A DNA stretch of 64,000 bases from an uncultured Lachnospiraceae bacterium (GTDB lineage Bacteria; Bacillota; Clostridia; Lachnospirales; Lachnospiraceae), in the NCBI GenBank assembly GCA_934320895.1, contig CAKRFY010000011.1, positions 20,308 to 84,307 on the forward strand, read 5' to 3'. Positions 1-64,000 of the stretch are shown one piece after another. A model generated the notes under the pieces. That model did no database searches and was not told the origin of the DNA. It was given only the letters and a program-made list of their open reading frames with translations. The stretch's first letter is position 1; every line of letters starts with the position of its first letter. The position numbers were made by a program, and so were the translations under genes.

Positions 1-450
1 TTTAAGGAAGCGATGCGTGATTTTGAAAAATGGATAGGTGGTGGCGCTGTTACATTTTATTCATGGAGTCTTGCTGATATAAGGCAGTTTCAGACAGAGT
101 CTTCTTTTAAGGAATATGAGTCAGAGACGCTTAGAAAGATGGAAAAAAACTGGATAGATTTTCAGGAAGTATATAGCAGGCTTTTAGGGATAGATAAGAG
201 GATAAGGCTTAAGCAGGCTGTGGCATCAGCTGATTATGATTTTAAAGGAGCGCAGCATACGGCATTGGCGGATGCTGTGAATACTGCTGAGATACTTAAG
301 CTTTCAAAGAAACCTGAAGAATTTGAACGTGTTATGAAACCCATACTTGATTTGTTTAGAAATGATGATAGTGGCTCGACACTTCTTGATATGTGTCCGG
401 ATTTTTTTGCAAAAGCATTGGAAACGGAAGAAGTAAAAAAGAATGAATAG
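1..450 (+). CDS. 3'-5' exonuclease of the DEDDh family, C-terminal part
   Basis: The frame is open from the first base (F-K-E-A before the first Met at 13), so the gene starts upstream of the window and only about 149 C-terminal residues are seen. The stretch GAQHTALADAVNTAEI matches the ExoIII motif (H-x-A-x-x-D-A) that supplies the last catalytic His and Asp of DnaQ/KapD-like exonucleases. The preceding W...DFQ.VY spacing also fits the family. The first two motifs (DxE and the middle Asp) lie outside. It would trim 3' ends of DNA or RNA in the cytoplasm; the substrate cannot be told. The stop codon lies inside the terminator hairpin that follows. Confidence 0.75.
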   Translation, partial: FKEAMRDFEKWIGGGAVTFYSWSLADIRQFQTESSFKEYESETLRKMEKNWIDFQEVYSRLLGIDKRIRLKQAVASADYDFKGAQHTALADAVNTAEILKLSKKPEEFERVMKPILDLFRNDDSGSTLLDMCPDFFAKALETEEVKKNE

Positions 451-480
451 ATATTTGCAAATATCTATTCATTCTTTTTA
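438..480. terminator. Bidirectional terminator hairpin
   Basis: Positions 438-456 and 459-477 are perfect reverse complements (about 19 bp) followed by a T-run on the + strand, with an A-run on the other side. It overlaps the stop of the exonuclease gene and probably also ends transcription of the minus-strand protease gene. Confidence 0.8.
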
Positions 481-509
481 TGTTATAGTAGGCATATAAT
501 CAATGATAG

Positions 510-529
510 ATCATTTTTATAAAAATGAT
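510..529. terminator. Short perfect palindrome after the protease gene
   Basis: A 20-bp self-complementary sequence (ATCATTTTTATAAAAATGAT) lies just beyond the stop of the minus-strand protease gene. It is AT-only in its centre and may act with the stronger hairpin at 438-480. Confidence 0.4.
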
Positions 530-536
530 TTAGTAT

Positions 537-2675
537 TTAACGGACAGTTACACGTACATAAGCTTTTTTGCCGTTAAATGATTTTAATGTAATTGTTGTT
601 CTTCCGCGTTTCTTAGCTTTTACTTTTCCTGATGAATTTACCGTGGCAACAGATTTTTTGGAAGAAGAGAATGTAACTTTTCTGCTGTAGCATCCTTTTG
701 AAAACATTACCTTAACCTTAAGTGAACGACCACGGCGGATAGTTGCCTTTTTATAAGGACGGCTTGATATTCGCTTAGGTGCATTATATATATTGACGGT
801 ATATGTAGCAATGTTTCCGTCATTTGAAATAGCAGTGATTCTGGCGCTTCCTTTTGAAAGTCCCTTTATCTTACCGGTAGTCTGATTTACTGAAACAACT
901 TTATTGTTGCTGCTTTTGTAAGTCACTGTCGAACTGTCGGTTTTAGTTGAAAGTTTAGCTTTTAAAGTATAAGTTTCACCTTTGCCTATTTTTACCGATT
1001 TTTTAGAAAATGAAACTTTGGTATTTGTTGCTGCAATACCATTTGAAGTGAATGCTTTTATAGGAATATTATACATTGTTCTGTTTTCTACTTCAGTACA
1101 ATCAACCCATGTCTGATCGGTACTGTCATAGATAAAACTTTGACCAGGTTTGCTGTCATATGAGTAAAGCACGCCATCAACAGTTTCAGAAGCTCCCTCA
1201 AAAGGAAGATATGCCTGGTTTCCAGTTGAAGCATCATATTTATAAGTTATTACAACCGCAAATTTGCTTGCGGGTGAAAGTGTGCAGCTTACTGGAAGTT
1301 TAACTGTGTGATATCCATTGTAATCTGCAGTTCCTGATACGGTGCATGAGCTGGCAAGCGTACCTGTATCTGGAGTATCGCCGGTAAGATTTTTATATAT
1401 CTTTATAGTGTACTTCTGTTTGTCAGTCAGAGTGTAAAATGATACAGCATTTAAAGTTTCTTCAAAGGATGAACCACTTGTAAACACATTGGAACAAGTA
1501 ACATCATTTCCAGAAATAAATGCACCATCTGACCAGCCGTTACCATCGTACTGATATATATTTTCATAATTTGCAGTAGACTCAACAGCCATTGTATAAA
1601 TATCATTTATCGAAGGCTCCTCATAAGAAAGCCAGAAATAACCATTATCATTGTAATCTGTGCCGTAGCTGTTTGCTATAAGCCATGCTCCATCTGATGA
1701 AGGTCTGTTTCCCTCTTTGAAGTTATTTTTGGAGTAATTATCATCCCATCCAATAAGTGTTACGCAATGGTTGGAAGCGAGTATAGCAGTTTTTCCAGTA
1801 TATTTTGTCTGGTAGTAAGATTTTCCGGAGTTTGTTCCAGTTTCAAATCCAGTAGAATCATAGTAGAGAGATATATTTAAAGCACCCTGATTCATAATTG
1901 CTTTTTTGATAGTATCTCTGCTGCTGTTGTCAAGACAATCTGCGTTCTGTAGATGTGCATATGAATCATAGCGTAGAGATTCGCCGTTTGCCTTCATAGT
2001 ATCTATCATTTCCTGCTCTTTAGAAAGGGTATCAGCAGTAAAAGGAGCGGCACTTTCTTTTTCAGCGCCTGACCATGTTGCGAGTGTGAATATGGCTGAA
2101 AGTGCGTTACCACCGGCATCATATGCATTGAGAGTCTGCGATACACCAGACGGATTGAAAACATTTGACGGAACATTTGTGCCTGTGATCGAGCTTCCAT
2201 CGCCATACATACTATTTTGTTCATTAGTGATCGGATTATATGTATACCATGTAAGGTGATTTTCTGAATAATCGGCAGTATCGGTGGTATTTAATCCATT
2301 TAATATGGAGTTTGATTCCATGGCTTTGACGGCAGCAAAAGCCCAGCAGCTGCCTGTTACACCCTGATCTTTTATAGTCGTTGTCTGGTTGTATTTTCGA
2401 AGATCATATGAGGATGGAACAGAGGTTGCCTTTTTTCTTCTGGCGGTAGTAGAATCTGATGAGGTATCAAAATCTATTGTTTTCCCATTTTCATCCACAT
2501 AAGAATAGCGCAGAAGCCCATCGTTATTGGCAGATACAACTCTTGAAATGACAGAAAGATTATCGAGTGTATTTTTTTTCTGTGCAGATACCGTTGAAAC
2601 ATCATTTAAACCGGCAACTGCAATACCTGCTGCAAGTGCTGTGCAGAATATTTTGTTAATGTGATTGTTTTTCAT
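537..2675 (-). CDS. Secreted papain-like (C1A) cysteine protease with bacterial Ig-like repeats
   Basis: 712 residues. The N-terminus (MKNNHINKIF, then an Ala/Gly-rich hydrophobic run) is a signal peptide. Residues ~86-360 are a C1 peptidase: the oxyanion Gln and catalytic Cys are in DQGVTGSCWAFAAVKAMES, the His in SNHCVTLIGWDDNYS, and the Asn in GAWLIANSYGTDYNDNGYFW. Residues ~370-545 resemble the lectin-like domain that follows C1 domains in clostridial surface proteases. Two Ig-like (Big_2-type) modules follow at ~550-632 and ~635-712, the second very Lys/Arg-rich, suggesting binding to the anionic wall. It probably degrades extracellular protein or remodels surface proteins. The RBS AAAGGATA lies 5-6 nt before the ATG. 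It is divergent from the AI-2E-type permease gene. Confidence 0.85.
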   Translation of the reverse strand: MKNNHINKIFCTALAAGIAVAGLNDVSTVSAQKKNTLDNLSVISRVVSANNDGLLRYSYVDENGKTIDFDTSSDSTTARRKKATSVPSSYDLRKYNQTTTIKDQGVTGSCWAFAAVKAMESNSILNGLNTTDTADYSENHLTWYTYNPITNEQNSMYGDGSSITGTNVPSNVFNPSGVSQTLNAYDAGGNALSAIFTLATWSGAEKESAAPFTADTLSKEQEMIDTMKANGESLRYDSYAHLQNADCLDNSSRDTIKKAIMNQGALNISLYYDSTGFETGTNSGKSYYQTKYTGKTAILASNHCVTLIGWDDNYSKNNFKEGNRPSSDGAWLIANSYGTDYNDNGYFWLSYEEPSINDIYTMAVESTANYENIYQYDGNGWSDGAFISGNDVTCSNVFTSGSSFEETLNAVSFYTLTDKQKYTIKIYKNLTGDTPDTGTLASSCTVSGTADYNGYHTVKLPVSCTLSPASKFAVVITYKYDASTGNQAYLPFEGASETVDGVLYSYDSKPGQSFIYDSTDQTWVDCTEVENRTMYNIPIKAFTSNGIAATNTKVSFSKKSVKIGKGETYTLKAKLSTKTDSSTVTYKSSNNKVVSVNQTTGKIKGLSKGSARITAISNDGNIATYTVNIYNAPKRISSRPYKKATIRRGRSLKVKVMFSKGCYSRKVTFSSSKKSVATVNSSGKVKAKKRGRTTITLKSFNGKKAYVRVTVR

Positions 2676-2769
2676 AATGTTTATCCTTTCATTAGATTGG
2701 TAAAAATTAGACGCGTAAATGCATCCTTGTATAGAATAACAGAAATATCATAAATATTGTATAAAGATT

Positions 2770-2798
2770 TTGTGAAAGTTCTGATATTCTATGATAAT
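2770..2798 (+). promoter_or_regulatory. Candidate sigma-A promoter for the AI-2E-type permease gene
   Basis: TTGTGA (2770-2775), 17 bp, then GATAAT (2793-2798) gives a plausible -35/-10 pair in the intergenic region. The -35 match is weak, and a TATAGT-like hexamer near 2812 is an alternative. Confidence 0.3.
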
Positions 2799-2876
2799 TA
2801 TCGCTATTTATGATATAGTACCATTATGGCAAAAAAATTGCGACAATAAAATTAGGAAAGGACCAGGTACAAAAAA

Positions 2877-4004
2877 TTGGAAGAAAGTAATAGGGAGTTA
2901 AGAAAAAAAATATGTGTTCATCTTTTGGTGTGTTTAGGGGCGATACTTGCAGTTGTTTTTATTGTTCCTCCTCTTTTTAAGTTGTTTCTGCCGTTGATAA
3001 TTGCATGGCTTATAGCGATGTTAGCCAATCCATTGGTGCGTTTTCTGGAAAATAAGATAAAGATAATGCGAAAACATGGAACTGTTATTGTGATAGTATT
3101 TGTTCTAGCACTTATATGCGCAGCAATTTATGGGATAATCTGTTTTACAGCTGTTCAGATAAGTTCTCTTATAGGGGAACTGCCGGATTTATATGAGTCG
3201 GTAGTGACAAATCTTCAGCATGCAATGAGTAATCTGCATAATAAATTCAATATAATCCCGGCTGATATACAAAGTATGTTTGGAAAAAGAAATATGCAGC
3301 TTAATGAGTACATCCTGACTGCACTTAAATCGTTAAAAACAAGTCCGGTATCAACAGTTGGCAATGTAGCAAGCTCGCTTATAGACTTCTTTGTACTACT
3401 TATACTTACACTTATGATGACATACTTTTTTGTAGCAGACCATGATAAGATCAAGAAAACTGTTGCAGAGCATATGCCGGAAGCCGTAAAAAAAGGCTGG
3501 TATATGATAAAAAATATCATAGTGAAAGCAATTGGTGGGTATTTAAAGGCTTGTTTTCAGATAATGATAGTTATATTTGCGATATTGTTTGTCATATTTT
3601 TGCTTATGGGACAAAAATATGCGGCATTGATAGCATTTGTTACTGCGTTTCTTGATTTTCTACCTTTTGTAGGTACGGGAACAGTACTTACTCCATGGGC
3701 AATATACTGTGTGATAACAGGAGAGTATACATCGGCAGTCATACTTGTAGCAGCGTATTTTATAACATTGTTTGTACACAGGATTCTTGAGCCAAAACTT
3801 ATAGGTAACAGTGTTGGTATGAGCCCATTCCTTACACTTATATCAATGTTTATTTTTTATAGACTTATCGGTATGCTTGGACTTATAATCGGAATACCTG
3901 TGGGTATGGTTCTGCAGGCATTTTATGAAGGTGGAGTTTTTGATAATACGATACGTGGAATAAAGATACTTGTAAGAGATATAAATCAATATAGAAAATT
4001 TTAA
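2877..4004 (+). CDS. AI-2E family transporter (YtvI-like permease)
   Basis: 375 residues with about eight hydrophobic segments, in the AI-2E transporter / PerM layout: two N-terminal helices, a long amphipathic region (~95-150), then paired helices and a C-terminal Gly/Pro-rich set (FLPFVGTGTVLTPWAIY, and HRILEPKLIGNSVGMSPFLT, the latter a typical family signature). Members export small molecules; some are sporulation-linked (YtvI) and some are Na+/H+ antiporters, so the substrate is unknown. The start is a TTG at 2877 with AGGAAAGGA about 14 nt upstream, a rather long spacing, so the start is only moderately certain. It is monocistronic, with a hairpin terminator immediately after the stop. 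Confidence 0.85.
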   Translation: MEESNRELRKKICVHLLVCLGAILAVVFIVPPLFKLFLPLIIAWLIAMLANPLVRFLENKIKIMRKHGTVIVIVFVLALICAAIYGIICFTAVQISSLIGELPDLYESVVTNLQHAMSNLHNKFNIIPADIQSMFGKRNMQLNEYILTALKSLKTSPVSTVGNVASSLIDFFVLLILTLMMTYFFVADHDKIKKTVAEHMPEAVKKGWYMIKNIIVKAIGGYLKACFQIMIVIFAILFVIFLLMGQKYAALIAFVTAFLDFLPFVGTGTVLTPWAIYCVITGEYTSAVILVAAYFITLFVHRILEPKLIGNSVGMSPFLTLISMFIFYRLIGMLGLIIGIPVGMVLQAFYEGGVFDNTIRGIKILVRDINQYRKF

Positions 4005-4080
4005 ACAAAAAACGGAGATATATAAAATGATGTTAAGTCTGATAGCAGACAGAATATCAGGATAATCTCCGTTTTTTGTT
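4004..4080. terminator. Long-looped bidirectional terminator
   Basis: AACAAAAAACGGAGAT just after the permease stop pairs with ATCTCCGTTTTTTGTT at about 4061-4077. The 44-nt loop contains a smaller inverted repeat (CTGATAGCAGACAGAATATCAG). T-runs on both strands serve the convergent permease and VanZ-like genes. Confidence 0.75.
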
Positions 4081-4097
4081 ATATTTTTATGTCAAAT

Positions 4098-4964
4098 TTA
4101 GAAGTGAAAGTTTTTCTGCTGTGCCCTGCTTATCATAAAATCGCGTGCTGCTATTGTCTTAAAGATCGTATTCATGATGTGGAAAAGGATAACACCTATA
4201 ACAACACCGATAAGTGAAAATACGCAATCATCAATATCTCCGCGTCCAAGGTTTGTGTAGTACTGTGTTACTTCGAGTGCAACAGGAAAAAGAATATATA
4301 TGATAATTCTGAAAATAAAGTTTAATTTGCGAAGAGCAACTCTTACCAGATAACCAAATGGGATACCGAGGCATACAAGCTGTACAGCATATAAGATAAA
4401 TTCATTAAGGCTTGATCTGGATCCTAGTGTCTGCTCAATATAACTTGCTGTAGCCATAAAAGGTACGAAGTTGTGTGCACCAAAAGCAAGTTTATGATAT
4501 GGCGGAACAATAGGTGTGATAAAATACTGTTTTGCTATAACAAAAATATATACCAGTGTGAAAAAGATGCACATGCGGTTAAAAAACTTATGATAGCCAT
4601 CAAAGCGTGGTCCCCTGTCAAAAAGGTCGCGTAATGTACAATATAAAAATGGTACGATCCAATTTATTAGTACAAGACAAGGAAGCCAGAGGTCAAAGGT
4701 TATCCATGCATTTGGCTGTACTAAATAAATGGCTGTGGCAAAAGCGAGTGTTGTAATAGTCATACTTACGGCATGAAGAAAATTGTAGTCATAATTTAAA
4801 GATGACTCCAGAAAGAAGTGTGCCAGAAGCAGTGATGCTACAGCTGCAAATATGACAGACACATAATGCATTGGGACAAGATAATAAAGGCATATTGTCG
4901 TGATGAGCGAAAGCAGACTGAGTAAAAGTACGAGGCTGCTGATATTTACGGTTCTTTTGTTCAT
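4098..4964 (-). CDS. VanZ-like family membrane protein
   Basis: 288 residues, mostly hydrophobic, with about eight membrane segments. The C-terminal ~110 residues carry the VanZ signature: the ALEVTQYYTNLGRGDIDDC stretch followed by a hydrophobic run, equivalent to the E-x-x-Q...R..D..D pattern of the family. VanZ proteins are linked to low-level teicoplanin resistance, but most members have no assigned role. The start is set at the ATG preceded by GGAG with 7-nt spacing; an upstream GTG (4985) would add seven residues. The gene stands alone between the bidirectional terminator and a repeat-bearing intergenic region. Confidence 0.8.
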   Translation of the reverse strand: MNKRTVNISSLVLLLSLLSLITTICLYYLVPMHYVSVIFAAVASLLLAHFFLESSLNYDYNFLHAVSMTITTLAFATAIYLVQPNAWITFDLWLPCLVLINWIVPFLYCTLRDLFDRGPRFDGYHKFFNRMCIFFTLVYIFVIAKQYFITPIVPPYHKLAFGAHNFVPFMATASYIEQTLGSRSSLNEFILYAVQLVCLGIPFGYLVRVALRKLNFIFRIIIYILFPVALEVTQYYTNLGRGDIDDCVFSLIGVVIGVILFHIMNTIFKTIAARDFMISRAQQKNFHF

Positions 4965-5100
4965 GATAAATCTCCATTCCTGCACACAATAGGTTTATTT
5001 CATGTAAGAAAATATTTTCGTAAGCTGAGCCGGTGTGCGTGACTCACTTTAATAAAAACTATCATCTTATAATAATAAGCTGAAAAAAAAATAAGTCAAT

Positions 5101-5392
5101 AGTCAGGCGGATATTCGTGGTGCGCTCTGCTACTTGCTCATAATACTATTAGCTGCTATCGCAGTATATCAGAAGGGGATTGTATCTATTCCTCGATAGT
5201 ATTAAATGGAAAAAGTTGTCATTGCTTAAAAACATATTATTGAGAGTAATAAAAAGTCATGGATAATTTCATATTAAATTGCGATATCTAAAATAATGTG
5301 ATATTATAAGAATAGTTTTTGGAAAAAAATTAACTGTATATGTTTTAATACTATCAAGGAAGCAGCAGAGCGGATTACGAATATTTACTTTA
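5101..5392. repeat. MITE-like element with ~50-bp imperfect terminal inverted repeats
   Basis: The 457-bp gap between the VanZ-like and cyclase genes has no gene. Positions 5101-5152, read on the minus strand, match 5343-5392 on the plus strand (core TACTATCAAGGAAG, GCAGAGCG, CGAATAT). The same sequence recurs as a solo copy at 49414-49465. A partial extra arm is at 5186-5208 (minus strand, TTTAATACTATCGAGGAAT). The inner ~180 bp are AT-rich and noncoding. The arms end about 30 bp before the cyclase start codon, so the right arm may carry part of that gene's leader. Confidence 0.55.
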
Positions 5393-5421
5393 CATTGGAG
5401 GAGAAAAAGAGGCACGGGATT

Positions 5422-7287
5422 ATGAAGAAGAGAAGAATAAACTTTAGGAGGGCATGTTATTTCATGCTTATTCTTTCAGTTCTAAGTGGTATAGCAACAA
5501 TTTATTGTTTTGGGAGTGAAATGAAGGAAAGTGCTGTAAGTAATGCAAAAAAGATTGTAAACAGCAGTGCGTATGTAGGAAGGGCATATTTTGAGGAAAT
5601 TATCAGAGAAAGAGTATCGGGACTTGAAGTGCTTGCTGGGAGAATATCAAGCACCGATATAAGTGATAGACGTGAGGTTACATCTGCGTGTCAGAAACTG
5701 GAAAGATACTTTACAGATATTTCAATTGTTGATTTAAATGGTGTGAAGTTGTATGGCGACTGCAATAACAAAGAAATTTGTAAAAGTGATGGATTTGGAA
5801 TGGCACTGGCTGGAAAGTCAAATGTAGCCACTGAAGTTACGATGAATTATGCCGGAAATGATGAACTTTGCTTTTTTGTACCGATCATATCAGGCGGGAA
5901 AGTTCAGTATGTGCTTATTGGTTCAATGCTTATTGATGACATGAGCAATAAATTGTACAATTCAGGTCTGTCAAAAGAGGGATATGTTATCGTTTTGTCA
6001 AAGAATGGGGAAATTATTTCCGCAACGCGAACAGTATGTGATATAGGACTTGAATATGATACGAATTTTTTTTCATATCTGAACGAGAGTGGTGTATTTG
6101 ATGGCTTTGATAGTCAGAAAGTAAGAAGCATGATAAGGGATAATTTAGAAACGAATTTTCAGTTTAGACATAGTAAAAGAAATTATATAGTTACGACAAT
6201 TCCGACAACTGTAAACGGATGGTCATTTGTATATATATCAAAGGGAAGATACAGAAAAGCATCAGATATTGTACTTACAAGTAAGTGCATGAATTATCTC
6301 AGAGCATTATGCGTTGAACTTGTTGTTGTTATGATAATGCTTATATATGCCACAAAAAGCAGACAAAAGCTTATAAGGCTACAAAATACATATGATACAG
6401 TCAGCAAGATGGACAAAACGATAATATTTGAATATACATTTTCCCCAAAATGTTTTGAACTTAAGGATAAGTTTGGAATAATAGTAGATAAAAATATGAA
6501 ACCTTTTATGGGAGAAGCTGTGTATGATGTGTATGAGTATATTCATCCTGATGACTTGTCAATAAGGAGCAGGCTCAGAAAATTTTTTGAGAGTAAAGAA
6601 ACATTTTTCTCTTCTGAGGTCAGAGTAAAAAACAGAGCAGGTGATTATGACTGGTACAGAGTTTTAGGAGTACTTAATAGGGAGAAAAATGGTTCGCCAA
6701 AGCATTTTGTAGGTAAGATTACAGATGCTTCAAAACAGATAACTATGGAGAAAAATCTTGTACAGCGTGCTGAAAAAGATATGCTGACGGGTGTTCTCAA
6801 TAAAAAGACCATGGAGGAAAAGATCAGTGCTCTTCTGGCAGAGAACAAAGCTGATAGATATTACATATTTTATATGGTAGATCTGGACAACTTTAAAAAT
6901 GTAAATGACACACTGGGACATATATATGGAGATAAGGCAATTGCTGATACTGGTGCTGAACTTACAAAGATATTTAAGGATAGGGCACTTATAGGAAGAC
7001 TAGGCGGAGATGAATTTGCTGTCTGTTCCATCTATGATTCTTTTGATGAGGAAAGTTTGAAAAATTATATAATCAAGAAGGCTGAACAGATTAAAAACGC
7101 CAATAGGCGAAGCTATACAGACGGTGCAAATGTTGTAAATATAACAAGTAGTATAGGAATTTCTATTGCACCTATAGATGGAAGTGATTTTGAAACTGTA
7201 TATAAAAAAGCTGATTCTGCATTGTATAAGTCAAAAAAATCTGGCAAAGATCGTTATACTTTATTTAGTGGAGAGTTGTGGAAGTGA
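5422..7287 (+). CDS. Membrane diguanylate cyclase (Cache-like sensor, PAS, GGDEF)
   Basis: 621 residues. A membrane helix (~11-31), an extracellular Cache-like sensor (~32-285), a second helix (~290-308), a PAS fold (~330-435, ending in WYRV...GKITD) and a GGDEF domain (~450-615). The active loop reads RLGGDEF (GGDEF at residues 528-532), and DLDNFKNVNDTLGH carries the metal and GTP-binding residues, so it should make c-di-GMP from two GTP. The RxxD inhibitory site expected just upstream is absent (K and A at the R and D positions), suggesting no product feedback. The ATG at 5422 has AAGAGG at 9 nt; a TTG at 5395 would add nine residues but lacks a ribosome site. First gene of a three-gene c-di-GMP operon; its TGA overlaps the next ATG. 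Confidence 0.88.
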   Translation: MKKRRINFRRACYFMLILSVLSGIATIYCFGSEMKESAVSNAKKIVNSSAYVGRAYFEEIIRERVSGLEVLAGRISSTDISDRREVTSACQKLERYFTDISIVDLNGVKLYGDCNNKEICKSDGFGMALAGKSNVATEVTMNYAGNDELCFFVPIISGGKVQYVLIGSMLIDDMSNKLYNSGLSKEGYVIVLSKNGEIISATRTVCDIGLEYDTNFFSYLNESGVFDGFDSQKVRSMIRDNLETNFQFRHSKRNYIVTTIPTTVNGWSFVYISKGRYRKASDIVLTSKCMNYLRALCVELVVVMIMLIYATKSRQKLIRLQNTYDTVSKMDKTIIFEYTFSPKCFELKDKFGIIVDKNMKPFMGEAVYDVYEYIHPDDLSIRSRLRKFFESKETFFSSEVRVKNRAGDYDWYRVLGVLNREKNGSPKHFVGKITDASKQITMEKNLVQRAEKDMLTGVLNKKTMEEKISALLAENKADRYYIFYMVDLDNFKNVNDTLGHIYGDKAIADTGAELTKIFKDRALIGRLGGDEFAVCSIYDSFDEESLKNYIIKKAEQIKNANRRSYTDGANVVNITSSIGISIAPIDGSDFETVYKKADSALYKSKKSGKDRYTLFSGELWK

Positions 7288-9215
7288 TGATTAATTATGT
7301 GTGTGCTTATGAATTTGTAGCGTTATTTTTAATAGGACTTGTAACTTTTTTTTATCATTATAAAAACTGGCTTCCGTCATATAAAAACAGTTTTTTTATG
7401 TGGATACTCCATATACTGCTTTTAGTGATAGTACTTGATGTTATAAACAGAATGGGGACTTTAGAGATAATAAAGCTTTCTGATGCTGCAGTTTTTGTTA
7501 TGACTTTATTATCTTATATAGGGGTACTTATATCAGCAGTTCTTTTCTGGATATATTATCTGGCTCAGACACTAACACTTGATTATCTGAAGAGGAAGAT
7601 CTCGATCATTATGTATTTGCCAGCAATCGCAATGGCAGTAGTTGTTATAATGTCTGTAAATACAGAAAGCCTTTTTCTGGTTCAGAATGGCGAGGTGTTT
7701 TACAATGAGAGTGCATTGAGAATGTTTCCTATAGTGGTAATCTTTTATATTTTTGCTGGTGCATTTGCTCTTGGCAGAAATAGAAAGAATATTAATAGAA
7801 GACAGTATATGTTTATGCAGATTTCAAACATTGTGTTAGTATGTTTTGTTGAGCTATACTATGTACCAGAAAAAAGACTTATGCTTATCTATTATTGTGT
7901 AGCAGCACTTGTTATAATGTATTATCTTATAATACATAATGTTGATATGTATATTGTCAGTGCGAGTGGCTGCTTTTCAATGGCTGGATTTAAAGATGTC
8001 ATTGAGGAAAAAATTAAGTACAAAAAAAGCTTTTATTGTATTTCTGTTTGTGTAAGCAGTATGGAAAATATGTCAAACTACTGCCTTGAAGATGAAATAA
8101 ATCAGGTTCATGCCATGGTGGGAGATTATCTTAGAAAATATGGTGGCAGACACAATGTATATCATATACACAGCTCAGAATATATAATTATGGTAAAAAA
8201 GGAATCTGATGCGAATGATCTTTTTATCAGATTAAGGAGAGAACTTCCAAAAACGATAAGGATAAATGATAAAAATATAAGTATGTATTACAAATTTTAT
8301 ATTGCCGGAAATTCCGATGCAGTTTATACTTTGTCTGAATTTATGAGAATTCTTATAAGTATGAAAAAGATTGTAACACAGAACTCACTTGACAGGGAAA
8401 TCATTGTTTATACAGGAAGTATAAAGGAGCGAATAGAAAAGGAACTTGAAAATATAAGGGCTATAAGGACTATGTTAGAGTCTGATGAGTGTGAACTTGA
8501 ATGTATGCCTATATATGATATCAAAGAAAAGGATATAAATGAATTAGAGATAAATCCAGTGGTTAAAGTTGGTGACAGAAATCTTCCAATAGAAGATGTC
8601 TGGGAGGTTTCAAGAGAAATTGGGTGCAGCAGGGATACAAATATAATGTTTCTAAAAAGAATATTGCAGTTTGCAAATGAAGAAAAACTTTTTGAGAGGG
8701 GAATTAAACATGTAAGGGTAAATATGGCTGCTTTTCATATAATCAGTGAGTCAATTTGTGAAGAATATATGAGTTATATCAGCGAGTATAATATAAATCC
8801 GGATAATATCGTGTTTGAAATATTTGTTAATGCTGATGTTCCGGAAGATGTATTTGCAAGAGGGATAGCTTATCTTAGGAAAAAAGGGGTACATGTTTGC
8901 TGGGATCAGTTTGGGGTTAATGCATGTAATCTTAAGAGTCTTATGGAAATGCAGTTTGATGGTGTGAAAATAAATAATGCAGTTGTTGCGATGTATTGCA
9001 ATGAAAAAAGTATGCAGCTTATATATATAATCCGTATGTTCAGGGAAAGAGGATGGATAGTGTGCCTGGATGGGATAAGATATCCTGATGGTTTTAAAGT
9101 GGTTACAAAAATGGATGTTGATTATATTCAGGGAAAGGAACTTATGACATTTGTTCCAGAGGAGAAAATCAGAGAGTTCCTCTTAAAGAAGGGAGGAATC
9201 TTAGGTGATATATAA
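7287..9215 (+). CDS. Membrane protein with degenerate GGDEF and EAL domains (probably inactive)
   Basis: 642 residues from the ATG overlapping the cyclase stop (TGATG); GTG codons at 7278 and 7284 are alternatives. About seven hydrophobic helices fill residues 1-215, a GGDEF-like fold without the motif follows (~225-390), then an EAL fold (~400-640). The EAL catalytic signatures are broken: no ExL with its usual context, VFEIFVNAD replaces the E-x-T-E motif, WDQFGVNACNLKSL replaces DDFGTGYSSL, and CLDGIRY replaces AEGVET. The final DYIQGKEL survives, so the fold is probably kept. It is therefore likely a c-di-GMP receptor or a regulator of its neighbours rather than an enzyme. Translationally coupled on both sides. 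Confidence 0.75.
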   Translation: MINYVCAYEFVALFLIGLVTFFYHYKNWLPSYKNSFFMWILHILLLVIVLDVINRMGTLEIIKLSDAAVFVMTLLSYIGVLISAVLFWIYYLAQTLTLDYLKRKISIIMYLPAIAMAVVVIMSVNTESLFLVQNGEVFYNESALRMFPIVVIFYIFAGAFALGRNRKNINRRQYMFMQISNIVLVCFVELYYVPEKRLMLIYYCVAALVIMYYLIIHNVDMYIVSASGCFSMAGFKDVIEEKIKYKKSFYCISVCVSSMENMSNYCLEDEINQVHAMVGDYLRKYGGRHNVYHIHSSEYIIMVKKESDANDLFIRLRRELPKTIRINDKNISMYYKFYIAGNSDAVYTLSEFMRILISMKKIVTQNSLDREIIVYTGSIKERIEKELENIRAIRTMLESDECELECMPIYDIKEKDINELEINPVVKVGDRNLPIEDVWEVSREIGCSRDTNIMFLKRILQFANEEKLFERGIKHVRVNMAAFHIISESICEEYMSYISEYNINPDNIVFEIFVNADVPEDVFARGIAYLRKKGVHVCWDQFGVNACNLKSLMEMQFDGVKINNAVVAMYCNEKSMQLIYIIRMFRERGWIVCLDGIRYPDGFKVVTKMDVDYIQGKELMTFVPEEKIREFLLKKGGILGDI

Positions 9216-11124
9216 TGTACATTTTGAACTGGCTACGGCCGTGATGCTGTTTATTCTTATAATAATTTATTTTTGGAAAAAAAATCTGCCAGTGCAAAGC
9301 AACAGACTATACTTAAAGGTTCTTATACTACTCGTTGTTGGGACATGTCTTAGTGCTCTGCAGTGTTATTATGATTGTCAGAAAAATATAATGTCAGTGT
9401 CTGCGGTATATATTATTAATTCAGCAGCATTTATCGCAGGTATAATCTTTATTGCAATGTATAACAGTTATGTGTTGTCACTTTTTCATTATAAGAAAAA
9501 GATCAATTCTTATTATATAATAAGTTATGGTGTTATATTGTGTGGTATGATCCTGGTTTTAACAAGTCCGGTTACAAATTTATATTTTTATATGGATAAT
9601 TCAGGGCGGGTTCATTCAGGAAGTGCAAGGAGTGTTATGAACATGATGTATTTAGCTATTATGTTTGTAACATTGTGTGTGGCATGGATAAAAGGGCGCA
9701 GAAGGGATATAAAACTTTTGAAGCTGATTTTATATGTAGATATATTGATAGCACTTTCAGAGTTGATCGGAAAGCTAACAGGGATGAATAGTTCTATAAC
9801 TATGGTAGTTGCAAATCTGTGTGCTTTTATTGTATATTTTACACTGAGAAGTCCGGATTATTATATTGACATCAGAACAGGCAGATTTAATCTCAATGGT
9901 TTTATTGAAGTTCTTAGAGAAAAGTACGATTATAATGAGAGTGTGTCCTGCTTTTTGATAAGAGTAAAAAATTACCATGCCATATGCAGAATATATGATG
10001 AGGACAGTCTTCAGGAAGTTCAGAAGCAGATTGCGGAGATATTAAAATTTAAGTCAGGTGAAAGAAATATATATCATATTGGTGCTGCCACATTTGCCGT
10101 ATTTGTAGAAAATACAAAAGAGGCGAAAAAACTTTATGAGAAGATAGTAAAGGTTATGCCTTATCAGTGGAATATAAGAAGAGAGGCACTGTCACATGAA
10201 TATAGTTATTATTATGTTACATATCCTGACGATTCGTCTGATATTGAAGATATAATACAGCGTATTCATTATGCAAGATCAGATCATAAAGGTCATCATA
10301 AACCAAATGAACTGATTCATTTAAGAACAGAAGCACTTGCGGAGGCGATAAGATTTAAGGAAGTTGCACACAGGATAGAAGAGGCGATACTTGATAATTC
10401 ACTGGAATTAAATTTTCAGCCTATATATTCATTTGCAGAAAACAGGATAACTTCACTTGAGGTGCTTTCAAGACTTAAAGATGAAAATCATAAATATATA
10501 AATCCTGAGTATTTTATTCATGTTGCAGAGACAAATCATACGATAATACAGCTTAGCAGGCAAATGTTTGAAAAAACATGCCAGTTTGCAGTGAATAACA
10601 GGATATTTGAAAGAGGAATAACTGACATGAATATAAATATTTCACCTATTCAGTGTCAGGATGAACATCTTGTAGATGAATTAAAGCATATTGCAGCTAA
10701 ATACAGGATACCTCTAAAACGTTTTCATTTTGAGATAACTGAGAGCAGGCTTACAGATGCAGATGCTGTGTTTGAAACATTGACAAAGCTTAGAAAGTGT
10801 GGAGCAAAGATAGCACTTGATGATTTTGGAACAGGTTATTCCAATATTGCAAGTATTATGCTTATGCCTATAGATTTTGTGAAGATCGATAAAAGTCTTT
10901 TATGGTCATACGCAAGTGGCGATAATGAATTTTTAAATGAGCTTATGCCAATGATAAGGAGTGAGGGTAAAAAAATTATCGCTGAAGGTATAGAGACAAA
11001 AGAGCACATAGAGATACTTAGGAGAATGGGAGGAGATTTCCTTCAGGGATATTATTATTCAAAACCTTTGAATGAAAAGGATTTTGTAAGATTTATAGAT
11101 GACCAGAATAAAAGTAAAAAATAA
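9205..11124 (+). CDS. Membrane EAL-domain c-di-GMP phosphodiesterase
   Basis: 639 residues with the same plan as the preceding protein: about seven membrane helices (~1-210), a GGDEF-like region lacking the motif (~215-380), and an EAL domain (~390-635). Here the catalytic motifs are intact: SLEVLSRL (EVL variant), HFEITESRL, ALDDFGTGYSNIAS, VKIDKSLL, IAEGIETKEH and the terminal FLQGYYYSKPL. It should hydrolyse c-di-GMP to pGpG. The start is a GTG with GGGAGG at 8 nt, 11 bp inside the previous gene. The upstream paralogue probably arose by duplication and lost catalysis. Together with the cyclase the operon holds making, breaking and probably sensing of c-di-GMP. Confidence 0.88.
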   Translation: MIYNVHFELATAVMLFILIIIYFWKKNLPVQSNRLYLKVLILLVVGTCLSALQCYYDCQKNIMSVSAVYIINSAAFIAGIIFIAMYNSYVLSLFHYKKKINSYYIISYGVILCGMILVLTSPVTNLYFYMDNSGRVHSGSARSVMNMMYLAIMFVTLCVAWIKGRRRDIKLLKLILYVDILIALSELIGKLTGMNSSITMVVANLCAFIVYFTLRSPDYYIDIRTGRFNLNGFIEVLREKYDYNESVSCFLIRVKNYHAICRIYDEDSLQEVQKQIAEILKFKSGERNIYHIGAATFAVFVENTKEAKKLYEKIVKVMPYQWNIRREALSHEYSYYYVTYPDDSSDIEDIIQRIHYARSDHKGHHKPNELIHLRTEALAEAIRFKEVAHRIEEAILDNSLELNFQPIYSFAENRITSLEVLSRLKDENHKYINPEYFIHVAETNHTIIQLSRQMFEKTCQFAVNNRIFERGITDMNINISPIQCQDEHLVDELKHIAAKYRIPLKRFHFEITESRLTDADAVFETLTKLRKCGAKIALDDFGTGYSNIASIMLMPIDFVKIDKSLLWSYASGDNEFLNELMPMIRSEGKKIIAEGIETKEHIEILRRMGGDFLQGYYYSKPLNEKDFVRFIDDQNKSKK

Positions 11125-11145
11125 ATGAAATTTAGGAGGCTATAG

Positions 11146-14103
11146 ATGGCAAAGAGTATTAAAAGTCTTAACGAAGTAAAAATTCCGGAGACATATGAGT
11201 TATTAAATGGAGAGTATGTAAAAGAGGTTGACAGCTTTATGCTTACACTTAAGCATAAGCTAAGTGGTGCCAGAGTCCTTATATTCAGTAATGAGGATGA
11301 CAATAAGGTATTTGACATAGCATTTCGTACTCCACCTAAGGATGCAACTGGTGTACCACATATTATAGAACATACTGTTTTATGTGGTTCAGAAAAATAT
11401 CCTGCAAAGGATCCGTTTGTGGAACTTGTTAAAGGTTCATTAAACACTTATCTTAATGCAACAACATATCCTGACAAGACTATGTATCCTGTTGCGAGCT
11501 ACAATGACAAGGATTTTGCAAATCTTATGAGTGTTTATATGGATGCAGTTTTTTATCCTAATATTTATAAACATGAGGAGATATTTAAGCAGGAAGGCTG
11601 GCATTATGAGCTTGAGAGCGAAGATGCACCACTTACTTATAATGGAGTTGTTTACAATGAAATGAAAGGTGCATATTCTTCTGAGGAGAGTGTTTTGGAG
11701 AGATTTACAATGAACAGTCTTTTTCCTGATAATACGTATGCTCACGAGTCAGGCGGAGATCCGAAAAATATTCCTGACCTTACTTATGAGGAATATCTTG
11801 ATTTCCACAGGAAATATTATCATCCTGTAAACAGTTATATCTGCATTTATGGAGATGTTGATGTTGAGGAAAGACTTAACTGGATGGATGAAAATTATCT
11901 TAAAAATTTTCCGGCTATAGACATTGATTCACATATTGAACTTCAGAAACCTTTTGATAAGATGAAGAAGCTTTCAACTGAATATGCTGTCGCGACAGAT
12001 GCGGATTGTTCAGAAAAGACATACTATTCATTTTGTACAGCTATGGATATTACATTGGATCAGGAGAAGTGTAGAGCGTTTGAACTTATTTCATATGTGC
12101 TTTTAGAAATGCCAGGAGCACCTCTTAAACAGGCTATTCTTGATGCTGGGATCGGAACAGATATAGATGTTGATTTTTGTGATATTTTAAGACAGAGTAT
12201 GTTTAGTATTACTACTAAAAATGCAAAACCAGGACTTAGAGAAAAATTTTACGAGGTTATAATTTCTACACTTAGAAAAATTGTTAAAGAGGGAATTGAC
12301 AGGAAAGACCTTGAGGCTGCTATCAATGGAACAGAATTTAGAGAGAGAGAAGCTGATTTTGGTGGATTTCCAAAGGGCCTTCTTTATGTTCTAAAGACTT
12401 TTAAGACATGGCTTTATGATGACAGCATGCCATATGACGGGCTTGTATATGAAGATGTGTATAAGAATCTCAGGGAAAAACTTGGAACAGATTATTATGA
12501 GAAACTTATTGAAGAGTATATCCTGGATAATCCTCATGCAGTACTTGTTGATATGAATCCAAAACCAGGGCTTGCTATAGAGAATGAAAAAGCGCTTGCA
12601 AAGAAACTTGAAGATTACAAAGCTTCGCTTTCAGATGATGAGATAGAAAAACTTGTTGCGCAGACAAAGGCTTTAAAGGCGTATCAGGAGGAACCTTCAC
12701 CTAAAGAAGTTCTTGAAAAGATTCCACTTCTTGCGAGAGAGGATATAGGAAAGAAAGTACGGCCTGTACACAATGAGGAAAAACAGATATGTGGTATAAA
12801 GACAATACATCACAATATACACACAAATGGTATCATATATCTTGATATGATGTTTGATGTGAACCATCTTTCAGAGTATGTACCACAGATAAGTTTCCTT
12901 GCGACACTCCTTGGATATATGGATACAACTGAGCATACTTACAGGGAGTTTGATACAGAAACTAACTTTTATTCAGGAGGAATTGGTTCTGATCTAAATA
13001 TTTATTCTATATATGATACAGAGGATGTAAAACTTAAATTTACAGTAAAGACAAAGACACTTGCAGGCAGGATAAAAGATACTGTAAGACTTATGGCTGA
13101 AATGATGTTTGAGACATTGTTTATTGATGAGAAACATTTGAGGGAAGTTGTTGCAGAAACACGTTCAAGACTTAAAGTGCGTCTTATGTCGGCTGGTCAT
13201 CAGGCAGCAGTAAGCTACAGCATGGCAGGGCTTACACTTGATGGATGGTATAATGATTATTCAATGGGAATAGGTTATTATGATTATCTTGTAAAACTTG
13301 ATGAGAACTTTGAGGATGAAAAAGAAAAACTTATAAAGGGCTGTGAGGAACTTGTAAAGTCTATGTTTAAAAAGGAAGAGATGATCATCTCATGTACATG
13401 CGATGATGATGATTATATTCTGCTTGAGGATGCTATGACTGAGTTTACAGGAAAACTTGAGAGTTTTGAAAAGGAAAATAATGCAGATATTTCTGGACTT
13501 GAGAGTTATAAACCAGACGTGAGATACAGAAAGACAGCTTTTTCTACGCCTGCTGAAATTCAATATGCGGCGGTATCAGGTTCATATAAGGATGTGCCGG
13601 ATGTGAATGATGGTGCGATGGCTGTAGTAAGACATCTTTTAAGCTATGGTTATCTCTGGAATGAAGTCAGAGTTAAGGGTGGCGCATATGGCGTTATGTG
13701 TAGATTTACAAGAAATGGTTCGGGCAGCTTTGTTTCATATAGAGACCCTAACCTGTCAGCAACTTATGATGTATATAAGAAGGCGGCAGACTTCCTCAAA
13801 GACTATGATGCTGATGAGAGAGAAGTTACAAAGACTATCATAGGAACAATAAGCGGACTTGATACACCACTTACACCTTCTATGGATGGAAAGCGTTCAA
13901 TGTCAGTTTATCTTACAAAGACACCAATTGAGGTTATACAAAAAGAGAGAGATCAGGTGCTTGCATGTACAAAAGAGAATATAAGAAACACAGCAGAAGC
14001 AGTTAGAAGAGTGGCAGATGCTGAGAATATCTGTGTTATCGGAAATGAGAAGCGCATAAACGATGAGGCTGCACTTTTTGATGAAATTAAACCATTGTCT
14101 TAA
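11146..14103 (+). CDS. Zinc metallopeptidase of the M16C family (presequence-protease type)
   Basis: 985 residues, the usual length for falcilysin/PreP-type insulinases, made of two homologous halves. The inverted zinc motif HxxEH is at residues 72-76 (PHIIEHTVLCGS), and the distal Glu lies in VVYNEMKGAYSS. Such enzymes enclose and degrade short unstructured peptides in the cytoplasm. There is no signal peptide. AGGAGGC precedes the ATG. It starts 21 bp after the phosphodiesterase gene and ends 20 bp before era, so it may be cotranscribed with both. Confidence 0.9.
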   Translation: MAKSIKSLNEVKIPETYELLNGEYVKEVDSFMLTLKHKLSGARVLIFSNEDDNKVFDIAFRTPPKDATGVPHIIEHTVLCGSEKYPAKDPFVELVKGSLNTYLNATTYPDKTMYPVASYNDKDFANLMSVYMDAVFYPNIYKHEEIFKQEGWHYELESEDAPLTYNGVVYNEMKGAYSSEESVLERFTMNSLFPDNTYAHESGGDPKNIPDLTYEEYLDFHRKYYHPVNSYICIYGDVDVEERLNWMDENYLKNFPAIDIDSHIELQKPFDKMKKLSTEYAVATDADCSEKTYYSFCTAMDITLDQEKCRAFELISYVLLEMPGAPLKQAILDAGIGTDIDVDFCDILRQSMFSITTKNAKPGLREKFYEVIISTLRKIVKEGIDRKDLEAAINGTEFREREADFGGFPKGLLYVLKTFKTWLYDDSMPYDGLVYEDVYKNLREKLGTDYYEKLIEEYILDNPHAVLVDMNPKPGLAIENEKALAKKLEDYKASLSDDEIEKLVAQTKALKAYQEEPSPKEVLEKIPLLAREDIGKKVRPVHNEEKQICGIKTIHHNIHTNGIIYLDMMFDVNHLSEYVPQISFLATLLGYMDTTEHTYREFDTETNFYSGGIGSDLNIYSIYDTEDVKLKFTVKTKTLAGRIKDTVRLMAEMMFETLFIDEKHLREVVAETRSRLKVRLMSAGHQAAVSYSMAGLTLDGWYNDYSMGIGYYDYLVKLDENFEDEKEKLIKGCEELVKSMFKKEEMIISCTCDDDDYILLEDAMTEFTGKLESFEKENNADISGLESYKPDVRYRKTAFSTPAEIQYAAVSGSYKDVPDVNDGAMAVVRHLLSYGYLWNEVRVKGGAYGVMCRFTRNGSGSFVSYRDPNLSATYDVYKKAADFLKDYDADEREVTKTIIGTISGLDTPLTPSMDGKRSMSVYLTKTPIEVIQKERDQVLACTKENIRNTAEAVRRVADAENICVIGNEKRINDEAALFDEIKPLS

Positions 14104-14123
14104 AAATACGAAAGGAAAAATAT

Positions 14124-15035
14124 ATGAAGAAATTCAAATCAGGTTTTGTTACACTTATAGGAAGACCTAATGTCGGTAAGTCTACTCTTATGAATAGGCT
14201 TATCGGTCAGAAGATTGCTATTACATCCAATAAACCACAGACAACAAGAAACCGTATTCAGACTGTTTATACAGGTGAGGAGGGGCAGATAATTTTTCTG
14301 GATACTCCTGGAATTCACAAGGCTAAAAATAAACTTGGAGAGTATATGGTGTCCGTTGCTGAGCGCACACTGAAGGAAGTCGATGTTATCTTGTGGCTTG
14401 TTGAGCCTACGACCTTTATAGGTGCAGGTGAGAGACATATCGCTGAACAGTTAAGGAATGTTGATACACCTGTAGTTCTTGTTATAAATAAAATAGACAC
14501 TGTTTCAAAGGCTGAGATACTTACTTTTATCTCAACCTATAAGGATCTGCTTGATTTTGATGATATTGTTCCGGTATCTGCATTAAAGGGGGAAAATACG
14601 GATGATCTTATGAAGACCATATTTAGCCATCTTGAGGAAGGCCCTTGCTATTATGATGAAGATACTATTACGGATCAGCCGGAAAGACAGATTGTTGCTG
14701 AACTTATAAGAGAGAAGGCTCTTAGAAATCTGAGCGAGGAAGTTCCTCATGGAATTGCTGTTGGCATTGACAGAATGAGAGAACGCAGAGGAAACAATAT
14801 TATAGACATAGATGCAACTATTGTCTGTGAAAGAAATTCACATAAGGGTATCATTATAGGCAAGCAGGGAAGCATGCTTAAAAAGATAGGTTCAGATGCC
14901 AGAAGAGATATTGAAAATCTGCTTGATTGTAAGGTTAATCTGAAACTTTGGGTTAAGGTTAAGAAGGACTGGAGAGATAGCGATTTCCTTATGAAAAACT
15001 TTGGATATGACAGCAAAGAACTTGATCAGGATTAA
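14124..15035 (+). CDS. era: GTPase Era
   Basis: 303 residues, the usual Era length. G1 is GRPNVGKST, G3 is DTPGIHKAKNKLGEYM, G4 is NKID and G5 is SALKG. The C-terminal KH domain includes the HKGIIIGKQGSMLKKIG motif that binds the 3' end of 16S rRNA. Era is an essential 30S assembly factor acting in the cytoplasm and at the membrane. It is followed by yqzL-like and recO, the standard Firmicutes order. Confidence 0.97.
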   Translation: MKKFKSGFVTLIGRPNVGKSTLMNRLIGQKIAITSNKPQTTRNRIQTVYTGEEGQIIFLDTPGIHKAKNKLGEYMVSVAERTLKEVDVILWLVEPTTFIGAGERHIAEQLRNVDTPVVLVINKIDTVSKAEILTFISTYKDLLDFDDIVPVSALKGENTDDLMKTIFSHLEEGPCYYDEDTITDQPERQIVAELIREKALRNLSEEVPHGIAVGIDRMRERRGNNIIDIDATIVCERNSHKGIIIGKQGSMLKKIGSDARRDIENLLDCKVNLKLWVKVKKDWRDSDFLMKNFGYDSKELDQD

Positions 15036-15142
15036 AAACCATATATAACCATATATAACTATATATGTAAATAAATGTAGGAATATAATTGTTTTATTAT
15101 ACAAATCATATAAATATAGTTAAAAATACCGACAGATAGTAT

Positions 15143-15162
15143 TGTTTGCTATATAGTAAACA
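15143..15162. promoter_or_regulatory. 20-bp near-perfect palindrome upstream of yqzL-recO
   Basis: TGTTTGCTATATAGTAAACA differs from perfect dyad symmetry at one base pair and lies directly before the AAAGGAGGGG ribosome site of the yqzL-like gene. In DNA it could be an operator; in RNA it could sequester the ribosome site. Farther upstream (15040-15070) are three tandem copies of an ATATATAAC-like unit. I know no regulator for it. Confidence 0.4.
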
Positions 15163-15180
15163 AAGGAGGGGCTTCTTTAT

Positions 15181-15387
15181 ATGAGCATGGAGATGATGAA
15201 ACATGATGAGGATTTATGGACAAGATTTGTAAGTACGGGCAGAGTCGAGGACTATCTTAAGTACAGAACTGAGATAAAAAACAGTTCATACGATACAGAT
15301 TTAGTTGATGAGGAAAGAAATGATGGCAGAGAAAGTTACATTTACGGGGATGATTCTGGTGGCCTCACCAATCAAGGAATGCGATAA
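15181..15387 (+). CDS. YqzL-like small protein
   Basis: 68 residues. The stretch W-T-R-F-V-S-T-G-R-V-E-D-Y-L-K-Y resembles the W..F..TG....YL.Y core of YqzL, a short protein of unknown function encoded between era and recO in Firmicutes. The position fits exactly. A strong AAAGGAGGGG site precedes it, spaced about 9 nt from the ATG. Its last 65 bp overlap recO in another frame, so the two are probably translationally coupled. Function unknown. Confidence 0.7.
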   Translation: MSMEMMKHDEDLWTRFVSTGRVEDYLKYRTEIKNSSYDTDLVDEERNDGRESYIYGDDSGGLTNQGMR

Positions 15388-16069
15388 AAGGATAGAGGTA
15401 CTTACAAGGGAGAGAGGGCGCATTTCAGCATTTGCAAGGGGTGCAAGAAAGCCAAATTGCGCCCTTTCTGCATGTACCATACCGTTTACATTTGGAAAAT
15501 TTACTTTCTATGAAGGAAGAAATGCATATAATCTTATAAGTGGTGAGATAGATACATATTTTGAGGAAATAACCACTGATTATGATTCACTATGTTATGC
15601 AGCATATTTTTCTGAAATGGTGCAGTATTTTGCAGGAGAAGGCATGGAAGCATCAGAGGAACTTATACTTATGTATGTGACTATGCGTGCTCTGCAGCAC
15701 AGGCTTATACCGTTACAACTTGTAAGGGTAATATTTGAAATGCGTCTAATGATGATAGAGGGTGAAAGTCTTGAACTTTTTGGGTGTCTTAGATGTGGCA
15801 ATAAGGATGCATATAGCGTATATCTGTCTCAGGGTGGGCTGTTATGCACAGAATGTGCTGCAAAACAAAGAAAGTATGCAGATGAATATCCATTAAAACT
15901 CAGTGCAGATGCGAAATACACATTGCAGTATATACTTACAAGTCCTATAGAAAAACTTTATGCATTTACTGTTACTGATAAGGTTTTAAAAGAACTGATA
16001 CGATTTATGAAAATTTATCTTGCAAGGTATCTGCCTCATAAATTCAAGACTTTAGACTTTATTGTCTGA
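15323..16069 (+). CDS. recO: DNA repair protein RecO
   Basis: 248 residues from the ATG giving MAEKVTFTGMIL, the normal RecO N-terminus, with AGGAAAG 5 nt upstream; adjacent start codons at 15305, 15308 and 15320 are alternatives. An OB fold (~1-80, KRIEVLTRERGRISAFARGA), a helical domain, and a zinc-binding cluster at CLRCG...CTECA. RecO loads RecA onto SSB-coated DNA with RecR in recombinational repair. It overlaps the yqzL-like gene. Confidence 0.93.
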   Translation: MAEKVTFTGMILVASPIKECDKRIEVLTRERGRISAFARGARKPNCALSACTIPFTFGKFTFYEGRNAYNLISGEIDTYFEEITTDYDSLCYAAYFSEMVQYFAGEGMEASEELILMYVTMRALQHRLIPLQLVRVIFEMRLMMIEGESLELFGCLRCGNKDAYSVYLSQGGLLCTECAAKQRKYADEYPLKLSADAKYTLQYILTSPIEKLYAFTVTDKVLKELIRFMKIYLARYLPHKFKTLDFIV

Positions 16070-16210
16070 AAACATTGCAATAAATCGGGTTCAATGGTAT
16101 ATTTTTGTATAAGTGTTTCAAATACGCACAATGATTGTTACGGTTTACTTATGTGTAAATGGTAATCAATAATTTTAAAACGATCTAGTAGAAATTGGAG
16201 GAAAAACGAC

Positions 16211-17599
16211 ATGGAAAAAACAATGGACAAGATGGTTGCACTTGCAAAGGCAAGAGGATTTATTTACCCTGGTTCAGAAATATATGGCGGACTTGCAAAT
16301 ACATGGGATTATGGAAACCTTGGTGTTGAACTTAAAAACAATGTTAAACAGGCATGGTGGAAAAAATTTATCCGTGAGAGCAAGTACAATGTAGGAATTG
16401 ACTGTGCAATTCTTATGAATCCTCAGACATGGGTAGCATCAGGTCATCTTGGAAGTTTCTCAGATCCTCTCATGGATTGTAAAGATTGTCATGAGAGATT
16501 TAGAGCAGATAAGATAATTGAAGATTATATGCAGGAAAACGGAATTGAAATAGAGGGAAGTGTTGATGGCTGGTCAAATGAGCAGATGCAGAAGTACATC
16601 GAGGAACATGAAATTGCCTGCCCTTCATGCGGAAAGCATAACTTTACAGAAATCCGTCAGTTCAACCTTATGTTCAAGACATTCCAGGGCGTTACTGAAG
16701 ATGCTAAAAATACAGTTTATCTTCGTCCAGAAACAGCGCAGGGTATTTTCGTAAACTTCAAAAATGTTCAGCGGACATCACGCAAGAAAGTACCGTTTGG
16801 TATTGGACAGATTGGTAAGTCATTCAGAAACGAGATAACACCGGGTAACTTTACATTCCGTACAAGAGAATTTGAGCAGATGGAACTTGAATTTTTCTGT
16901 AAACCTGACACAGACCTTGAGTGGTTTGCATACTGGAAGGATTATTGCATCAACTGGCTTAAGACACTTGGTATCAAAGAGGATGAAATGCGTGTGCGTG
17001 ACCATGAGAAAGAAGAACTTTCATTCTACAGTAAAGCAACATCTGATATCGAGTTTCTTTTCCCATTTGGATGGGGCGAGCTTTGGGGAATAGCTGATCG
17101 TACAGACTACGACCTTACACAGCACCAGAATGTATCAGGTGAGGATATGAGCTATTTTGATGATACGACAAATGAAAAATACATCCCATATGTAATCGAG
17201 CCATCACTTGGAGCAGACCGTGTAACACTGGCTTTCCTTTGCAGTGCATATGATGAGGAAGAACTTGAGGGAGGAGATGTGCGTACAGTAATGCATTTCC
17301 ATCCGGCAATCGCACCTGTAAAAGTGGCAGTACTTCCACTCTCAAAGAAACTTTCAGAGCAGGCAGAAGAAATCTATACAAAGCTCAGTAAAATATACAA
17401 CTGTGAATTTGATGACAGAGGAAACATAGGAAAGAGATATCGCCGTCAGGATGAGATAGGAACACCATTCTGCATCACATATGACTTTGATTCGGTAGAA
17501 GACGGAGCTGTTACAGTACGTGACAGAGATTCAATGGAGCAGGAGCGTATCAAGATAGAAGATCTTGAAGCTTACTTTGCAGATAAATTTGAATTTTAA
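16211..17599 (+). CDS. glyS: Glycyl-tRNA synthetase, single-chain type
   Basis: 462 residues, the length of the alpha2 bacterial/eukaryotic-like GlyRS (also called GlyQS). The N-terminus [20 protein letters not shown], motif 2 around [20 protein letters not shown], and motif 3 ending in EPSLGADR are visible, and the C-terminal anticodon-binding domain begins near VKVAVLPLS. It charges tRNA-Gly in the cytoplasm. The start ATG has GGAGG at 9 nt. The 141-bp leader is too short for, and shows no, T-box. Confidence 0.96.
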
Positions 17600-17696
17600 A
17601 ATATAACTTTAGTTGATTTTGTATATATGCCTGCATTACATTGTAATACAGGCATAATTTTCGTAGATAAATAACAAAGAAAGGAAGCAAGATAGG

Positions 17697-18377
17697 ATGA
17701 AGCAGTATAAAAAAGCTCTTACATTCAGTTATGATGATGGCATAGAGCAGGACAGAAAATTAGTTGAGATTTTTAACAGATATGGAATGAAGGCTACATT
17801 TAACTTAAATACCGGAATACAGACACCGGAAAGCAATTTTAAAATTGAGGGTGTACATATAAACAGGATGAAACAGGACGGACTTGCTGAACTTTATAAA
17901 GGACATGAGATAGCAACACATGGGTTGACACATGCAGCACCGACAGGAATGACAAAAGAACAATTAGATGAGGAGTTTGTAACAGACGCAAAAAATATAG
18001 AACGCATATATGGTACATATCCGGTAGGAATGGCATATGCATATGGATGTGTGGATGATACTGTAGCAGAATACCTCAAATCAATAGGCATCAAATACGG
18101 AAGAACAGTAGAGTCATCACATTCATTTGAAATTCCAGAAGAACCTATCAAATTGAAAGCAACCTGCCATCACGATGATGATATGTTATTTGAGCTCGCA
18201 GAAAAATTTTTAAAAGCAGAGCCAAAAGATGATGAGGCAATGTTGTTCTATGTATGGGGACACAGTTATGAATTTGATGTGAACAATAACTGGGACAGGA
18301 TAGAAAAGTTTTGTAAGATGATGTCTGGTAGGGACGATATTTTTTATGGCACAAACAGGGAGTGTCTTGTGGATTGA
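17697..18377 (+). CDS. Polysaccharide deacetylase family protein (NodB fold)
   Basis: 226 residues. The first Asp pair is in LTFSYDDGIEQD, and the metal His motif is HEIATHGLTHAAP (H-x-x-x-x-H-x-x-x-H pattern). These are NodB-fold carbohydrate esterase signatures, with a late His in YVWGHSYEFD. No signal peptide or membrane anchor is seen, so it probably acts in the cytoplasm on a soluble N-acetylated sugar rather than on the wall. It has its own RBS (AAAGGAAG) and a hairpin terminator after it. Confidence 0.85.
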   Translation: MKQYKKALTFSYDDGIEQDRKLVEIFNRYGMKATFNLNTGIQTPESNFKIEGVHINRMKQDGLAELYKGHEIATHGLTHAAPTGMTKEQLDEEFVTDAKNIERIYGTYPVGMAYAYGCVDDTVAEYLKSIGIKYGRTVESSHSFEIPEEPIKLKATCHHDDDMLFELAEKFLKAEPKDDEAMLFYVWGHSYEFDVNNNWDRIEKFCKMMSGRDDIFYGTNRECLVD

Positions 18378-18389
18378 TTTTAAAAAACA

Positions 18390-18425
18390 GGAGAGGCAGT
18401 ATATATATACTGCCTCTTTGTCATT
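18390..18425. terminator. Terminator between convergent deacetylase and GHL10 genes
   Basis: AGAGGCAGTA (18392-18401) pairs with TACTGCCTCT (18408-18417) and is followed by TTGTCATTT. The stem is symmetric and can serve both strands. Confidence 0.75.
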
Positions 18426-18442
18426 TATTCAGTTATATAAAA

Positions 18443-19810
18443 TCACTTAAAAATTTTCTTCAGATTAGCCATTTCCTTTGCAGCCGCTTTACGATTAAGG
18501 TCTGCATATGAGAAAAGCACATAGCCGTTTACTTTCTTTGTACTTCTTCCATACAATACTTCGCGTTTAAGTACCGTATTGCTTGTTGACCAGCCGATAT
18601 CAGAAACGGCCTTAGCCTGTGATCTTGATAAGCCGGCTCTGTAGCCCGCAAGTCCTATATACAACTTGACATTTTTATTTCTTGGAAGTTTTGCCCATCT
18701 TAAGCAGGTTTTCTTGAATGGGCATACTTTATGAGTAAAAGTCCAATATATCTGAGGACAGATATAATCGATATATTTATTTGAATTCATCCATTTCTTT
18801 ACATCGCAGTAATAACTCCAATTAAGATAAAGATTATCAATATTTCCGGCAGGACTGATACCAAACTGTACATTCTTATTTATGGATTTTACAGTTTTAT
18901 ATATATTGCTGATAAGAAGGTCTACATTCTGTCGTCTCCAGTTTACTATACCATAATATTTTTGCCCGTTATTTTTTCTCGTTTTAACATAGTAATTGTA
19001 TTCAGGACTGTCAAAAGTCTTTTTGTATTTGCTACCAAGGTTTGGATAGAAATAGTCATCAAAATGTATTCCATCAATATTATAATTTCCTACTATTTCT
19101 TTTACGCCTTTAGTTATGAGGTTTCTGACATCCGGTTTTGCAGGATTATAATATAGTCCACTGCCAAATTTTAATACATTTCTTCGTTTGGCTTTTGAAG
19201 AAGATTTAGCCCATTTATAAGCATATGAATTTTTAGGCAGTGAATTTATGTTTGTTGAAGAGGATGAAATCCTGTAAGGATTAAGCCATGCATGAATTGA
19301 AAGATTCATTGAGTGGGCTCTGTCTACCATGATCTTTAGTGGATCAAATCCAGGATTTCGTCCTGCTTTTCCAGATGCATAGACTGACCATGGAAAATAT
19401 TTTGATGGGTACATTGCATCTGAAAACATTCTGACATGTACAAAGACAGTATTGTAACCATTTGACTTGCACTTTTTAAATACATTGTTTACATAATTTG
19501 TAAAACTTTTTTTAGTATATCCTTTATTGCTATAACTCAGAAAAGAAATCCAGACGCCCCTTACCTCACCGGAGGTGATTGAACTGCCTGTTGAAATGGC
19601 ACTTCCGCTTGAGACAGAAGGGTCAGGTTCTGTGGTGGTACTTGCAGCACGCACAGAGTTTGAATATGTACTGCCGTATTGCGAAGAATTAAATTCATTG
19701 TGTTTTTTGTCAACAATACTGATTATTATAGAGCAGCACAAAAGAAGTGCCACTGCCATAAAAAACTGCTGTTTGCCTGATCTGTTATTATTTTTGTTAT
19801 TTGTTGTCAT
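18443..19810 (-). CDS. Membrane-anchored GHL10-type glycoside hydrolase (DUF187/YngK-like)
   Basis: 455 residues. An Asn-rich cytosolic tip, one membrane helix (~18-34), a Ser/Thr-rich linker, and then a TIM-barrel domain beginning GEVRGVWISFLSYSNKGYT. IDGIHFDDYFYP and PQIYWTFTH are typical of the GHL10 family. Members are thought to hydrolyse surface or host polysaccharides; the substrate is unknown. The start is set by GAGGAG 6 nt before the ATG; an upstream in-frame start at 19873 would put 21 unlikely residues before the anchor. Confidence 0.85.
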   Translation of the reverse strand: MTTNNKNNNRSGKQQFFMAVALLLCCSIIISIVDKKHNEFNSSQYGSTYSNSVRAASTTTEPDPSVSSGSAISTGSSITSGEVRGVWISFLSYSNKGYTKKSFTNYVNNVFKKCKSNGYNTVFVHVRMFSDAMYPSKYFPWSVYASGKAGRNPGFDPLKIMVDRAHSMNLSIHAWLNPYRISSSSTNINSLPKNSYAYKWAKSSSKAKRRNVLKFGSGLYYNPAKPDVRNLITKGVKEIVGNYNIDGIHFDDYFYPNLGSKYKKTFDSPEYNYYVKTRKNNGQKYYGIVNWRRQNVDLLISNIYKTVKSINKNVQFGISPAGNIDNLYLNWSYYCDVKKWMNSNKYIDYICPQIYWTFTHKVCPFKKTCLRWAKLPRNKNVKLYIGLAGYRAGLSRSQAKAVSDIGWSTSNTVLKREVLYGRSTKKVNGYVLFSYADLNRKAAAKEMANLKKIFK

Positions 19811-19922
19811 TTTTTGCTCCTCATTCCCATTATTTAATATTTTGGTGCAAAATATCATATTTTGCGCTGACACGTTAGATAGAAAAAATGATACTTCATA
19901 ATTTTTTTATGCTTTGGATGTA

Positions 19923-19960
19923 TGAAATGCCTGCCACTTAAAAAAGAGGCAGGCACTTCA
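19923..19960 (-). terminator. Hairpin downstream of pyrG
   Basis: TGAAATGCCTGCC (19923-19935) and GGCAGGCACTTCA (19948-19960) pair with one wobble. The T-tract on the minus strand is weak, so it may be a terminator or a stabilising 3' hairpin. Confidence 0.55.
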
Positions 19961-19981
19961 TTTGTATACACATATTTATGA

Positions 19982-21595
19982 TTATTTGTTGTCTTCCTGA
20001 TATTTAAGTGCCGCACCGACAAATCCTTTAAATAAAGGATGTGGTCTGTTTGGTCTTGATTTAAATTCAGGATGAGCCTGTGTAGCGATAAACCAAGGAT
20101 GAGTTGGAATTTCACACATTTCAACAATTCTACCGTCAGGGGAAAGTCCAGAAAGAAGAAGTCCTGCTTTTTCAAGGTCTTCACGGTAATAATTGTTTAC
20201 CTCATAGCGGTGTCTATGTCTCTCATGGATAGTCTCTTCTCCGTAAAGCTCATAAGCTTTTGAGTTTTTATTAAGTACGCAAGGATAAGAACCAAGTCTT
20301 AAAGTACCACCGATATCCTCGATGCCATCCTGCTCAGGCATAAGGTGGATAACAGGATGTGTAGTCTGAGGATCAAGTTCGATGCTGTGTGCATCGTGGA
20401 ATCCTACAACATGTCTTGCAAACTCAACGATAGCAAGCTGCATTCCAAGACAGAGGCCAAGGAATGGGATATTGTTTTCTCTTGCATATTTGATAGCGAC
20501 TATTTTACCATCAATTCCTCTGTCACCGAATCCTCCGGGAACTAAGATTCCACTTACATCACCGAGAAGTTCAGACGCATTGTCCTCAGTTAATTCTTCT
20601 GATGGTATCCATTTGATGTTGACATTGCTCTTATGGGCAAGTCCGCCATGTTTTAATGACTCGACAACACTGATGTATGCATCATGAAGTGAAGTATATT
20701 TGCCTACAAGGGCAACTGTTACATCTTTATCAAGATTTTTAAGTGTGTCGACCATATTCTGCCACTCAGTTATGTCAGGTTCTGGGCAGTCAAGACCAAG
20801 TTTTTCGCAGACAACATCTGCAAGATGTTCTTTTTCCATAGCAAGAGGTGCTTCGTAAAGTGTTTCAACATCAAGGTTCTGTAAAACACTCTTTGTAGGA
20901 ACATTACAAAAGAGTGCAATCTTATCTTTAAGACCTTCTTCAAGAGGGAGCTCAGTACGGCATACGATAACATCAGGCTGGATACCCATTCCCTGAAGTT
21001 CCTTAACACTTGCCTGTGTAGGCTTTGTCTTCATTTCTCCAGATGCTTTAAGATAAGGTATCAATGTTACATGGATAAGAATTGCATTGTCATGTCCGAT
21101 ATCATGCTGGAACTGGCGGATAGACTCAAGGAAAGGCTGGCTTTCGATATCGCCCACAGTACCTCCTACTTCTATGATAGCTATCTGTGTGTCTTTGCAT
21201 CCGTCATTGCGGTAAAAACGACTCTTTATCTCATTAGTGATATGAGGGATTACCTGAACTGTACCTCCGCCATAATCTCCACGACGTTCTTTGTTCAGAA
21301 CTGACCAGTAAACCTTACCTGTTGTTACATTTGACTGTTTTGTAAGGCTTTCATCGATAAAACGCTCATAATGTCCAAGATCAAGATCTGTCTCAGCTCC
21401 ATCATCTGTTACGAAAACCTCACCATGCTGCACCGGGTTCATAGTACCTGGGTCAATATTGATATATGGATCGAACTTCTGCATTGTTACACTGTATCCG
21501 CGCATTTTAAGCAATCTGCCTAAAGATGCTGCTGTGATACCTTTTCCAAGACCGGAAACAACGCCACCAGTTACAAATACATATTTGACTGCCAT
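19982..21595 (-). CDS. pyrG: CTP synthase
   Basis: 537 residues, the normal length. N-terminal synthase domain: [20 protein letters not shown] (P-loop), [11 protein letters not shown]-terminal glutamine amidotransferase: PGGFGDRG, the catalytic Cys in [12 protein letters not shown], and His/Glu in AHPEFKSRP. It makes CTP from UTP, ATP and glutamine in the cytoplasm. A good AAGGAGGAT site precedes the ATG. The leader begins with no G-C run of the kind used for pyrG reiterative attenuation in Bacillus. Confidence 0.97.
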
Positions 21596-21649
21596 TAAAA
21601 TATCCTCCTTGTATTTTAAAATTAAAATTGTATGTTCAAAACGGTTGCT

Positions 21650-21677
21650 ATTAACATCATATGCTATCGTCTGTCAA
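21650..21677 (-). promoter_or_regulatory. Candidate sigma-A promoter of pyrG
   Basis: On the minus strand TTGACA (21677-21672), 16 bp, then GTTAAT (21655-21650). The -35 is perfect and the -10 matches four of six. The implied leader is about 50 nt. Confidence 0.45.
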
Positions 21678-21831
21678 TAACAAATATCTTCTATTATAAC
21701 TCATAAAGTATATATTATTCAATTAGTAATTATGTCAGTTATTAGGTTTTTTTTTGTTGAAATTATACAAAAAAGAGTTTTTGTTTATAGTTTATAAATA
21801 TTATTTCACAATTTATTCAGATTGTAGGTTA

Positions 21832-21860
21832 TTGATTTATGCGGTAACTAGCTTTATAAT
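21832..21860 (+). promoter_or_regulatory. Sigma-A promoter of ftsH
   Basis: TTGATT (21832-21837), 17 bp, TATAAT (21855-21860): a near-consensus promoter reading toward ftsH, giving a leader of about 105 nt. The rest of the 377-bp pyrG-ftsH gap is AT-rich and I see no gene in it. Confidence 0.6.
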
Positions 21861-21972
21861 GATACGGATAGAACGATGATGCGGAGGATATTTACTTGTT
21901 ATATAGGCATACATTAAAAAGTGGATAAAAATGCGGATATATCGTAATAATAAAAATGAGGAGGTCTTGCAG

Positions 21973-24789
21973 ATGGAAAATAATAATAACCAGGATCCGA
22001 AAAAAAATCAAAATAGAAAAAGTGTAGTAATTTGTTTAGTTGTGGCATTAGTAATCTTTCTTATGTTCTCATTTATGAACAGTCAGGTAGAGAAAGCTTC
22101 AAATAAAGAAATAACATATGACCAGTTCTTAAACATGTTAGATAATGGTCAGGTGTCAAAAGTAGTCATAACATCAGATGAGATTAAGATAACACCATCT
22201 CAGCAGGCAAATAACATTTATAAAGTCACATATTATACAGGTGTTATCTCAATGGATTACAACCTTATAAACAGACTTGAAAAAGCAAATGTTGAATTTT
22301 CAAAAGAAGTTTCATCAGGTTCATCAAGTCTTATGTACATGCTGATAACAACATTTTTACCTATATTATTGTTATGGGGTGGTCTTTTCTTTGTTGTACG
22401 TATGATGTCAAAAAATTCAGGTGGAATGATGGGCGTAGGAAAGAGTACTGCAAAGATGTATGTCCAGAAAGCAACAGGAGTTACATTTAAGGATGTTGCA
22501 GGACAGGAGGAGGCTATGGAGTCGCTGAATGAACTTGTAGATTTCCTCAATAATCCGGGAAAATATACCGAGATAGGTGCAAAACTTCCTAAAGGAGCAC
22601 TTCTTGTAGGACCTCCGGGAACAGGTAAGACGCTTCTTGCAAAGGCGGTTGCAGGTGAGGCAGGAGTTCCATTTTTCTCACTTTCAGGTTCAGACTTTGT
22701 GGAAATGTTTGTCGGTGTCGGTGCATCAAGAGTAAGAGATCTTTTTAAGCAGGCACAGTCTATGGCACCATGTATTATTTTTATTGATGAGATAGATGCA
22801 ATAGGTAAAAGCAGAGACAGCCAGTATGGCGGTGGAAATGACGAGAGGGAGCAGACACTTAACCAGCTCCTTTCAGAGATGGATGGTTTTGATTCATCAA
22901 AAGGTCTTGTAATACTTGGTGCGACAAACAGACCTGAGGTACTTGACAAGGCACTTCTTCGTCCAGGACGTTTTGACAGAAGGATAATTGTTGAAAAACC
23001 TGACCTTAAAGGTCGTGTTGATATACTTAAAGTACATGCAAAAGATGTGCTTATGGATGATTCAGTTGACTTTGATGCTATTGCACTGGCAACAAGTGGT
23101 GCGGTAGGTTCAGACCTTGCAAACATGATAAACGAGGGCGCGATAATGGCAGTACGTGCCGGAAGAAAAGCTGTAAGTCAGGCAGATCTTTTTGAGGCTG
23201 TGGAGGTGGTTATCGCAGGTAAGGAAAAGAAGGACAGGATCTTAGGAAAAGAAGAAAAGAGAATAGTTGCTTACCATGAGGTAGGTCATGCACTTGTAAC
23301 GGCATTGCAGAAAAATGCAGAGCCAGTACAAAAGATCACTATCGTTCCAAGAACAATGGGGTCTTTAGGATATGTTATGCAGGTGCCGGAAGAAGAAAAA
23401 TATCTTATGAGTAAAGAAGAGATACTTACAAGGATAGTTACACTGTTTGGTGGCCGTGCTGCTGAGCAGATAGTGTTTAATTCTATTACGACGGGTGCTT
23501 CAAATGATATCGAGAAAGCTACATCTCTTGCCAGAGCTATGGTTACGCAGTACGGAATGACAGACAAGTTTGGAATGATAGGACTTGAATCTGTGCAAAA
23601 TAAATATCTTGATGGAAGAACTGTATTAAACTGCGGTGATGCGACTGAGGCAGAGATTGACCAGGAAGTTATGCGTATTCTTAAAGAGTGTTATGTAAAA
23701 GCAGAGGAGCTCTTAAGAGGTGACAGATCGGCGCTTGATAAACTTGCAGAATTTCTTATCGAGCATGAGACAATTACAGGTAAAGAGTTTATGAAGATAT
23801 TCCGCAAGGTAAAAGGAATAGAGGAGCCGGAGGGAGACCTTTATGATGCCATAGTCATAGATGTTGATGGAACTTTACTTGATTCTGAAAAACAGATAGG
23901 TGAAAAGACAGTCAATGCTATTATTGATGCACAAAAGAGGGGCAAAAAAGTTGCTATTGCATCAGGACGTTCTATAGCAGGAATAAGAAAAAATGCTGCT
24001 AAGATACAGCTCGAAAAGTATGGTGGATATGTCATTGCCTACAATGGAACTACAGTTGTAAACTGTAAGACGGGTGAGTGTATCTATAATCAGATGGTTC
24101 CGGGTGAGATTTTAGGACAGGTATATAATGAGGCGGTTAAGGAAGACGTTTCGATTGCAGTTTATAATGATGTATCTAAAGAACTTATTGCCGGAAACGG
24201 AGTGAATAAATATGTTGAACTTGATGCTGTTGCATGTGATGTTACGGTAAGAGAGGTAAATGATTTTGTTAAATCTGTGAACTTTGGATTTAATAAGATA
24301 CTTTTAAGTGGTGAACCTGATAACATGAAAACGGTTGAGAAGCATATGGCTGAAATGTTTGGTGACAAGGTAAATGTGTTCCGTTCAGATCCTCATTTTG
24401 TGGAGCTTCTTCCTAAATATGTTGACAAGGGAGTTGCCGCTGAGAAACTTATGCGTTATCTTGATATAAACAGAGAAAAAGTTATATGTATAGGTGACAG
24501 CATGAATGATATGCCTATGCTTAGATATGCTGGAATGGGTGTTGCTATGGGCAATGCACAGGAAAAGATAAAACAGTCCGCAGATTATGTTACACTTTCA
24601 AATAATGAAGATGGAGTTGCCAATGTTATAGAGAAGTTTATGAAGCCTGCTTCAGAGAAAAAACAGCCAGAAGCAGATAGTGTTGCAAATGAGGAAACCT
24701 CAAATAAGGCAATCCAACTGTCAAAGGAAACAACAGAAAAAGCTGACGAAGAAATCAATATTCAGGATGATGTTTACAAAGATGAGTGA
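21973..24789 (+). CDS. ftsH: FtsH protease fused in frame to a Cof-type HAD phosphatase
   Basis: 938 residues; ordinary FtsH has 600-650. Residues ~1-610 are a full FtsH: two membrane helices (~20-37 and ~115-140) around a small external domain, Walker A GPPGTGKT, Walker B IIFIDEID, the arginine-finger region (RPGRFDRR) and the zinc site HEVGH at 435-439. The membrane protease degrades misfolded and regulatory proteins. From ~625 a complete HAD domain follows: DVDGT at 630-634 (nucleophile Asp), ASGRS, a Cof-type cap, a Lys in the PKYVDKGVA stretch, and [11 protein letters not shown] charged tail (~895-938) ends the protein. The reading frame is unbroken across the junction. GAGGAGG lies 8 nt before the chosen ATG; an upstream ATG at 21931 would add 14 residues. 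It is followed by a terminator. Confidence 0.92.
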
Positions 24790-24798
24790 TTATTTTAG

Positions 24799-24832
24799 GT
24801 TACTGTGCACAGTGTGTGCAGTAACTGTTTTT
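24799..24832 (+). terminator. Terminator after ftsH-HAD
   Basis: GTTACTG (24799-24805) pairs with CAGTAAC (24819-24825) around a GCAC/GTGC inner part, followed by TGTTTTT. Confidence 0.7.
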
Positions 24833-24860
24833 AATAAGGGAGGGCAGGTCGTTTAGCAGA

Positions 24861-26735
24861 ATGTTTGATATACAGGAAGAATTAAGAAAACTGCCTGCCA
24901 AGCCAGGTGTTTATCTGATGCATGATAAAAGTGATGCTATCATATATGTTGGAAAAGCGATAAGTCTTAAAAATAGAGTAAGACAGTATTTTCAAGCAGG
25001 ACGAAGGGTTTCACCAAAGATTGAAAAAATGATATCCCAGATAGATCATTTTGAGTATATAATCACAGATTCAGAAGTTGAGGCTCTTGTACTTGAGAAC
25101 AATCTTATAAAAGAGCATGAGCCTAAATATAACACAATGCTTAAGGATGATAAGACATATCCTTATATAAAAGCGACAGTCTATGAAGATTTTCCAAGAC
25201 TTATATATTCAAGACAGCAGAAAAAAGACAGGTGTAGATACTTTGGTCCATTTACAAATGTGACAGCAGCGAGGGATACACTTGAGTTTGCGCATAAGAT
25301 TTATAAGATAAGGACTTGCAGGAGAGTGCTTCCAAGAGATACTGGAAAGGAAAGACCATGCCTTAATTACCATATAGGCAAATGCAGTGCGCCATGTCAG
25401 GGATATATAAGCAAAGAGGAATATGCACAAAACTTCAATAAGGCATTAAAGCTCATAGAGGGGGATTATAAACAGGTTATAGAATATCTTGAAGAAAAAA
25501 TGTATGATGCATCTGATAAGATGGAGTATGAACAGGCCGCTGGATACAGAGATCTTATTGCAAGTGTGAAAAAGATGTCTGTAAAACAGAAAATAAATGA
25601 TTTTGGTGGGATGGACAGGGATGTTGTTGCACTTGCAAGAACAAATGAAGAGGCAGTTGTACAGGTTTTCTTTATAAGAGAGGGAAAACTTATTGGAAGG
25701 GATCATTTTCATCTGAAAGGAAGCTATGGAGAAAAAGAAAATGATATGCTTCAGGCATTTATTAAACAATTTTATGCCGGAACACCTTTTATTCCTCGCG
25801 AAGTCATGGTAGAATATGAAATAGCGGAATACAAGCTGATAGAAGAATGGCTCAGTGAAAAAAGAGGCGGTAAAGTCAGTATAATTGTTCCTAAAAAGGG
25901 GCAGAAGGAGAGACTTGTCGAGCTTGCACACAAAAATGCAGCCATGGTTCTTACAAAAGATATGGAAAAGATAAAACTTGAGGAAAAACGCACGACAGGA
26001 GCGATGAGGCAGATATGCGGATGGCTCGGTCTTAGAGATATATCCCGTGTGGAATCTTATGACATATCAAATATAAGCGGTTTTCAGTCGGTAGGTTCAA
26101 TGGTCGTGTTTGATGATGGTAAACCTAAAAAAAGTGATTATAGAAAATTCAGGATAAAAACTGTTGAGGGGCCAAATGATTATGCGAGTATGTATGAGGT
26201 GCTTAAACGTAGATTCAGTCATGGACTTTCGGAAATGAAACAGCTGGATGATAAAAATCTTTCAGCCGAATTTGGCAGTTTTACAAAATTTCCGGATCTT
26301 ATCATGATGGATGGCGGTGTCGGACAGGTCCATACAGCCATGAAGGTTCTTTCGGAGTTAAATATAGACATTCCAGTGTGTGGAATGATAAAAGATGATA
26401 ATCACAGAACGAGGGGTCTGTTTTTTGATGAACATGAGATTTTGATAGATACAAATAGTGAGGGCTTTCGTCTTATGACAAGGATACAGGATGAGGTACA
26501 TCGTTTCGCTATAGAGTATCATCGTTCACTTAGAAGTAAAGAACAGGTCAGGTCTATTCTTGATGATATAGATGGAATCGGAGAGAAGAGGCGCAAGGCA
26601 CTTATGAAACATTTTGTTTCTATAGATGCCATAAAGGATGCGTCAATTGATGAACTGGCTGTAGTTGACAGTATGAATGAGAAAGCGGCTGAAAGCGTTT
26701 ACAAATTTTTTCATCAAGGAGGAGAAAAGGAATGA
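24861..26735 (+). CDS. uvrC: Excinuclease ABC subunit C
   Basis: 624 residues. GIY-YIG nuclease at the N-terminus (KPGVYLMHD...[14 protein letters not shown]), the UvrB-interacting UVR motif (~200-240, rich in D-K-M-E-Y-E-Q-A), an RNase H-like endonuclease domain ([32 protein letters not shown]) and a C-terminal HhH pair ([15 protein letters not shown]). It incises both sides of a lesion in nucleotide excision repair. The best RBS (GGGAGGG) is 16 nt from the ATG, a loose spacing. Its stop overlaps the hprK start (ATGA). Confidence 0.96.
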
Positions 26736-27706
26736 TGCAGGGAGAATATAGTGTGTCTCTTAAAGAAATGATAGAGGCACTTAAGTTAGAAAATTGCACA
26801 CCAGATGTCAATATTGAAGACATCAAGATAACGCAGAATGAAGTAAACAGACCGGCGTTACAGCTTGCAGGGTATTTTGATTATTTTGATTCAAGCCGTA
26901 TCCAGATAATAGGTCATGTAGAGCATACTTATATGCAGCAGAAGGGTATGGAGCACAGTGCTGCCATGATGGAGAGGATCATGGCGGGAAGCGAAGATAA
27001 AGGACAGCCACCTTGCATTGTATATTGCAGGGAGATATGGATAGAAGATGAAATAGTAGCTCTTGCAAATAAATATCATGTGCCGCTTCTTAGAAGCCGT
27101 AAAGCTACATCACCATTTATGGCAGAACTTATAAGGTGGCTTGGTGCAGAACTTGCACCTAGATGCTCAGTGCATGGAGTTTTGGTTGATATATATGGTG
27201 AGGGAGTTCTTATCATGGGTGAAAGTGGAATCGGTAAGTCAGAGGTTGCACTTGAACTTATCCACAGAGGACATCGTCTTGTATCAGATGATGTTGTAGA
27301 GATAAAGAGAGTAAGTGACAATTCACTTATAGGAAGTTCACCTGATATAACAAGACATTTTATTGAGCTTAGAGGCATAGGAATTATTGATGCAAAGGCA
27401 CTTTTTGGTGTAGAGAGTGTTAAGGACTGGCAGGAGATAGATCTTGTTATCAAACTTGAAGAATTTAACAAGGAACAGGAGTATGACAGACTTGGACTTG
27501 AGGAACAATATATAGAATTCCTTGATAGTAAGGTAGTATGTCATTCAATTCCGATAAGACCAGGAAGAAATGTTGCTATTATCTGTGAATCAGCAGCCGT
27601 AAATCACAGACAGAAGAAGATGGGTTACAATGCGGCTGTGGAACTTTATAACAGAGTGACAAATAATCTTGCAGAAAAGCAAAAGCGTAAGGAGAGGGAG
27701 AAGTAG
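26732..27706 (+). CDS. hprK: HPr kinase/phosphorylase
   Basis: 324 residues. N-terminal domain, then Walker [16 protein letters not shown], the capping SDDVVEIKR, and the K-4 loop/HPrK signature around [15 protein letters not shown]. It phosphorylates HPr on Ser46 in response to glycolytic intermediates and so drives CcpA-dependent carbon catabolite repression. The start ATG overlaps the uvrC stop, with AGGAGGAG upstream, so the two are translationally coupled. Confidence 0.95.
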
Positions 27707-27749
27707 ATATACTTATATGAAAAAAGGTTGAATTGGAGGGCCCATCAAT

Positions 27750-28874
27750 ATGTTATTTGTAAAAACAGAAGACTTGAAACCGGGAATGAGGCTTGCTAAG
27801 CCTATATATAATAAGAATGGTGTAATGCTTTATGAACGTAATTCTAAGATTACAAGTCAGGGAATCATAAGTGTAGAAAATTTTGGGCTGATAGGGATAT
27901 ATGTACTTGAGCCGGCTGAACCTGTTCCACCAATGTCTGAGGATGATATTGAGTTTGAGAGATTTCAGACAATGTCTATATTTATGATAAGGGAGATACT
28001 TGATGCATATTCAAATGAAGAAAAAGATGATAATATGTATCAATTTATAAATCAGCTGTTGAAAAAGTATGGTTCACTTCATCATAAAATTAATTTTATA
28101 CAAAATCTGAGAAGTAATGATGATTATGTTTATAAACATTCTCTCAATACGGCAATATTATGTGCGCTCATTTCAAATAAACTTGGTCTTGACTTTAAGA
28201 GTCAGTTAGATCTTGTTGCAGCAGCGCTGCTGCATGATATAGGAGGACTTTCTATACCTGCACAGTTGAGAAAAAAGAAAACAGAAGAACTTATGGCTGA
28301 TGAGGGGAGAAAGATAGTATTATCATATCAGAGTTCATGGCAGGCATTAAAGAACAATTCTGATCTTTCGCCTGATATAAGACGATTACTTACAGTTTTG
28401 ATACCGATACTTCATCCTGATATGCCGGGGGCGCCTAATAAAGTTTCGGAGATACTTAGTGTGGAGATACTTAAGGTTGCATATTATTTTGACAATATGA
28501 CAGCCATGAAATTTGGTGCTGAACCTTTGTCAGAAATAGCTGCGGTAAGGTATCTTATAGATCATACAGATGAGTTTGACAAAAAGGTTGTTGATGCTCT
28601 TCTTAATAGTGTAAATATATTAAGTCCCGGAGTATGTGTTGAGTTTACAAATGGTGACAAAGGTCTTGTTGTTACTGCAAATGAAAGTAATGTACTTGAG
28701 CCATTTGTACTGTCATTTAAGGATAATAGATTATACAACCTTGGTGACAGTGCAGTTGCACGCAGCATGCAGATAAAAGATATTATGAAGACTATGGATA
28801 ACCGGCATGTAGTTGATAGTAATCTGCTTCAGCAGTATACAGGAAATACATTACATATGGGTGAGAAAATCTAA
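27750..28874 (+). CDS. HD-domain phosphohydrolase related to HD-GYP proteins but lacking GYP
   Basis: 374 residues. The first ~60 residues (LKPGMRLAKPIYNKNGVMLY) are the short N-terminal module common before HD-GYP domains. Residues ~125-285 carry an HD domain: YKHSLNTAIL supplies the first His and LLHDIGGLSIP the HD pair. The region where HD-GYP proteins have HHE..G.GYP is instead ILHPDMPGAPNK, so the GYP motif is absent. A c-di-GMP phosphodiesterase role is possible but doubtful; it may be a different HD phosphatase or a binding protein. It has its own RBS (GGAGGG) 44 bp after hprK. Confidence 0.7.
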   Translation: MLFVKTEDLKPGMRLAKPIYNKNGVMLYERNSKITSQGIISVENFGLIGIYVLEPAEPVPPMSEDDIEFERFQTMSIFMIREILDAYSNEEKDDNMYQFINQLLKKYGSLHHKINFIQNLRSNDDYVYKHSLNTAILCALISNKLGLDFKSQLDLVAAALLHDIGGLSIPAQLRKKKTEELMADEGRKIVLSYQSSWQALKNNSDLSPDIRRLLTVLIPILHPDMPGAPNKVSEILSVEILKVAYYFDNMTAMKFGAEPLSEIAAVRYLIDHTDEFDKKVVDALLNSVNILSPGVCVEFTNGDKGLVVTANESNVLEPFVLSFKDNRLYNLGDSAVARSMQIKDIMKTMDNRHVVDSNLLQQYTGNTLHMGEKI

Positions 28875-28962
28875 AAATTGAAAATTTTCATACACAATAT
28901 CTGTGTTTGGTATAAAGTTGCTTTGCACGGAAAAATGTGCAGAAATGGAGGATTAGATTAAT

Positions 28963-29523
28963 ATGTATATTATAGCAGGTCTTGGAAATCCTGAGAGAAA
29001 ATATGATGGGACAAGACACAACATTGGTTTTTCGGCAATAACAGTTTTGGCTGACAAGTATAATATTTCGCTTGACATTAAAAAGCATAAAGCAGTTTGT
29101 GGTAAGGGATATATCGAGGGACAGAAAGTTATACTTGCTATGCCTCAGACATATATGAATTTAAGTGGTGAGAGTATAAGGGAGCTTGTTGATTATTACA
29201 AGATAGATCCGGAAAAGGAACTTGTGGTTATATATGATGACATAAATCTTGCGCCCGGAAGGCTTCGCATAAGAGAGAAAGGCAGTGCCGGAGGACATAA
29301 TGGGATAAAAAATATTATAAGTCATCTTGACACACAGATATTTCCAAGAATAAGGATAGGGGTAGGTGAGAAACCAAAAGGATGGGATCTTGCGGATTAT
29401 GTTCTTGGAAGATTTTCACGGGATGAGGAACCTGTTATAAGAGAAGCACTTGATAATGCAGCCGAAGCTTGTGATATTATTGTAAACGATGATATAAGGA
29501 CAGCGATGAACAAGTTTAATTAA
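28963..29523 (+). CDS. pth: Peptidyl-tRNA hydrolase
   Basis: 186 residues, the usual size. N-terminal IAGLGNPERKYDGTRHNIGF holds the catalytic Asn and His, MPQTYMNLSGES and DDINLAPGRLRIREKGSAGG the peptide-binding loops. It recycles peptidyl-tRNA released from stalled ribosomes. It is followed by a terminator and then mfd, a common Firmicutes order. A small hairpin (TGCAC/GTGCA) lies directly before its GGAGG site. Confidence 0.97.
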   Translation: MYIIAGLGNPERKYDGTRHNIGFSAITVLADKYNISLDIKKHKAVCGKGYIEGQKVILAMPQTYMNLSGESIRELVDYYKIDPEKELVVIYDDINLAPGRLRIREKGSAGGHNGIKNIISHLDTQIFPRIRIGVGEKPKGWDLADYVLGRFSRDEEPVIREALDNAAEACDIIVNDDIRTAMNKFN

Positions 29524-29581
29524 AAACAAGAAAAAATTACATGCATATCAGCAATTTTAGAAATTATGTTATTTTAAAGAT

Positions 29582-29616
29582 ACTCACAGACATGTTTTTG
29601 TCTGTGAGTTTTGTTG
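29582..29616 (+). terminator. Terminator after pth
   Basis: ACTCACAGACA (29582-29592) and TGTCTGTGAGT (29599-29609) form an 11-bp stem followed by TTTGTTGT. Confidence 0.85.
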
Positions 29617-29697
29617 TCATTAACCCGGTACACTAGTAATGAGATTTGTGGGAATTTAAGAGACCAGTGATTTTTTTATGAGGGGAGGTTTTAGAAG

Positions 29698-32600
29698 ATG
29701 GATAATTTGATGGGAGCTTTTATAGCTCCTTTAGAAGAAATAAATGCATATAAAGCGGCGGAGGATGATATTTGCAAAAAAAGATTTCCGTTGCATATTT
29801 CAGGATGTATAGACACTCAGAAATGTCATATGATATATGGATTATCACAGGCGGAAAATTGGAGGGTTATAATTGCAGAAAATGAGATAAGAGCAAGGGA
29901 AATATATGATGACTATCGTTTGTTTGATAAAAATGTGATGTATTACCCGGCGAAGGATGTTATCTTTTTTGGAGCTGATATCCAGGGAAATGCGATAAGT
30001 ACGGAGAGACTTAAAGTTGTAGATGCGATGTTAAAAAATGAGCGAGGAACCGTTATAACTACAATAGATGCCGGGCTTGACTGCATAATGGACAGTCAGG
30101 CATCAAAAAATGCACGATTTGTTATCAGAGAGGCTGACATTGTGGATCTGGCAGAACTTGAGAAAGAACTTGTGGATTTAGGTTACGAAAGACAGACACA
30201 AGTTGAAAAGCCGGGAGACTTTTCAGTGCGTGGAGGTATAACAGATATTTTTCCAATTACGATGGAATGTCCTGTTCGTATAGAATTTTTTGATGATGAG
30301 GTTGATACGATAAGGGCATTTGATGTACAGAGTCAGCGCTCTATTGAGAGGATGGAACAGGTGGAGATAACACCGGCTTCAGAGATGACATTGTCGGAAG
30401 AACAGTTAAAGAATGCACTTTTAAAAATAGAAAAAGAATATAAAAAGATGCTTGAAAAGTTCAGAAAAGACAAGAATCATGATGCGATAAACAGGCTCAC
30501 TGATAATGTAGAGCAGATAAAACTGAATTTTGATATGTATCATGGGCGTATGGGGCTTGAGAGTTTTATAAAATATTTTGATATATCAACAAGTAGTTTT
30601 TTTGACTTATTTGACGAGGAAAATAGCATATTTTTTGTAGACGAACCTGTTCGTTGTATAGAAAAGATTGAGGCTGTTGAGAGTGAATTCAGGGAGAGTA
30701 TGCAGGGAAGACTGGAAAAAGGATATATACTTCCAGGTCAGGTTGATGTCATATATTCTTCATCATATGTTATGGCAAGACTTGAGAGCAAACGGACGGT
30801 TTATCTGTCGCTTCTTGACATGCTTCCTAAGGGGATAAAAGTCAAAGATGAATTAAATATATCTGTACAGTCTCTTCCATCGTATAATCAGCATTTTGAG
30901 CTGCTTATAGAAGATATAAAAAAATGGCGTGCTGAAAAGTACAGGATTTTGATCTTGTCGGGTTCGAAAATAAGAGCTGAGAGACTGGCAAAAGACTTAA
31001 ATGGTTATGATGTACCTGCTTTTTATCGCGGGTCACTTGGCGAGGAGTTAAAACAAGGTGAAGTTATGACAAGTTATGGCTGGCTTCGCAGGGGATTTGA
31101 GTATAGGGCACAGAAATTTGTAGTTGTAACTGAAGGTGACATTTTTGGAGCAAAGCAAAAGCGAAAAAAGAAGAAACAAAGGAAGATTGATGGCAAGGCT
31201 ATACAGAGTTTTAATGATCTAAATGTAGGCGATTATGTAGTACATGAAGAACATGGTCTTGGCATATACAAGGGGATAGAAAAGATAAGAGTTGAAAATG
31301 TCACAAAAGATTTTATCAAGATAGAATATGGTGATGGCGGAAATCTTTATGTGCCAGTGTCTGGTCTTGATGTATTGCAGAAATATGCCGGACAGGATGT
31401 TGCAAAAAAACCAAAACTTAATAAACTTAATTCTGCCGAATGGAAAAAAACAAAAAGCAGGGTAAAGCATGCTGTAAATGAAGTTGCAAAAGAGCTTGTT
31501 CTTTTGTATGCCAAAAGACAGCAGACGCAAGGATATTGTTTTGGAAAAGATACGGTGTGGCAGACAGAATTTGAGGATATGTTTCCTTTTGACGAGACGA
31601 GAGATCAGCTTGATGCAATAGAAGCTACAAAGAAAGATATGGAAAGTAAAAAGATAATGGATCGTCTTATCTGTGGGGATGTAGGTTATGGGAAAACGGA
31701 GGTTGCCATAAGAGCAGCATTTAAGGCGGCAAATGATGGAAAACAGGTAGCTTTTCTTGTGCCAACCACGATACTTGCACAGCAGCATTACAATACATTT
31801 AAGGAAAGACTTGGAGATTATCCAGTCAGAGTTGAGATGCTTTCGAGATTTAGAACACCTGCACAACAAAAAAAAGCTCTTGAGGGATTGAAAAAGGGGC
31901 AGGTTGATATAATAATCGGAACACATAGGCTTTTATCAAAAGACGTAGTATTTAAGGACTTAGGTCTTTTGATAGTTGATGAGGAACAGCGTTTTGGAGT
32001 TGCACACAAAGAAAAGATAAAACAGATAAAGGGTGATGTGGATGTACTTACGCTTAGTGCGACGCCAATCCCAAGAACTCTTCATATGAGCCTTGCGGGA
32101 ATAAGAGATATGAGTGTGCTTGAGGATCCGCCGGTTGACAGACTTCCTATTCAGACTTTTGTTATGGAGCATAACAGTGAGATAATAAGAGAGGCTATAA
32201 ACAGGGAGCTTGCAAGAAATGGTCAGATATTTTATGTTTATAACAGAGTAAAGGGAATAGATGAGATATCTATGGAAATCCAGAAGCTGGTGCCAGATGC
32301 TAATGTAGCTTATGCGCATGGTCAGATGAGTGAGAGACAGCTTGAAAAAATTATGATGGCATTTATAAATGGTGAGATTGATGTACTTGTAGCGACAACG
32401 ATTATCGAGACAGGTCTTGATATATCTAATGTAAATACTATTATTATTGATAATGCCGATCAGATGGGTCTGTCACAGTTATATCAGCTAAGAGGAAGAG
32501 TTGGAAGATCGAACAGGAATTCATATGCATTTTTGATGTATAAGCGAAATAAAGTTCTAAAGGAAATTGCTGAGAAGAGACTTGCAGCAATTAAAGAATT

Positions 32601-33309
32601 TACAGAACTTGGCTCTGGAATAAAAGTTGCGATGCGTGATCTCGAGATAAGAGGAGCAGGCAATCTTTTAGGTGAGGCCCAGTCGGGTCATATGGAGGCA
32701 GTTGGCTATGATCTTTACTGCAAAATGTTAAACGAAGCGGTGCGCCTTTTAAAAGGAGAAACTGATATTTCACAGGAATTTGAGACGGAGATAGATATAA
32801 ATGTAAATGCATATATTCCGAATACTTATATAAAGAGTGAGTACCAGAAACTTGATATGTACAAAAGAATAGCGACTATTGAAAATGTTGAGGAATATAA
32901 TGAGATGCAGGAAGAACTTACTGACAGGTTTGGTGATATGCCATCAGCAGTTGATAATCTTCTGCGTGTGGCACTGCTCAAGGCTGATGCACATAAAGCA
33001 TATATAAGCCGTATACTTCAGAAAGAAGATGGTATAAGATATTATTTATATGAAGGAAAGACACCTAATGCAGAAAAATTAAAGAAAATGCTTGATGAGT
33101 ATCAGGGAAAGATAAAGTATGCAGGAAATAAGGAACCATATCTTCTCTATACTATGAAAAAAGACAGAAAGGCTCCGACATCAGGAAGTTTTTACCGGAT
33201 GCCGTCGAAAAATGTTATAAAAAACGAAAAAAAGTTGACATCAGACGAAATATTTAATATTGTTGAGAGTGTGATTAAAAGTATTGGAGGGCTATATGAT
33301 AAAAAGTAG
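29698..33309 (+). CDS. mfd: Transcription-repair coupling factor
   Basis: 1203 residues, a full-length Mfd. UvrB-like N-terminal module (~1-330, with [14 protein letters not shown]), the CarD-like RNA polymerase-interacting domain ([19 protein letters not shown]), the RecG-like translocase ([52 protein letters not shown]) and the TRCF C-terminal domain. It removes RNA polymerase stalled at lesions and recruits UvrA. GGGGAGG precedes the ATG. The next gene starts inside its last 14 bases. Confidence 0.97.
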
Positions 33310-34324
33310 ATATACAAAAGGTGCAGTATGTGTTATGCTTGCCGCATCAATGTTATTTTCAGGATGTGGAAAAACTACCGGGACACAAAAGAAAACCGTG
33401 AAAAGTGTACGTCTTGAAACGGGAGATATTACACAGAATTCGATTGTTATGAAGGTTGGAGACACAGGCGTAAGATATGAGGAAGTGTTAAATTATGCAT
33501 ATCTTCTGAAAAAACAGTATGAAGGAAGCTTTGGAAAAGAATTATGGAGTTACAAGATTGACGCTGATACAAGCATAGGTGACAAGGCAAAAAAAGAAAT
33601 AGTGAGTATGATCACACAGCTTAAGATAATAGGTGAAAATGCTGCAAAGCAGGGAATTAAGCTAGATGGAGATGAGAAAGATCAGGCATTGCAGGATGCA
33701 GAAAAGCTTGTAAAAGATGCAAATGAAACAGATAAGAAGAAATATGCACTGACTGTTCAGAATGTAGAGGGAATGTTTGAAGATAATATATTGGCAAATA
33801 AAATGTTTTATGTAGCTACAGATGCAGCAGATACAAATGTGACAGATGATGAGGCAAAACAGATAAAAATCCAGTATCTTGAGCTTATAACAAAGGGAAC
33901 AGACAAAAATGGCCGAAAGATAAATATGAATGTATCTGAAAAGGCAAAGACATTTTCGCGTATTAAGGGAATGCTTAAGGAGGCAAAAAAAGCGGAAAGT
34001 TTTGCAGATTATGCAGAGGCAAATACTGACAGCCGCACAAGCGAGGCAACGATCGGGAAAGATACAGAACTGCTCGATAAAGAAGCCATAGATGCAGCAT
34101 TTTCTTTGAAAAAGGGAAAAATGAGCAATATAATAGGTGGAAAAACAGGGTATTATATTATTTATTGTGTTAATGATAATGATGAAGATGCAACTTATGC
34201 AAGGAAAGAGGAGATCATAAACGAAAGACAGACCAAAATGTTTAAGGACAAATATGCAGAGTGGCTTTCAGAGTCAAGGGTGGATATAAGCAATAAGTTT
34301 TGGGACGTTTTTACAATTAGTTAA
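33296..34324 (+). CDS. Peptidylprolyl isomerase-like lipoprotein (PrsA/SurA type)
   Basis: 342 residues. The signal peptide ends in a lipobox (MLFSGC), so the mature protein is anchored to the outer face of the membrane. A SurA-N-like helical region (~45-180) is followed by a parvulin-like segment (~185-310; KGKMSNIIGGKTGYYIIYCV fits the fold's end). It probably assists folding of secreted proteins such as the exported enzymes encoded here. GGAGGG stands 4-5 nt before the chosen ATG; the gene overlaps mfd, so it is coupled to it. Confidence 0.82.
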   Translation: MIKSRYTKGAVCVMLAASMLFSGCGKTTGTQKKTVKSVRLETGDITQNSIVMKVGDTGVRYEEVLNYAYLLKKQYEGSFGKELWSYKIDADTSIGDKAKKEIVSMITQLKIIGENAAKQGIKLDGDEKDQALQDAEKLVKDANETDKKKYALTVQNVEGMFEDNILANKMFYVATDAADTNVTDDEAKQIKIQYLELITKGTDKNGRKINMNVSEKAKTFSRIKGMLKEAKKAESFADYAEANTDSRTSEATIGKDTELLDKEAIDAAFSLKKGKMSNIIGGKTGYYIIYCVNDNDEDATYARKEEIINERQTKMFKDKYAEWLSESRVDISNKFWDVFTIS

Positions 34325-34345
34325 TCAAAAGTTATTGTTTTTTCA

Positions 34346-34374
34346 TTTACATAAACATTGCAATTTGTTATAAT
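34346..34374 (+). promoter_or_regulatory. Sigma-A promoter of cheX
   Basis: TTTACA (34346-34351), exactly 17 bp, TATAAT (34369-34374). It lies 36 bp upstream of the GTG start, giving a very short leader. Confidence 0.65.
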
Positions 34375-34409
34375 TATTTAATGAAACAAAAGAAAAGGTA
34401 GGTGATTAA

Positions 34410-34862
34410 GTGAAGGCAGAACATGTCAATCCATTTATCATTTCAGTTAGTAAGATTATGAAAGATATTTGCATGCTTGATCTAAAGATGGGCAAGCCTT
34501 TTGTAAAAGATGATAAATATGAGGGAGATAGTTCTTTGATAAAACTCGGAATTATCGGTGCCCTGAAGGGTGAAGTTGTTCTGAGTCTCCACTATGAAAC
34601 GGCACTTGCAATTATATCAAAAATGATGATGATGCCTGTCAGTGAGATCGATGCGATCGGGCAGAGTGCTATATCAGAACTTGGAAATATGATTGCTGGA
34701 AATGCAGCTACGGTATTTGCAAATGATGGTATTATTATAGATATTACAACACCGGATTATTGTACTGGTAAAGAACATGATGAAAGTGGCAAACAGATGT
34801 TTTGTGTTCCGTTTACATCTGATATAGGAGAATTATCAATAAATATATTTATCGAAGAATGA
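34410..34862 (+). CDS. cheX: CheX-family chemotaxis phosphatase
   Basis: 150 residues covering the full CheX fold. The catalytic helix E-L-G-N-M-I-A-G-N-A carries the ExxN motif that dephosphorylates CheY-P. The start is GTG with AGGTAGGTG before it. It stands alone between a good promoter and a terminator. Possible partners in this window are the CheY-like regulator at 60655 and the MCP at 55875, but no CheA, CheW or flagellar gene is visible here. Confidence 0.85.
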   Translation: MKAEHVNPFIISVSKIMKDICMLDLKMGKPFVKDDKYEGDSSLIKLGIIGALKGEVVLSLHYETALAIISKMMMMPVSEIDAIGQSAISELGNMIAGNAATVFANDGIIIDITTPDYCTGKEHDESGKQMFCVPFTSDIGELSINIFIEE

Positions 34863-34878
34863 TTTTGGGATTTTGACT

Positions 34879-34908
34879 AGAGAGAGGATTTTTATATCCT
34901 CTCTTTTC
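34879..34908 (+). terminator. Terminator after cheX
   Basis: AGAGAGGAT (34881-34889) and ATCCTCTCT (34896-34904) form a stem followed by TTTC. Confidence 0.75.
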
Positions 34909-34953
34909 AGTGAATTAAATTTAGAAGCGTAGTGAGAATTGGAGGAAAGACAG

Positions 34954-35676
34954 ATGGCAACCTATAAAAGGTATAGGAAGGAAGATAATGTATCATATTC
35001 ATTGGGCATCACACTTACTTTTGAACTTTTAAAATTTAAAACGCAGTATGTAAACAGGGTTTTTGTTCATTCTGCGATGAAATCGGGGGATACATTGGAT
35101 AAACTGCTTAAACTTTGCAAAGACTCAGATATAGAGGTTGTTTATGCAGACAAGATTTTTAATGTATTGTCACAGAAGGAAAACTGTTATGTTATAGGTG
35201 AATTTAGAAAGTTTGAATCACAGCTTGACAAAGAAAGTTCGCATATAGTTCTTGTGAATCCTTCAAATGCAGGTAATATGGGAACGATAATGAGGAGTGC
35301 TCTTGGATTTGGAATGAATCGTATGGCAATTATAAGACCCGCCGTTGATGCGTTTGACCCAAAGGTGGTAAGGGCATCTATGGGAGCAATATTCTCAACA
35401 GAGTTTGTCTATTTTGACACATTTGATGAGTATATGAGAGAATATGGTGAAAGAGAGTTGTATCCTTTTATGCTGGATGCTAAAATTAAGCTTCATGATG
35501 TAAAACCACAGGGAAAGTTCTCTCTTATATTTGGCAATGAAGCAACAGGACTTCCTCATGAATTTTCAAAGATAGGAAAATCAGTTATTATTCCTCACTC
35601 AGATAAGATAGACAGTTTAAATCTTCCTATAGCAGCCAGTATAGCAATGTACGAGGCGACTAAGGCGGACTTTTAG
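34954..35676 (+). CDS. SpoU/TrmH-family RNA 2'-O-methyltransferase
   Basis: 240 residues. SPOUT signatures are NPSNAGNMGTIMRSALGFG (motif 1), LIFGNEATGLP (motif 2) and DSLNLPIAASIAMYE (motif 3), which form the knotted SAM site. An N-terminal ~90-residue region (L30e-like substrate-binding type) precedes it. The exact RNA target (tRNA or 23S rRNA ribose) cannot be assigned. GGAGG is 8 nt before the chosen ATG; a TTG at 34939 would overlap this site. Confidence 0.87.
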   Translation: MATYKRYRKEDNVSYSLGITLTFELLKFKTQYVNRVFVHSAMKSGDTLDKLLKLCKDSDIEVVYADKIFNVLSQKENCYVIGEFRKFESQLDKESSHIVLVNPSNAGNMGTIMRSALGFGMNRMAIIRPAVDAFDPKVVRASMGAIFSTEFVYFDTFDEYMREYGERELYPFMLDAKIKLHDVKPQGKFSLIFGNEATGLPHEFSKIGKSVIIPHSDKIDSLNLPIAASIAMYEATKADF

Positions 35677-35777
35677 ACATATATTCAATCATATAATACT
35701 TAAAACTTTGCAGATCTTATGCTTTATGTATGGTTTAAGGCAGATTTAATACAAATTGTAGAAAGGAAGTTAGAAAA

Positions 35778-36929
35778 ATGGCAAAAATTGATATTATCTC
35801 AGGATTTTTAGGAGCAGGAAAAACTACACTTATAAAGAAACTTGTAGCAGATGCATTTCAGGGAGAAAAACTTGTGATCATCGAAAATGAATTTGGTGAG
35901 ATAGGAATAGACGGTGGATTTCTTAAAGAATCAGGTATACAGATAACAGAGATGAATTCAGGCTGTATCTGCTGTTCACTTGTAGGAGATTTTGGGAATG
36001 CGCTTAAAGATGTACTTGAAAAGTATAGCCCTGACAGAGTTATAATTGAGCCTTCCGGTGTAGGTAAACTTTCAGATGTTATAAAAGCAGTTAAAAATAT
36101 CGGAGATGATGTAAAGATAAATAGTACAGCGGCAGTAGTTGACGCATCAAAATGCAAGATGTATATGAAGAACTATGGTGAATTTTACAATAACCAGATT
36201 GAAAGTGCAGGCACGATAATTTTAAGCCGTACACAGAATGTTTCAGAGGAGAAACTTGCAAAAGTGCTCACAATGATAAGAGAGAAGAATGACGAGGCTT
36301 CTGTTATCACAACACCTTGGGACCAGATAGATGGAAAGAACATTATTGAAGCTATGGAAAAGGTAAATACACTTGAGAAAGAACTTCTTGAGGAGCATCA
36401 CCATGACCATCATCATCATGATCACGACGAGGAGTGTGGCTGTGGACATGACCACGATCATGAGCATCACCATCACGACCATGACGGGGAATGTGGCTGT
36501 GGACATGATCACGATCATGACCATCACCATCACGACCACGACGAGGAGTGCGGCTGCGGACATGACCACGATCATGAGCATCATCACGATCACGATGGAG
36601 AGTGCGGCTGCGGACACCATCACGATCATGAACATGGCCATCACCATGCAGATGATGTATTTACAAGCTGGGGTGTTGAGACAGCTCACAAGTTTACAGA
36701 AGAAGAGCTTAAGGATATCGTATCAAAACTTGCAAGTGACAAGTCATTTGGTGAGGTTCTTCGTGCTAAGGGAATTGTTGCTTCAGATGAGGGAGAGTGG
36801 TTCCATTTTGATCTTGTACCTGAGGAGACAGAACTTAGAAGAGGGGCAGCAGATTACACTGGAAGAATATGCGTAATCGGTTCAAATCTTAATGAAGCTG
36901 CTATAAAAGAGCTTTTTCATGTAGCATAA
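35778..36929 (+). CDS. CobW/G3E-family GTPase with long His/Cys-rich metal-binding insert
   Basis: 383 residues. G3E GTPase core: Walker A SGFLGAGKTTLIKKL, IENEFGEIGIDG, and the CxCC metal motif in NSGCICCSLVGD. After the GTPase domain a stretch of about 87 residues (207-293) is almost entirely His, Asp, Glu, Gly and Cys, and then the CobW C-terminal domain follows (RAKGIVASDEGEWFHFDLVP). The family hands Zn, Co or Ni to client enzymes in a GTP-dependent way; His-rich members usually store or deliver zinc. Here the insert is a tandem repeat (separate entry). It is followed by a second, different CobW-type gene, with a repeat element between. Confidence 0.88.
   Translation: MAKIDIISGFLGAGKTTLIKKLVADAFQGEKLVIIENEFGEIGIDGGFLKESGIQITEMNSGCICCSLVGDFGNALKDVLEKYSPDRVIIEPSGVGKLSDVIKAVKNIGDDVKINSTAAVVDASKCKMYMKNYGEFYNNQIESAGTIILSRTQNVSEEKLAKVLTMIREKNDEASVITTPWDQIDGKNIIEAMEKVNTLEKELLEEHHHDHHHHDHDEECGCGHDHDHEHHHHDHDGECGCGHDHDHDHHHHDHDEECGCGHDHDHEHHHDHDGECGCGHHHDHEHGHHHADDVFTSWGVETAHKFTEEELKDIVSKLASDKSFGEVLRAKGIVASDEGEWFHFDLVPEETELRRGAADYTGRICVIGSNLNEAAIKELFHVA
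36396..36656 (+). repeat. In-gene tandem repeat encoding His/Asp plus CGCG units
   Basis: Within the CobW gene, units beginning Glu-Cys-Gly-Cys-Gly start at 36432, 36489, 36546 and 36600, spaced 57, 57 and 54 bp (19, 19 and 18 residues), each followed by alternating His/Asp/Glu. At DNA level the copies are nearly identical, so copy number probably varies by slippage. Each unit offers two Cys and about ten His. Confidence 0.9.
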
Positions 36930-36960
36930 ATAGATACAAAACTAAATATATACTGTGTTG

Positions 36961-37102
36961 ATTGTGCAAGTATAACAATAATACCGCAGGCACGCTCTCG
37001 CTATATTGTCGCTCGTAGCAGTACATAAAAGGTGAGAAAACCACCTTTAAGGACTGACGGCGACAAAATGTCTGCTAACATTATTTGTTATACTTGCACA
37101 AT
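36961..37102. repeat. 142-bp structured element with 21-bp terminal inverted repeats
   Basis: ATTGTGCAAGTATAACAATA at the left end is the reverse complement of the right end (37081-37102) except for one extra T. Inside, AAAGGTG/CACCTTT (37027-37049) form a hairpin. TTGTCGC pairs with GCGACAA, and TAGCAG with CTGCTA, in crossed order (1-2-hairpin-1'-2'), a pseudoknot-like arrangement. It has no coding potential and sits between two CobW genes. It could be a small mobile element or a structured RNA. Confidence 0.6.
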
Positions 37103-37177
37103 ATAAGATTTATTGATAGTTTTGTAAAATGTTATGCGATATGTGCAACTTATAGTGAGTAAGTAGGAAGGATTAAT

Positions 37178-38155
37178 ATGTTTGGTAAGAGAAAAGAAGA
37201 AATGATGGTTTATGTTGTGATGGGATTTCTTGAGGCTGGAAAGACAAGTCTTGTAAGAGACCTTATAGTTGATGACATGTTTGATGATAAGATCAAGACA
37301 CTTATCCTTGCCTGCGAGGAGGGTGAGGAAGAATATGAGGAGGCTGACCTTAAGAAAGGCTGTGCTGTCTGCGAGTATATTGAGGACGAGGAGTCTTTCA
37401 ATGGAAAAGTCATCCAGAAATTCCTGAAGAAACACAGACCTGACAGGATAATCATCGAGTACAATGGAATGTGGTCGGCCACAAAGATTCCGGAACTTTA
37501 TGATGAACTTGAGGAGATCTGTTTTGACAGAGAGGTTATCATGCAGACTCTTGATGTAGTAAATGATGAGACATTTGCACTTTATATGAAAAATATGCCG
37601 TCGCTGATGGTGGAACAGTTTAAAGTTGCAGAGATGATAATCGTAAACAGGTGTACTGTTGAGAATACAAAGAAATCTGCCATAAGAGGAAGCGTAAAGG
37701 CTGTAAATCCTCGTGCTCAGATAGTATATGAATCAGAGGATGATGCATTTTATGATATGAAAGAGGAACTTCCATTTGATATAAATGCAGATATTATTGA
37801 AGTAAATGAAGGTGACTTTGGACTTTGGTATGTTGATATGATAGATCATCAGGAAAATTATGACGGAAAGACATTAAAGCTTACTGGAATGATTCAAAAG
37901 CCGGATGGACTTGAAAAGGGATTTGCAGTATTTGGAAGATATGCAATGACCTGCTGCGCAGATGATGTACAGTTTATGGGATTTTTGTGTAAGGCAGATG
38001 ACTGGTCACAGATAAAGAGTGGGCAGTATGTGACTGTAACTGCACGCATGGAGTATAAGTTTATGGCTGAGTATGGCGAAGAAGGGCCTGTATTTTATGC
38101 AGAGAAAGTAGTGCCAGCACAGAAACCGGAGGATGAACTGGTTTATTTTAATTAG
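37178..38155 (+). CDS. CobW-type GTPase fused to a DUF1980/YcgQ-like domain
   Basis: 325 residues. The N-terminal ~200 residues are a P-loop GTPase of the G3E class (VYVVMGFLEAGKTSLVRDL), but the CxCC motif is altered: GCAVCEYIED keeps two Cys. The C-terminal ~110 residues (YDGKTLKLTGMI..., FGRYAMTCCADDVQFMGF, ending VFYAEKVVPAQKPED) resemble the C-terminal domain of the TIGR03943/DUF1980 proteins that partner DUF318 permeases (YcgQ/YcgR), which are themselves linked to zinc-responsive loci. No permease gene is present here. AGGAAGG lies 6 nt before the ATG. Likely role: metal handling with the preceding gene. Confidence 0.75.
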   Translation: MFGKRKEEMMVYVVMGFLEAGKTSLVRDLIVDDMFDDKIKTLILACEEGEEEYEEADLKKGCAVCEYIEDEESFNGKVIQKFLKKHRPDRIIIEYNGMWSATKIPELYDELEEICFDREVIMQTLDVVNDETFALYMKNMPSLMVEQFKVAEMIIVNRCTVENTKKSAIRGSVKAVNPRAQIVYESEDDAFYDMKEELPFDINADIIEVNEGDFGLWYVDMIDHQENYDGKTLKLTGMIQKPDGLEKGFAVFGRYAMTCCADDVQFMGFLCKADDWSQIKSGQYVTVTARMEYKFMAEYGEEGPVFYAEKVVPAQKPEDELVYFN

Positions 38156-38182
38156 ATTGATTTATCAGGAAAGGTGACATAT

Positions 38183-38872
38183 ATGAGTAAAATTTTAATA
38201 ATCGAGGACGACGCAGCTATTGCAGAGCTTGAAAAAGATTATCTTGAACTTAGCGATTTTGAGGTTGCTATTGAGTCTGACGGAAGTTCGGGTGCTGCTC
38301 ATGCTCTTGATGAGGACTTTGACCTTATCCTTTTAGATCTTATGCTTCCGGGAATGGATGGTTTTGAAATCTGTAAGTATATCAGAGAGAAAAAGGATAC
38401 GCCTATTCTTATGGTTTCGGCAAAGAAAGATGATATCGATAAGATAAGAGGACTTGGTCTTGGAGCCGATGATTACATTACAAAGCCGTTTAGTCCGAGT
38501 GAACTTATAGCGAGAGTAAAGGCTCACCTTGCAAGGTATAAGAGGCTTACATCTTCGGGAACACCAGAGAATGATGTTATTGAGATAAGAGGGCTTAAGA
38601 TTGATAAGACTGCAAGAAGGGTTTATATAAACGGTGTTGAGAAGAATTTCACTACAAAAGAGTTTGATCTTCTTACATTTCTTGCGTCAAATCCAAATCA
38701 TGTATATTCTAAAGAGGAATTGTTTAAAGAGATATGGGAGATGGAATCAGTCGGTGATATAGCTACTGTGACGGTGCATATCAAGAAGATAAGGGAAAAG
38801 ATCGAGGAAAGTACGGCAAAGCCACAGTATATTGAGACTATCTGGGGTGTCGGTTACAGATTTAAAGTGTGA
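38183..38872 (+). CDS. OmpR/PhoB-family response regulator
   Basis: 229 residues. Receiver domain with acidic pair (IIEDDAAIAE), phospho-acceptor Asp in LILLDLMLPGMDGFE, and Lys in DDYITKPFSP; then a winged-helix DNA-binding domain (~130-228; VSFTTKEFDLL-like segment FTTKEFDLLTFLASNP, and VTVHIKKIREKIEE as recognition region). It should activate or repress genes when phosphorylated. The start ATG is 6 nt after GGAAAGGTG; a GTG at 38174 is an alternative. It converges on a histidine kinase gene, which is its probable partner. Confidence 0.93.
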   Translation: MSKILIIEDDAAIAELEKDYLELSDFEVAIESDGSSGAAHALDEDFDLILLDLMLPGMDGFEICKYIREKKDTPILMVSAKKDDIDKIRGLGLGADDYITKPFSPSELIARVKAHLARYKRLTSSGTPENDVIEIRGLKIDKTARRVYINGVEKNFTTKEFDLLTFLASNPNHVYSKEELFKEIWEMESVGDIATVTVHIKKIREKIEESTAKPQYIETIWGVGYRFKV

Positions 38873-38880
38873 GAGAGGAG

Positions 38881-38913
38881 AGCGGGCAAAATATCAGTTT
38901 TGCCCGTTTTTTA
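38881..38913. terminator. Terminator shared by the convergent regulator and kinase genes
   Basis: CGGGCAAAA (38883-38891) and TTTTGCCCG (38898-38906) form a stem followed by TTTTTT. The kinase stop codon (minus strand, 38896-38894) lies in its loop, so the end of the kinase message and the regulator terminator share the same bases. Confidence 0.85.
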
Positions 38914-40459
38914 CTCTCAATGTAAAATAAATACTTGTTCCTGTTCCGGGTGTGCTTTTTGCCCATATATTTCCGCCGTGGTCAAGTATTATCTTCTTTA
39001 CGATGGCAAGTCCGAGTCCGCTTCCACGCTTAGCGGAATTTCTCGATGCATCAGCCCTGAAAAATCTGTCAAATATGTTTTGAAGGTCTTTTTCTGAAAT
39101 TCCCGGTCCATCGTCAGAAATTTCGATGCATACAAATTCTTCAGGTTTTACAGGAGGATTTACATCAGTCCCGTCTTTATTTATCTGTCGATAAAGAGGC
39201 TTTTTTTGTTTATGTGGTTTGTAGGAGAGTGCTATTCTTATATTACCATGTTCTTTTTCTTTATATTTAAGTGCATTTCCGGTAATATTGTTTAGAACTC
39301 TGCGAAGCTGTTCTGGGTCAGCGGATACCATTATACCCTCAGGTGCAGTGTTTTCGTATGAAATGTTCATATTGTTTGCTTCATAATCAAATGAGATAGC
39401 GTCAATATAATTTTCAAGGTATTCTGCAATATCAAAAGTGACAAAGTTGTATGGAATGGAGTTTTGTTCTATTTTTGAAAATAGTGACAATTCATCTACG
39501 AGATATGTCATATCGTTTGCTTTTGAATATATCGTCTTTAAGTATTTCTGCTGTTTTTCCGGTGTTTTTGCGATACCATCTATGAGTCCCTCTGAATAAC
39601 CCTTTATAGCAGTAAGCGGTGTTTTAAGATCATGTGATATATTACTCATCATTTCTCTTGTATCATTTTCATACTGAATTCGTTCTTCAAGCATTGATTT
39701 TAGACGGATACGCATTTCCTCAAAATCACGGCACAGTACACCTATCTCATCACATGAGTTTACATGAACAGGATTATCAAGATTTCCCTCACCAATCTGC
39801 ATAGTAGCGATACGCAGAACATTTAAAGGCTTTATGATACTGTGATAAAGCCATATTATCAGAATGGCAGCTGTAGTAAGCAGGATTAGCGTGAATGCGA
39901 TTGCTATATCTCTTACAGAACTTTCCCATCTTGGAATGAGATTAGAAAGTTTTGTGATCAGAAAAAGCTGACCTGTAGTTCCATCGGAAAAATAAAAGTC
40001 CTTGCCGCGCGTAAGTGTTGAGCTTTTCTGGTCAATAAGAATATTGTCATTTTTCCCGTAGGAGTATTCACTAAAAGAAGGAAGAGTGGAAACGCAGTTA
40101 TAAAAGTCGGTATTTCCTATGTAATATTCATCCTTTCCCTTAAAAACGACGATAAAAGAATCTTTAGACGATATAGAGCGTGAAGTATCATCTAAAAATT
40201 TTTTATTCAGCAGTTTATCTGGGGAATCGTCAGCAATTTTAACAAGTTTATTGTAGTCATTTAGGGTAAGTTTATAAAGAAGCTGGACAGGATTTAAAAC
40301 GAGTCCGTAATCATAACTATTTTCATTCTGTGTACTATAATAGGAAGATAATATGTCAGTCTGGTTTTGTACGATAAGGTGAAAACATACAAGTCCGGCA
40401 CAGAGTGGAAATATAGCGATTATCAAAAATGAAATAATAAGTTTTCCGCGTATTTTCAT
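38894..40459 (-). CDS. Membrane sensor histidine kinase
   Basis: 521 residues. Membrane helix (~7-27), an extracellular sensor (~28-175), a second helix (~180-205), HAMP, HisKA with the phospho-acceptor His in NISHDLKTPLTAIKGYSEG, and HATPase (N box NITGNALKYK, G1 EISDDGPGIS, G2 GSGLGLAIV). It should phosphorylate the convergently encoded regulator. The start is set at the ATG with GAGG 5 nt upstream; a TTG start at 40480 would add seven residues. Convergent rather than operonic arrangement is unusual for such a pair. Confidence 0.93.
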   Translation of the reverse strand: MKIRGKLIISFLIIAIFPLCAGLVCFHLIVQNQTDILSSYYSTQNENSYDYGLVLNPVQLLYKLTLNDYNKLVKIADDSPDKLLNKKFLDDTSRSISSKDSFIVVFKGKDEYYIGNTDFYNCVSTLPSFSEYSYGKNDNILIDQKSSTLTRGKDFYFSDGTTGQLFLITKLSNLIPRWESSVRDIAIAFTLILLTTAAILIIWLYHSIIKPLNVLRIATMQIGEGNLDNPVHVNSCDEIGVLCRDFEEMRIRLKSMLEERIQYENDTREMMSNISHDLKTPLTAIKGYSEGLIDGIAKTPEKQQKYLKTIYSKANDMTYLVDELSLFSKIEQNSIPYNFVTFDIAEYLENYIDAISFDYEANNMNISYENTAPEGIMVSADPEQLRRVLNNITGNALKYKEKEHGNIRIALSYKPHKQKKPLYRQINKDGTDVNPPVKPEEFVCIEISDDGPGISEKDLQNIFDRFFRADASRNSAKRGSGLGLAIVKKIILDHGGNIWAKSTPGTGTSIYFTLRVKNGQN

Positions 40460-40503
40460 GGTAACCTCATTTCTGAGCAAATTATTTTTAGATAGAGATA
40501 ATC

Positions 40504-40545
40504 AAAGCTATTTGTTTTTGCTCATAAACAAATAGCTTTATAAAA
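40504..40545 (-). terminator. Terminator after the sugar transferase gene
   Basis: AAAGCTATTTGTTT (40504-40517) and AAACAAATAGCTTT (40526-40539) are perfect 14-bp inverted repeats; A/T-runs flank both sides. It lies just beyond the minus-strand transferase stop. Confidence 0.8.
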
Positions 40546-40550
40546 AAATA

Positions 40551-41981
40551 TTAATAGGCATTTTTATTAACTTTTCGTCCAAAGAATGTAAGGAAAAGTA
40601 TTTTAAAGTCAAGTGCCATTGTCCAGTTTTCTACATAGTAAAGATCGCACTCGATACGGCCAGTTATCGAGGTATCACCTCTAAAACCATTTACCTGGGC
40701 CCAGCCCGTCATACCTGGGCGCACCTGATGTTTTATCATATATCGAGGAATTTCTTCCTTGAATTTGTTTACAAAATAAGGTCTTTCAGGTCTTGGCCCT
40801 ACAAGGCTCATATCTCCCTTTAAGACATTAAATATCTGAGGAAGTTCATCTATATTTGTCTTTCTCATAAATTTACCGATATGGGTGACTCTTGGATCGT
40901 CTTTTGTTGTCCAGGCTTTCTTTTCTTCACTTTCTTCCTGGACTTTCATTGAGCGAAACTTGTACATGTCAAATTCTCTGTTGTGAAGCCCCACACGTCT
41001 CTGTTTAAAGATAAGTGGCCCCGGTGATGTTACTTTTACTATGATGGCAGTTATTATCATAGGTATGGCAAAAAGGATAAGAGCAACAGTAGCACCGAAA
41101 ATATCTACGGCACGTTTTAGTACAATATTATAGGAAGAACTAAGCGGTACGTGACGTACATGTATAACAGGTATACCATCAAGATCTTCTGTGTAAGGCT
41201 TTGTAGGAATAATGTTATTATAATCAGGTGCAAATTTTGTATGAACACCTGATTTTTCACATATAGCAACAAGACCTTCAAGTTTTGAATATTCATCTAT
41301 ACTAAGTGTAATAACAATCTCATCAAATTCATTTGATGAGAGATACTTTTCAAGTGCGCTTAATCTGTCAACGACTTTTATTGTTCTGTATTCGTGTCCT
41401 ATTTTTTTATTGTCATCAAGGATACCATGAATTTTATAACCCCATTCAGGATGAAGTCTTAAACGGCGTATATAGTTTTCTGCTGTTCGGCTGTATCCTA
41501 CGATAAGTACATGTTTAAGGTTTTTACCCTCTTTTCTCATCTTTCTTAGAATTGAAATAACAACAAGTCTGAAGGTATAGTCAATAACGATATTTATACA
41601 TACAAAGATACCAAGTAAAAGTCTGGCATAATCCCACTGTTTGAAAAAATAAAGTGCAGCAACACAGTAGATAATTCCAAAAAAGTTTGATTTTATAAGG
41701 CAGAAAAGTTCTGCACGTCGTCCGCTTGTCCTTTTTGGATCATACATGCCACAAAAACCATATATAATAAGATAACATGGAACTATCATTGTAAGTAGAT
41801 TCTGATATTGTGACAGATCTTTGTAATAACCTGCCGGAGGAGCAATAATATGCCATTTGATAAGTGGACTGTTAAATTCATCAAGTCTTAAGACATATGC
41901 TAAGTTAAATGATAGGTAGATTATTACGGCATCGACAATAATGTGCAGAATATTTAATAATCGCTGGTTTTCTTTAATCAC
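40551..41981 (-). CDS. Polyprenyl glycosylphosphotransferase (priming sugar transferase)
   Basis: 476 residues. Four or five N-terminal membrane helices, a Rossmann-like middle domain (VLIVGYSRTAENYIRRLRL), a further helix and the C-terminal catalytic domain: KRAVDIFGATVAL, SPGPLIFKQRRVGLHNREF, FRSMKV, RKTNIDELPQIFNVLKGDMS, LVGPRPERP and RPGMTGWAQVNG. It transfers a sugar-1-phosphate to undecaprenyl phosphate, the first step of exopolysaccharide or capsule synthesis. No other capsule genes are near. The start is GTG preceded by GAGAGGATG. It is divergent from htrA. Confidence 0.92.
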   Translation of the reverse strand: MIKENQRLLNILHIIVDAVIIYLSFNLAYVLRLDEFNSPLIKWHIIAPPAGYYKDLSQYQNLLTMIVPCYLIIYGFCGMYDPKRTSGRRAELFCLIKSNFFGIIYCVAALYFFKQWDYARLLLGIFVCINIVIDYTFRLVVISILRKMRKEGKNLKHVLIVGYSRTAENYIRRLRLHPEWGYKIHGILDDNKKIGHEYRTIKVVDRLSALEKYLSSNEFDEIVITLSIDEYSKLEGLVAICEKSGVHTKFAPDYNNIIPTKPYTEDLDGIPVIHVRHVPLSSSYNIVLKRAVDIFGATVALILFAIPMIITAIIVKVTSPGPLIFKQRRVGLHNREFDMYKFRSMKVQEESEEKKAWTTKDDPRVTHIGKFMRKTNIDELPQIFNVLKGDMSLVGPRPERPYFVNKFKEEIPRYMIKHQVRPGMTGWAQVNGFRGDTSITGRIECDLYYVENWTMALDFKILFLTFFGRKVNKNAY

Positions 41982-42204
41982 AATTTTTCATCCTCTCAAT
42001 CTCTTATAGCTTTTGTATCAGTAATATGATAAAATATTACTGCTTGTGCTCTAATCATTATATAGGTTATAATTATTTTGCGCAACAATAAAATCTTTTA
42101 TAATAGATGAAATGAAAAAGTTATATTTTCTTCACAACTTATACACAAAAAGTTGTTAAAATTTGTTTTGCAGGTAAGAGAAAATGTAAAGGGAGGTACT
42201 AGTC

Positions 42205-44022
42205 ATGGATGAGAATAATAACTTTAATGGGACAGATACAGATCAGTCTCAGGATGGATATACAGGCGAGTATGGGAATTCAGTAGAAGGAGGAAGTGCT
42301 CAGGAATCATCAATTTACAGTTATTCATATAAAAATGGTGAAAATAATGCACAGTCTACACATTCCGGTGATTATTATGCGGGAACACAGTCTGGCAGTA
42401 CAGGTTCAGCAGACAGTCAGACTTATCAGAGAAGTGGTGACAATAAAGGCGCATATAATGGTGGTATGGATACAGGCTATAACAATAGGAATCCGTATGA
42501 GAGCAATACAGATCAAAGTTATAGCAACACAGATCCGTATGAAAATAATACAAATACAGGATATAATAATGAGAATCCATATACACAGCAGCATGGATAT
42601 TCATACAATGCAGGAGCAGAAAAGAAACCAGGCGATAAAAAGAAAGGCTCTTTTGGCAAAAAACTTCTGATATGCGCTGCATGTGCAGTATTGTTTGGGG
42701 TTGTGGCAGCAGTATGTTTTGAGGGTGTATGCTATTTTTCAAGTAAAGTTTTAGGTATAAATACACCGGCAATTACTACAAGTCAACAGATTGGAACAAC
42801 GACAACAAGCAGCAACAGTAGTAAAGTTGTTACAGGATCAGCTGTAAGCGGAACTACAGATGTTTCATCAATCGTAGAACAGACAATGCCAGCAGTTGTT
42901 GCAATCACATGTACAAGTGAATCAACAAATTACTATAGCCTGTTTGGAAACAGCCAGCAGCAGGAAACACAGAGCAGCGGTACAGGTTTCATAATAGGAC
43001 AGAGTAAGAGTGAGCTTCTTATTGCAACAAACAATCATGTTATTGACGGAGCCAAGACAATATCAGTTCAGTTTATTGACGAACAGGTATATGAGGCAAC
43101 GGTAAAAGGCAAGGACTCAAGTAATGACCTTGCTGTAGTAGCAGTAAAACTTAACAAAATTAAAAAATCTACGATGAGTAAGATAAAGATTGCTGATGTA
43201 GGAGATTCAGATAGCCTTAAAGTAGGAGAGATGGCAATAGCGATCGGAAACTCATTGGGATATGGACAGTCTGTAACGGTTGGATATATCAGTGCAAAGA
43301 ACAGGGAGATTACAGAGACATCTGAGACAGATGGTTCAACAAATTCGATAAAGGCAATTCAGACAGATGCGGCTATCAACCCTGGTAACAGTGGTGGGCC
43401 TCTTATCAATCTAAAAGGTGAAGTTGTCGGAATAAATTCAGCAAAGATTGCTGACTCATCAGTAGAGGGTGTAGGTTATGCAATTCCTATTTCTCAGGCA
43501 ACACCTATTATAGATGAACTTAAAGACAAAGAAGTTTTATCAGACTCACAGAAAGGATATCTTGGAATATCAGGAAGAACAGTTGGAAGTGAAGCAAGCA
43601 GTTACAATATTCCAAGTGGTGTCTATGTTGCAGAAGTATCAAAAGGAGGAGCTGCTGAGAAAGGCGGTGTGAAAGTTGGAGATATCATTACTGCCATAAA
43701 CAATCAGGATGTAAGAAGTATCGAGAGTCTTAAAGAAAAGGCAAACAGTTATCGTAAGGGAACAGAGGTTGAACTTACATTACAAAGAAGTGATGACGGA
43801 ACATACAAAGAGAAGAAAGTAAAAGTTAAACTTCAAGGTTCAAAGTCATTAGATGGATTATCACAGGGAAATAACTCAGGAAATTCAAACAATAACAGTA
43901 ATAATGGTAACAATGGAAGTAATGGTTATGACCAGGGTAATGGAAACAGTGGAGATAACAATTCAGATGATGGAGATTACAGTGGATTTGGAAACTTCTT
44001 CTCTAATCCGTTTGGCAATTAA
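42205..44022 (+). CDS. HtrA/DegP-type membrane serine protease with long low-complexity ends
   Basis: 605 residues. The first ~150 are disordered and rich in Asn, Tyr, Ser, Gly and Gln, with recurring NPYE/DPYE and Tyr-Asn-Asn pieces, and are cytosolic. One membrane helix follows (~153-178). The trypsin-like domain has His in ATNNHVIDG, Asp in SSNDLAVVAV and Ser in NPGNSGGPLI; then a PDZ domain (~450-545) and a Gly/Asn-rich C-terminus. It degrades or refolds damaged proteins at the outer face of the membrane. GGGAGG is 11 nt before the ATG. Both low-complexity ends are longer than in standard HtrA. Confidence 0.92.
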   Translation: MDENNNFNGTDTDQSQDGYTGEYGNSVEGGSAQESSIYSYSYKNGENNAQSTHSGDYYAGTQSGSTGSADSQTYQRSGDNKGAYNGGMDTGYNNRNPYESNTDQSYSNTDPYENNTNTGYNNENPYTQQHGYSYNAGAEKKPGDKKKGSFGKKLLICAACAVLFGVVAAVCFEGVCYFSSKVLGINTPAITTSQQIGTTTTSSNSSKVVTGSAVSGTTDVSSIVEQTMPAVVAITCTSESTNYYSLFGNSQQQETQSSGTGFIIGQSKSELLIATNNHVIDGAKTISVQFIDEQVYEATVKGKDSSNDLAVVAVKLNKIKKSTMSKIKIADVGDSDSLKVGEMAIAIGNSLGYGQSVTVGYISAKNREITETSETDGSTNSIKAIQTDAAINPGNSGGPLINLKGEVVGINSAKIADSSVEGVGYAIPISQATPIIDELKDKEVLSDSQKGYLGISGRTVGSEASSYNIPSGVYVAEVSKGGAAEKGGVKVGDIITAINNQDVRSIESLKEKANSYRKGTEVELTLQRSDDGTYKEKKVKVKLQGSKSLDGLSQGNNSGNSNNNSNNGNNGSNGYDQGNGNSGDNNSDDGDYSGFGNFFSNPFGN

Positions 44023-44056
44023 ATAGTGCTTAAAGCACAGATCAGATAATATTAGG

Positions 44057-44092
44057 CCAGTCGTACATTTTTTGTGCGACTGGTATTTTAAG
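44057..44092 (+). terminator. Terminator after htrA
   Basis: CCAGTCG (44057-44063) pairs with CGACTGG (44077-44083) with a partly paired middle, then TATTTTA. Confidence 0.7.
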
Positions 44093-44131
44093 GTTAATGG
44101 CAATACTTTGATGAACTGGAGGTAATAATAA

Positions 44132-45985
44132 ATGCTGTCTGTTACAGAAAGTGAGAATATTGCGGAAAATGTTGGAAAAAAGAAAATTATAGATGCTATA
44201 AAGAAAATTTTGGTATTTGTATTATTTCTTGCACTTATAGTATGGCAGTTTTCAGCAATGGAATTGTTTTTTAAAAAGACGATAACGGATTTTGATACTG
44301 ATATCGTACTTAAGAACATAGCATTATTTGGAGTGGTGAATGTTGTATTAACAGCATTATTCCACAGGATGAGATCAGCATTTATTATAACATATGTGCT
44401 CACTTTGATTATTGGCATTGCAAATTATTTTGTTATCTCATTCAGGGGATATGGAATTGTTTTTATGGATATTTATGCTATAAAGACTGCTACGACAGTT
44501 GCTGGTGGATATAAATATGGTATTGATGTATATTTTTTTGCTGGAGTTTTAAGCTGTATAGCAGGGATTGCAGTATGTATTGCAATGCCTAAAAAAAAGA
44601 GAGCATACATAAATCTCAGGGATGTGTGTGGCTCCGTTGCAGCACTTTTATCAACAGCAGTTTTTATTGTATGGTTAAATACATCATCCGCATTTTTTAA
44701 CAATGTGAGTTCTCTATCATGGGATCACAACATTGGGATAAGTGATTATGGTTATGTTCTTTATTTTATTGCGAATGCAGGAGAAGCTGGTATAGAAGAA
44801 CCTGAAGGTTACTCGGTAAAAAAGGTTGATGAGATATTATCACGATATGATGAAAAGGAAGCTGACAGGCAGAGTTTGCATAAAAAAACTCCTAATATTA
44901 TAATGATAATGAATGAGTCATTTTCAGATTTGAGAGTGCTAGGCAACTATAGAACAAATAGAGAGGTTATGCCATTTTTTGACAGTTTAAAAAAGAATGT
45001 TGTGAAGGGATATGTGGAGTCCTCGGTATATGGAGGATATACGGCAAATTCGGAGTTTGAATTTCTGACAGGCTGTACGAAAACATTTTTGCCCGGAAAT
45101 CCATATCTGCAATATATGGATGATTATCTGCCTTCGGTTATAAGCAATATAAAACAACAGGACGGATACAACAAAGCTATAGCAATGCATCCTTATAATC
45201 CATCGGGTTACAATAGAAACAGAGTTTATCCGTTACTGCATTTTGATAAGTTTTTTAGTATAGATGATTTTAAGAATCCGATGTTTGTAAGAGACTATAT
45301 AAGCGATAGATCAGATTATGAAAAGATAATAGAGCAGTATAAGAACAAGGACAAAGACAGTTTATTATGTCTGTTTAATGTTACGATGCAAAATCATAAT
45401 CCGTATGACAATACGAAATATAAATTTGAAGATCCAGTTGAGATTACAGATTTTAGAACATCGTCGGAAGTAAGTCAGTATCTTTCGTTGATAAAGATGT
45501 CTGATGATGCACTTAAAGAGCTTGTTGATTATTTTAAAAAAGTAAATGAACCTACGATAATTGTTCTGTTTGGTGACCATCAGCCACATCTTCCTGATTC
45601 ATTTTATCAGGAGGTGCTTGGAAAGACGCCGCTTCAGTTTGATCAAGATGACAGCATGAAGAAATATCTGGTGCCATTTGTAATCTGGGCCAATTACGAC
45701 ATAGGTGAAGAATATATAGAGAAAACATCCATAAATTATCTGTCTTCAATACTTCTTGAGAAGGCAGGATTAAGGATGAGCAATTATAACAGATATCTTC
45801 TTGATTTATATAAGGATATCCCATCAATAAGTGCAACGGGGTTTTATGACAGAGATGGAAAACTGCACAAAATATCAGAAACATCCGGAAAATATGCAGA
45901 AAAACTTAAAGAATACGAGATGATACAGTATAATTATATTTTTGATAAAGATAACAGGCTGAATAAATATTACCAGATAAAGTAA
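44132..45985 (+). CDS. LTA-synthase-like sulfatase-family membrane protein
   Basis: 617 residues. About five membrane helices (residues ~25-210), then an extracellular alkaline-phosphatase-like domain. NIIMIMNESFSDL supplies the metal Glu, GGYTANSEFEFLTG the nucleophile Thr, and VLFGDHQPHLPDS the Asp/His metal ligands. The family polymerises glycerophosphate (LtaS) or moves phosphoglycerol or phosphoethanolamine groups (MdoB-like); which applies here is not clear. GGAGG precedes the ATG. A LytTR-type regulator starts 43 bp downstream. Confidence 0.87.
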   Translation: MLSVTESENIAENVGKKKIIDAIKKILVFVLFLALIVWQFSAMELFFKKTITDFDTDIVLKNIALFGVVNVVLTALFHRMRSAFIITYVLTLIIGIANYFVISFRGYGIVFMDIYAIKTATTVAGGYKYGIDVYFFAGVLSCIAGIAVCIAMPKKKRAYINLRDVCGSVAALLSTAVFIVWLNTSSAFFNNVSSLSWDHNIGISDYGYVLYFIANAGEAGIEEPEGYSVKKVDEILSRYDEKEADRQSLHKKTPNIIMIMNESFSDLRVLGNYRTNREVMPFFDSLKKNVVKGYVESSVYGGYTANSEFEFLTGCTKTFLPGNPYLQYMDDYLPSVISNIKQQDGYNKAIAMHPYNPSGYNRNRVYPLLHFDKFFSIDDFKNPMFVRDYISDRSDYEKIIEQYKNKDKDSLLCLFNVTMQNHNPYDNTKYKFEDPVEITDFRTSSEVSQYLSLIKMSDDALKELVDYFKKVNEPTIIVLFGDHQPHLPDSFYQEVLGKTPLQFDQDDSMKKYLVPFVIWANYDIGEEYIEKTSINYLSSILLEKAGLRMSNYNRYLLDLYKDIPSISATGFYDRDGKLHKISETSGKYAEKLKEYEMIQYNYIFDKDNRLNKYYQIK

Positions 45986-46028
45986 TTATCTGGTTTATGA
46001 TATTTGTGTGTGGAGGACAAAAGATAAA

Positions 46029-46742
46029 ATGATCAAGATATGTATTTGTGATGATGATGAGGTATTTGCGGTTGAATTGAAAAAAAATTTAATCATATAT
46101 AGTCATGATGAGAAAAAAGAATTTGAGATAGACGTCTGCTTTGACGGAAGGAAAATGGTTGAATTTATAGAAAAAAATAAATATGATATTGTATTCTTAG
46201 ACATTGAGCTCGGAGATATTAAGGGATTTGAGATCGGATGCAAGATTCGTGAAGAAATGGATGATGAAAAAACTCAGATAGTGTATATATCATCAAAAAC
46301 AAGTTATGCTATGGAATTGTTTGAAACACGTCCGCTGAATTTCCTGGTCAAACCTTTGAAAGAAAAAGATGTTTTTGAAGTAATGGACACATATTACAGG
46401 CTGTTTGGGAATAAGAAAAAATATTTACGTTACAGATGGTTAAAGAAAGATTGCGCTATAGATCAGAATGATATCGTATATATACAGAGTACAGGAAGAA
46501 AACTTTTTGTCAGAACCATTGATAATGATGTGGTGGAGTTTTATGCAAAGATTTCAGATATTTTGTCACAGCTTGATCAGAATAAATTCTGTCAGGTACA
46601 TAAATCATTTGTAATAAATGGTATTTATGTAAAAAAATATGCAAGTGACAGTATCATTATGTGTGATGGCACAAAGATAATGATAAGTCAGTCAATGAAA
46701 AGATATGTTAAAGAATGGTTTGTGGAATATTTATCGGATTAA
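46029..46742 (+). CDS. LytTR-family response regulator (AgrA/LytR type)
   Basis: 237 residues. Receiver: KICICDDDEVFAVELKK and the phospho-acceptor in DIVFLDIELGDIKGFEIG; then a LytTR DNA-binding domain (~135-235, YIQSTGRKLFVRT ... CQVHKSFVINGIYV). Such regulators bind pairs of 9-bp sites. The gene has no kinase neighbour, so its partner is unknown. GGAGG sits 12 nt upstream of the chosen ATG, a loose spacing; a GTG at 46008 would overlap it. Probably cotranscribed with the LTA-synthase-like gene. Confidence 0.88.
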   Translation: MIKICICDDDEVFAVELKKNLIIYSHDEKKEFEIDVCFDGRKMVEFIEKNKYDIVFLDIELGDIKGFEIGCKIREEMDDEKTQIVYISSKTSYAMELFETRPLNFLVKPLKEKDVFEVMDTYYRLFGNKKKYLRYRWLKKDCAIDQNDIVYIQSTGRKLFVRTIDNDVVEFYAKISDILSQLDQNKFCQVHKSFVINGIYVKKYASDSIIMCDGTKIMISQSMKRYVKEWFVEYLSD

Positions 46743-47008
46743 AATTATTTATTACATATAAAAACTTATTTTTTACATTTAGAAATAAAAAAGTGTTAAA
46801 TGTGTTATGATTAAAAATATATAACATACCATATATTTTTTTAGTGTGGGAGATAGGTTTTGTTAAAATTTCCTACTTTTTTTGATATAAAAATTTATTT
46901 TTGTCTTTATTTTTTGGAAAATATATGGTAGTATGATATTGTTATAGTATATTATATATTATTATAGTGATTTCAAAAAGATAGAGAGATGAAAGGAAGG
47001 CTAAACTC

Positions 47009-47380
47009 ATGAACAGAAGAACTACTGAGATTTCACAGTGCGAACTTACAGTTATGAAGTGTATCTGGGACCTTGAAGGTGAGGTTACATGTGCACAGGT
47101 TATGAAAAAATTAAAGGAAGATTATGGTCTTACATATAAAGATACGACTGTATATACTTTCTTAAAGAATCTTATCAATAAAGGTTTTGTTTCTTCAGAG
47201 AAAAAAGGAATTACTTACTACACACCTGTACGTAGTGAAGTAGATTACAGAACAGACATTTTAAAACAGGCTAAGAAGTTCTGGTTTAATGATTCAGTAA
47301 CTGATTTTGTTGATGCAGTACTTAACTTAGATAAAGTAACTGCTGATGACAAGGCAAAGATTAAAGATATGGTTAAATAG
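47009..47380 (+). CDS. BlaI/MecI/CopY-family transcriptional repressor
   Basis: 123 residues, the usual size. The winged-helix segment SQCELTVMKCIWDLEGEVTCA...DTTVYTFLKNLINKGFVS is typical of the family. No BlaR1-type sensor and no beta-lactamase lie next to it, so it may control another function, possibly its own gene. The 266-bp upstream gap (46743-47008) is extremely AT-rich with a roughly symmetric TATAGTATATTATATATT region near 46943-46966 that could be operator or promoter. No other gene is seen in that gap. AAAGGAAGG precedes the ATG. Confidence 0.85.
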   Translation: MNRRTTEISQCELTVMKCIWDLEGEVTCAQVMKKLKEDYGLTYKDTTVYTFLKNLINKGFVSSEKKGITYYTPVRSEVDYRTDILKQAKKFWFNDSVTDFVDAVLNLDKVTADDKAKIKDMVK

Positions 47381-47412
47381 TTGACCATTGTGATATTATA
47401 AATATTAAAAAT

Positions 47413-47455
47413 AAAAATCGTGTATATCATAAAATGATGTACACGATTTTTTGTT
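47413..47455. terminator. Bidirectional terminator between repressor and TSCPD genes
   Basis: AAAAATCGTGTATATCAT and ATGATGTACACGATTTTT form a ~17-bp stem with one G-U pair, with T-runs on the + strand and A-runs on the other. Confidence 0.85.
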
Positions 47456-47456
47456 T

Positions 47457-47714
47457 TTATGCGTTTTCGTTTGCGTATGCTTCTCTTACGGCTGTAGCAA
47501 GCTGATCAGGACAGGATGTAGGCTTGAAACCACATCTTATACCTTTAAGTTTGCTTTCAATCTGGTCTACAGTAAGACCGTCAACGAGTGATGAAATTCC
47601 ATGAAGGTTTCCATTGCATCCGCCTGTAAACTGTACATTTGATACTATATCCCCATTAAGATCAAATTCAATTTTTGTTGAGCATGTTCCTTTGGTTCTG
47701 TATGTGTGTGTCAT
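47457..47714 (-). CDS. TSCPD-domain protein (TIGR03905 type)
   Basis: 85 residues. The pattern includes GTCSTKIEFDLNGDIVSNVQF, GGCNGNL and the domain-naming T-S-C-P-D, as in the small stand-alone TSCPD proteins. The related domain occurs at the end of some ribonucleotide reductases, and the Cys residues suggest metal or redox binding, but the function is unknown. An ATG at 47723 would leave no room for the AAAGG site, so the second ATG is preferred. It is 25 bp downstream of the sirtuin gene, likely one operon. Confidence 0.85.
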   Translation of the reverse strand: MTHTYRTKGTCSTKIEFDLNGDIVSNVQFTGGCNGNLHGISSLVDGLTVDQIESKLKGIRCGFKPTSCPDQLATAVREAYANENA

Positions 47715-47739
47715 AATAGTCATCCTTTCATTTTATTAT

Positions 47740-48465
47740 TTAGATCTGTGAAAATACTTCACCAAGACCACACTGTAACAGTAGATCGGCATTATTGTCA
47801 AGTGGTGTTGAAGATTTATTTATCAGTACCAGATGGCTGCCTTTGAAATACTGTATAAGACCAGCTGCAGGGTATACTGCAAGTGAAGTGCCACCGACAA
47901 TAAGCATATCTGCATTTGATATTGCATTAACAGCTCCACTTACGGTTGCGTCATCAAGTCCTTCTTCATACAATACAACATCAGGCTTTATTATGCCTCC
48001 ACATTCGCAGAGTGGGACACCCTGACTGTTTTTAATGTAATTTACATCATAGAATTTATGGCATTTTTCACAATAATTTCTAAGTGTTGAACCATGAAGC
48101 TCATAAACTCTTTTACTGCCGGCTGCCTGATGAAGTCCATCAATATTTTGAGTGACAACAGCCGAGAGTTTTCCTTTCTTTTCAAGTTCTGCAAGTTTTA
48201 TATGTGTGATATTTGGCTTTGCATTCTCAATAAGCATTTTGTCGCGGTAAAATTTATAAAATTCTTTTGGATTTTTGATAAAAAATGAATGGCTTAAAAT
48301 AGTTTCAGGTGGATAGTCATACTTTTGATGATAGAGACCATCTACACTTCTGAAGTCTGGAATACCGCTTTCGGTTGAGACGCCTGCGCCACCAAAGAAT
48401 ACTATATTGTCACTTTCGTCTAACCATTTTTTAAATAATTCTATATCTTTTTTATCAGGCTGCAT
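47740..48465 (-). CDS. Sirtuin NAD-dependent protein deacylase
   Basis: 241 residues. GGAGVSTESGIPDFRS binds NAD, TQNIDGLHQAAG and the His in YELHGSTLRNYC form the catalytic site, and zinc ligands are CEKC and CEC. It should remove acetyl or acyl groups from lysine, making O-acyl-ADP-ribose. A strong AAGGAGGT site lies about 10 nt upstream of the ATG. It sits between the abrB terminator and the TSCPD gene. Confidence 0.94.
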   Translation of the reverse strand: MQPDKKDIELFKKWLDESDNIVFFGGAGVSTESGIPDFRSVDGLYHQKYDYPPETILSHSFFIKNPKEFYKFYRDKMLIENAKPNITHIKLAELEKKGKLSAVVTQNIDGLHQAAGSKRVYELHGSTLRNYCEKCHKFYDVNYIKNSQGVPLCECGGIIKPDVVLYEEGLDDATVSGAVNAISNADMLIVGGTSLAVYPAAGLIQYFKGSHLVLINKSSTPLDNNADLLLQCGLGEVFSQI

Positions 48466-48483
48466 AAATAGTAAGTACCTCCT

Positions 48484-48518
48484 TTTAACAAAACGGGCAT
48501 CTTTTACAGATGCCCGTT
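48484..48518 (-). terminator. Terminator after the AbrB-type regulator
   Basis: AACGGGCATC (48492-48501) and GATGCCCGTT (48509-48518) form a 10-bp stem; on the minus strand it is followed by TTGTTAAAAG, a modest T-tract. Confidence 0.75.
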
Positions 48519-48526
48519 AAATATAT

Positions 48527-48790
48527 TTAATTTGACAGTGCAAGACCTGCCAGATTAGCCATTTCAATAATTGATTTTTTTGAAACTTTTTTTCCACAAT
48601 ATTCAATAAGGTCATCTTTAGAACCATTAAAAATATCAACTGGTTCGTATTTAGTGAGGATTATCTTGTCATCCTGTACTGATATCTCAAGAGAATCTCT
48701 TTCTGCAATATTTAAAGTTCGGCGAAGTTCGATAGGCAGTGTGATCCTGCCAAGTTCATCTAATTTTCTTACTATACCTGTTTCCTTCAT
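48527..48790 (-). CDS. AbrB/SpoVT-family transcriptional regulator
   Basis: 87 residues. The swapped-hairpin DNA-binding motif GIVRKLDELGRITLPIELRR is at residues 5-24, followed by a short C-terminal tail with a predicted helix. It controls transition-state or sporulation genes in relatives; the target is unknown here. GAAAGGAG precedes the ATG. The upstream region holds an inverted repeat and a pair of direct repeats that could be its own operator. Confidence 0.87.
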   Translation of the reverse strand: MKETGIVRKLDELGRITLPIELRRTLNIAERDSLEISVQDDKIILTKYEPVDIFNGSKDDLIEYCGKKVSKKSIIEMANLAGLALSN

Positions 48791-48887
48791 GTTGCTCTCT
48801 CCTTTCTAGTCCGGTGCCACCTTGAAATAGTAATAACTTCAAAAATTCAGGCGGCTTTAATTATGTCTGTAAGCAATATTTTGTGGT

Positions 48888-48935
48888 AAAATACAGTTTG
48901 TTAATATACAGCAATTCAATTTAAAACTGTATTTT
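48888..48935. promoter_or_regulatory. 12-bp inverted repeat upstream of abrB
   Basis: AAAATACAGTTT (48888-48899) and AAACTGTATTTT (48924-48935) are perfect inverted repeats 24 bp apart, about 100 bp upstream of the AbrB-type gene. Possibly an operator or a bidirectional hairpin. Confidence 0.4.
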
Positions 48936-48969
48936 ATATTGATTTTGAATATAGCACAAATTACAAAAA

Positions 48970-49002
48970 TTGGCAATGATCTAAAAATATTTTGGCAATG
49001 AT
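48970..49002. promoter_or_regulatory. Two direct repeats TTGGCAATGAT spaced one 22-bp period
   Basis: Exact 11-bp copies at 48970-48980 and 48992-49002, start-to-start 22 bp, about two helical turns. They lie in the 366-bp gap between the divergent AbrB-type and 79-residue genes, in which I see no gene. A same-face dimer binding site is plausible. Confidence 0.4.
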
Positions 49003-49156
49003 TTTTTTAAGTAATAAGCCAGTTATAACTTGATTTTACAAATATAATATACTAAAATATCTGTAAAGGAATTATTGGCGAAAATTTAACAGATCTGAAT
49101 TTTTGTGCTGCCTGGCAGATCTGGATGGACAAGGCAGTGCAGGAAAGAGGCGAATG

Positions 49157-49396
49157 ATGAAAATTACAAATATTTCAGATATCAACGAATTTTTCAAAGT
49201 AGTTGATAAATGTAAAGGACGTGTAGAGCTTACATCATCAGAGGGAGACAGAATCAATCTTAAAAGTAAACTTACACAGTTTGTAGCAATGGCACAGCTT
49301 ATGAATACAACATATGTGAAAGAGCTTGAGATAGTAGCATCAGAACCTGAAGATGCAAGCAGAATTCTTGATTATATGATGAGTGGAAAAGTCTGA
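49157..49396 (+). CDS. Conserved small protein of unknown function
   Basis: 79 residues beginning MKITNISDINEFF, with K-C-K-G-R-V-E-L and EGDRINLKSKL segments. I recall similar short proteins from other Clostridia carrying misleading names, but I do not recognise a functional domain. No signal peptide or membrane segment is seen, and the composition suggests a small soluble alpha/beta protein. AGAGG lies 6 nt before the chosen ATG; an adjacent ATG at 49154 is possible. It is followed by a copy of the dispersed repeat and a terminator. Confidence 0.7.
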   Translation: MKITNISDINEFFKVVDKCKGRVELTSSEGDRINLKSKLTQFVAMAQLMNTTYVKELEIVASEPEDASRILDYMMSGKV

Positions 49397-49413
49397 TAGA
49401 TCTGCACATCTAT

Positions 49414-49465
49414 TTAATACTATCAAGGAAGTCGCAGAGCGGATTGCGAATATCCGCTTGACTCG
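49414..49465 (+). repeat. Solo copy of the dispersed ~50-bp repeat
   Basis: TTAATACTATCAAGGAAG, then GCAGAGCGGATTGCGAATATCCGC (a self-complementary core, GCGGAT...ATCCGC), matches both arms of the element at 5101-5392. It lies right after the 79-residue gene and before a terminator. Confidence 0.6.
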
Positions 49466-49476
49466 AACAAAAAAGT

Positions 49477-49537
49477 AAAACAGAGAGTATGATAAGAGGG
49501 AGTGATCACCTGTTAAACCATACTCTCTGTTTTGATT
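49477..49537. terminator. Terminator between convergent genes
   Basis: AAAACAGAGAGTATG (49477-49491) and CATACTCTCTGTTTT (49519-49533) are perfect 15-bp inverted repeats with A/T-rich flanks, serving the small gene and the minus-strand hydrolase. Confidence 0.85.
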
Positions 49538-49547
49538 TTATAAAAGA

Positions 49548-50738
49548 TTAAAGTGCCGAATAAACTATATCGCGTATGATCTGTACGTCTCTGTAACCAT
49601 TGCCACCACATTTTTGGATTACATATATGATAGCAAGATTTTCAACAGGGTCCATTGCAACATAGCTTCCAAGCCATCCATCCCATCCAAATTCACCTTC
49701 TGAGCCAAGGCTCTGGCTTGCAGGAACATCGATCATAACACGCATAAGATTTCCATATCCATATCCTTTGAGAGAATCCCAGTCATACATTTTAAGCTGC
49801 TTTGGTGTGAGATTATTTTTTGTCATGATCTCGACTGTTTTTCTGCCAAGTATGCGTACATTTCCAAGAGTACCTTTATTTAACATCATATTTACAAATT
49901 TTGAATAGTCGTCAATCGTTGAGACGAGCCCGGCACCACCTGATTCGAAGAGAGGTTGTTTTTTGTGCATATATGTAAGTCCGAGATGCTGCCATGTGCA
50001 TGGTTCCATTGTCTGGGTCTCAGGCATGTATTGATAGTTCTGCATAAAACGGTTTAATTTTTCTTTAGAAACATAAAAATCAGTATCGATCATTCCAAGT
50101 GGTTCAAATATTGTTTCTTTGAGATAATCACTGTATTTTTTGCCTGTGACAACTTCGATGACAGCACCTAAAACATCGGCACAAAAACTGTATCTCCATC
50201 CATCGCCAGGATGAAATTCAAGTGGCTGTTTGCCGATCAGTACAGCGAGATCGTATGTTGATGTAGGTTTTCCAGCCTCAACATCAGCATAATATTTATC
50301 TATCATATTCTGCATCTCTTTTCCGGCAGGAAAAGATGCATCAGGGTATGTAAGACCAGCTGTCATGTTGAGAAGATCCTGTATGACAACCTCTCTTTTG
50401 GCAGGAACATAGCCTTTTTCAGTAAGTACTGTCTGGTTTTTGAAACTTGGTATAAAATTGCTTACCGGGTCAGAAAGAGCTAATATGCCTTTTTCTACAA
50501 GTGTCATCACAGCAACAGAAGTTATAGGTTTTGTCATAGAATAACATCTGAAAATTGACTTTTTTTCCATGGGGATATGTTTTTCTTTATCAGCTTCGCC
50601 ATATTCATTTCTATATACTTCTTTACCATCTTTTATAATGCAGATCGCTGCACCTACATTGCAGTCTGGATCTTTTGAGTTTCCTATAAGTGTTGATGAG
50701 ATTGCCTTATCAAGTCTTTTTAATATATTTGTATTCAT
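49548..50738 (-). CDS. Serine hydrolase of the class C beta-lactamase/esterase family
   Basis: 396 residues. The Ser-x-x-Lys motif is SMTKP (in FRCYSMTKPITSV), with a later Tyr in WRYSFCADVLGAV. The GGNG-type motif near the C-terminus resembles the third family box. Members act as esterases, D,D-peptidases or beta-lactamases. No signal peptide is visible from the chosen ATG (CGAGGCAG just upstream), so it is probably a cytoplasmic esterase. An upstream in-frame start at 50804 would add a poor hydrophobic segment. Confidence 0.82.
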   Translation of the reverse strand: MNTNILKRLDKAISSTLIGNSKDPDCNVGAAICIIKDGKEVYRNEYGEADKEKHIPMEKKSIFRCYSMTKPITSVAVMTLVEKGILALSDPVSNFIPSFKNQTVLTEKGYVPAKREVVIQDLLNMTAGLTYPDASFPAGKEMQNMIDKYYADVEAGKPTSTYDLAVLIGKQPLEFHPGDGWRYSFCADVLGAVIEVVTGKKYSDYLKETIFEPLGMIDTDFYVSKEKLNRFMQNYQYMPETQTMEPCTWQHLGLTYMHKKQPLFESGGAGLVSTIDDYSKFVNMMLNKGTLGNVRILGRKTVEIMTKNNLTPKQLKMYDWDSLKGYGYGNLMRVMIDVPASQSLGSEGEFGWDGWLGSYVAMDPVENLAIIYVIQKCGGNGYRDVQIIRDIVYSAL

Positions 50739-50904
50739 ATTCTGCCTCGATTCTTGTTTTATTATGTATAGCTTAACACAGCTGGATGGAAAAAAATACT
50801 GCATTTTTGGTAGCTTAATAGTAGTATAAGTTAGATAAAAAAATGCATACTACATATAAACAGTTGTAAGCATTGTTTTTTTGCTGATTACAAAGGAGGC
50901 TCAT

Positions 50905-51336
50905 ATGATGGGGACAGGTATGAATCATTTTCAGGTGTATCTGATAATGTTTTTAACGGGTGGTTTTCTTTATTGTGGAATTGAAATTCTATATCGTGGA
51001 TATTCTCATATTTCAATGCTGCTTGCAGGCGGATTATGTTTTGTGCTGGTAGGGGCTGTTGAAAGTATATTAGGAGATGGGGCATCACTTATAGGACAGA
51101 TGATAATATGTGGACTAATGATAACAGGTGTCGAGTTTATCGTTGGGATGATAGTAAACAGGCAGATGCATCTTAATGTGTGGGACTATTCGGGGCAGCA
51201 GTATAACTTTAAGGGGCAGATATGTCTTTTATACACAAATTTATGGATCTTATTGTCTTGTCCCGTAATAGTATTGCATGATTACATGGAATATATACTC
51301 ATGGGAAGCCAGTTACCGAATTATAAAATATGGTGA
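50905..51336 (+). CDS. Small membrane protein of the putative ABC transporter permease CmpB-like family
   Basis: 143 residues from the ATG after AAGGAGG (5 nt). Four hydrophobic helices, with GIEILYRGYSHISM, VGAVESILGDG, LMITGVEFIVGM and VWDYSGQQYNFKGQICL resembling PF06541 members. Function is not established. Two consecutive TGA stops end it, and the same frame stays open after them (see the next entry). Confidence 0.72.
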   Translation: MMGTGMNHFQVYLIMFLTGGFLYCGIEILYRGYSHISMLLAGGLCFVLVGAVESILGDGASLIGQMIICGLMITGVEFIVGMIVNRQMHLNVWDYSGQQYNFKGQICLLYTNLWILLSCPVIVLHDYMEYILMGSQLPNYKIW

Positions 51337-51339
51337 TGA

Positions 51340-51507
51340 TATTATGAGAAGGATACAGATTATTATAAACAGTTATGTGAAATGTTTCCGGTAATTGCAA
51401 TCTCAGGAGCACTTGCCGTAAATGATACAAAGAGGGGGAAAATTCTTGATGACAGGCTTGGTGATAGTATAGTTTTCTTGATGAGGGGGCCTTTTAGTAC
51501 AAAATAA
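51340..51507 (+). other. Coding-like 55-codon stretch without a good start
   Basis: Reading on in the frame of the preceding gene, after two TGA codons, 55 codons are open to the TAA at 51505-51507 and read like protein (for example CEMFPVIAISGALAVNDT, then KRGKILDDRLGDSIVF). No ribosome site precedes a suitable start. It may be the tail of a lost gene; I do not recognise the family. The rest of the 412-bp gap is AT-rich noncoding sequence and the GH3 leader. Confidence 0.35.
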
Positions 51508-51680
51508 AAGTTATATATGTAAATAGACAGATAGAGATATGAATATATAAAAAATAATAAAATTATGGTTTTATTTTTGGGGTATATATATTAGAATCAA
51601 TATGATTTGTCTGAAAGCTTTTTAAGACTACGAAGGATTGTGTGAAAGATTCATATATGTAAGATTTTTTACACTCAGGA

Positions 51681-51707
51681 TTTGTGTCTGCGCACACTTG
51701 ACACAAA
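51681..51707. promoter_or_regulatory. Inverted repeat in the GH3 gene leader
   Basis: TTTGTGTC (51681-51688) and GACACAAA (51700-51707) are perfect inverted arms 11 bp apart, overlapping a TTGACA hexamer (51698-51703). It lies 40-70 bp upstream of the GH3 start, where an operator would be expected. Confidence 0.45.
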
Positions 51708-51748
51708 CTTGCTATGCATAAAAAACGTGTGCAGAAATGAGGATTTTT

Positions 51749-54520
51749 ATGTTTGAGTTAAACGAGAGAAATTATGCTAAAGCAGCTAGACAGGCTGTTG
51801 CTGAGGGATGTGTACTGCTTAAAAATGATCGAGGTGTTCTGCCTCTTAAAAAAGGAACGAAAGCAGCAGTTTTTGGAATAGGAGCTTTCTACTATTATAA
51901 GGGTGGACTTGGTTCTGGCGGTCTTGTGAATACAAAATATGTTGTAAGTATTCTTGACGCATTGAGAAAAAGTGAAGATATTAATGTCGATGAGTATATT
52001 TGTGAGGAATATGAGAAATGGATAAAGGAAAATCCTTTTGACGAGGGTAATGGCTGGGGAAGTGTTCCATGGTCACAAAAAGAAATGCCTTTATCAAAGG
52101 AATTTATCTGTGAAACGGAGAAAAGAAATGATACTGCCATTGTCATTATTGGAAGAACAGCTGGTGAGGATCAGGATAATAAGGCTGATGAGGGCAGTTA
52201 TTATCTGACACAGACGGAGAGAGAGCTTATCAAAAATGTTACGGAGACATTTGAAAAAAGCATTGTTCTTTTAAATGTTGGAAATATAATTGATATGAAA
52301 TGGGTAGATGATTATAAACCTTCTGCTGTTATGTATGTATGGCAGGGTGGTCAGGAAGGCGGAAATGGTGTTCTTGATGTGCTTAATGGAGCTGTAAGTC
52401 CTAGTGGAAAACTTACAGACACGATCGCCTATAATATAGAAGATTATCCGTCAGCACCTTATTTTGGGGATGCCGACAAGAATTATTATGTGGAAGATAT
52501 ATATGTAGGTTACAAATATTTCCAGACTACTGCCAGAGATAGGGTTATGTATCCTTTTGGTTTTGGTATGTCATACACAGACTTTGCTATAACTGGAAGT
52601 GTAAAAAATGTTGATGATACATGTGTGGTTGTTGATACAAGTGTAAAAAATATAGGTGATTGTTCAGGAAAAGAGGTTGTTCAGGTTTATGTTGAAGCCC
52701 CTCAGGCAAAACTTGGAAAGCCTGTTCGCACTTTTGTGGGATATGCAAAGACAAAAGAGCTGGCAGTTTCAGAAAGCCAGAAACTTGCTATCACATGCCC
52801 TAAATCGTATTTTGCATCATATGATGATTCAGGTGTGACAGGCCATAAGTCTGCATTTGTTCTTGAAGAGGGAGAGTATAAAGTATATGTGGGAAACAGT
52901 GTAGATGCAGCTGAATTTGCAGGAAGTTTTTCCCAGAAATTTCAGGTAATAGAACAGCTTGAGGAAGCACTTGCACCAGTAGAGGAATTTGAGAGGATGC
53001 ATCCTGTAGCAGAGGATTGTGAAAAGCATCAGAAAGATTTTTGTACATTTAAGATGGGATTTGAGAAAGTTCCACTTAGAACAATAAAACTTTCGGACAG
53101 AATTGAAAGTGAGATGCCACAGGATATTGCATTTACAGGTGATGAGGGATATACACTTAAGGATGTAGCAGAGGATAAAATTGATATTGATACATTTATA
53201 GGTCAGCTTTCAGATGAAGACCTTATGTGTCTTATGAGGGGTGAGGGCATGTGCAGTATGAAAGTGACTCCTGGAACTGCTGCTGCCTTTGGTGGTCTTA
53301 CACCTTCACTTGACAGATTCGGGATTCCTGTACTTTGTTGTGCTGATGGGCCTTCAGGAATCAGAATGGATTGTGGAACTAAGGCTTTTTTACTTCCTAT
53401 AGGAACTTTGCTTGGCGCAACATTTAATAATGAGCTTATTGAGGAACTTTTTGAGTACTTTGGTGCAGAGATGAAGTATAATCGTATTGATACTATTTTG
53501 GGACCGGGCATGAATATACATAGACATCCTTTAAATGGAAGAAATTATGAGTATATTTCAGAGGATACGATCCTTACCGGAAAAATATGTGCCGCTGAGC
53601 TTAAGGGACTTCACAGAGCAGGTGTGGAGGGAACGATAAAACATTTTTGTGCAAATAACCAGGAGTTTAGACGTGCAGATGCAATGGGAGTTATCTCAGA
53701 GAGAGCACTTAGGGAAATCTATCTTAAGTGTTTTGAGATTGCCATAAAAGAGACAGGCTGCAGTTCTGTAATGACTACATATGGACCATTTAATGGACTT
53801 TGGACATCGGGAAATTATGATCTTTGTACAACAGTGCTTAGAAAAGAATGGGGATTTGATGGCATTGTTATGACTGACTGGTGGGCTGTTGCAAACTGGG
53901 AAGGAGAAAAGCAGGATAGAAAGAACAGAGCAGCGATGGTTCAGGCTCAGAATGATATATTTATGGTATGCCCTGACACAGAAAATGAAAATTTCATTGA
54001 TAATATAAAAGCACAGTACACGATAGGAAAGATAACAAGGGGACAGCTTCAGAGAAATGCGAAGAACATACTTAAATTTGCACTTAACAGCTTTGCAATG
54101 CAGATAAAACTTGGAAAAGTCGATATGGAAGAATATGCACCTGAATGGGATACAAGCTACAGACCAGAGGGAGAACTTGAGGCAGTTATAGCAAACGATG
54201 GAGCCTTTGTTGTATCAGATAAATTAGCACTAAAAATACTTGAGGATGATGGAATGTATTTTAATGCAGTGGATGCAGAAAAAGGAAATTACAGTGTGAC
54301 GATAAACATCACATCACAGCACAATGAGTATACACAGATACCTATATCAGTGTTTGTTGATAATGATTATCGTGGAACGATTTCATTCCAGGGTACAAAT
54401 GGAAAAGAAGATGAGAAAGCTATGCCTATTGGAAAGCTTGAAGCCGGTCAGCATTATATAAGGGTGGCTTACAGACCGCATGGCATAACAATGAACAGGT
54501 TTGTCATTGACAGAAAATAG
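51749..54520 (+). CDS. Beta-glucosidase-type GH3 enzyme with permuted domain order
   Basis: 923 residues. The domain that normally comes second (GH3_C-like) comes first (QAVAEGCVLLKNDRGVLPL, residues ~5-290), followed by an Ig/fibronectin-like domain (~300-410) and then the TIM-barrel (GH3_N-like, ~470-800) with the nucleophile Asp at residue 710 in GIVMTDWWA and PSLDRFGIPVLCCADGPSG before it. This order is known from rumen Clostridia such as Ruminococcus and Butyrivibrio beta-glucosidases. No signal peptide, so it probably acts on imported oligosaccharides in the cytoplasm. The start ATG follows GAGGAT by 5 nt; a preceding ATG at 51737 overlaps this site. A strong terminator follows. Confidence 0.88.
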   Translation: MFELNERNYAKAARQAVAEGCVLLKNDRGVLPLKKGTKAAVFGIGAFYYYKGGLGSGGLVNTKYVVSILDALRKSEDINVDEYICEEYEKWIKENPFDEGNGWGSVPWSQKEMPLSKEFICETEKRNDTAIVIIGRTAGEDQDNKADEGSYYLTQTERELIKNVTETFEKSIVLLNVGNIIDMKWVDDYKPSAVMYVWQGGQEGGNGVLDVLNGAVSPSGKLTDTIAYNIEDYPSAPYFGDADKNYYVEDIYVGYKYFQTTARDRVMYPFGFGMSYTDFAITGSVKNVDDTCVVVDTSVKNIGDCSGKEVVQVYVEAPQAKLGKPVRTFVGYAKTKELAVSESQKLAITCPKSYFASYDDSGVTGHKSAFVLEEGEYKVYVGNSVDAAEFAGSFSQKFQVIEQLEEALAPVEEFERMHPVAEDCEKHQKDFCTFKMGFEKVPLRTIKLSDRIESEMPQDIAFTGDEGYTLKDVAEDKIDIDTFIGQLSDEDLMCLMRGEGMCSMKVTPGTAAAFGGLTPSLDRFGIPVLCCADGPSGIRMDCGTKAFLLPIGTLLGATFNNELIEELFEYFGAEMKYNRIDTILGPGMNIHRHPLNGRNYEYISEDTILTGKICAAELKGLHRAGVEGTIKHFCANNQEFRRADAMGVISERALREIYLKCFEIAIKETGCSSVMTTYGPFNGLWTSGNYDLCTTVLRKEWGFDGIVMTDWWAVANWEGEKQDRKNRAAMVQAQNDIFMVCPDTENENFIDNIKAQYTIGKITRGQLQRNAKNILKFALNSFAMQIKLGKVDMEEYAPEWDTSYRPEGELEAVIANDGAFVVSDKLALKILEDDGMYFNAVDAEKGNYSVTINITSQHNEYTQIPISVFVDNDYRGTISFQGTNGKEDEKAMPIGKLEAGQHYIRVAYRPHGITMNRFVIDRK

Positions 54521-54542
54521 AATTGATTTATTATTTATAAAG

Positions 54543-54586
54543 AATAGAAAAACACGACAGTCAGTTTTTTGCCGTGTTTTTCTATT
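54543..54586. terminator. Terminator after the GH3 gene
   Basis: AATAGAAAAACACG (54543-54556) and CGTGTTTTTCTATT (54573-54586) are perfect 14-bp inverted repeats, symmetric enough to serve both strands. Confidence 0.85.
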
Positions 54587-54613
54587 ATATTGAGTGATCC
54601 ATATTAGTGTAGT

Positions 54614-54790
54614 TTATATCAGGATGATAATCTGTAAATGTTGTCCATCACTGCTTTTGGCATGAATAGTGCCACCATGTAGTGAGATTATGCTTTTTGC
54701 AATTGACAGACCTATTCCGGAGCCTCCAGTTGATGAGTTTCTTGAGGCATCAGTTCTATAAAATCTGTCAAAGAGCATAGCATCCTCCAT
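54614..54790 (-). pseudogene. C-terminal remnant of a sensor histidine kinase
   Basis: The minus strand reads [18 protein letters not shown] followed by [20 protein letters not shown] and a short tail to a TAA. This is the G2 box and end of a HATPase domain, about 58 codons at most. It is closely like the corresponding end of the kinase at 38894-40459. The dimerisation, N and G1 parts are missing; the secreted protein gene begins 18 bp away. A deletion probably removed the rest. Confidence 0.72.
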
Positions 54791-54807
54791 TCTTATTTTA
54801 CCCTTAA

Positions 54808-55704
54808 TTATTTAAGTTTTTTAACTGGACTCCATTTACTGTAGTATTTTTTCTTATTTATTGTTTTGTAAGTTCTTACCTTAATATAATATACATTCTT
54901 TTTGCTTAAATTGGAAATAGTAATTTTATTTTTGGTGCTGTTTATCGTCTTTGTGCTCTTTTTATTGAAAGATTTTGAAGTTGAATAGTTTATCTGGTAG
55001 CCTGCGATATCATTTACACTCTTTACTTTTACAACAGCTTTTGTCTGTCTGGAAGTTCTTTTTGCACTTAATACTTTCGAAGCTCTAACTGTAACCTTTG
55101 AGTCAGAAGGTGTGGCAGCTGAAGAAGGTGTTTCAGTGGCAGAAGGTACAGCAGTTGAGAAAGGTGTCTCTGTAGTAGATCTGCTGTTATCTGAAGAACT
55201 GTTGTCAGAGTATTTTGCTACTTTGTAATCAGACCAGCTTGTTGTTTTTGAAGCACTTGAAAGATCTGCGCTGTCGCTATATTCAGATACAGTTACTGTA
55301 ATTGAAGATGAAGTTCTTGATATTGTGGAATTATCAATGTTAACAGTTGCATTATTTGAAATATTTACGGCATTTTCGTCTTTTCCGGTTGAGTCTATAG
55401 TTTCACCTGAGATAGTGGTATCGGATGTGACAGACTTTACGGAATCATAACTTGTAACACCGCTTGATGAACCGCCCGGAGTACCACCAGGTGCAGAGCC
55501 GCCAGGACCTCCACTAGTATCTCCATCAGGCTTTGCCGGGGGAGTGCCTTCTGGCTTGCCACTTGGCGGAGTCATATTGTTGTTTGAATTATTTACTGTT
55601 TCAGCATTTGCGTTCTTAATATTTTGTTCAGGGATAAGCTGTGTAGCACCTATAACTAAAGCAGCCGATAATCCCATTGCTAATACACCTTTCCAATTTC
55701 TCAT
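54808..55704 (-). CDS. Secreted Ser/Thr/Gly-Pro-rich protein, probably a shortened surface protein
   Basis: 298 residues. Signal peptide ([20 protein letters not shown]), a Pro/Gly-rich stretch (~45-80), a short piece typical of parallel beta-helix/carbohydrate-binding proteins ([19 protein letters not shown]), a Ser/Thr linker and a C-terminal fibronectin-III-like domain (~200-298, [18 protein letters not shown] and the YYIKVRTYK stretch). The beta-helix is much shorter than usual and breaks off abruptly, as if internally deleted. The ATG at 55704 has GAAAGG 11 nt upstream; a GTG at 55713 is an alternative. It may be a surface adhesin or binding protein. Next to the kinase remnant. Confidence 0.65.
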
Positions 55705-55809
55705 AAAAATCACAACCTTTCATATTTTTTAAGTAAGTTTTTGTTGATGGATATATAATAAAACACTAACTTAAAATGAAACTAAAAAATATAAAATTGT
55801 TAAAAGTGT

Positions 55810-55838
55810 TTGTAACGTCAAATTATTTACTATATAAT
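55810..55838 (+). promoter_or_regulatory. Candidate sigma-A promoter of the chemoreceptor gene
   Basis: TTGTAA (55810-55815), 17 bp, TATAAT (55833-55838), 36 bp before the ATG. Confidence 0.55.
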
Positions 55839-55874
55839 AAAAACATGAAAATTATATAAAAGGGGGACGAATGG

Positions 55875-57791
55875 ATGAAATTAAGCACGAGAATAGGAAT
55901 TGTATTTAGTATTATGATTATTTTGTTTGCTGCTGTAATAGGAACAGAGGCGTGTCAGTATAGTTATAATTCTATGTTAGAAATTGTTGAAGAAAATTCA
56001 AAGTCGGCGGCTAGGACCACAGCAGATGACCTTGAGGCATTGTTGGATACTTACAAAAATATTGCGGCTGCGTCAGGAAAAGATAGTGTATTAGCAGGAA
56101 ATACTTCTGACAAAGTAAAGGCTGCAAAGGTTGAGCAGCTTGCACAGCAGTATGGATTTACAAGTGGAAATGTATTAAACAAAAAGGGATTAAGTTTAAA
56201 AGATGGAACAGATTTTAGTGACAGAAGTTATGTGAAAAAGGCTCTGCAGGGAGAGATAAACATTTCAGAGGTTACATTGAGTAAGTATACTGGGACTTAT
56301 GGATTGAGTATAGCAGCACCACTCATTGCCTCAAATGAGATAGTTGGAGTGGTATATTTTAGGGCAGATGTTGATTTTATGAATGATATGGTGAAACATA
56401 TATCAGTTGGTGATGGCAGTTTTGCGTATATTCTTGATGAAAATGATAATATAATCGCTCATAAAAATTCAAAGTATATTATGAATAAAGACTATAAAGT
56501 AAATATTCCTGATAAATTAAAAAGGCATAATGCGTCAAAGAGCGGTAGTCTTACATATAAGACGGGGTCTAAAAAATATATATGCGGATATTCTGAAATA
56601 AGCAATACGGATAGCTGGCGCGTTGCGATGGTATCACCGACATCAACATATGAGTCAGAGATACTTAAGTTTGTAAATAAACTTGTTGCAAGCGATATAT
56701 TTGCAGTGATTATAGCAATTATAATAGCCGTTGTAATTGCGAGAAGTATCAGTAAACCTATTATAAGAGTAAAAAATGTTCTTTTGGGAATGGCTGCCGG
56801 GGATTTGTCTCAAAAAATAGAAAGGACAGATCGAAAAGATGAACTTGGTATACTTCAAAATAGTGCGCAGTCTTTAACAGCTACATTATCACAGATACTT
56901 GGAGAAGCTGCATATACACTTGAGAGTATAGCTGCATATGATCTTACTGCAAACGATATGCTTGAATATCCGGGCAAATTTAATGAACTTGCAAGTTCGA
57001 TAAATTTTATAAAGTCTATTTTAAATAATATGATAATGAATATACAGACTTCAGCAGTGAATGTTGAAAGTGGTTCAAGACAGCTTGCGCAGGCAGCTGG
57101 AATTGTTTCGGACGGAACAGTAGAACAGGCAGCATCATTGCAAAAGCTTGTGACAGAGGTTGATAATGTTGCAGACGGCATAAATAGAAATTCGCAGAAG
57201 GTGCTTGTTGTAAATGACAGTCTTTTAAAACTTGACAATGAGATAAAAGACGGTGATGACAAAATGCAAGAATTGCTAACAGTTGTAAAAGAAGTGGAAG
57301 AGATGTCAGAAGATATAAAAAAGATTGTGAAAACTATAGACTCAATTGCATTTCAGACAAATATATTATCACTTAACGCTTCGGTCGAGGCAGCAAGAGC
57401 CGGGGATACTGGAAAGGGATTTGCTGTTGTTGCACAGGAGATAGGAACACTTGCTGCAAAGAGCAGTGAGGCATCCAAAAAGACTGCTGAACTTATAGAA
57501 AAGTGTCTTAATGGTATTTCAAGTGCAAAAGAATATGCAGTTGTCACATCTAATACATTTACAAACATTGTAATGGATTCTGAAAAGATAGCAGAGGCGT
57601 TTGAAGAAATGTCAAAAGACAATGAGATACAGGCTCAGAATGCAAATAATATTAGAGGTGAGATTAAAAATATATCAAATGTAGTTCAGTCAAATACTGC
57701 AACTGCTGAGCAGACAGCAGCGTCTACGGAAGTGTTATCTGGCCAGGCAGCATCTCTCAAAGAAATGACAGTAAGATTTAAAGTAAACTGA
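55875..57791 (+). CDS. Methyl-accepting chemotaxis protein with Cache sensor
   Basis: 638 residues. Membrane helix (~7-28), an extracellular Cache domain (~35-270; [18 protein letters not shown] is typical), a second helix (~275-298), HAMP (~300-355) and a long coiled-coil signalling domain ending in the hairpin tip [20 protein letters not shown] and [16 protein letters not shown]. It senses a small external ligand and controls CheA through the hairpin. GGGGGAC precedes the ATG. Monocistronic with its own promoter. Confidence 0.93.
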
Positions 57792-57862
57792 TATATGGTT
57801 TGCAAATATCATAAAACATTGTTAATATAATTTAATCTATTATGTTAGACGGAGGTTTATCA

Positions 57863-58648
57863 GTGAAAGAAATGACAGAACTTGAGAAATACTATAATAA
57901 ATTTAACGAGGATAAAAGACTGACAAGGCGACATGGTCAGGTGGAATTTATTACATCAATGAAATACATACATGAGTGTATAGGTGACAGAAAATGTGTA
58001 AAAATACTTGATATAGGTGCAGGGACTGGAAGATATTCAGTGGCACTTGCGAATGAAGGACATGATGTAACTGCTGTTGAACTTGTTAAATACAATCTCG
58101 GAATTTTAAAATCAAAAAAGAGCAATGTAAAAGCAATGCAGGGCAATGCTTTAAAACTTTCAAAACTTGGGGATGATATATTTGATATAACTCTTTTATT
58201 TGGGCCTATGTATCATCTGTTTGGATTTGATGATAAGATAAAGGCCCTAAGTGAAGCTAAAAGGGTTACAAAACCTGGTGGAAAGATACTTGTGGCATAC
58301 TGCATGAATGAGTATAGCATACTTACATACGGATTTAAGCAGAATCATATAAAAGAGGTTGTTCAGGCAGGAAAGGTAACAGAGGATTTTCATTGTATTC
58401 CTGAGCCCAGAGATTTGTATGATTATGTAAGAGTTGAAGATATAGATAAGGTACGTATGGCAGCAGACTTAAAAAGAATAAAACTTATCTCTGCCGATGG
58501 GCAGGCAGATTTGATGCGTCCAGTATTAAATGCTATGGATGAGGAGACATTTAAACTTTTTGTTGAGTATCATCTGGCAACATGTGAGAGGCAGGAACTT
58601 GTAGGAGCAGGGGCACACACAGTAGATATTCTGGAGAAAGAGCTATGA
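57863..58648 (+). CDS. Class I SAM-dependent methyltransferase
   Basis: 261 residues from the GTG that follows GGAGG by 7-8 nt; an ATG at 57842 would place that site inside the gene. Motif I is KILDIGAGTGRYSVALA, motif II-like NVKAMQGNALKL, then DITLLFGPMYHLF. The substrate is unknown; the layout resembles small-molecule or ubiquinone/menaquinone-type methyltransferases. It may be cotranscribed after the MCP, though 71 bp apart. Confidence 0.82.
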   Translation: MKEMTELEKYYNKFNEDKRLTRRHGQVEFITSMKYIHECIGDRKCVKILDIGAGTGRYSVALANEGHDVTAVELVKYNLGILKSKKSNVKAMQGNALKLSKLGDDIFDITLLFGPMYHLFGFDDKIKALSEAKRVTKPGGKILVAYCMNEYSILTYGFKQNHIKEVVQAGKVTEDFHCIPEPRDLYDYVRVEDIDKVRMAADLKRIKLISADGQADLMRPVLNAMDEETFKLFVEYHLATCERQELVGAGAHTVDILEKEL

Positions 58649-58811
58649 TTTAAAAATAGCAAATGGCATTTGTGATTTACATCAAGAATAAAGCTTGTAA
58701 TAAAAGGCTGCGGGATGTATAATAGTCTGTGCGTCAAAAAATGAACGATCAGCAATAGAAGTAAGCAGATTGTCATAGAAACTTTGACAATATTTTATGG
58801 AGGAAGAGATT

Positions 58812-59768
58812 ATGTATAATATACTAAGTGGTTGCTTAAATCCAAATCAGATAACAATGATAGGTATTCTTGCAGCATTTTTGCTCACATTTATCTGTCT
58901 TAAATTTCCATTTCCATTTCTGCCTGTAGATCATGGTAGGGAATTTGCGGTAAATGGTGCACTATCGAAAGGAAAGACAAGAGGTGTAGGACTTACATTT
59001 GTAATAGCATTTATCATATGTTCATTACTTTTTATGCCTATAACAAGAGAATTTATAATATATTGTATACTTCTGTTTGCAATAATGTTAAGTGGATATC
59101 TTGATGATGCTGCAGAGACACCATGGCAGGATTATAAAAAAGGCGCGATCGACCTTATTTTATCAATCATTACGATGTGGACATTCTTAAATTTCAACAG
59201 TTCAGTAATAAACATAGGAAAGAATGTGATAGAACTTCCGGTACCTGTTTATTTTGTGCTTGGAATAATCCTTATCTGGGTTTCAATAAATGTAACAAAT
59301 TGTACTGACGGAGTGGACGGGCTTTCAGGAAGTCTTTGCTGTGTTGTTATATCAGCATTTACGGTAATATTTGCAAATGAACTTGGTTATTATGTAATAG
59401 CAGATTTCATTTTTGTAGCAACGCTGCTTGCATATCTTTATTTTAATTCAAAACCTAGTACTATGCTTATGGGTGATGCAGGCTCAAGAGCACTTGGCTT
59501 TTATATTGCGATCATTGCAATGAAGACAGGGCATCCTATAAGTTACATAATACTTGCAATTGTGCTTATAGTTGATGGAGGTCTGGGACTTGTAAAGATT
59601 TTCTTAAAGAGATTTTTGAAGATTTCAATACTTGTAAATACAAGAACACCACTTCATGATCATGCAAGAAAAAATAAGGGATGGTCTGATACACAGGTGG
59701 TATTCAGATTTATAATAATGCAGATAGTAGCGGCTATGATAGGCTATATAATTATAAGCATTTTATAA
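58812..59768 (+). CDS. MraY-like polyprenyl-phosphate sugar-1-phosphate transferase
   Basis: 318 residues with about ten membrane helices. Family motifs are GYLDDAAETPW, NVTNCTDGVDGLSGS, MGDAGSRALGF and TPLHDHARKNKGWSD. In MraY the last motif has three consecutive His (HHH); here the middle one is Asp. The protein stands alone, away from any mur/dcw genes, so it is probably a second, specialised transferase (for example sporulation cortex or exopolysaccharide) rather than the essential MraY. GGAGGAAG is 7 nt before the chosen ATG; an ATG at 58797 overlaps this site. Confidence 0.78.
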   Translation: MYNILSGCLNPNQITMIGILAAFLLTFICLKFPFPFLPVDHGREFAVNGALSKGKTRGVGLTFVIAFIICSLLFMPITREFIIYCILLFAIMLSGYLDDAAETPWQDYKKGAIDLILSIITMWTFLNFNSSVINIGKNVIELPVPVYFVLGIILIWVSINVTNCTDGVDGLSGSLCCVVISAFTVIFANELGYYVIADFIFVATLLAYLYFNSKPSTMLMGDAGSRALGFYIAIIAMKTGHPISYIILAIVLIVDGGLGLVKIFLKRFLKISILVNTRTPLHDHARKNKGWSDTQVVFRFIIMQIVAAMIGYIIISIL

Positions 59769-59842
59769 AAGATAAGTGCATTTAAGAACACAAAGTGAAG
59801 CCGTTTTGGCATCGGATAAAGTCAAGTAAAAAAGAATGAATT

Positions 59843-59886
59843 AAGAGATGATATAATAGAAAATAATTATATTGTCTCTTTTTATT
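59843..59886 (+). terminator. Terminator after the MraY-like gene
   Basis: AAGAGATGATATAAT (59843-59857) and ATTATATTGTCTCTT (59866-59880) form a 15-bp stem with two G-U pairs, then TTTTATT. Confidence 0.75.
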
Positions 59887-59967
59887 ATATCATTTTAACT
59901 TGTGGTCATGCACAAAGTATTATAACTTGGCATAATATATAAATGATAACATTTAGAGGTGCTTGCG

Positions 59968-60600
59968 GTGCAATCCTTTCCAAAACCTATGAATGCAAAA
60001 GAAGAGGAAGAATGCATCAAAAGATACCAGGCGGGAGACAAGAGTGCGAGAGAGCTTCTTATTGAAAAAAACCTGCGTTTAGTCGCATATATAGTAAAAA
60101 AATATAACACATCTGACAGAGAACTTGATGATCTGCTTTCTATAGGAACAATAGGTCTTATAAAAGGTGTTGATTCATTTGATGGGTCAAAAAAGATCAG
60201 GCTTGCAACATATTGTGCAAGATGTATAGAAAACGAGATACTTATGTATATCAGAACGGAAAAGAAAAGTTCTAAAAATGTGTATTTGTATGATTCGATT
60301 GGTTCAGATAAAGAGGGAAATGAGATAAATCTCATAGATGTGATTGAATATGAGGACGAGGATGTTGTAGAAAAGATTACACAGGATGAGCGGATCAGGC
60401 GGCTTGCTGATAAGATAGAGGATGTTCTTAGCAGCCGTGAACAGGATATAATCAGAAAAAGATATGGGATTGAGGGGTATGATATCAAGACACAGAGGGA
60501 AATTGCAGCAGAATATGGAATATCCAGATCGTATATATCCAGAATAGAGAAATCGGCGCTTTTTAAGTTGAGAAAAAGTTATGAAAATGATTGTTTATAG
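59968..60600 (+). CDS. sigK: Sporulation sigma factor, SigK-like
   Basis: 210 residues. Region 2 has EKNLRLVAYIVKKYNTSDRELDDLLSIG and RLATYCARCIENEILMYIR, followed by DKEGNEINLIDVI and region 4 with REIAAEYGISRSYISRIEKS. This matches SigK (and SigE) in the late mother-cell class. The gene is continuous, with no excisable skin element. It begins right at the mature-like QSFPKPM segment, so there is no long pro-sequence visible. A GTG with AGAGGTG 6-8 nt upstream is the chosen start. A CheY-like gene follows 54 bp later. Confidence 0.87.
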   Translation: MQSFPKPMNAKEEEECIKRYQAGDKSARELLIEKNLRLVAYIVKKYNTSDRELDDLLSIGTIGLIKGVDSFDGSKKIRLATYCARCIENEILMYIRTEKKSSKNVYLYDSIGSDKEGNEINLIDVIEYEDEDVVEKITQDERIRRLADKIEDVLSSREQDIIRKRYGIEGYDIKTQREIAAEYGISRSYISRIEKSALFKLRKSYENDCL

Positions 60601-60654
60601 CTTGTCATTGTGCTAAAATATCTAATATATTGTACAGTTTTTAGGAGGGTGTAA

Positions 60655-61026
60655 ATGAAAGTACTTTTAGTAGATGATGCAGCATTTGTACGTATGTCGC
60701 TAAAGAAAATTCTCGATGATGCTTCATTTGGGTTTGAGTATATAGAAGCAGGGGATGGAGAGGAAGCTATAGAAAAATATAAGATATATTCGCCGGATTT
60801 GGTTATTATGGATATAACAATGCCTAATATGGATGGGATTACAGCGGTAAGTAAAATAAAAGAAATTGATGATAATGCAGTTATTATCATGTGTTCATCA
60901 ATGGGATATCAGGAAAAGGTTGTAGGTGCCATTACAGCAGGCGCAAAAGATTTTATAATAAAACCTTATGAAGCAGATAAGGTTGTCAAATCAATAAGAG
61001 CGGTATTAAAGTTAGATGAGGAGTAA
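60655..61026 (+). CDS. CheY-like single-domain response regulator
   Basis: 123 residues, a receiver with no output domain. Acidic pair VDDAAFVRM, phospho-acceptor Asp in LVIMDITMPNMDGI, Thr/Ser in IMCSSMG and Lys in DFIIKPYEA. It is probably a CheY or a phosphorelay component. AGGAGGG precedes the ATG. Its stop lies 1 bp before the YhaM-like start, with GAGGAG inside its last codons, so the two genes are tightly coupled. Confidence 0.9.
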   Translation: MKVLLVDDAAFVRMSLKKILDDASFGFEYIEAGDGEEAIEKYKIYSPDLVIMDITMPNMDGITAVSKIKEIDDNAVIIMCSSMGYQEKVVGAITAGAKDFIIKPYEADKVVKSIRAVLKLDEE

Positions 61027-61027
61027 A

Positions 61028-61987
61028 ATGACATATTTAGAAGAATATAAAGAGGGAAATAAATTTTCAGGTATTTACCTGTGTAAATCAAAACAGATAT
61101 TAAAAACAAAGGCAGGAAAGACATATTATTCGTTGATACTTCAGGATAAGACTGGAACTATTGATGGAAAAGTCTGGGAGTTGAATGCTGGAATAGCAGA
61201 ATTTGAAAGCATGGATTTTATTATGACGGATGGCACTGTTACATCATTTCAGGGTGCGCGTCAGGTAAATATAAATCGCATAAGAAAAGCGCAGGAAGGC
61301 GAGTATGATCCAAAAGAGTACATTCCTGCATCAAAATATGATATAGAAGAGATGTATGCAGAGCTTAAAAATATTATAGCAACGATAAAAGAGCCACATC
61401 TTAAACAGCTTACAGAAGAGTGTTTTATAAATGACAAGGAATTTGTAAAGGAATTTAAAGTTCATTCGGCAGCTAAATCTGTACACCATGGATTTATCGG
61501 AGGTCTTTTACAGCATACACTTGCAGTCACAAAGATGTGTGTATTCCTTGCAGACAATTATCCTATACTTGACAGAGATCTGCTTATAACAGCAGCAATT
61601 TTTCACGACATAGGAAAAGTAACTGAATTATCAGACTTTCCGGCAAATGATTATACAGATGATGGTCAGCTTTTGGGACATATATTTATAGGCGCAGAAC
61701 TTATCGGAAACAAGGTGCGTCAGATAAGCGGATTTCCACCTGTGCTTGCGACAGAACTTCGCCACTGTATACTTGCGCATCATGGTGAACTTGAGTATGG
61801 ATCTCCGAAAAAGCCTGCTATAGCAGAAGCGATGGCACTTAATTTTGCAGACAATACGGATGCCAAACTTGAAACGATGACGGAGATATATGACAAGGCA
61901 AATCCGACAACGGAGTGGCTTGGCTTCAACAGATTTGTCGATTCAAACATCAGACAGAGTACAGGTAGTGTGGCAAAGAGAAAATGA
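61028..61987 (+). CDS. YhaM-like OB-fold/HD-domain 3'-5' exoribonuclease
   Basis: 319 residues. An N-terminal OB fold (~5-90, KTYYSLILQDKTGTIDGKVW) and an HD domain (~150-285: HHGFIGGLLQHTLAV, AAIFHDIGKVTEL). YhaM/CBF1 proteins degrade RNA or DNA 3' ends using Mn. GAGGAG is 4 nt before the ATG; an ATG at 61016 overlaps the CheY-like end. Being coupled to a receiver gene is not usual for YhaM. Confidence 0.83.
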   Translation: MTYLEEYKEGNKFSGIYLCKSKQILKTKAGKTYYSLILQDKTGTIDGKVWELNAGIAEFESMDFIMTDGTVTSFQGARQVNINRIRKAQEGEYDPKEYIPASKYDIEEMYAELKNIIATIKEPHLKQLTEECFINDKEFVKEFKVHSAAKSVHHGFIGGLLQHTLAVTKMCVFLADNYPILDRDLLITAAIFHDIGKVTELSDFPANDYTDDGQLLGHIFIGAELIGNKVRQISGFPPVLATELRHCILAHHGELEYGSPKKPAIAEAMALNFADNTDAKLETMTEIYDKANPTTEWLGFNRFVDSNIRQSTGSVAKRK

Positions 61988-62096
61988 TTAAAAAAGAAAA
62001 AGCTGAGAAACTGATTATTTTGTTTATAATTGGTTTGTCGGCTTTTGTTGATATTTTGCGGATATTTTAAAGAGGTTTTATAGAGGAAAAAATATT

Positions 62097-63578
62097 ATGA
62101 ATAAGGAAAAAAAATTTGTGTGTAATAAGAATGACGAGTTCGAGCTTGAGATTACCGACCTTGGCAGTACAGGGGAGGGAATAGGTAAGATTGACGGATA
62201 CACACTTTTTGTAAAAGATGCTCTTATCGGAGACAAAGTAAGAGTTAAAGTTATGAAAACGAAGAAAAATTACGGATATGCAAGAATGCTTGAAATAATA
62301 GAGCCATCTGAATACAGAGTAGAGCATGAATGTCCGGTGGCAAGGCAGTGCGGAGGATGCCAGCTGCAGCATTGTTCCTATGAAAAACAGCTTTCATGGA
62401 AAGAAGAGAAAGTAGCTAACTGTCTTAGAAGAATAGGTGGAGTACCTGTTTATACTGATGCGGAATATAGAGAAATTGTAGATAAAAAAACAGATGAAAA
62501 AAAATTTGACAATACCGTAAATGATGCACCCATAATAATGGAACCTATCTTAAGGATGGACAAGCCTGTCCATTATAGAAATAAAGCACAATTTCCGGTC
62601 GGATATGACAAAGATGGAAATCTAGTAGCTGGATTTTATGCGGGGAGAACACATAGTATCATTCCTCAGACGGACTGCCTTATACAGCATGAATGCAATA
62701 AACAGATAGTTGAGACAGTTCTTGGATTTATGAGAAAGTATAATGTAACAGCGTATGATGAGAAGAAAAACATTGGAATAGTACGCCATATACTCACAAG
62801 AGTAGGAAAAACAACAGGTGAAGTCATGGTCTGTCTTGTCATAAACGCAAAAAAGCTTCCTCATTCAGAAGAATTTGTGGAAATGATAAGAAATTGTGGA
62901 ATTAACCTTGAGATAAAGAGCATCACTGTTAATATAAATCGTGAAAATACGAATGTTATTTTGGGAGAAAAAGTAGAGACACTTTACGGACAGTCATATA
63001 TAGAGGACTATATAGGTGATATAAAATATCGTATATCGCCGCTTTCGTTTTATCAGGTGAATCCTGAGCAGACAAAAAAACTTTACCAGACGGCTCTTGA
63101 ATTTGCAGATATAAAAGAGGGCGAAGTGGTATGGGATTTGTATTGCGGAATAGGAACAATATCACTTTTCATGGCGAGAGAGGCAGCGAAAGTATGCGGA
63201 GTTGAGATAGTACCGCAGGCAATAGAGGATGCAAAGCAGAATGCCAAGTTAAACAATATAACAAATGCAGAGTTTTTTGTGGGGGCAGCAGAGGATGTTG
63301 TTCCTACGCAGTATGAAAAGAGTGGCGGCAGACTGAGAGCAGATGTAGTAACACTTGATCCGCCAAGAAAAGGCTGTGATGAGAAACTGCTTGATACAGT
63401 TGTTAAGATGGCACCGTCGAGGATAGTTTATGTAAGCTGTGACCCGGGAACGCTTGCAAGGGATGTAAAGGTGCTTACGGATAAAGGATATGAGGTGAAA
63501 AGAGTCAGAGCATGTGATATGTTTGGCGGAAGTTTTCATGTGGAGACAATAGTTGCACTACATCGGATAGATTCGTAA
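62097..63578 (+). CDS. rlmD: 23S rRNA (uracil-C5)-methyltransferase, RlmD/RumA family
   Basis: 493 residues. N-terminal TRAM domain (~5-65, FELEITDLGSTGEGIGKIDG), a [4Fe-4S] Cys cluster around CPVARQCGGCQLQHC, and the SAM domain with DLYCGIGTISLFMA, LDPPRKGCDEK and the catalytic Cys in VYVSCDPGTLARD. It methylates a uridine in 23S rRNA (or in tRNA for close paralogues). GAGGAAAAAA precedes the ATG. A terminator follows at once. Confidence 0.93.
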   Translation: MNKEKKFVCNKNDEFELEITDLGSTGEGIGKIDGYTLFVKDALIGDKVRVKVMKTKKNYGYARMLEIIEPSEYRVEHECPVARQCGGCQLQHCSYEKQLSWKEEKVANCLRRIGGVPVYTDAEYREIVDKKTDEKKFDNTVNDAPIIMEPILRMDKPVHYRNKAQFPVGYDKDGNLVAGFYAGRTHSIIPQTDCLIQHECNKQIVETVLGFMRKYNVTAYDEKKNIGIVRHILTRVGKTTGEVMVCLVINAKKLPHSEEFVEMIRNCGINLEIKSITVNINRENTNVILGEKVETLYGQSYIEDYIGDIKYRISPLSFYQVNPEQTKKLYQTALEFADIKEGEVVWDLYCGIGTISLFMAREAAKVCGVEIVPQAIEDAKQNAKLNNITNAEFFVGAAEDVVPTQYEKSGGRLRADVVTLDPPRKGCDEKLLDTVVKMAPSRIVYVSCDPGTLARDVKVLTDKGYEVKRVRACDMFGGSFHVETIVALHRIDS

Positions 63579-63721
63579 AACTTCTCGACTTCCGGCACTT
63601 TGAGAGGTTTTTTCGGTTTGACCAGAGTGACAGAAAAACATACAAAAAAGCAATTTCCGATGGTGTGAATGTCTCAGTCGTATTGGACTGCGGCTTCGGA
63701 AACACATCAAAGAGAAAGTAA
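63572..63721 (+). other. Coding-like 50-codon stretch after rlmD
   Basis: In another frame from rlmD, codons from 63572 run open to a TAA at 63719 and read like protein (RFFRFDQSDRKTYKKAISDG and VNVSVVLDCGFGNTSKRK). It passes through the terminator stem, and no start or ribosome site is seen. It may be a leftover gene tail or chance. I do not recognise it. Confidence 0.25.
63577..63614 (+). terminator. Terminator after rlmD
   Basis: AAAACTTCTC and GAGAGGTTTT pair with one G-U, followed by TTTTC. The stem begins at the rlmD stop codon. Confidence 0.7.
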
Positions 63722-63789
63722 TATCATCATCATTCAACTAAATAACAGAAGCGTGAAAGACCGTTCATTTTCAAGAAAAATTGAAATAG

Positions 63790-64000
63790 GGCTACCGCAA
63801 TCCCACTGGCTTTAGCGGTGGGTTAAGGTAGCCGGAAGCGGAGGTTTGTGCTATACTTACGTTATGGGAACGTGGAAATCAAAAAACAGACACAAATATT
63901 TGTTACAGTATCATATTATTTTTGTATGCAAGTATAGAAAGAAATTGCTGATGTCAAAACAAATATCAGATGATATAAAGCAGTTTTCTTATGAGATATG
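63790..64000 (+). mobile_element. IS200/IS605-type insertion element, left end and start of tnpA
   Basis: GGCTACC (63790-63796) and GGTAGCC (63827-63833) bracket a nested CCCAC/GTGGG stem, the sort of subterminal hairpin that TnpA of this family recognises at its left end. tnpA begins 31 bp later and runs off the window. The exact left boundary upstream is not determined. Confidence 0.7.
63864..64000 (+). CDS. tnpA: IS200/IS605 TnpA (Y1 HUH transposase), N-terminal part
   Basis: 45 codons, cut by the window end. The start GTWKSKNRHKYLLQYHIIFV and CKYRKK are the typical opening of single-strand Y1 transposases; the HUH and Tyr motifs should follow beyond the window. It copies or moves the element as single-stranded circles. 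Whether a tnpB/IscB-type gene and guide RNA follow cannot be seen. Confidence 0.8.
   Translation, partial: MGTWKSKNRHKYLLQYHIIFVCKYRKKLLMSKQISDDIKQFSYEI

Follow-up and report, generated by a model that had tools for sequence, protein, structure and literature searches.

A fused ftsH-HAD gene

The window, a 64,000-nt stretch of a contig from an uncultured Lachnospiraceae bacterium, carries a gene in which an FtsH protease and a Cof-type HAD phosphatase are encoded by one reading frame. The frame at 21973–24789 on the forward strand translates stop-free over 938 codons plus stop, giving a product of 938 aa with a predicted mass of 103.2 kDa. Its ATG at 21973 is preceded by GAGGAGG, a good ribosome-binding site, whereas the longer mechanical ORF starting at 21931 has no visible one. 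The features of the locus are as follows:

19982..21595 (-): pyrG (CTP synthase), divergent upstream neighbour, named by eye from the sequence (ORF, locus comparison)
21958..21964 (+): Shine-Dalgarno-like GAGGAGG (sequence)
21973..24789 (+): fused ftsH-HAD gene, 938 codons plus stop, 103.2 kDa (ORF, Pfam, NCBIfam)
22027..22308 (+): FtsH_ext region, residues 19–112, with hydrophobic segments at about 13–40 and 116–146 (Pfam, hydropathy)
22600..22995 (+): AAA ATPase, residues 210–341 (Pfam, motifs)
23239..23799 (+): M41 zinc protease, residues 423–609 (Pfam, motifs)
23815..23844 (+): joint, residues 615–624 (comparison of fused frames)
23851..24630 (+): Cof-type HAD phosphatase with C2B cap, residues 627–886 (Pfam, motifs, structure relatives)
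24643..24786 (+): acidic, non-conserved tail, residues 891–938, net charge -7, low model confidence (alignment, model)
24861..26735 (+): uvrC, next downstream gene after a gap of 71 nt (locus comparison)

Within this single chain, a complete FtsH (FtsH_ext, AAA and M41) is followed by a complete Cof-type HAD and an acidic tail. An earlier note, made from the sequence alone, had described just such an uninterrupted frame with a full FtsH, a full HAD and a charged tail, and translation, Pfam and NCBIfam bear this description out. Pfam assigns FtsH_ext, AAA, Peptidase_M41 and Hydrolase_3 to the residues given above, with AAA_lid_3 at 364–406. The FtsH part scores 767.9 bits against TIGR01241 (NCBIfam cut-off 600), identifying it as a member of this family. 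It contains GPPGTGKT at 213, FIDEID at 270, RPGRFDR at 330, HEVGH at 435–439 and SND at 510–512, which correspond to Walker A, Walker B, the arginine-finger region, the HExxH motif and the downstream Asp ligand, respectively. A simple hydropathy scan yields two N-terminal peaks (19-residue windows starting at 13–22 and 116–128), in agreement with the two membrane segments expected of FtsH.

The HAD part scores 200.9 bits against TIGR00099 (NCBIfam cut-off 137), placing it in the Cof-type HAD-IIB family, and misses the cut-off of PRK10513, the YidA-type sugar phosphatase equivalog (175.7 vs. 273 bits). It exhibits the HAD core and a C2B-type cap. Motifs I–IV are represented by D630/D632, S/T664, K819 and D842/D846 and are kept in 27/27 fused proteins; in the window these catalytic residues are D630, D632, S664, K819, D842 and D846. 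AlphaFold models reach a pTM of 0.43 for the whole protein and 0.63 for M41 plus HAD, so that the domains are not placed relative to each other with confidence.

Both halves have close counterparts among known proteins. The solved FtsH relatives 7tdo, 2ce7 and 3kds (TIGR01241) share FtsH_ext, AAA, lid and M41, and the catalytic motifs are intact in the fused protein; it differs from them by approximately 310 additional C-terminal residues that include a whole phosphatase, and by being an accessory copy. Likewise, the core, cap and catalytic motifs of the HAD part match those of the Cof-type HAD-IIB proteins 4dwo/3niw from B. thetaiotaomicron, YidA (1rkq) from E. coli, BT4131 (1ymq) and PfHAD1 (4qjb), while in contrast to these the fused HAD is not stand-alone and carries the clade-specific residues T693, T694, C703 and D806.

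Joint, tail and loss of the HAD start

The joint is predicted to be coil and is much better conserved than the tail. TITG and DxDGT are 30 residues apart in 30/30 fused frames and also in 9/9 further stretches, which are partly repeats of the same species. In most unfused FtsH proteins of this group, the C-terminus consists of a VKG(I/L)P-like sequence plus a variable acidic tail, whereas the sequence of the fused ones resembles VKG(I/L)EEPEGDxYD and leads directly into the first HAD strand. Three unfused FtsH proteins of the same group (L036, L037 and L068) have long C-terminal extensions, with total lengths of 718–835 aa and a proline-rich end in L036 and L037.

The former start site of the HAD gene, placed by comparison with unfused relatives that differ from one another by a few residues at the N-terminus, carries codons for N, L, H, R or F in 30/30 fused frames, none of which is a start codon. 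From six codons before to two codons after this site, in-frame ATG, GTG and TTG are absent (30/30), and Shine-Dalgarno cores at the joint are as frequent as under a null of synonymous resampling. Independent translation of the HAD part as a conserved feature was therefore rejected. Occasional internal HAD starts are possible in some frames, since 13 start codons were counted 3 or 4 codons into the HAD part and a TTG is located 7 codons before it in a few frames (e.g., L009).

Behind the HAD part, the tail has a median length of 14 residues (5–82) and is net negative in 23/27 fused proteins. The 27 measurable unfused HADs end 0–5 residues past the same point, and the tails of unfused FtsH are net negative in 44/45. 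Because the tail is acidic and unfused HADs are almost tail-less, an acidic C-terminus of the FtsH type has re-emerged at the end of the fused proteins, in the window (24643–24786) as at the other fused loci.

Distribution of the fusion

The earlier note had proposed a search for FtsH homologues with C-terminal HAD domains, and such proteins were found: the 120 best of 7977 scored proteins carry both M41 and PF08282, as read from precomputed Pfam lists. The few source names given for these 120 proteins say “FtsH” only and thus hide the second enzyme. Of 2499 candidates in the large protein set, 288 proteins of 516–1641 aa have a match to the HAD part at E ≤ 1e-40, a figure which is an upper one for close members rather than a count of verified fusions; the best 120 of these 288 all contain M41.

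A scan of genome contigs recovered 44 loci, comprising 25 fused genes, three loci with separate neighbouring ftsH and HAD genes (L027, L031, L038), 15 ftsH genes whose retrieved surroundings contain no HAD match, and one cut-off fragment (L044). Among the 28 genomes of the genus of Butyribacter intestini, a long match extends through the HAD part in 26, a contig-cut match covers residues 400–904 in G817, and G818 is the only one with solely an unfused FtsH. Stop codons were listed inside nine of the 26 matches. One of these nine genomes (G007) holds L010, a fused frame of 899 codons that is intact to its own end, and the other eight together with G817 proved to be fused in 9/9 cases, with the stop located after the HAD part. 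The fusion is therefore present in 27/28 genomes of this genus. It also occurs in 4/4 genomes of the genus of G214 and in G247, which belongs to neither genus list, so that at least two genera, and by inference at least three, carry it. The recurrence in 27/28 and 4/4 genomes of two genera demonstrates that the fusion is real beyond chance. A stop or frameshift at the junction, which would have spoken against the fusion, was not seen; the frame is open across the junction in the recurrent genomes.

At the family level the picture is different. When 396 genomes of the family were drawn evenly, searches for the FtsH fusion and for the HAD part showed, among the matches listed (about 160 rows), the same five full-length fused frames (G001, G169, G214, G247 and G383), which head both lists (E ≤ 1e-45 for the HAD search, with at most six candidates scored per genome in the listed rows, so that far-diverged or independent fusions could escape). 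The suggestion in the earlier note that such a fusion could be common in Lachnospiraceae thus did not hold (5/396), while its reading of the gene as a genuine in-frame fusion of two full-length enzymes, both apparently active judging from their sequences, did. The fusion is a trait of a small set of gut bacteria, rare in Lachnospiraceae as a whole and near-universal in two genera. At least nine of the 396 genomes (G030, G051, G090, G099, G148, G235, G240, G340 and G368) have a separate HAD gene beside ftsH. In a phylum survey of 398 genomes, 29 matched at E ≤ 1e-200, with G001 as the sole fused case; independent FtsH-HAD fusions may exist in other phyla.

Four further FtsH matches in frames of 865–1058 codons (G155:C5, G374:C21, G325:C1 and G310:C31) show no HAD match among those listed and may have other C- (or N-) terminal extensions. 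A HAD match within a 485-codon frame (G252:C106:25024-25806) perhaps represents another HAD fusion or extension.

Plasmid spread of the fusion was considered and rejected, as none of 207 plasmid records matching at E ≤ 1e-100 covers 80% of the query in one place. Where inspected, a plasmid copy from Lachnospira eligens is an unfused FtsH.

An accessory FtsH in the pyrG/uvrC locus

Almost all bacteria have an FtsH, which as a rule stands alone; in Bacillota its gene is usually positioned behind hpt/tilS. Each of the eight genomes first examined contains two or three M41 matches, and a second, unfused FtsH is present in 30/31 fused genomes (26/27 in the first genus, with G814 as the exception, and 4/4 in the other). 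In three genomes (L095–L097) this second FtsH measures 631–636 aa and is encoded behind genes that, recognised by eye, resemble hpt (hypoxanthine phosphoribosyltransferase) and tilS. The fused gene is situated between the divergent pyrG and uvrC, with hprK, an HD-domain gene, pth and a gene carrying mfd-type domains further downstream in the window; pyrG is also found upstream in many related loci. Fused and second unfused FtsH share 43–52% identity in genomes of the genus. Since the second FtsH sits, in the three genomes inspected, at the usual place and the fused copy in the pyrG/uvrC locus, the fused FtsH is an accessory copy carrying a HAD.

A second FtsH beside the core one, horizontally acquired, has been described in Pseudomonas aeruginosa clone C; the portion of that text consulted mentions no phosphatase fusion (PMC10850787). 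Nor is an FtsH-HAD fusion described in the consulted parts of PMC12843639 and PMC7159879, and in those of PMC8112672 a Cof-type HAD appears as a silent SNP in a suppressor table, again with no fusion. A search of open-licence PMC full text found no description of an FtsH-HAD fusion, which within that literature is apparently undescribed.

The HD-domain protein (27750–28874, +) lies between hprK and the gene for peptidyl-tRNA hydrolase and was found in several related loci.

Origin of the fusion

Relatives of the fused gene reveal how it probably arose. Twelve loci have a free-standing HAD gene no more than 1 kb downstream of the ftsH of the same locus; uvrC follows in 10/12 and was not seen in two (L067, L094). 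The separate ftsH and HAD genes overlap or touch in L027, L031, L038, L066, L086 and L093, so that few changes could have fused them. In an FtsH tree of 72 rows, the 27 fused rows fall on one side of a branch with an SH-aLRT of 97, and the fused rows of a 55-row HAD tree do likewise (SH-aLRT 99), both by a quick method without bootstrap. In a careful HAD tree with two very distant outgroup rows, the fused rows did not form one clade: the tree implies two changes, and only 11% of 200 bootstrap trees unite them. This failure is attributed to the distant root, though counted as a weakness. Altogether, most trees agree, and it is well supported, that the fused forms are one clade, and one fusion of neighbouring genes probably took place in its ancestor.

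In the HAD tree, HAD genes next to ftsH are interspersed with unlinked ones, so linkage has been lost or gained several times. The unlinked HAD relatives are found next to ksgA, metA and ligA, trpS and others; among these neighbours (10 proteins at four loci) no common metabolic theme was found, and no hint of a substrate was gained.

Predicted function and alternative explanations

Both enzymes are maintained by selection, as indicated by low dN/dS values. Among nine close pairs, dN/dS ranges from 0.03 to 0.08 for the HAD part (in the seven computable) and from 0.00 to 0.09 for the FtsH part where computable; for the tail it is 0.34–1.45 (in seven). Furthermore, 20 HAD positions, including T693, T694, C703, D806 and S843, are invariant in the 27 fused proteins and have these residues only in a minority of the 28 unfused relatives. 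They may reflect either a shifted substrate or plain descent. On the FtsH side, just 13 positions separate the fused clade from the 40 unfused rows compared, and several of these lie in the joint or in the membrane part.

The likely explanation is that an accessory FtsH of the pyrG/uvrC locus became permanently fused, probably once, to the downstream Cof-type HAD, and that the result is a bifunctional tether with both enzymes active. The predicted product would be a membrane-anchored FtsH hexamer, as known for the family, with up to six HAD domains on the cytosolic side, placed just past the last helix of the protease domain. By analogy, the FtsH part would degrade proteins, and the HAD part would hydrolyse small phosphorylated metabolites, most plausibly sugar phosphates to judge from its nearest solved relatives. 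The HAD would thereby be made at the membrane and fixed 1:1 with the protease. We infer hexamer, activity and substrate class from these analogies.

A less probable alternative, though one to be taken seriously, is that overlapping genes were joined by a lost stop and the HAD start was lost, making the event irreversible, with both enzymes working and the joining itself conferring no advantage. It overlaps with the tether explanation except on the question of benefit. The touching or overlapping genes of the six loci named above speak for it, as does the fact that ftsH-HAD linkage is not general in the family. It explains most of the data as well, except perhaps the constant joint: a fixed length is not required here, and unconstrained linkers usually drift, as the tail does.

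Rather unlikely is a metabolite-gated protease, where the HAD, held at a fixed distance, reads or removes a phosphorylated sugar or other metabolite and thereby sets the rate or targets of proteolysis by the hexamer. The joint of invariant length, far better kept than the tail, and the 20 clade-specific HAD positions would suit such gating. However, no docked arrangement of M41 and HAD is predicted with confidence (pTM 0.63), the FtsH part contributes only its 13 distinguishing positions, and residues specific to a clade can also result from plain descent along a single stem. The earlier note had suggested such a coupling of proteolysis to a metabolite, or control of the FtsH hexamer by the phosphatase; both stay hypothetical. 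Taken together, the fixed joint and the intact active site fit metabolite coupling, a plain tether and an irreversible joining without benefit alike.

Even less plausible is cleavage of the translated chain, whether by FtsH itself or by a different protease, leaving FtsH and HAD to act separately. E. coli FtsH trims its own C-terminus, and the joint is predicted as coil; yet both the length and the sequence of the joint are conserved, which is not so for the tail. That two genes were joined by an assembly error or a sequencing frameshift is ruled out for practical purposes: nothing was found in favour of it, and the same frame recurs in independent genomes of the genera named above.

A clade with an intact metabolic enzyme fixed onto FtsH offers a natural test of whether membrane proteolysis can be wired to metabolite levels. 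The fusion also ties ftsH and cof into a candidate partnership through the locus which the two genes share in relatives.

Other genes in the window

Elsewhere in the window, three overlapping genes at 5395–11124 (+) encode one GGDEF and two EAL-domain proteins and form a compact c-di-GMP cluster. The gene at 51737–54520 (+) encodes a glycoside hydrolase of family 3 in which the C-terminal domain lies ahead of the N-terminal domain.
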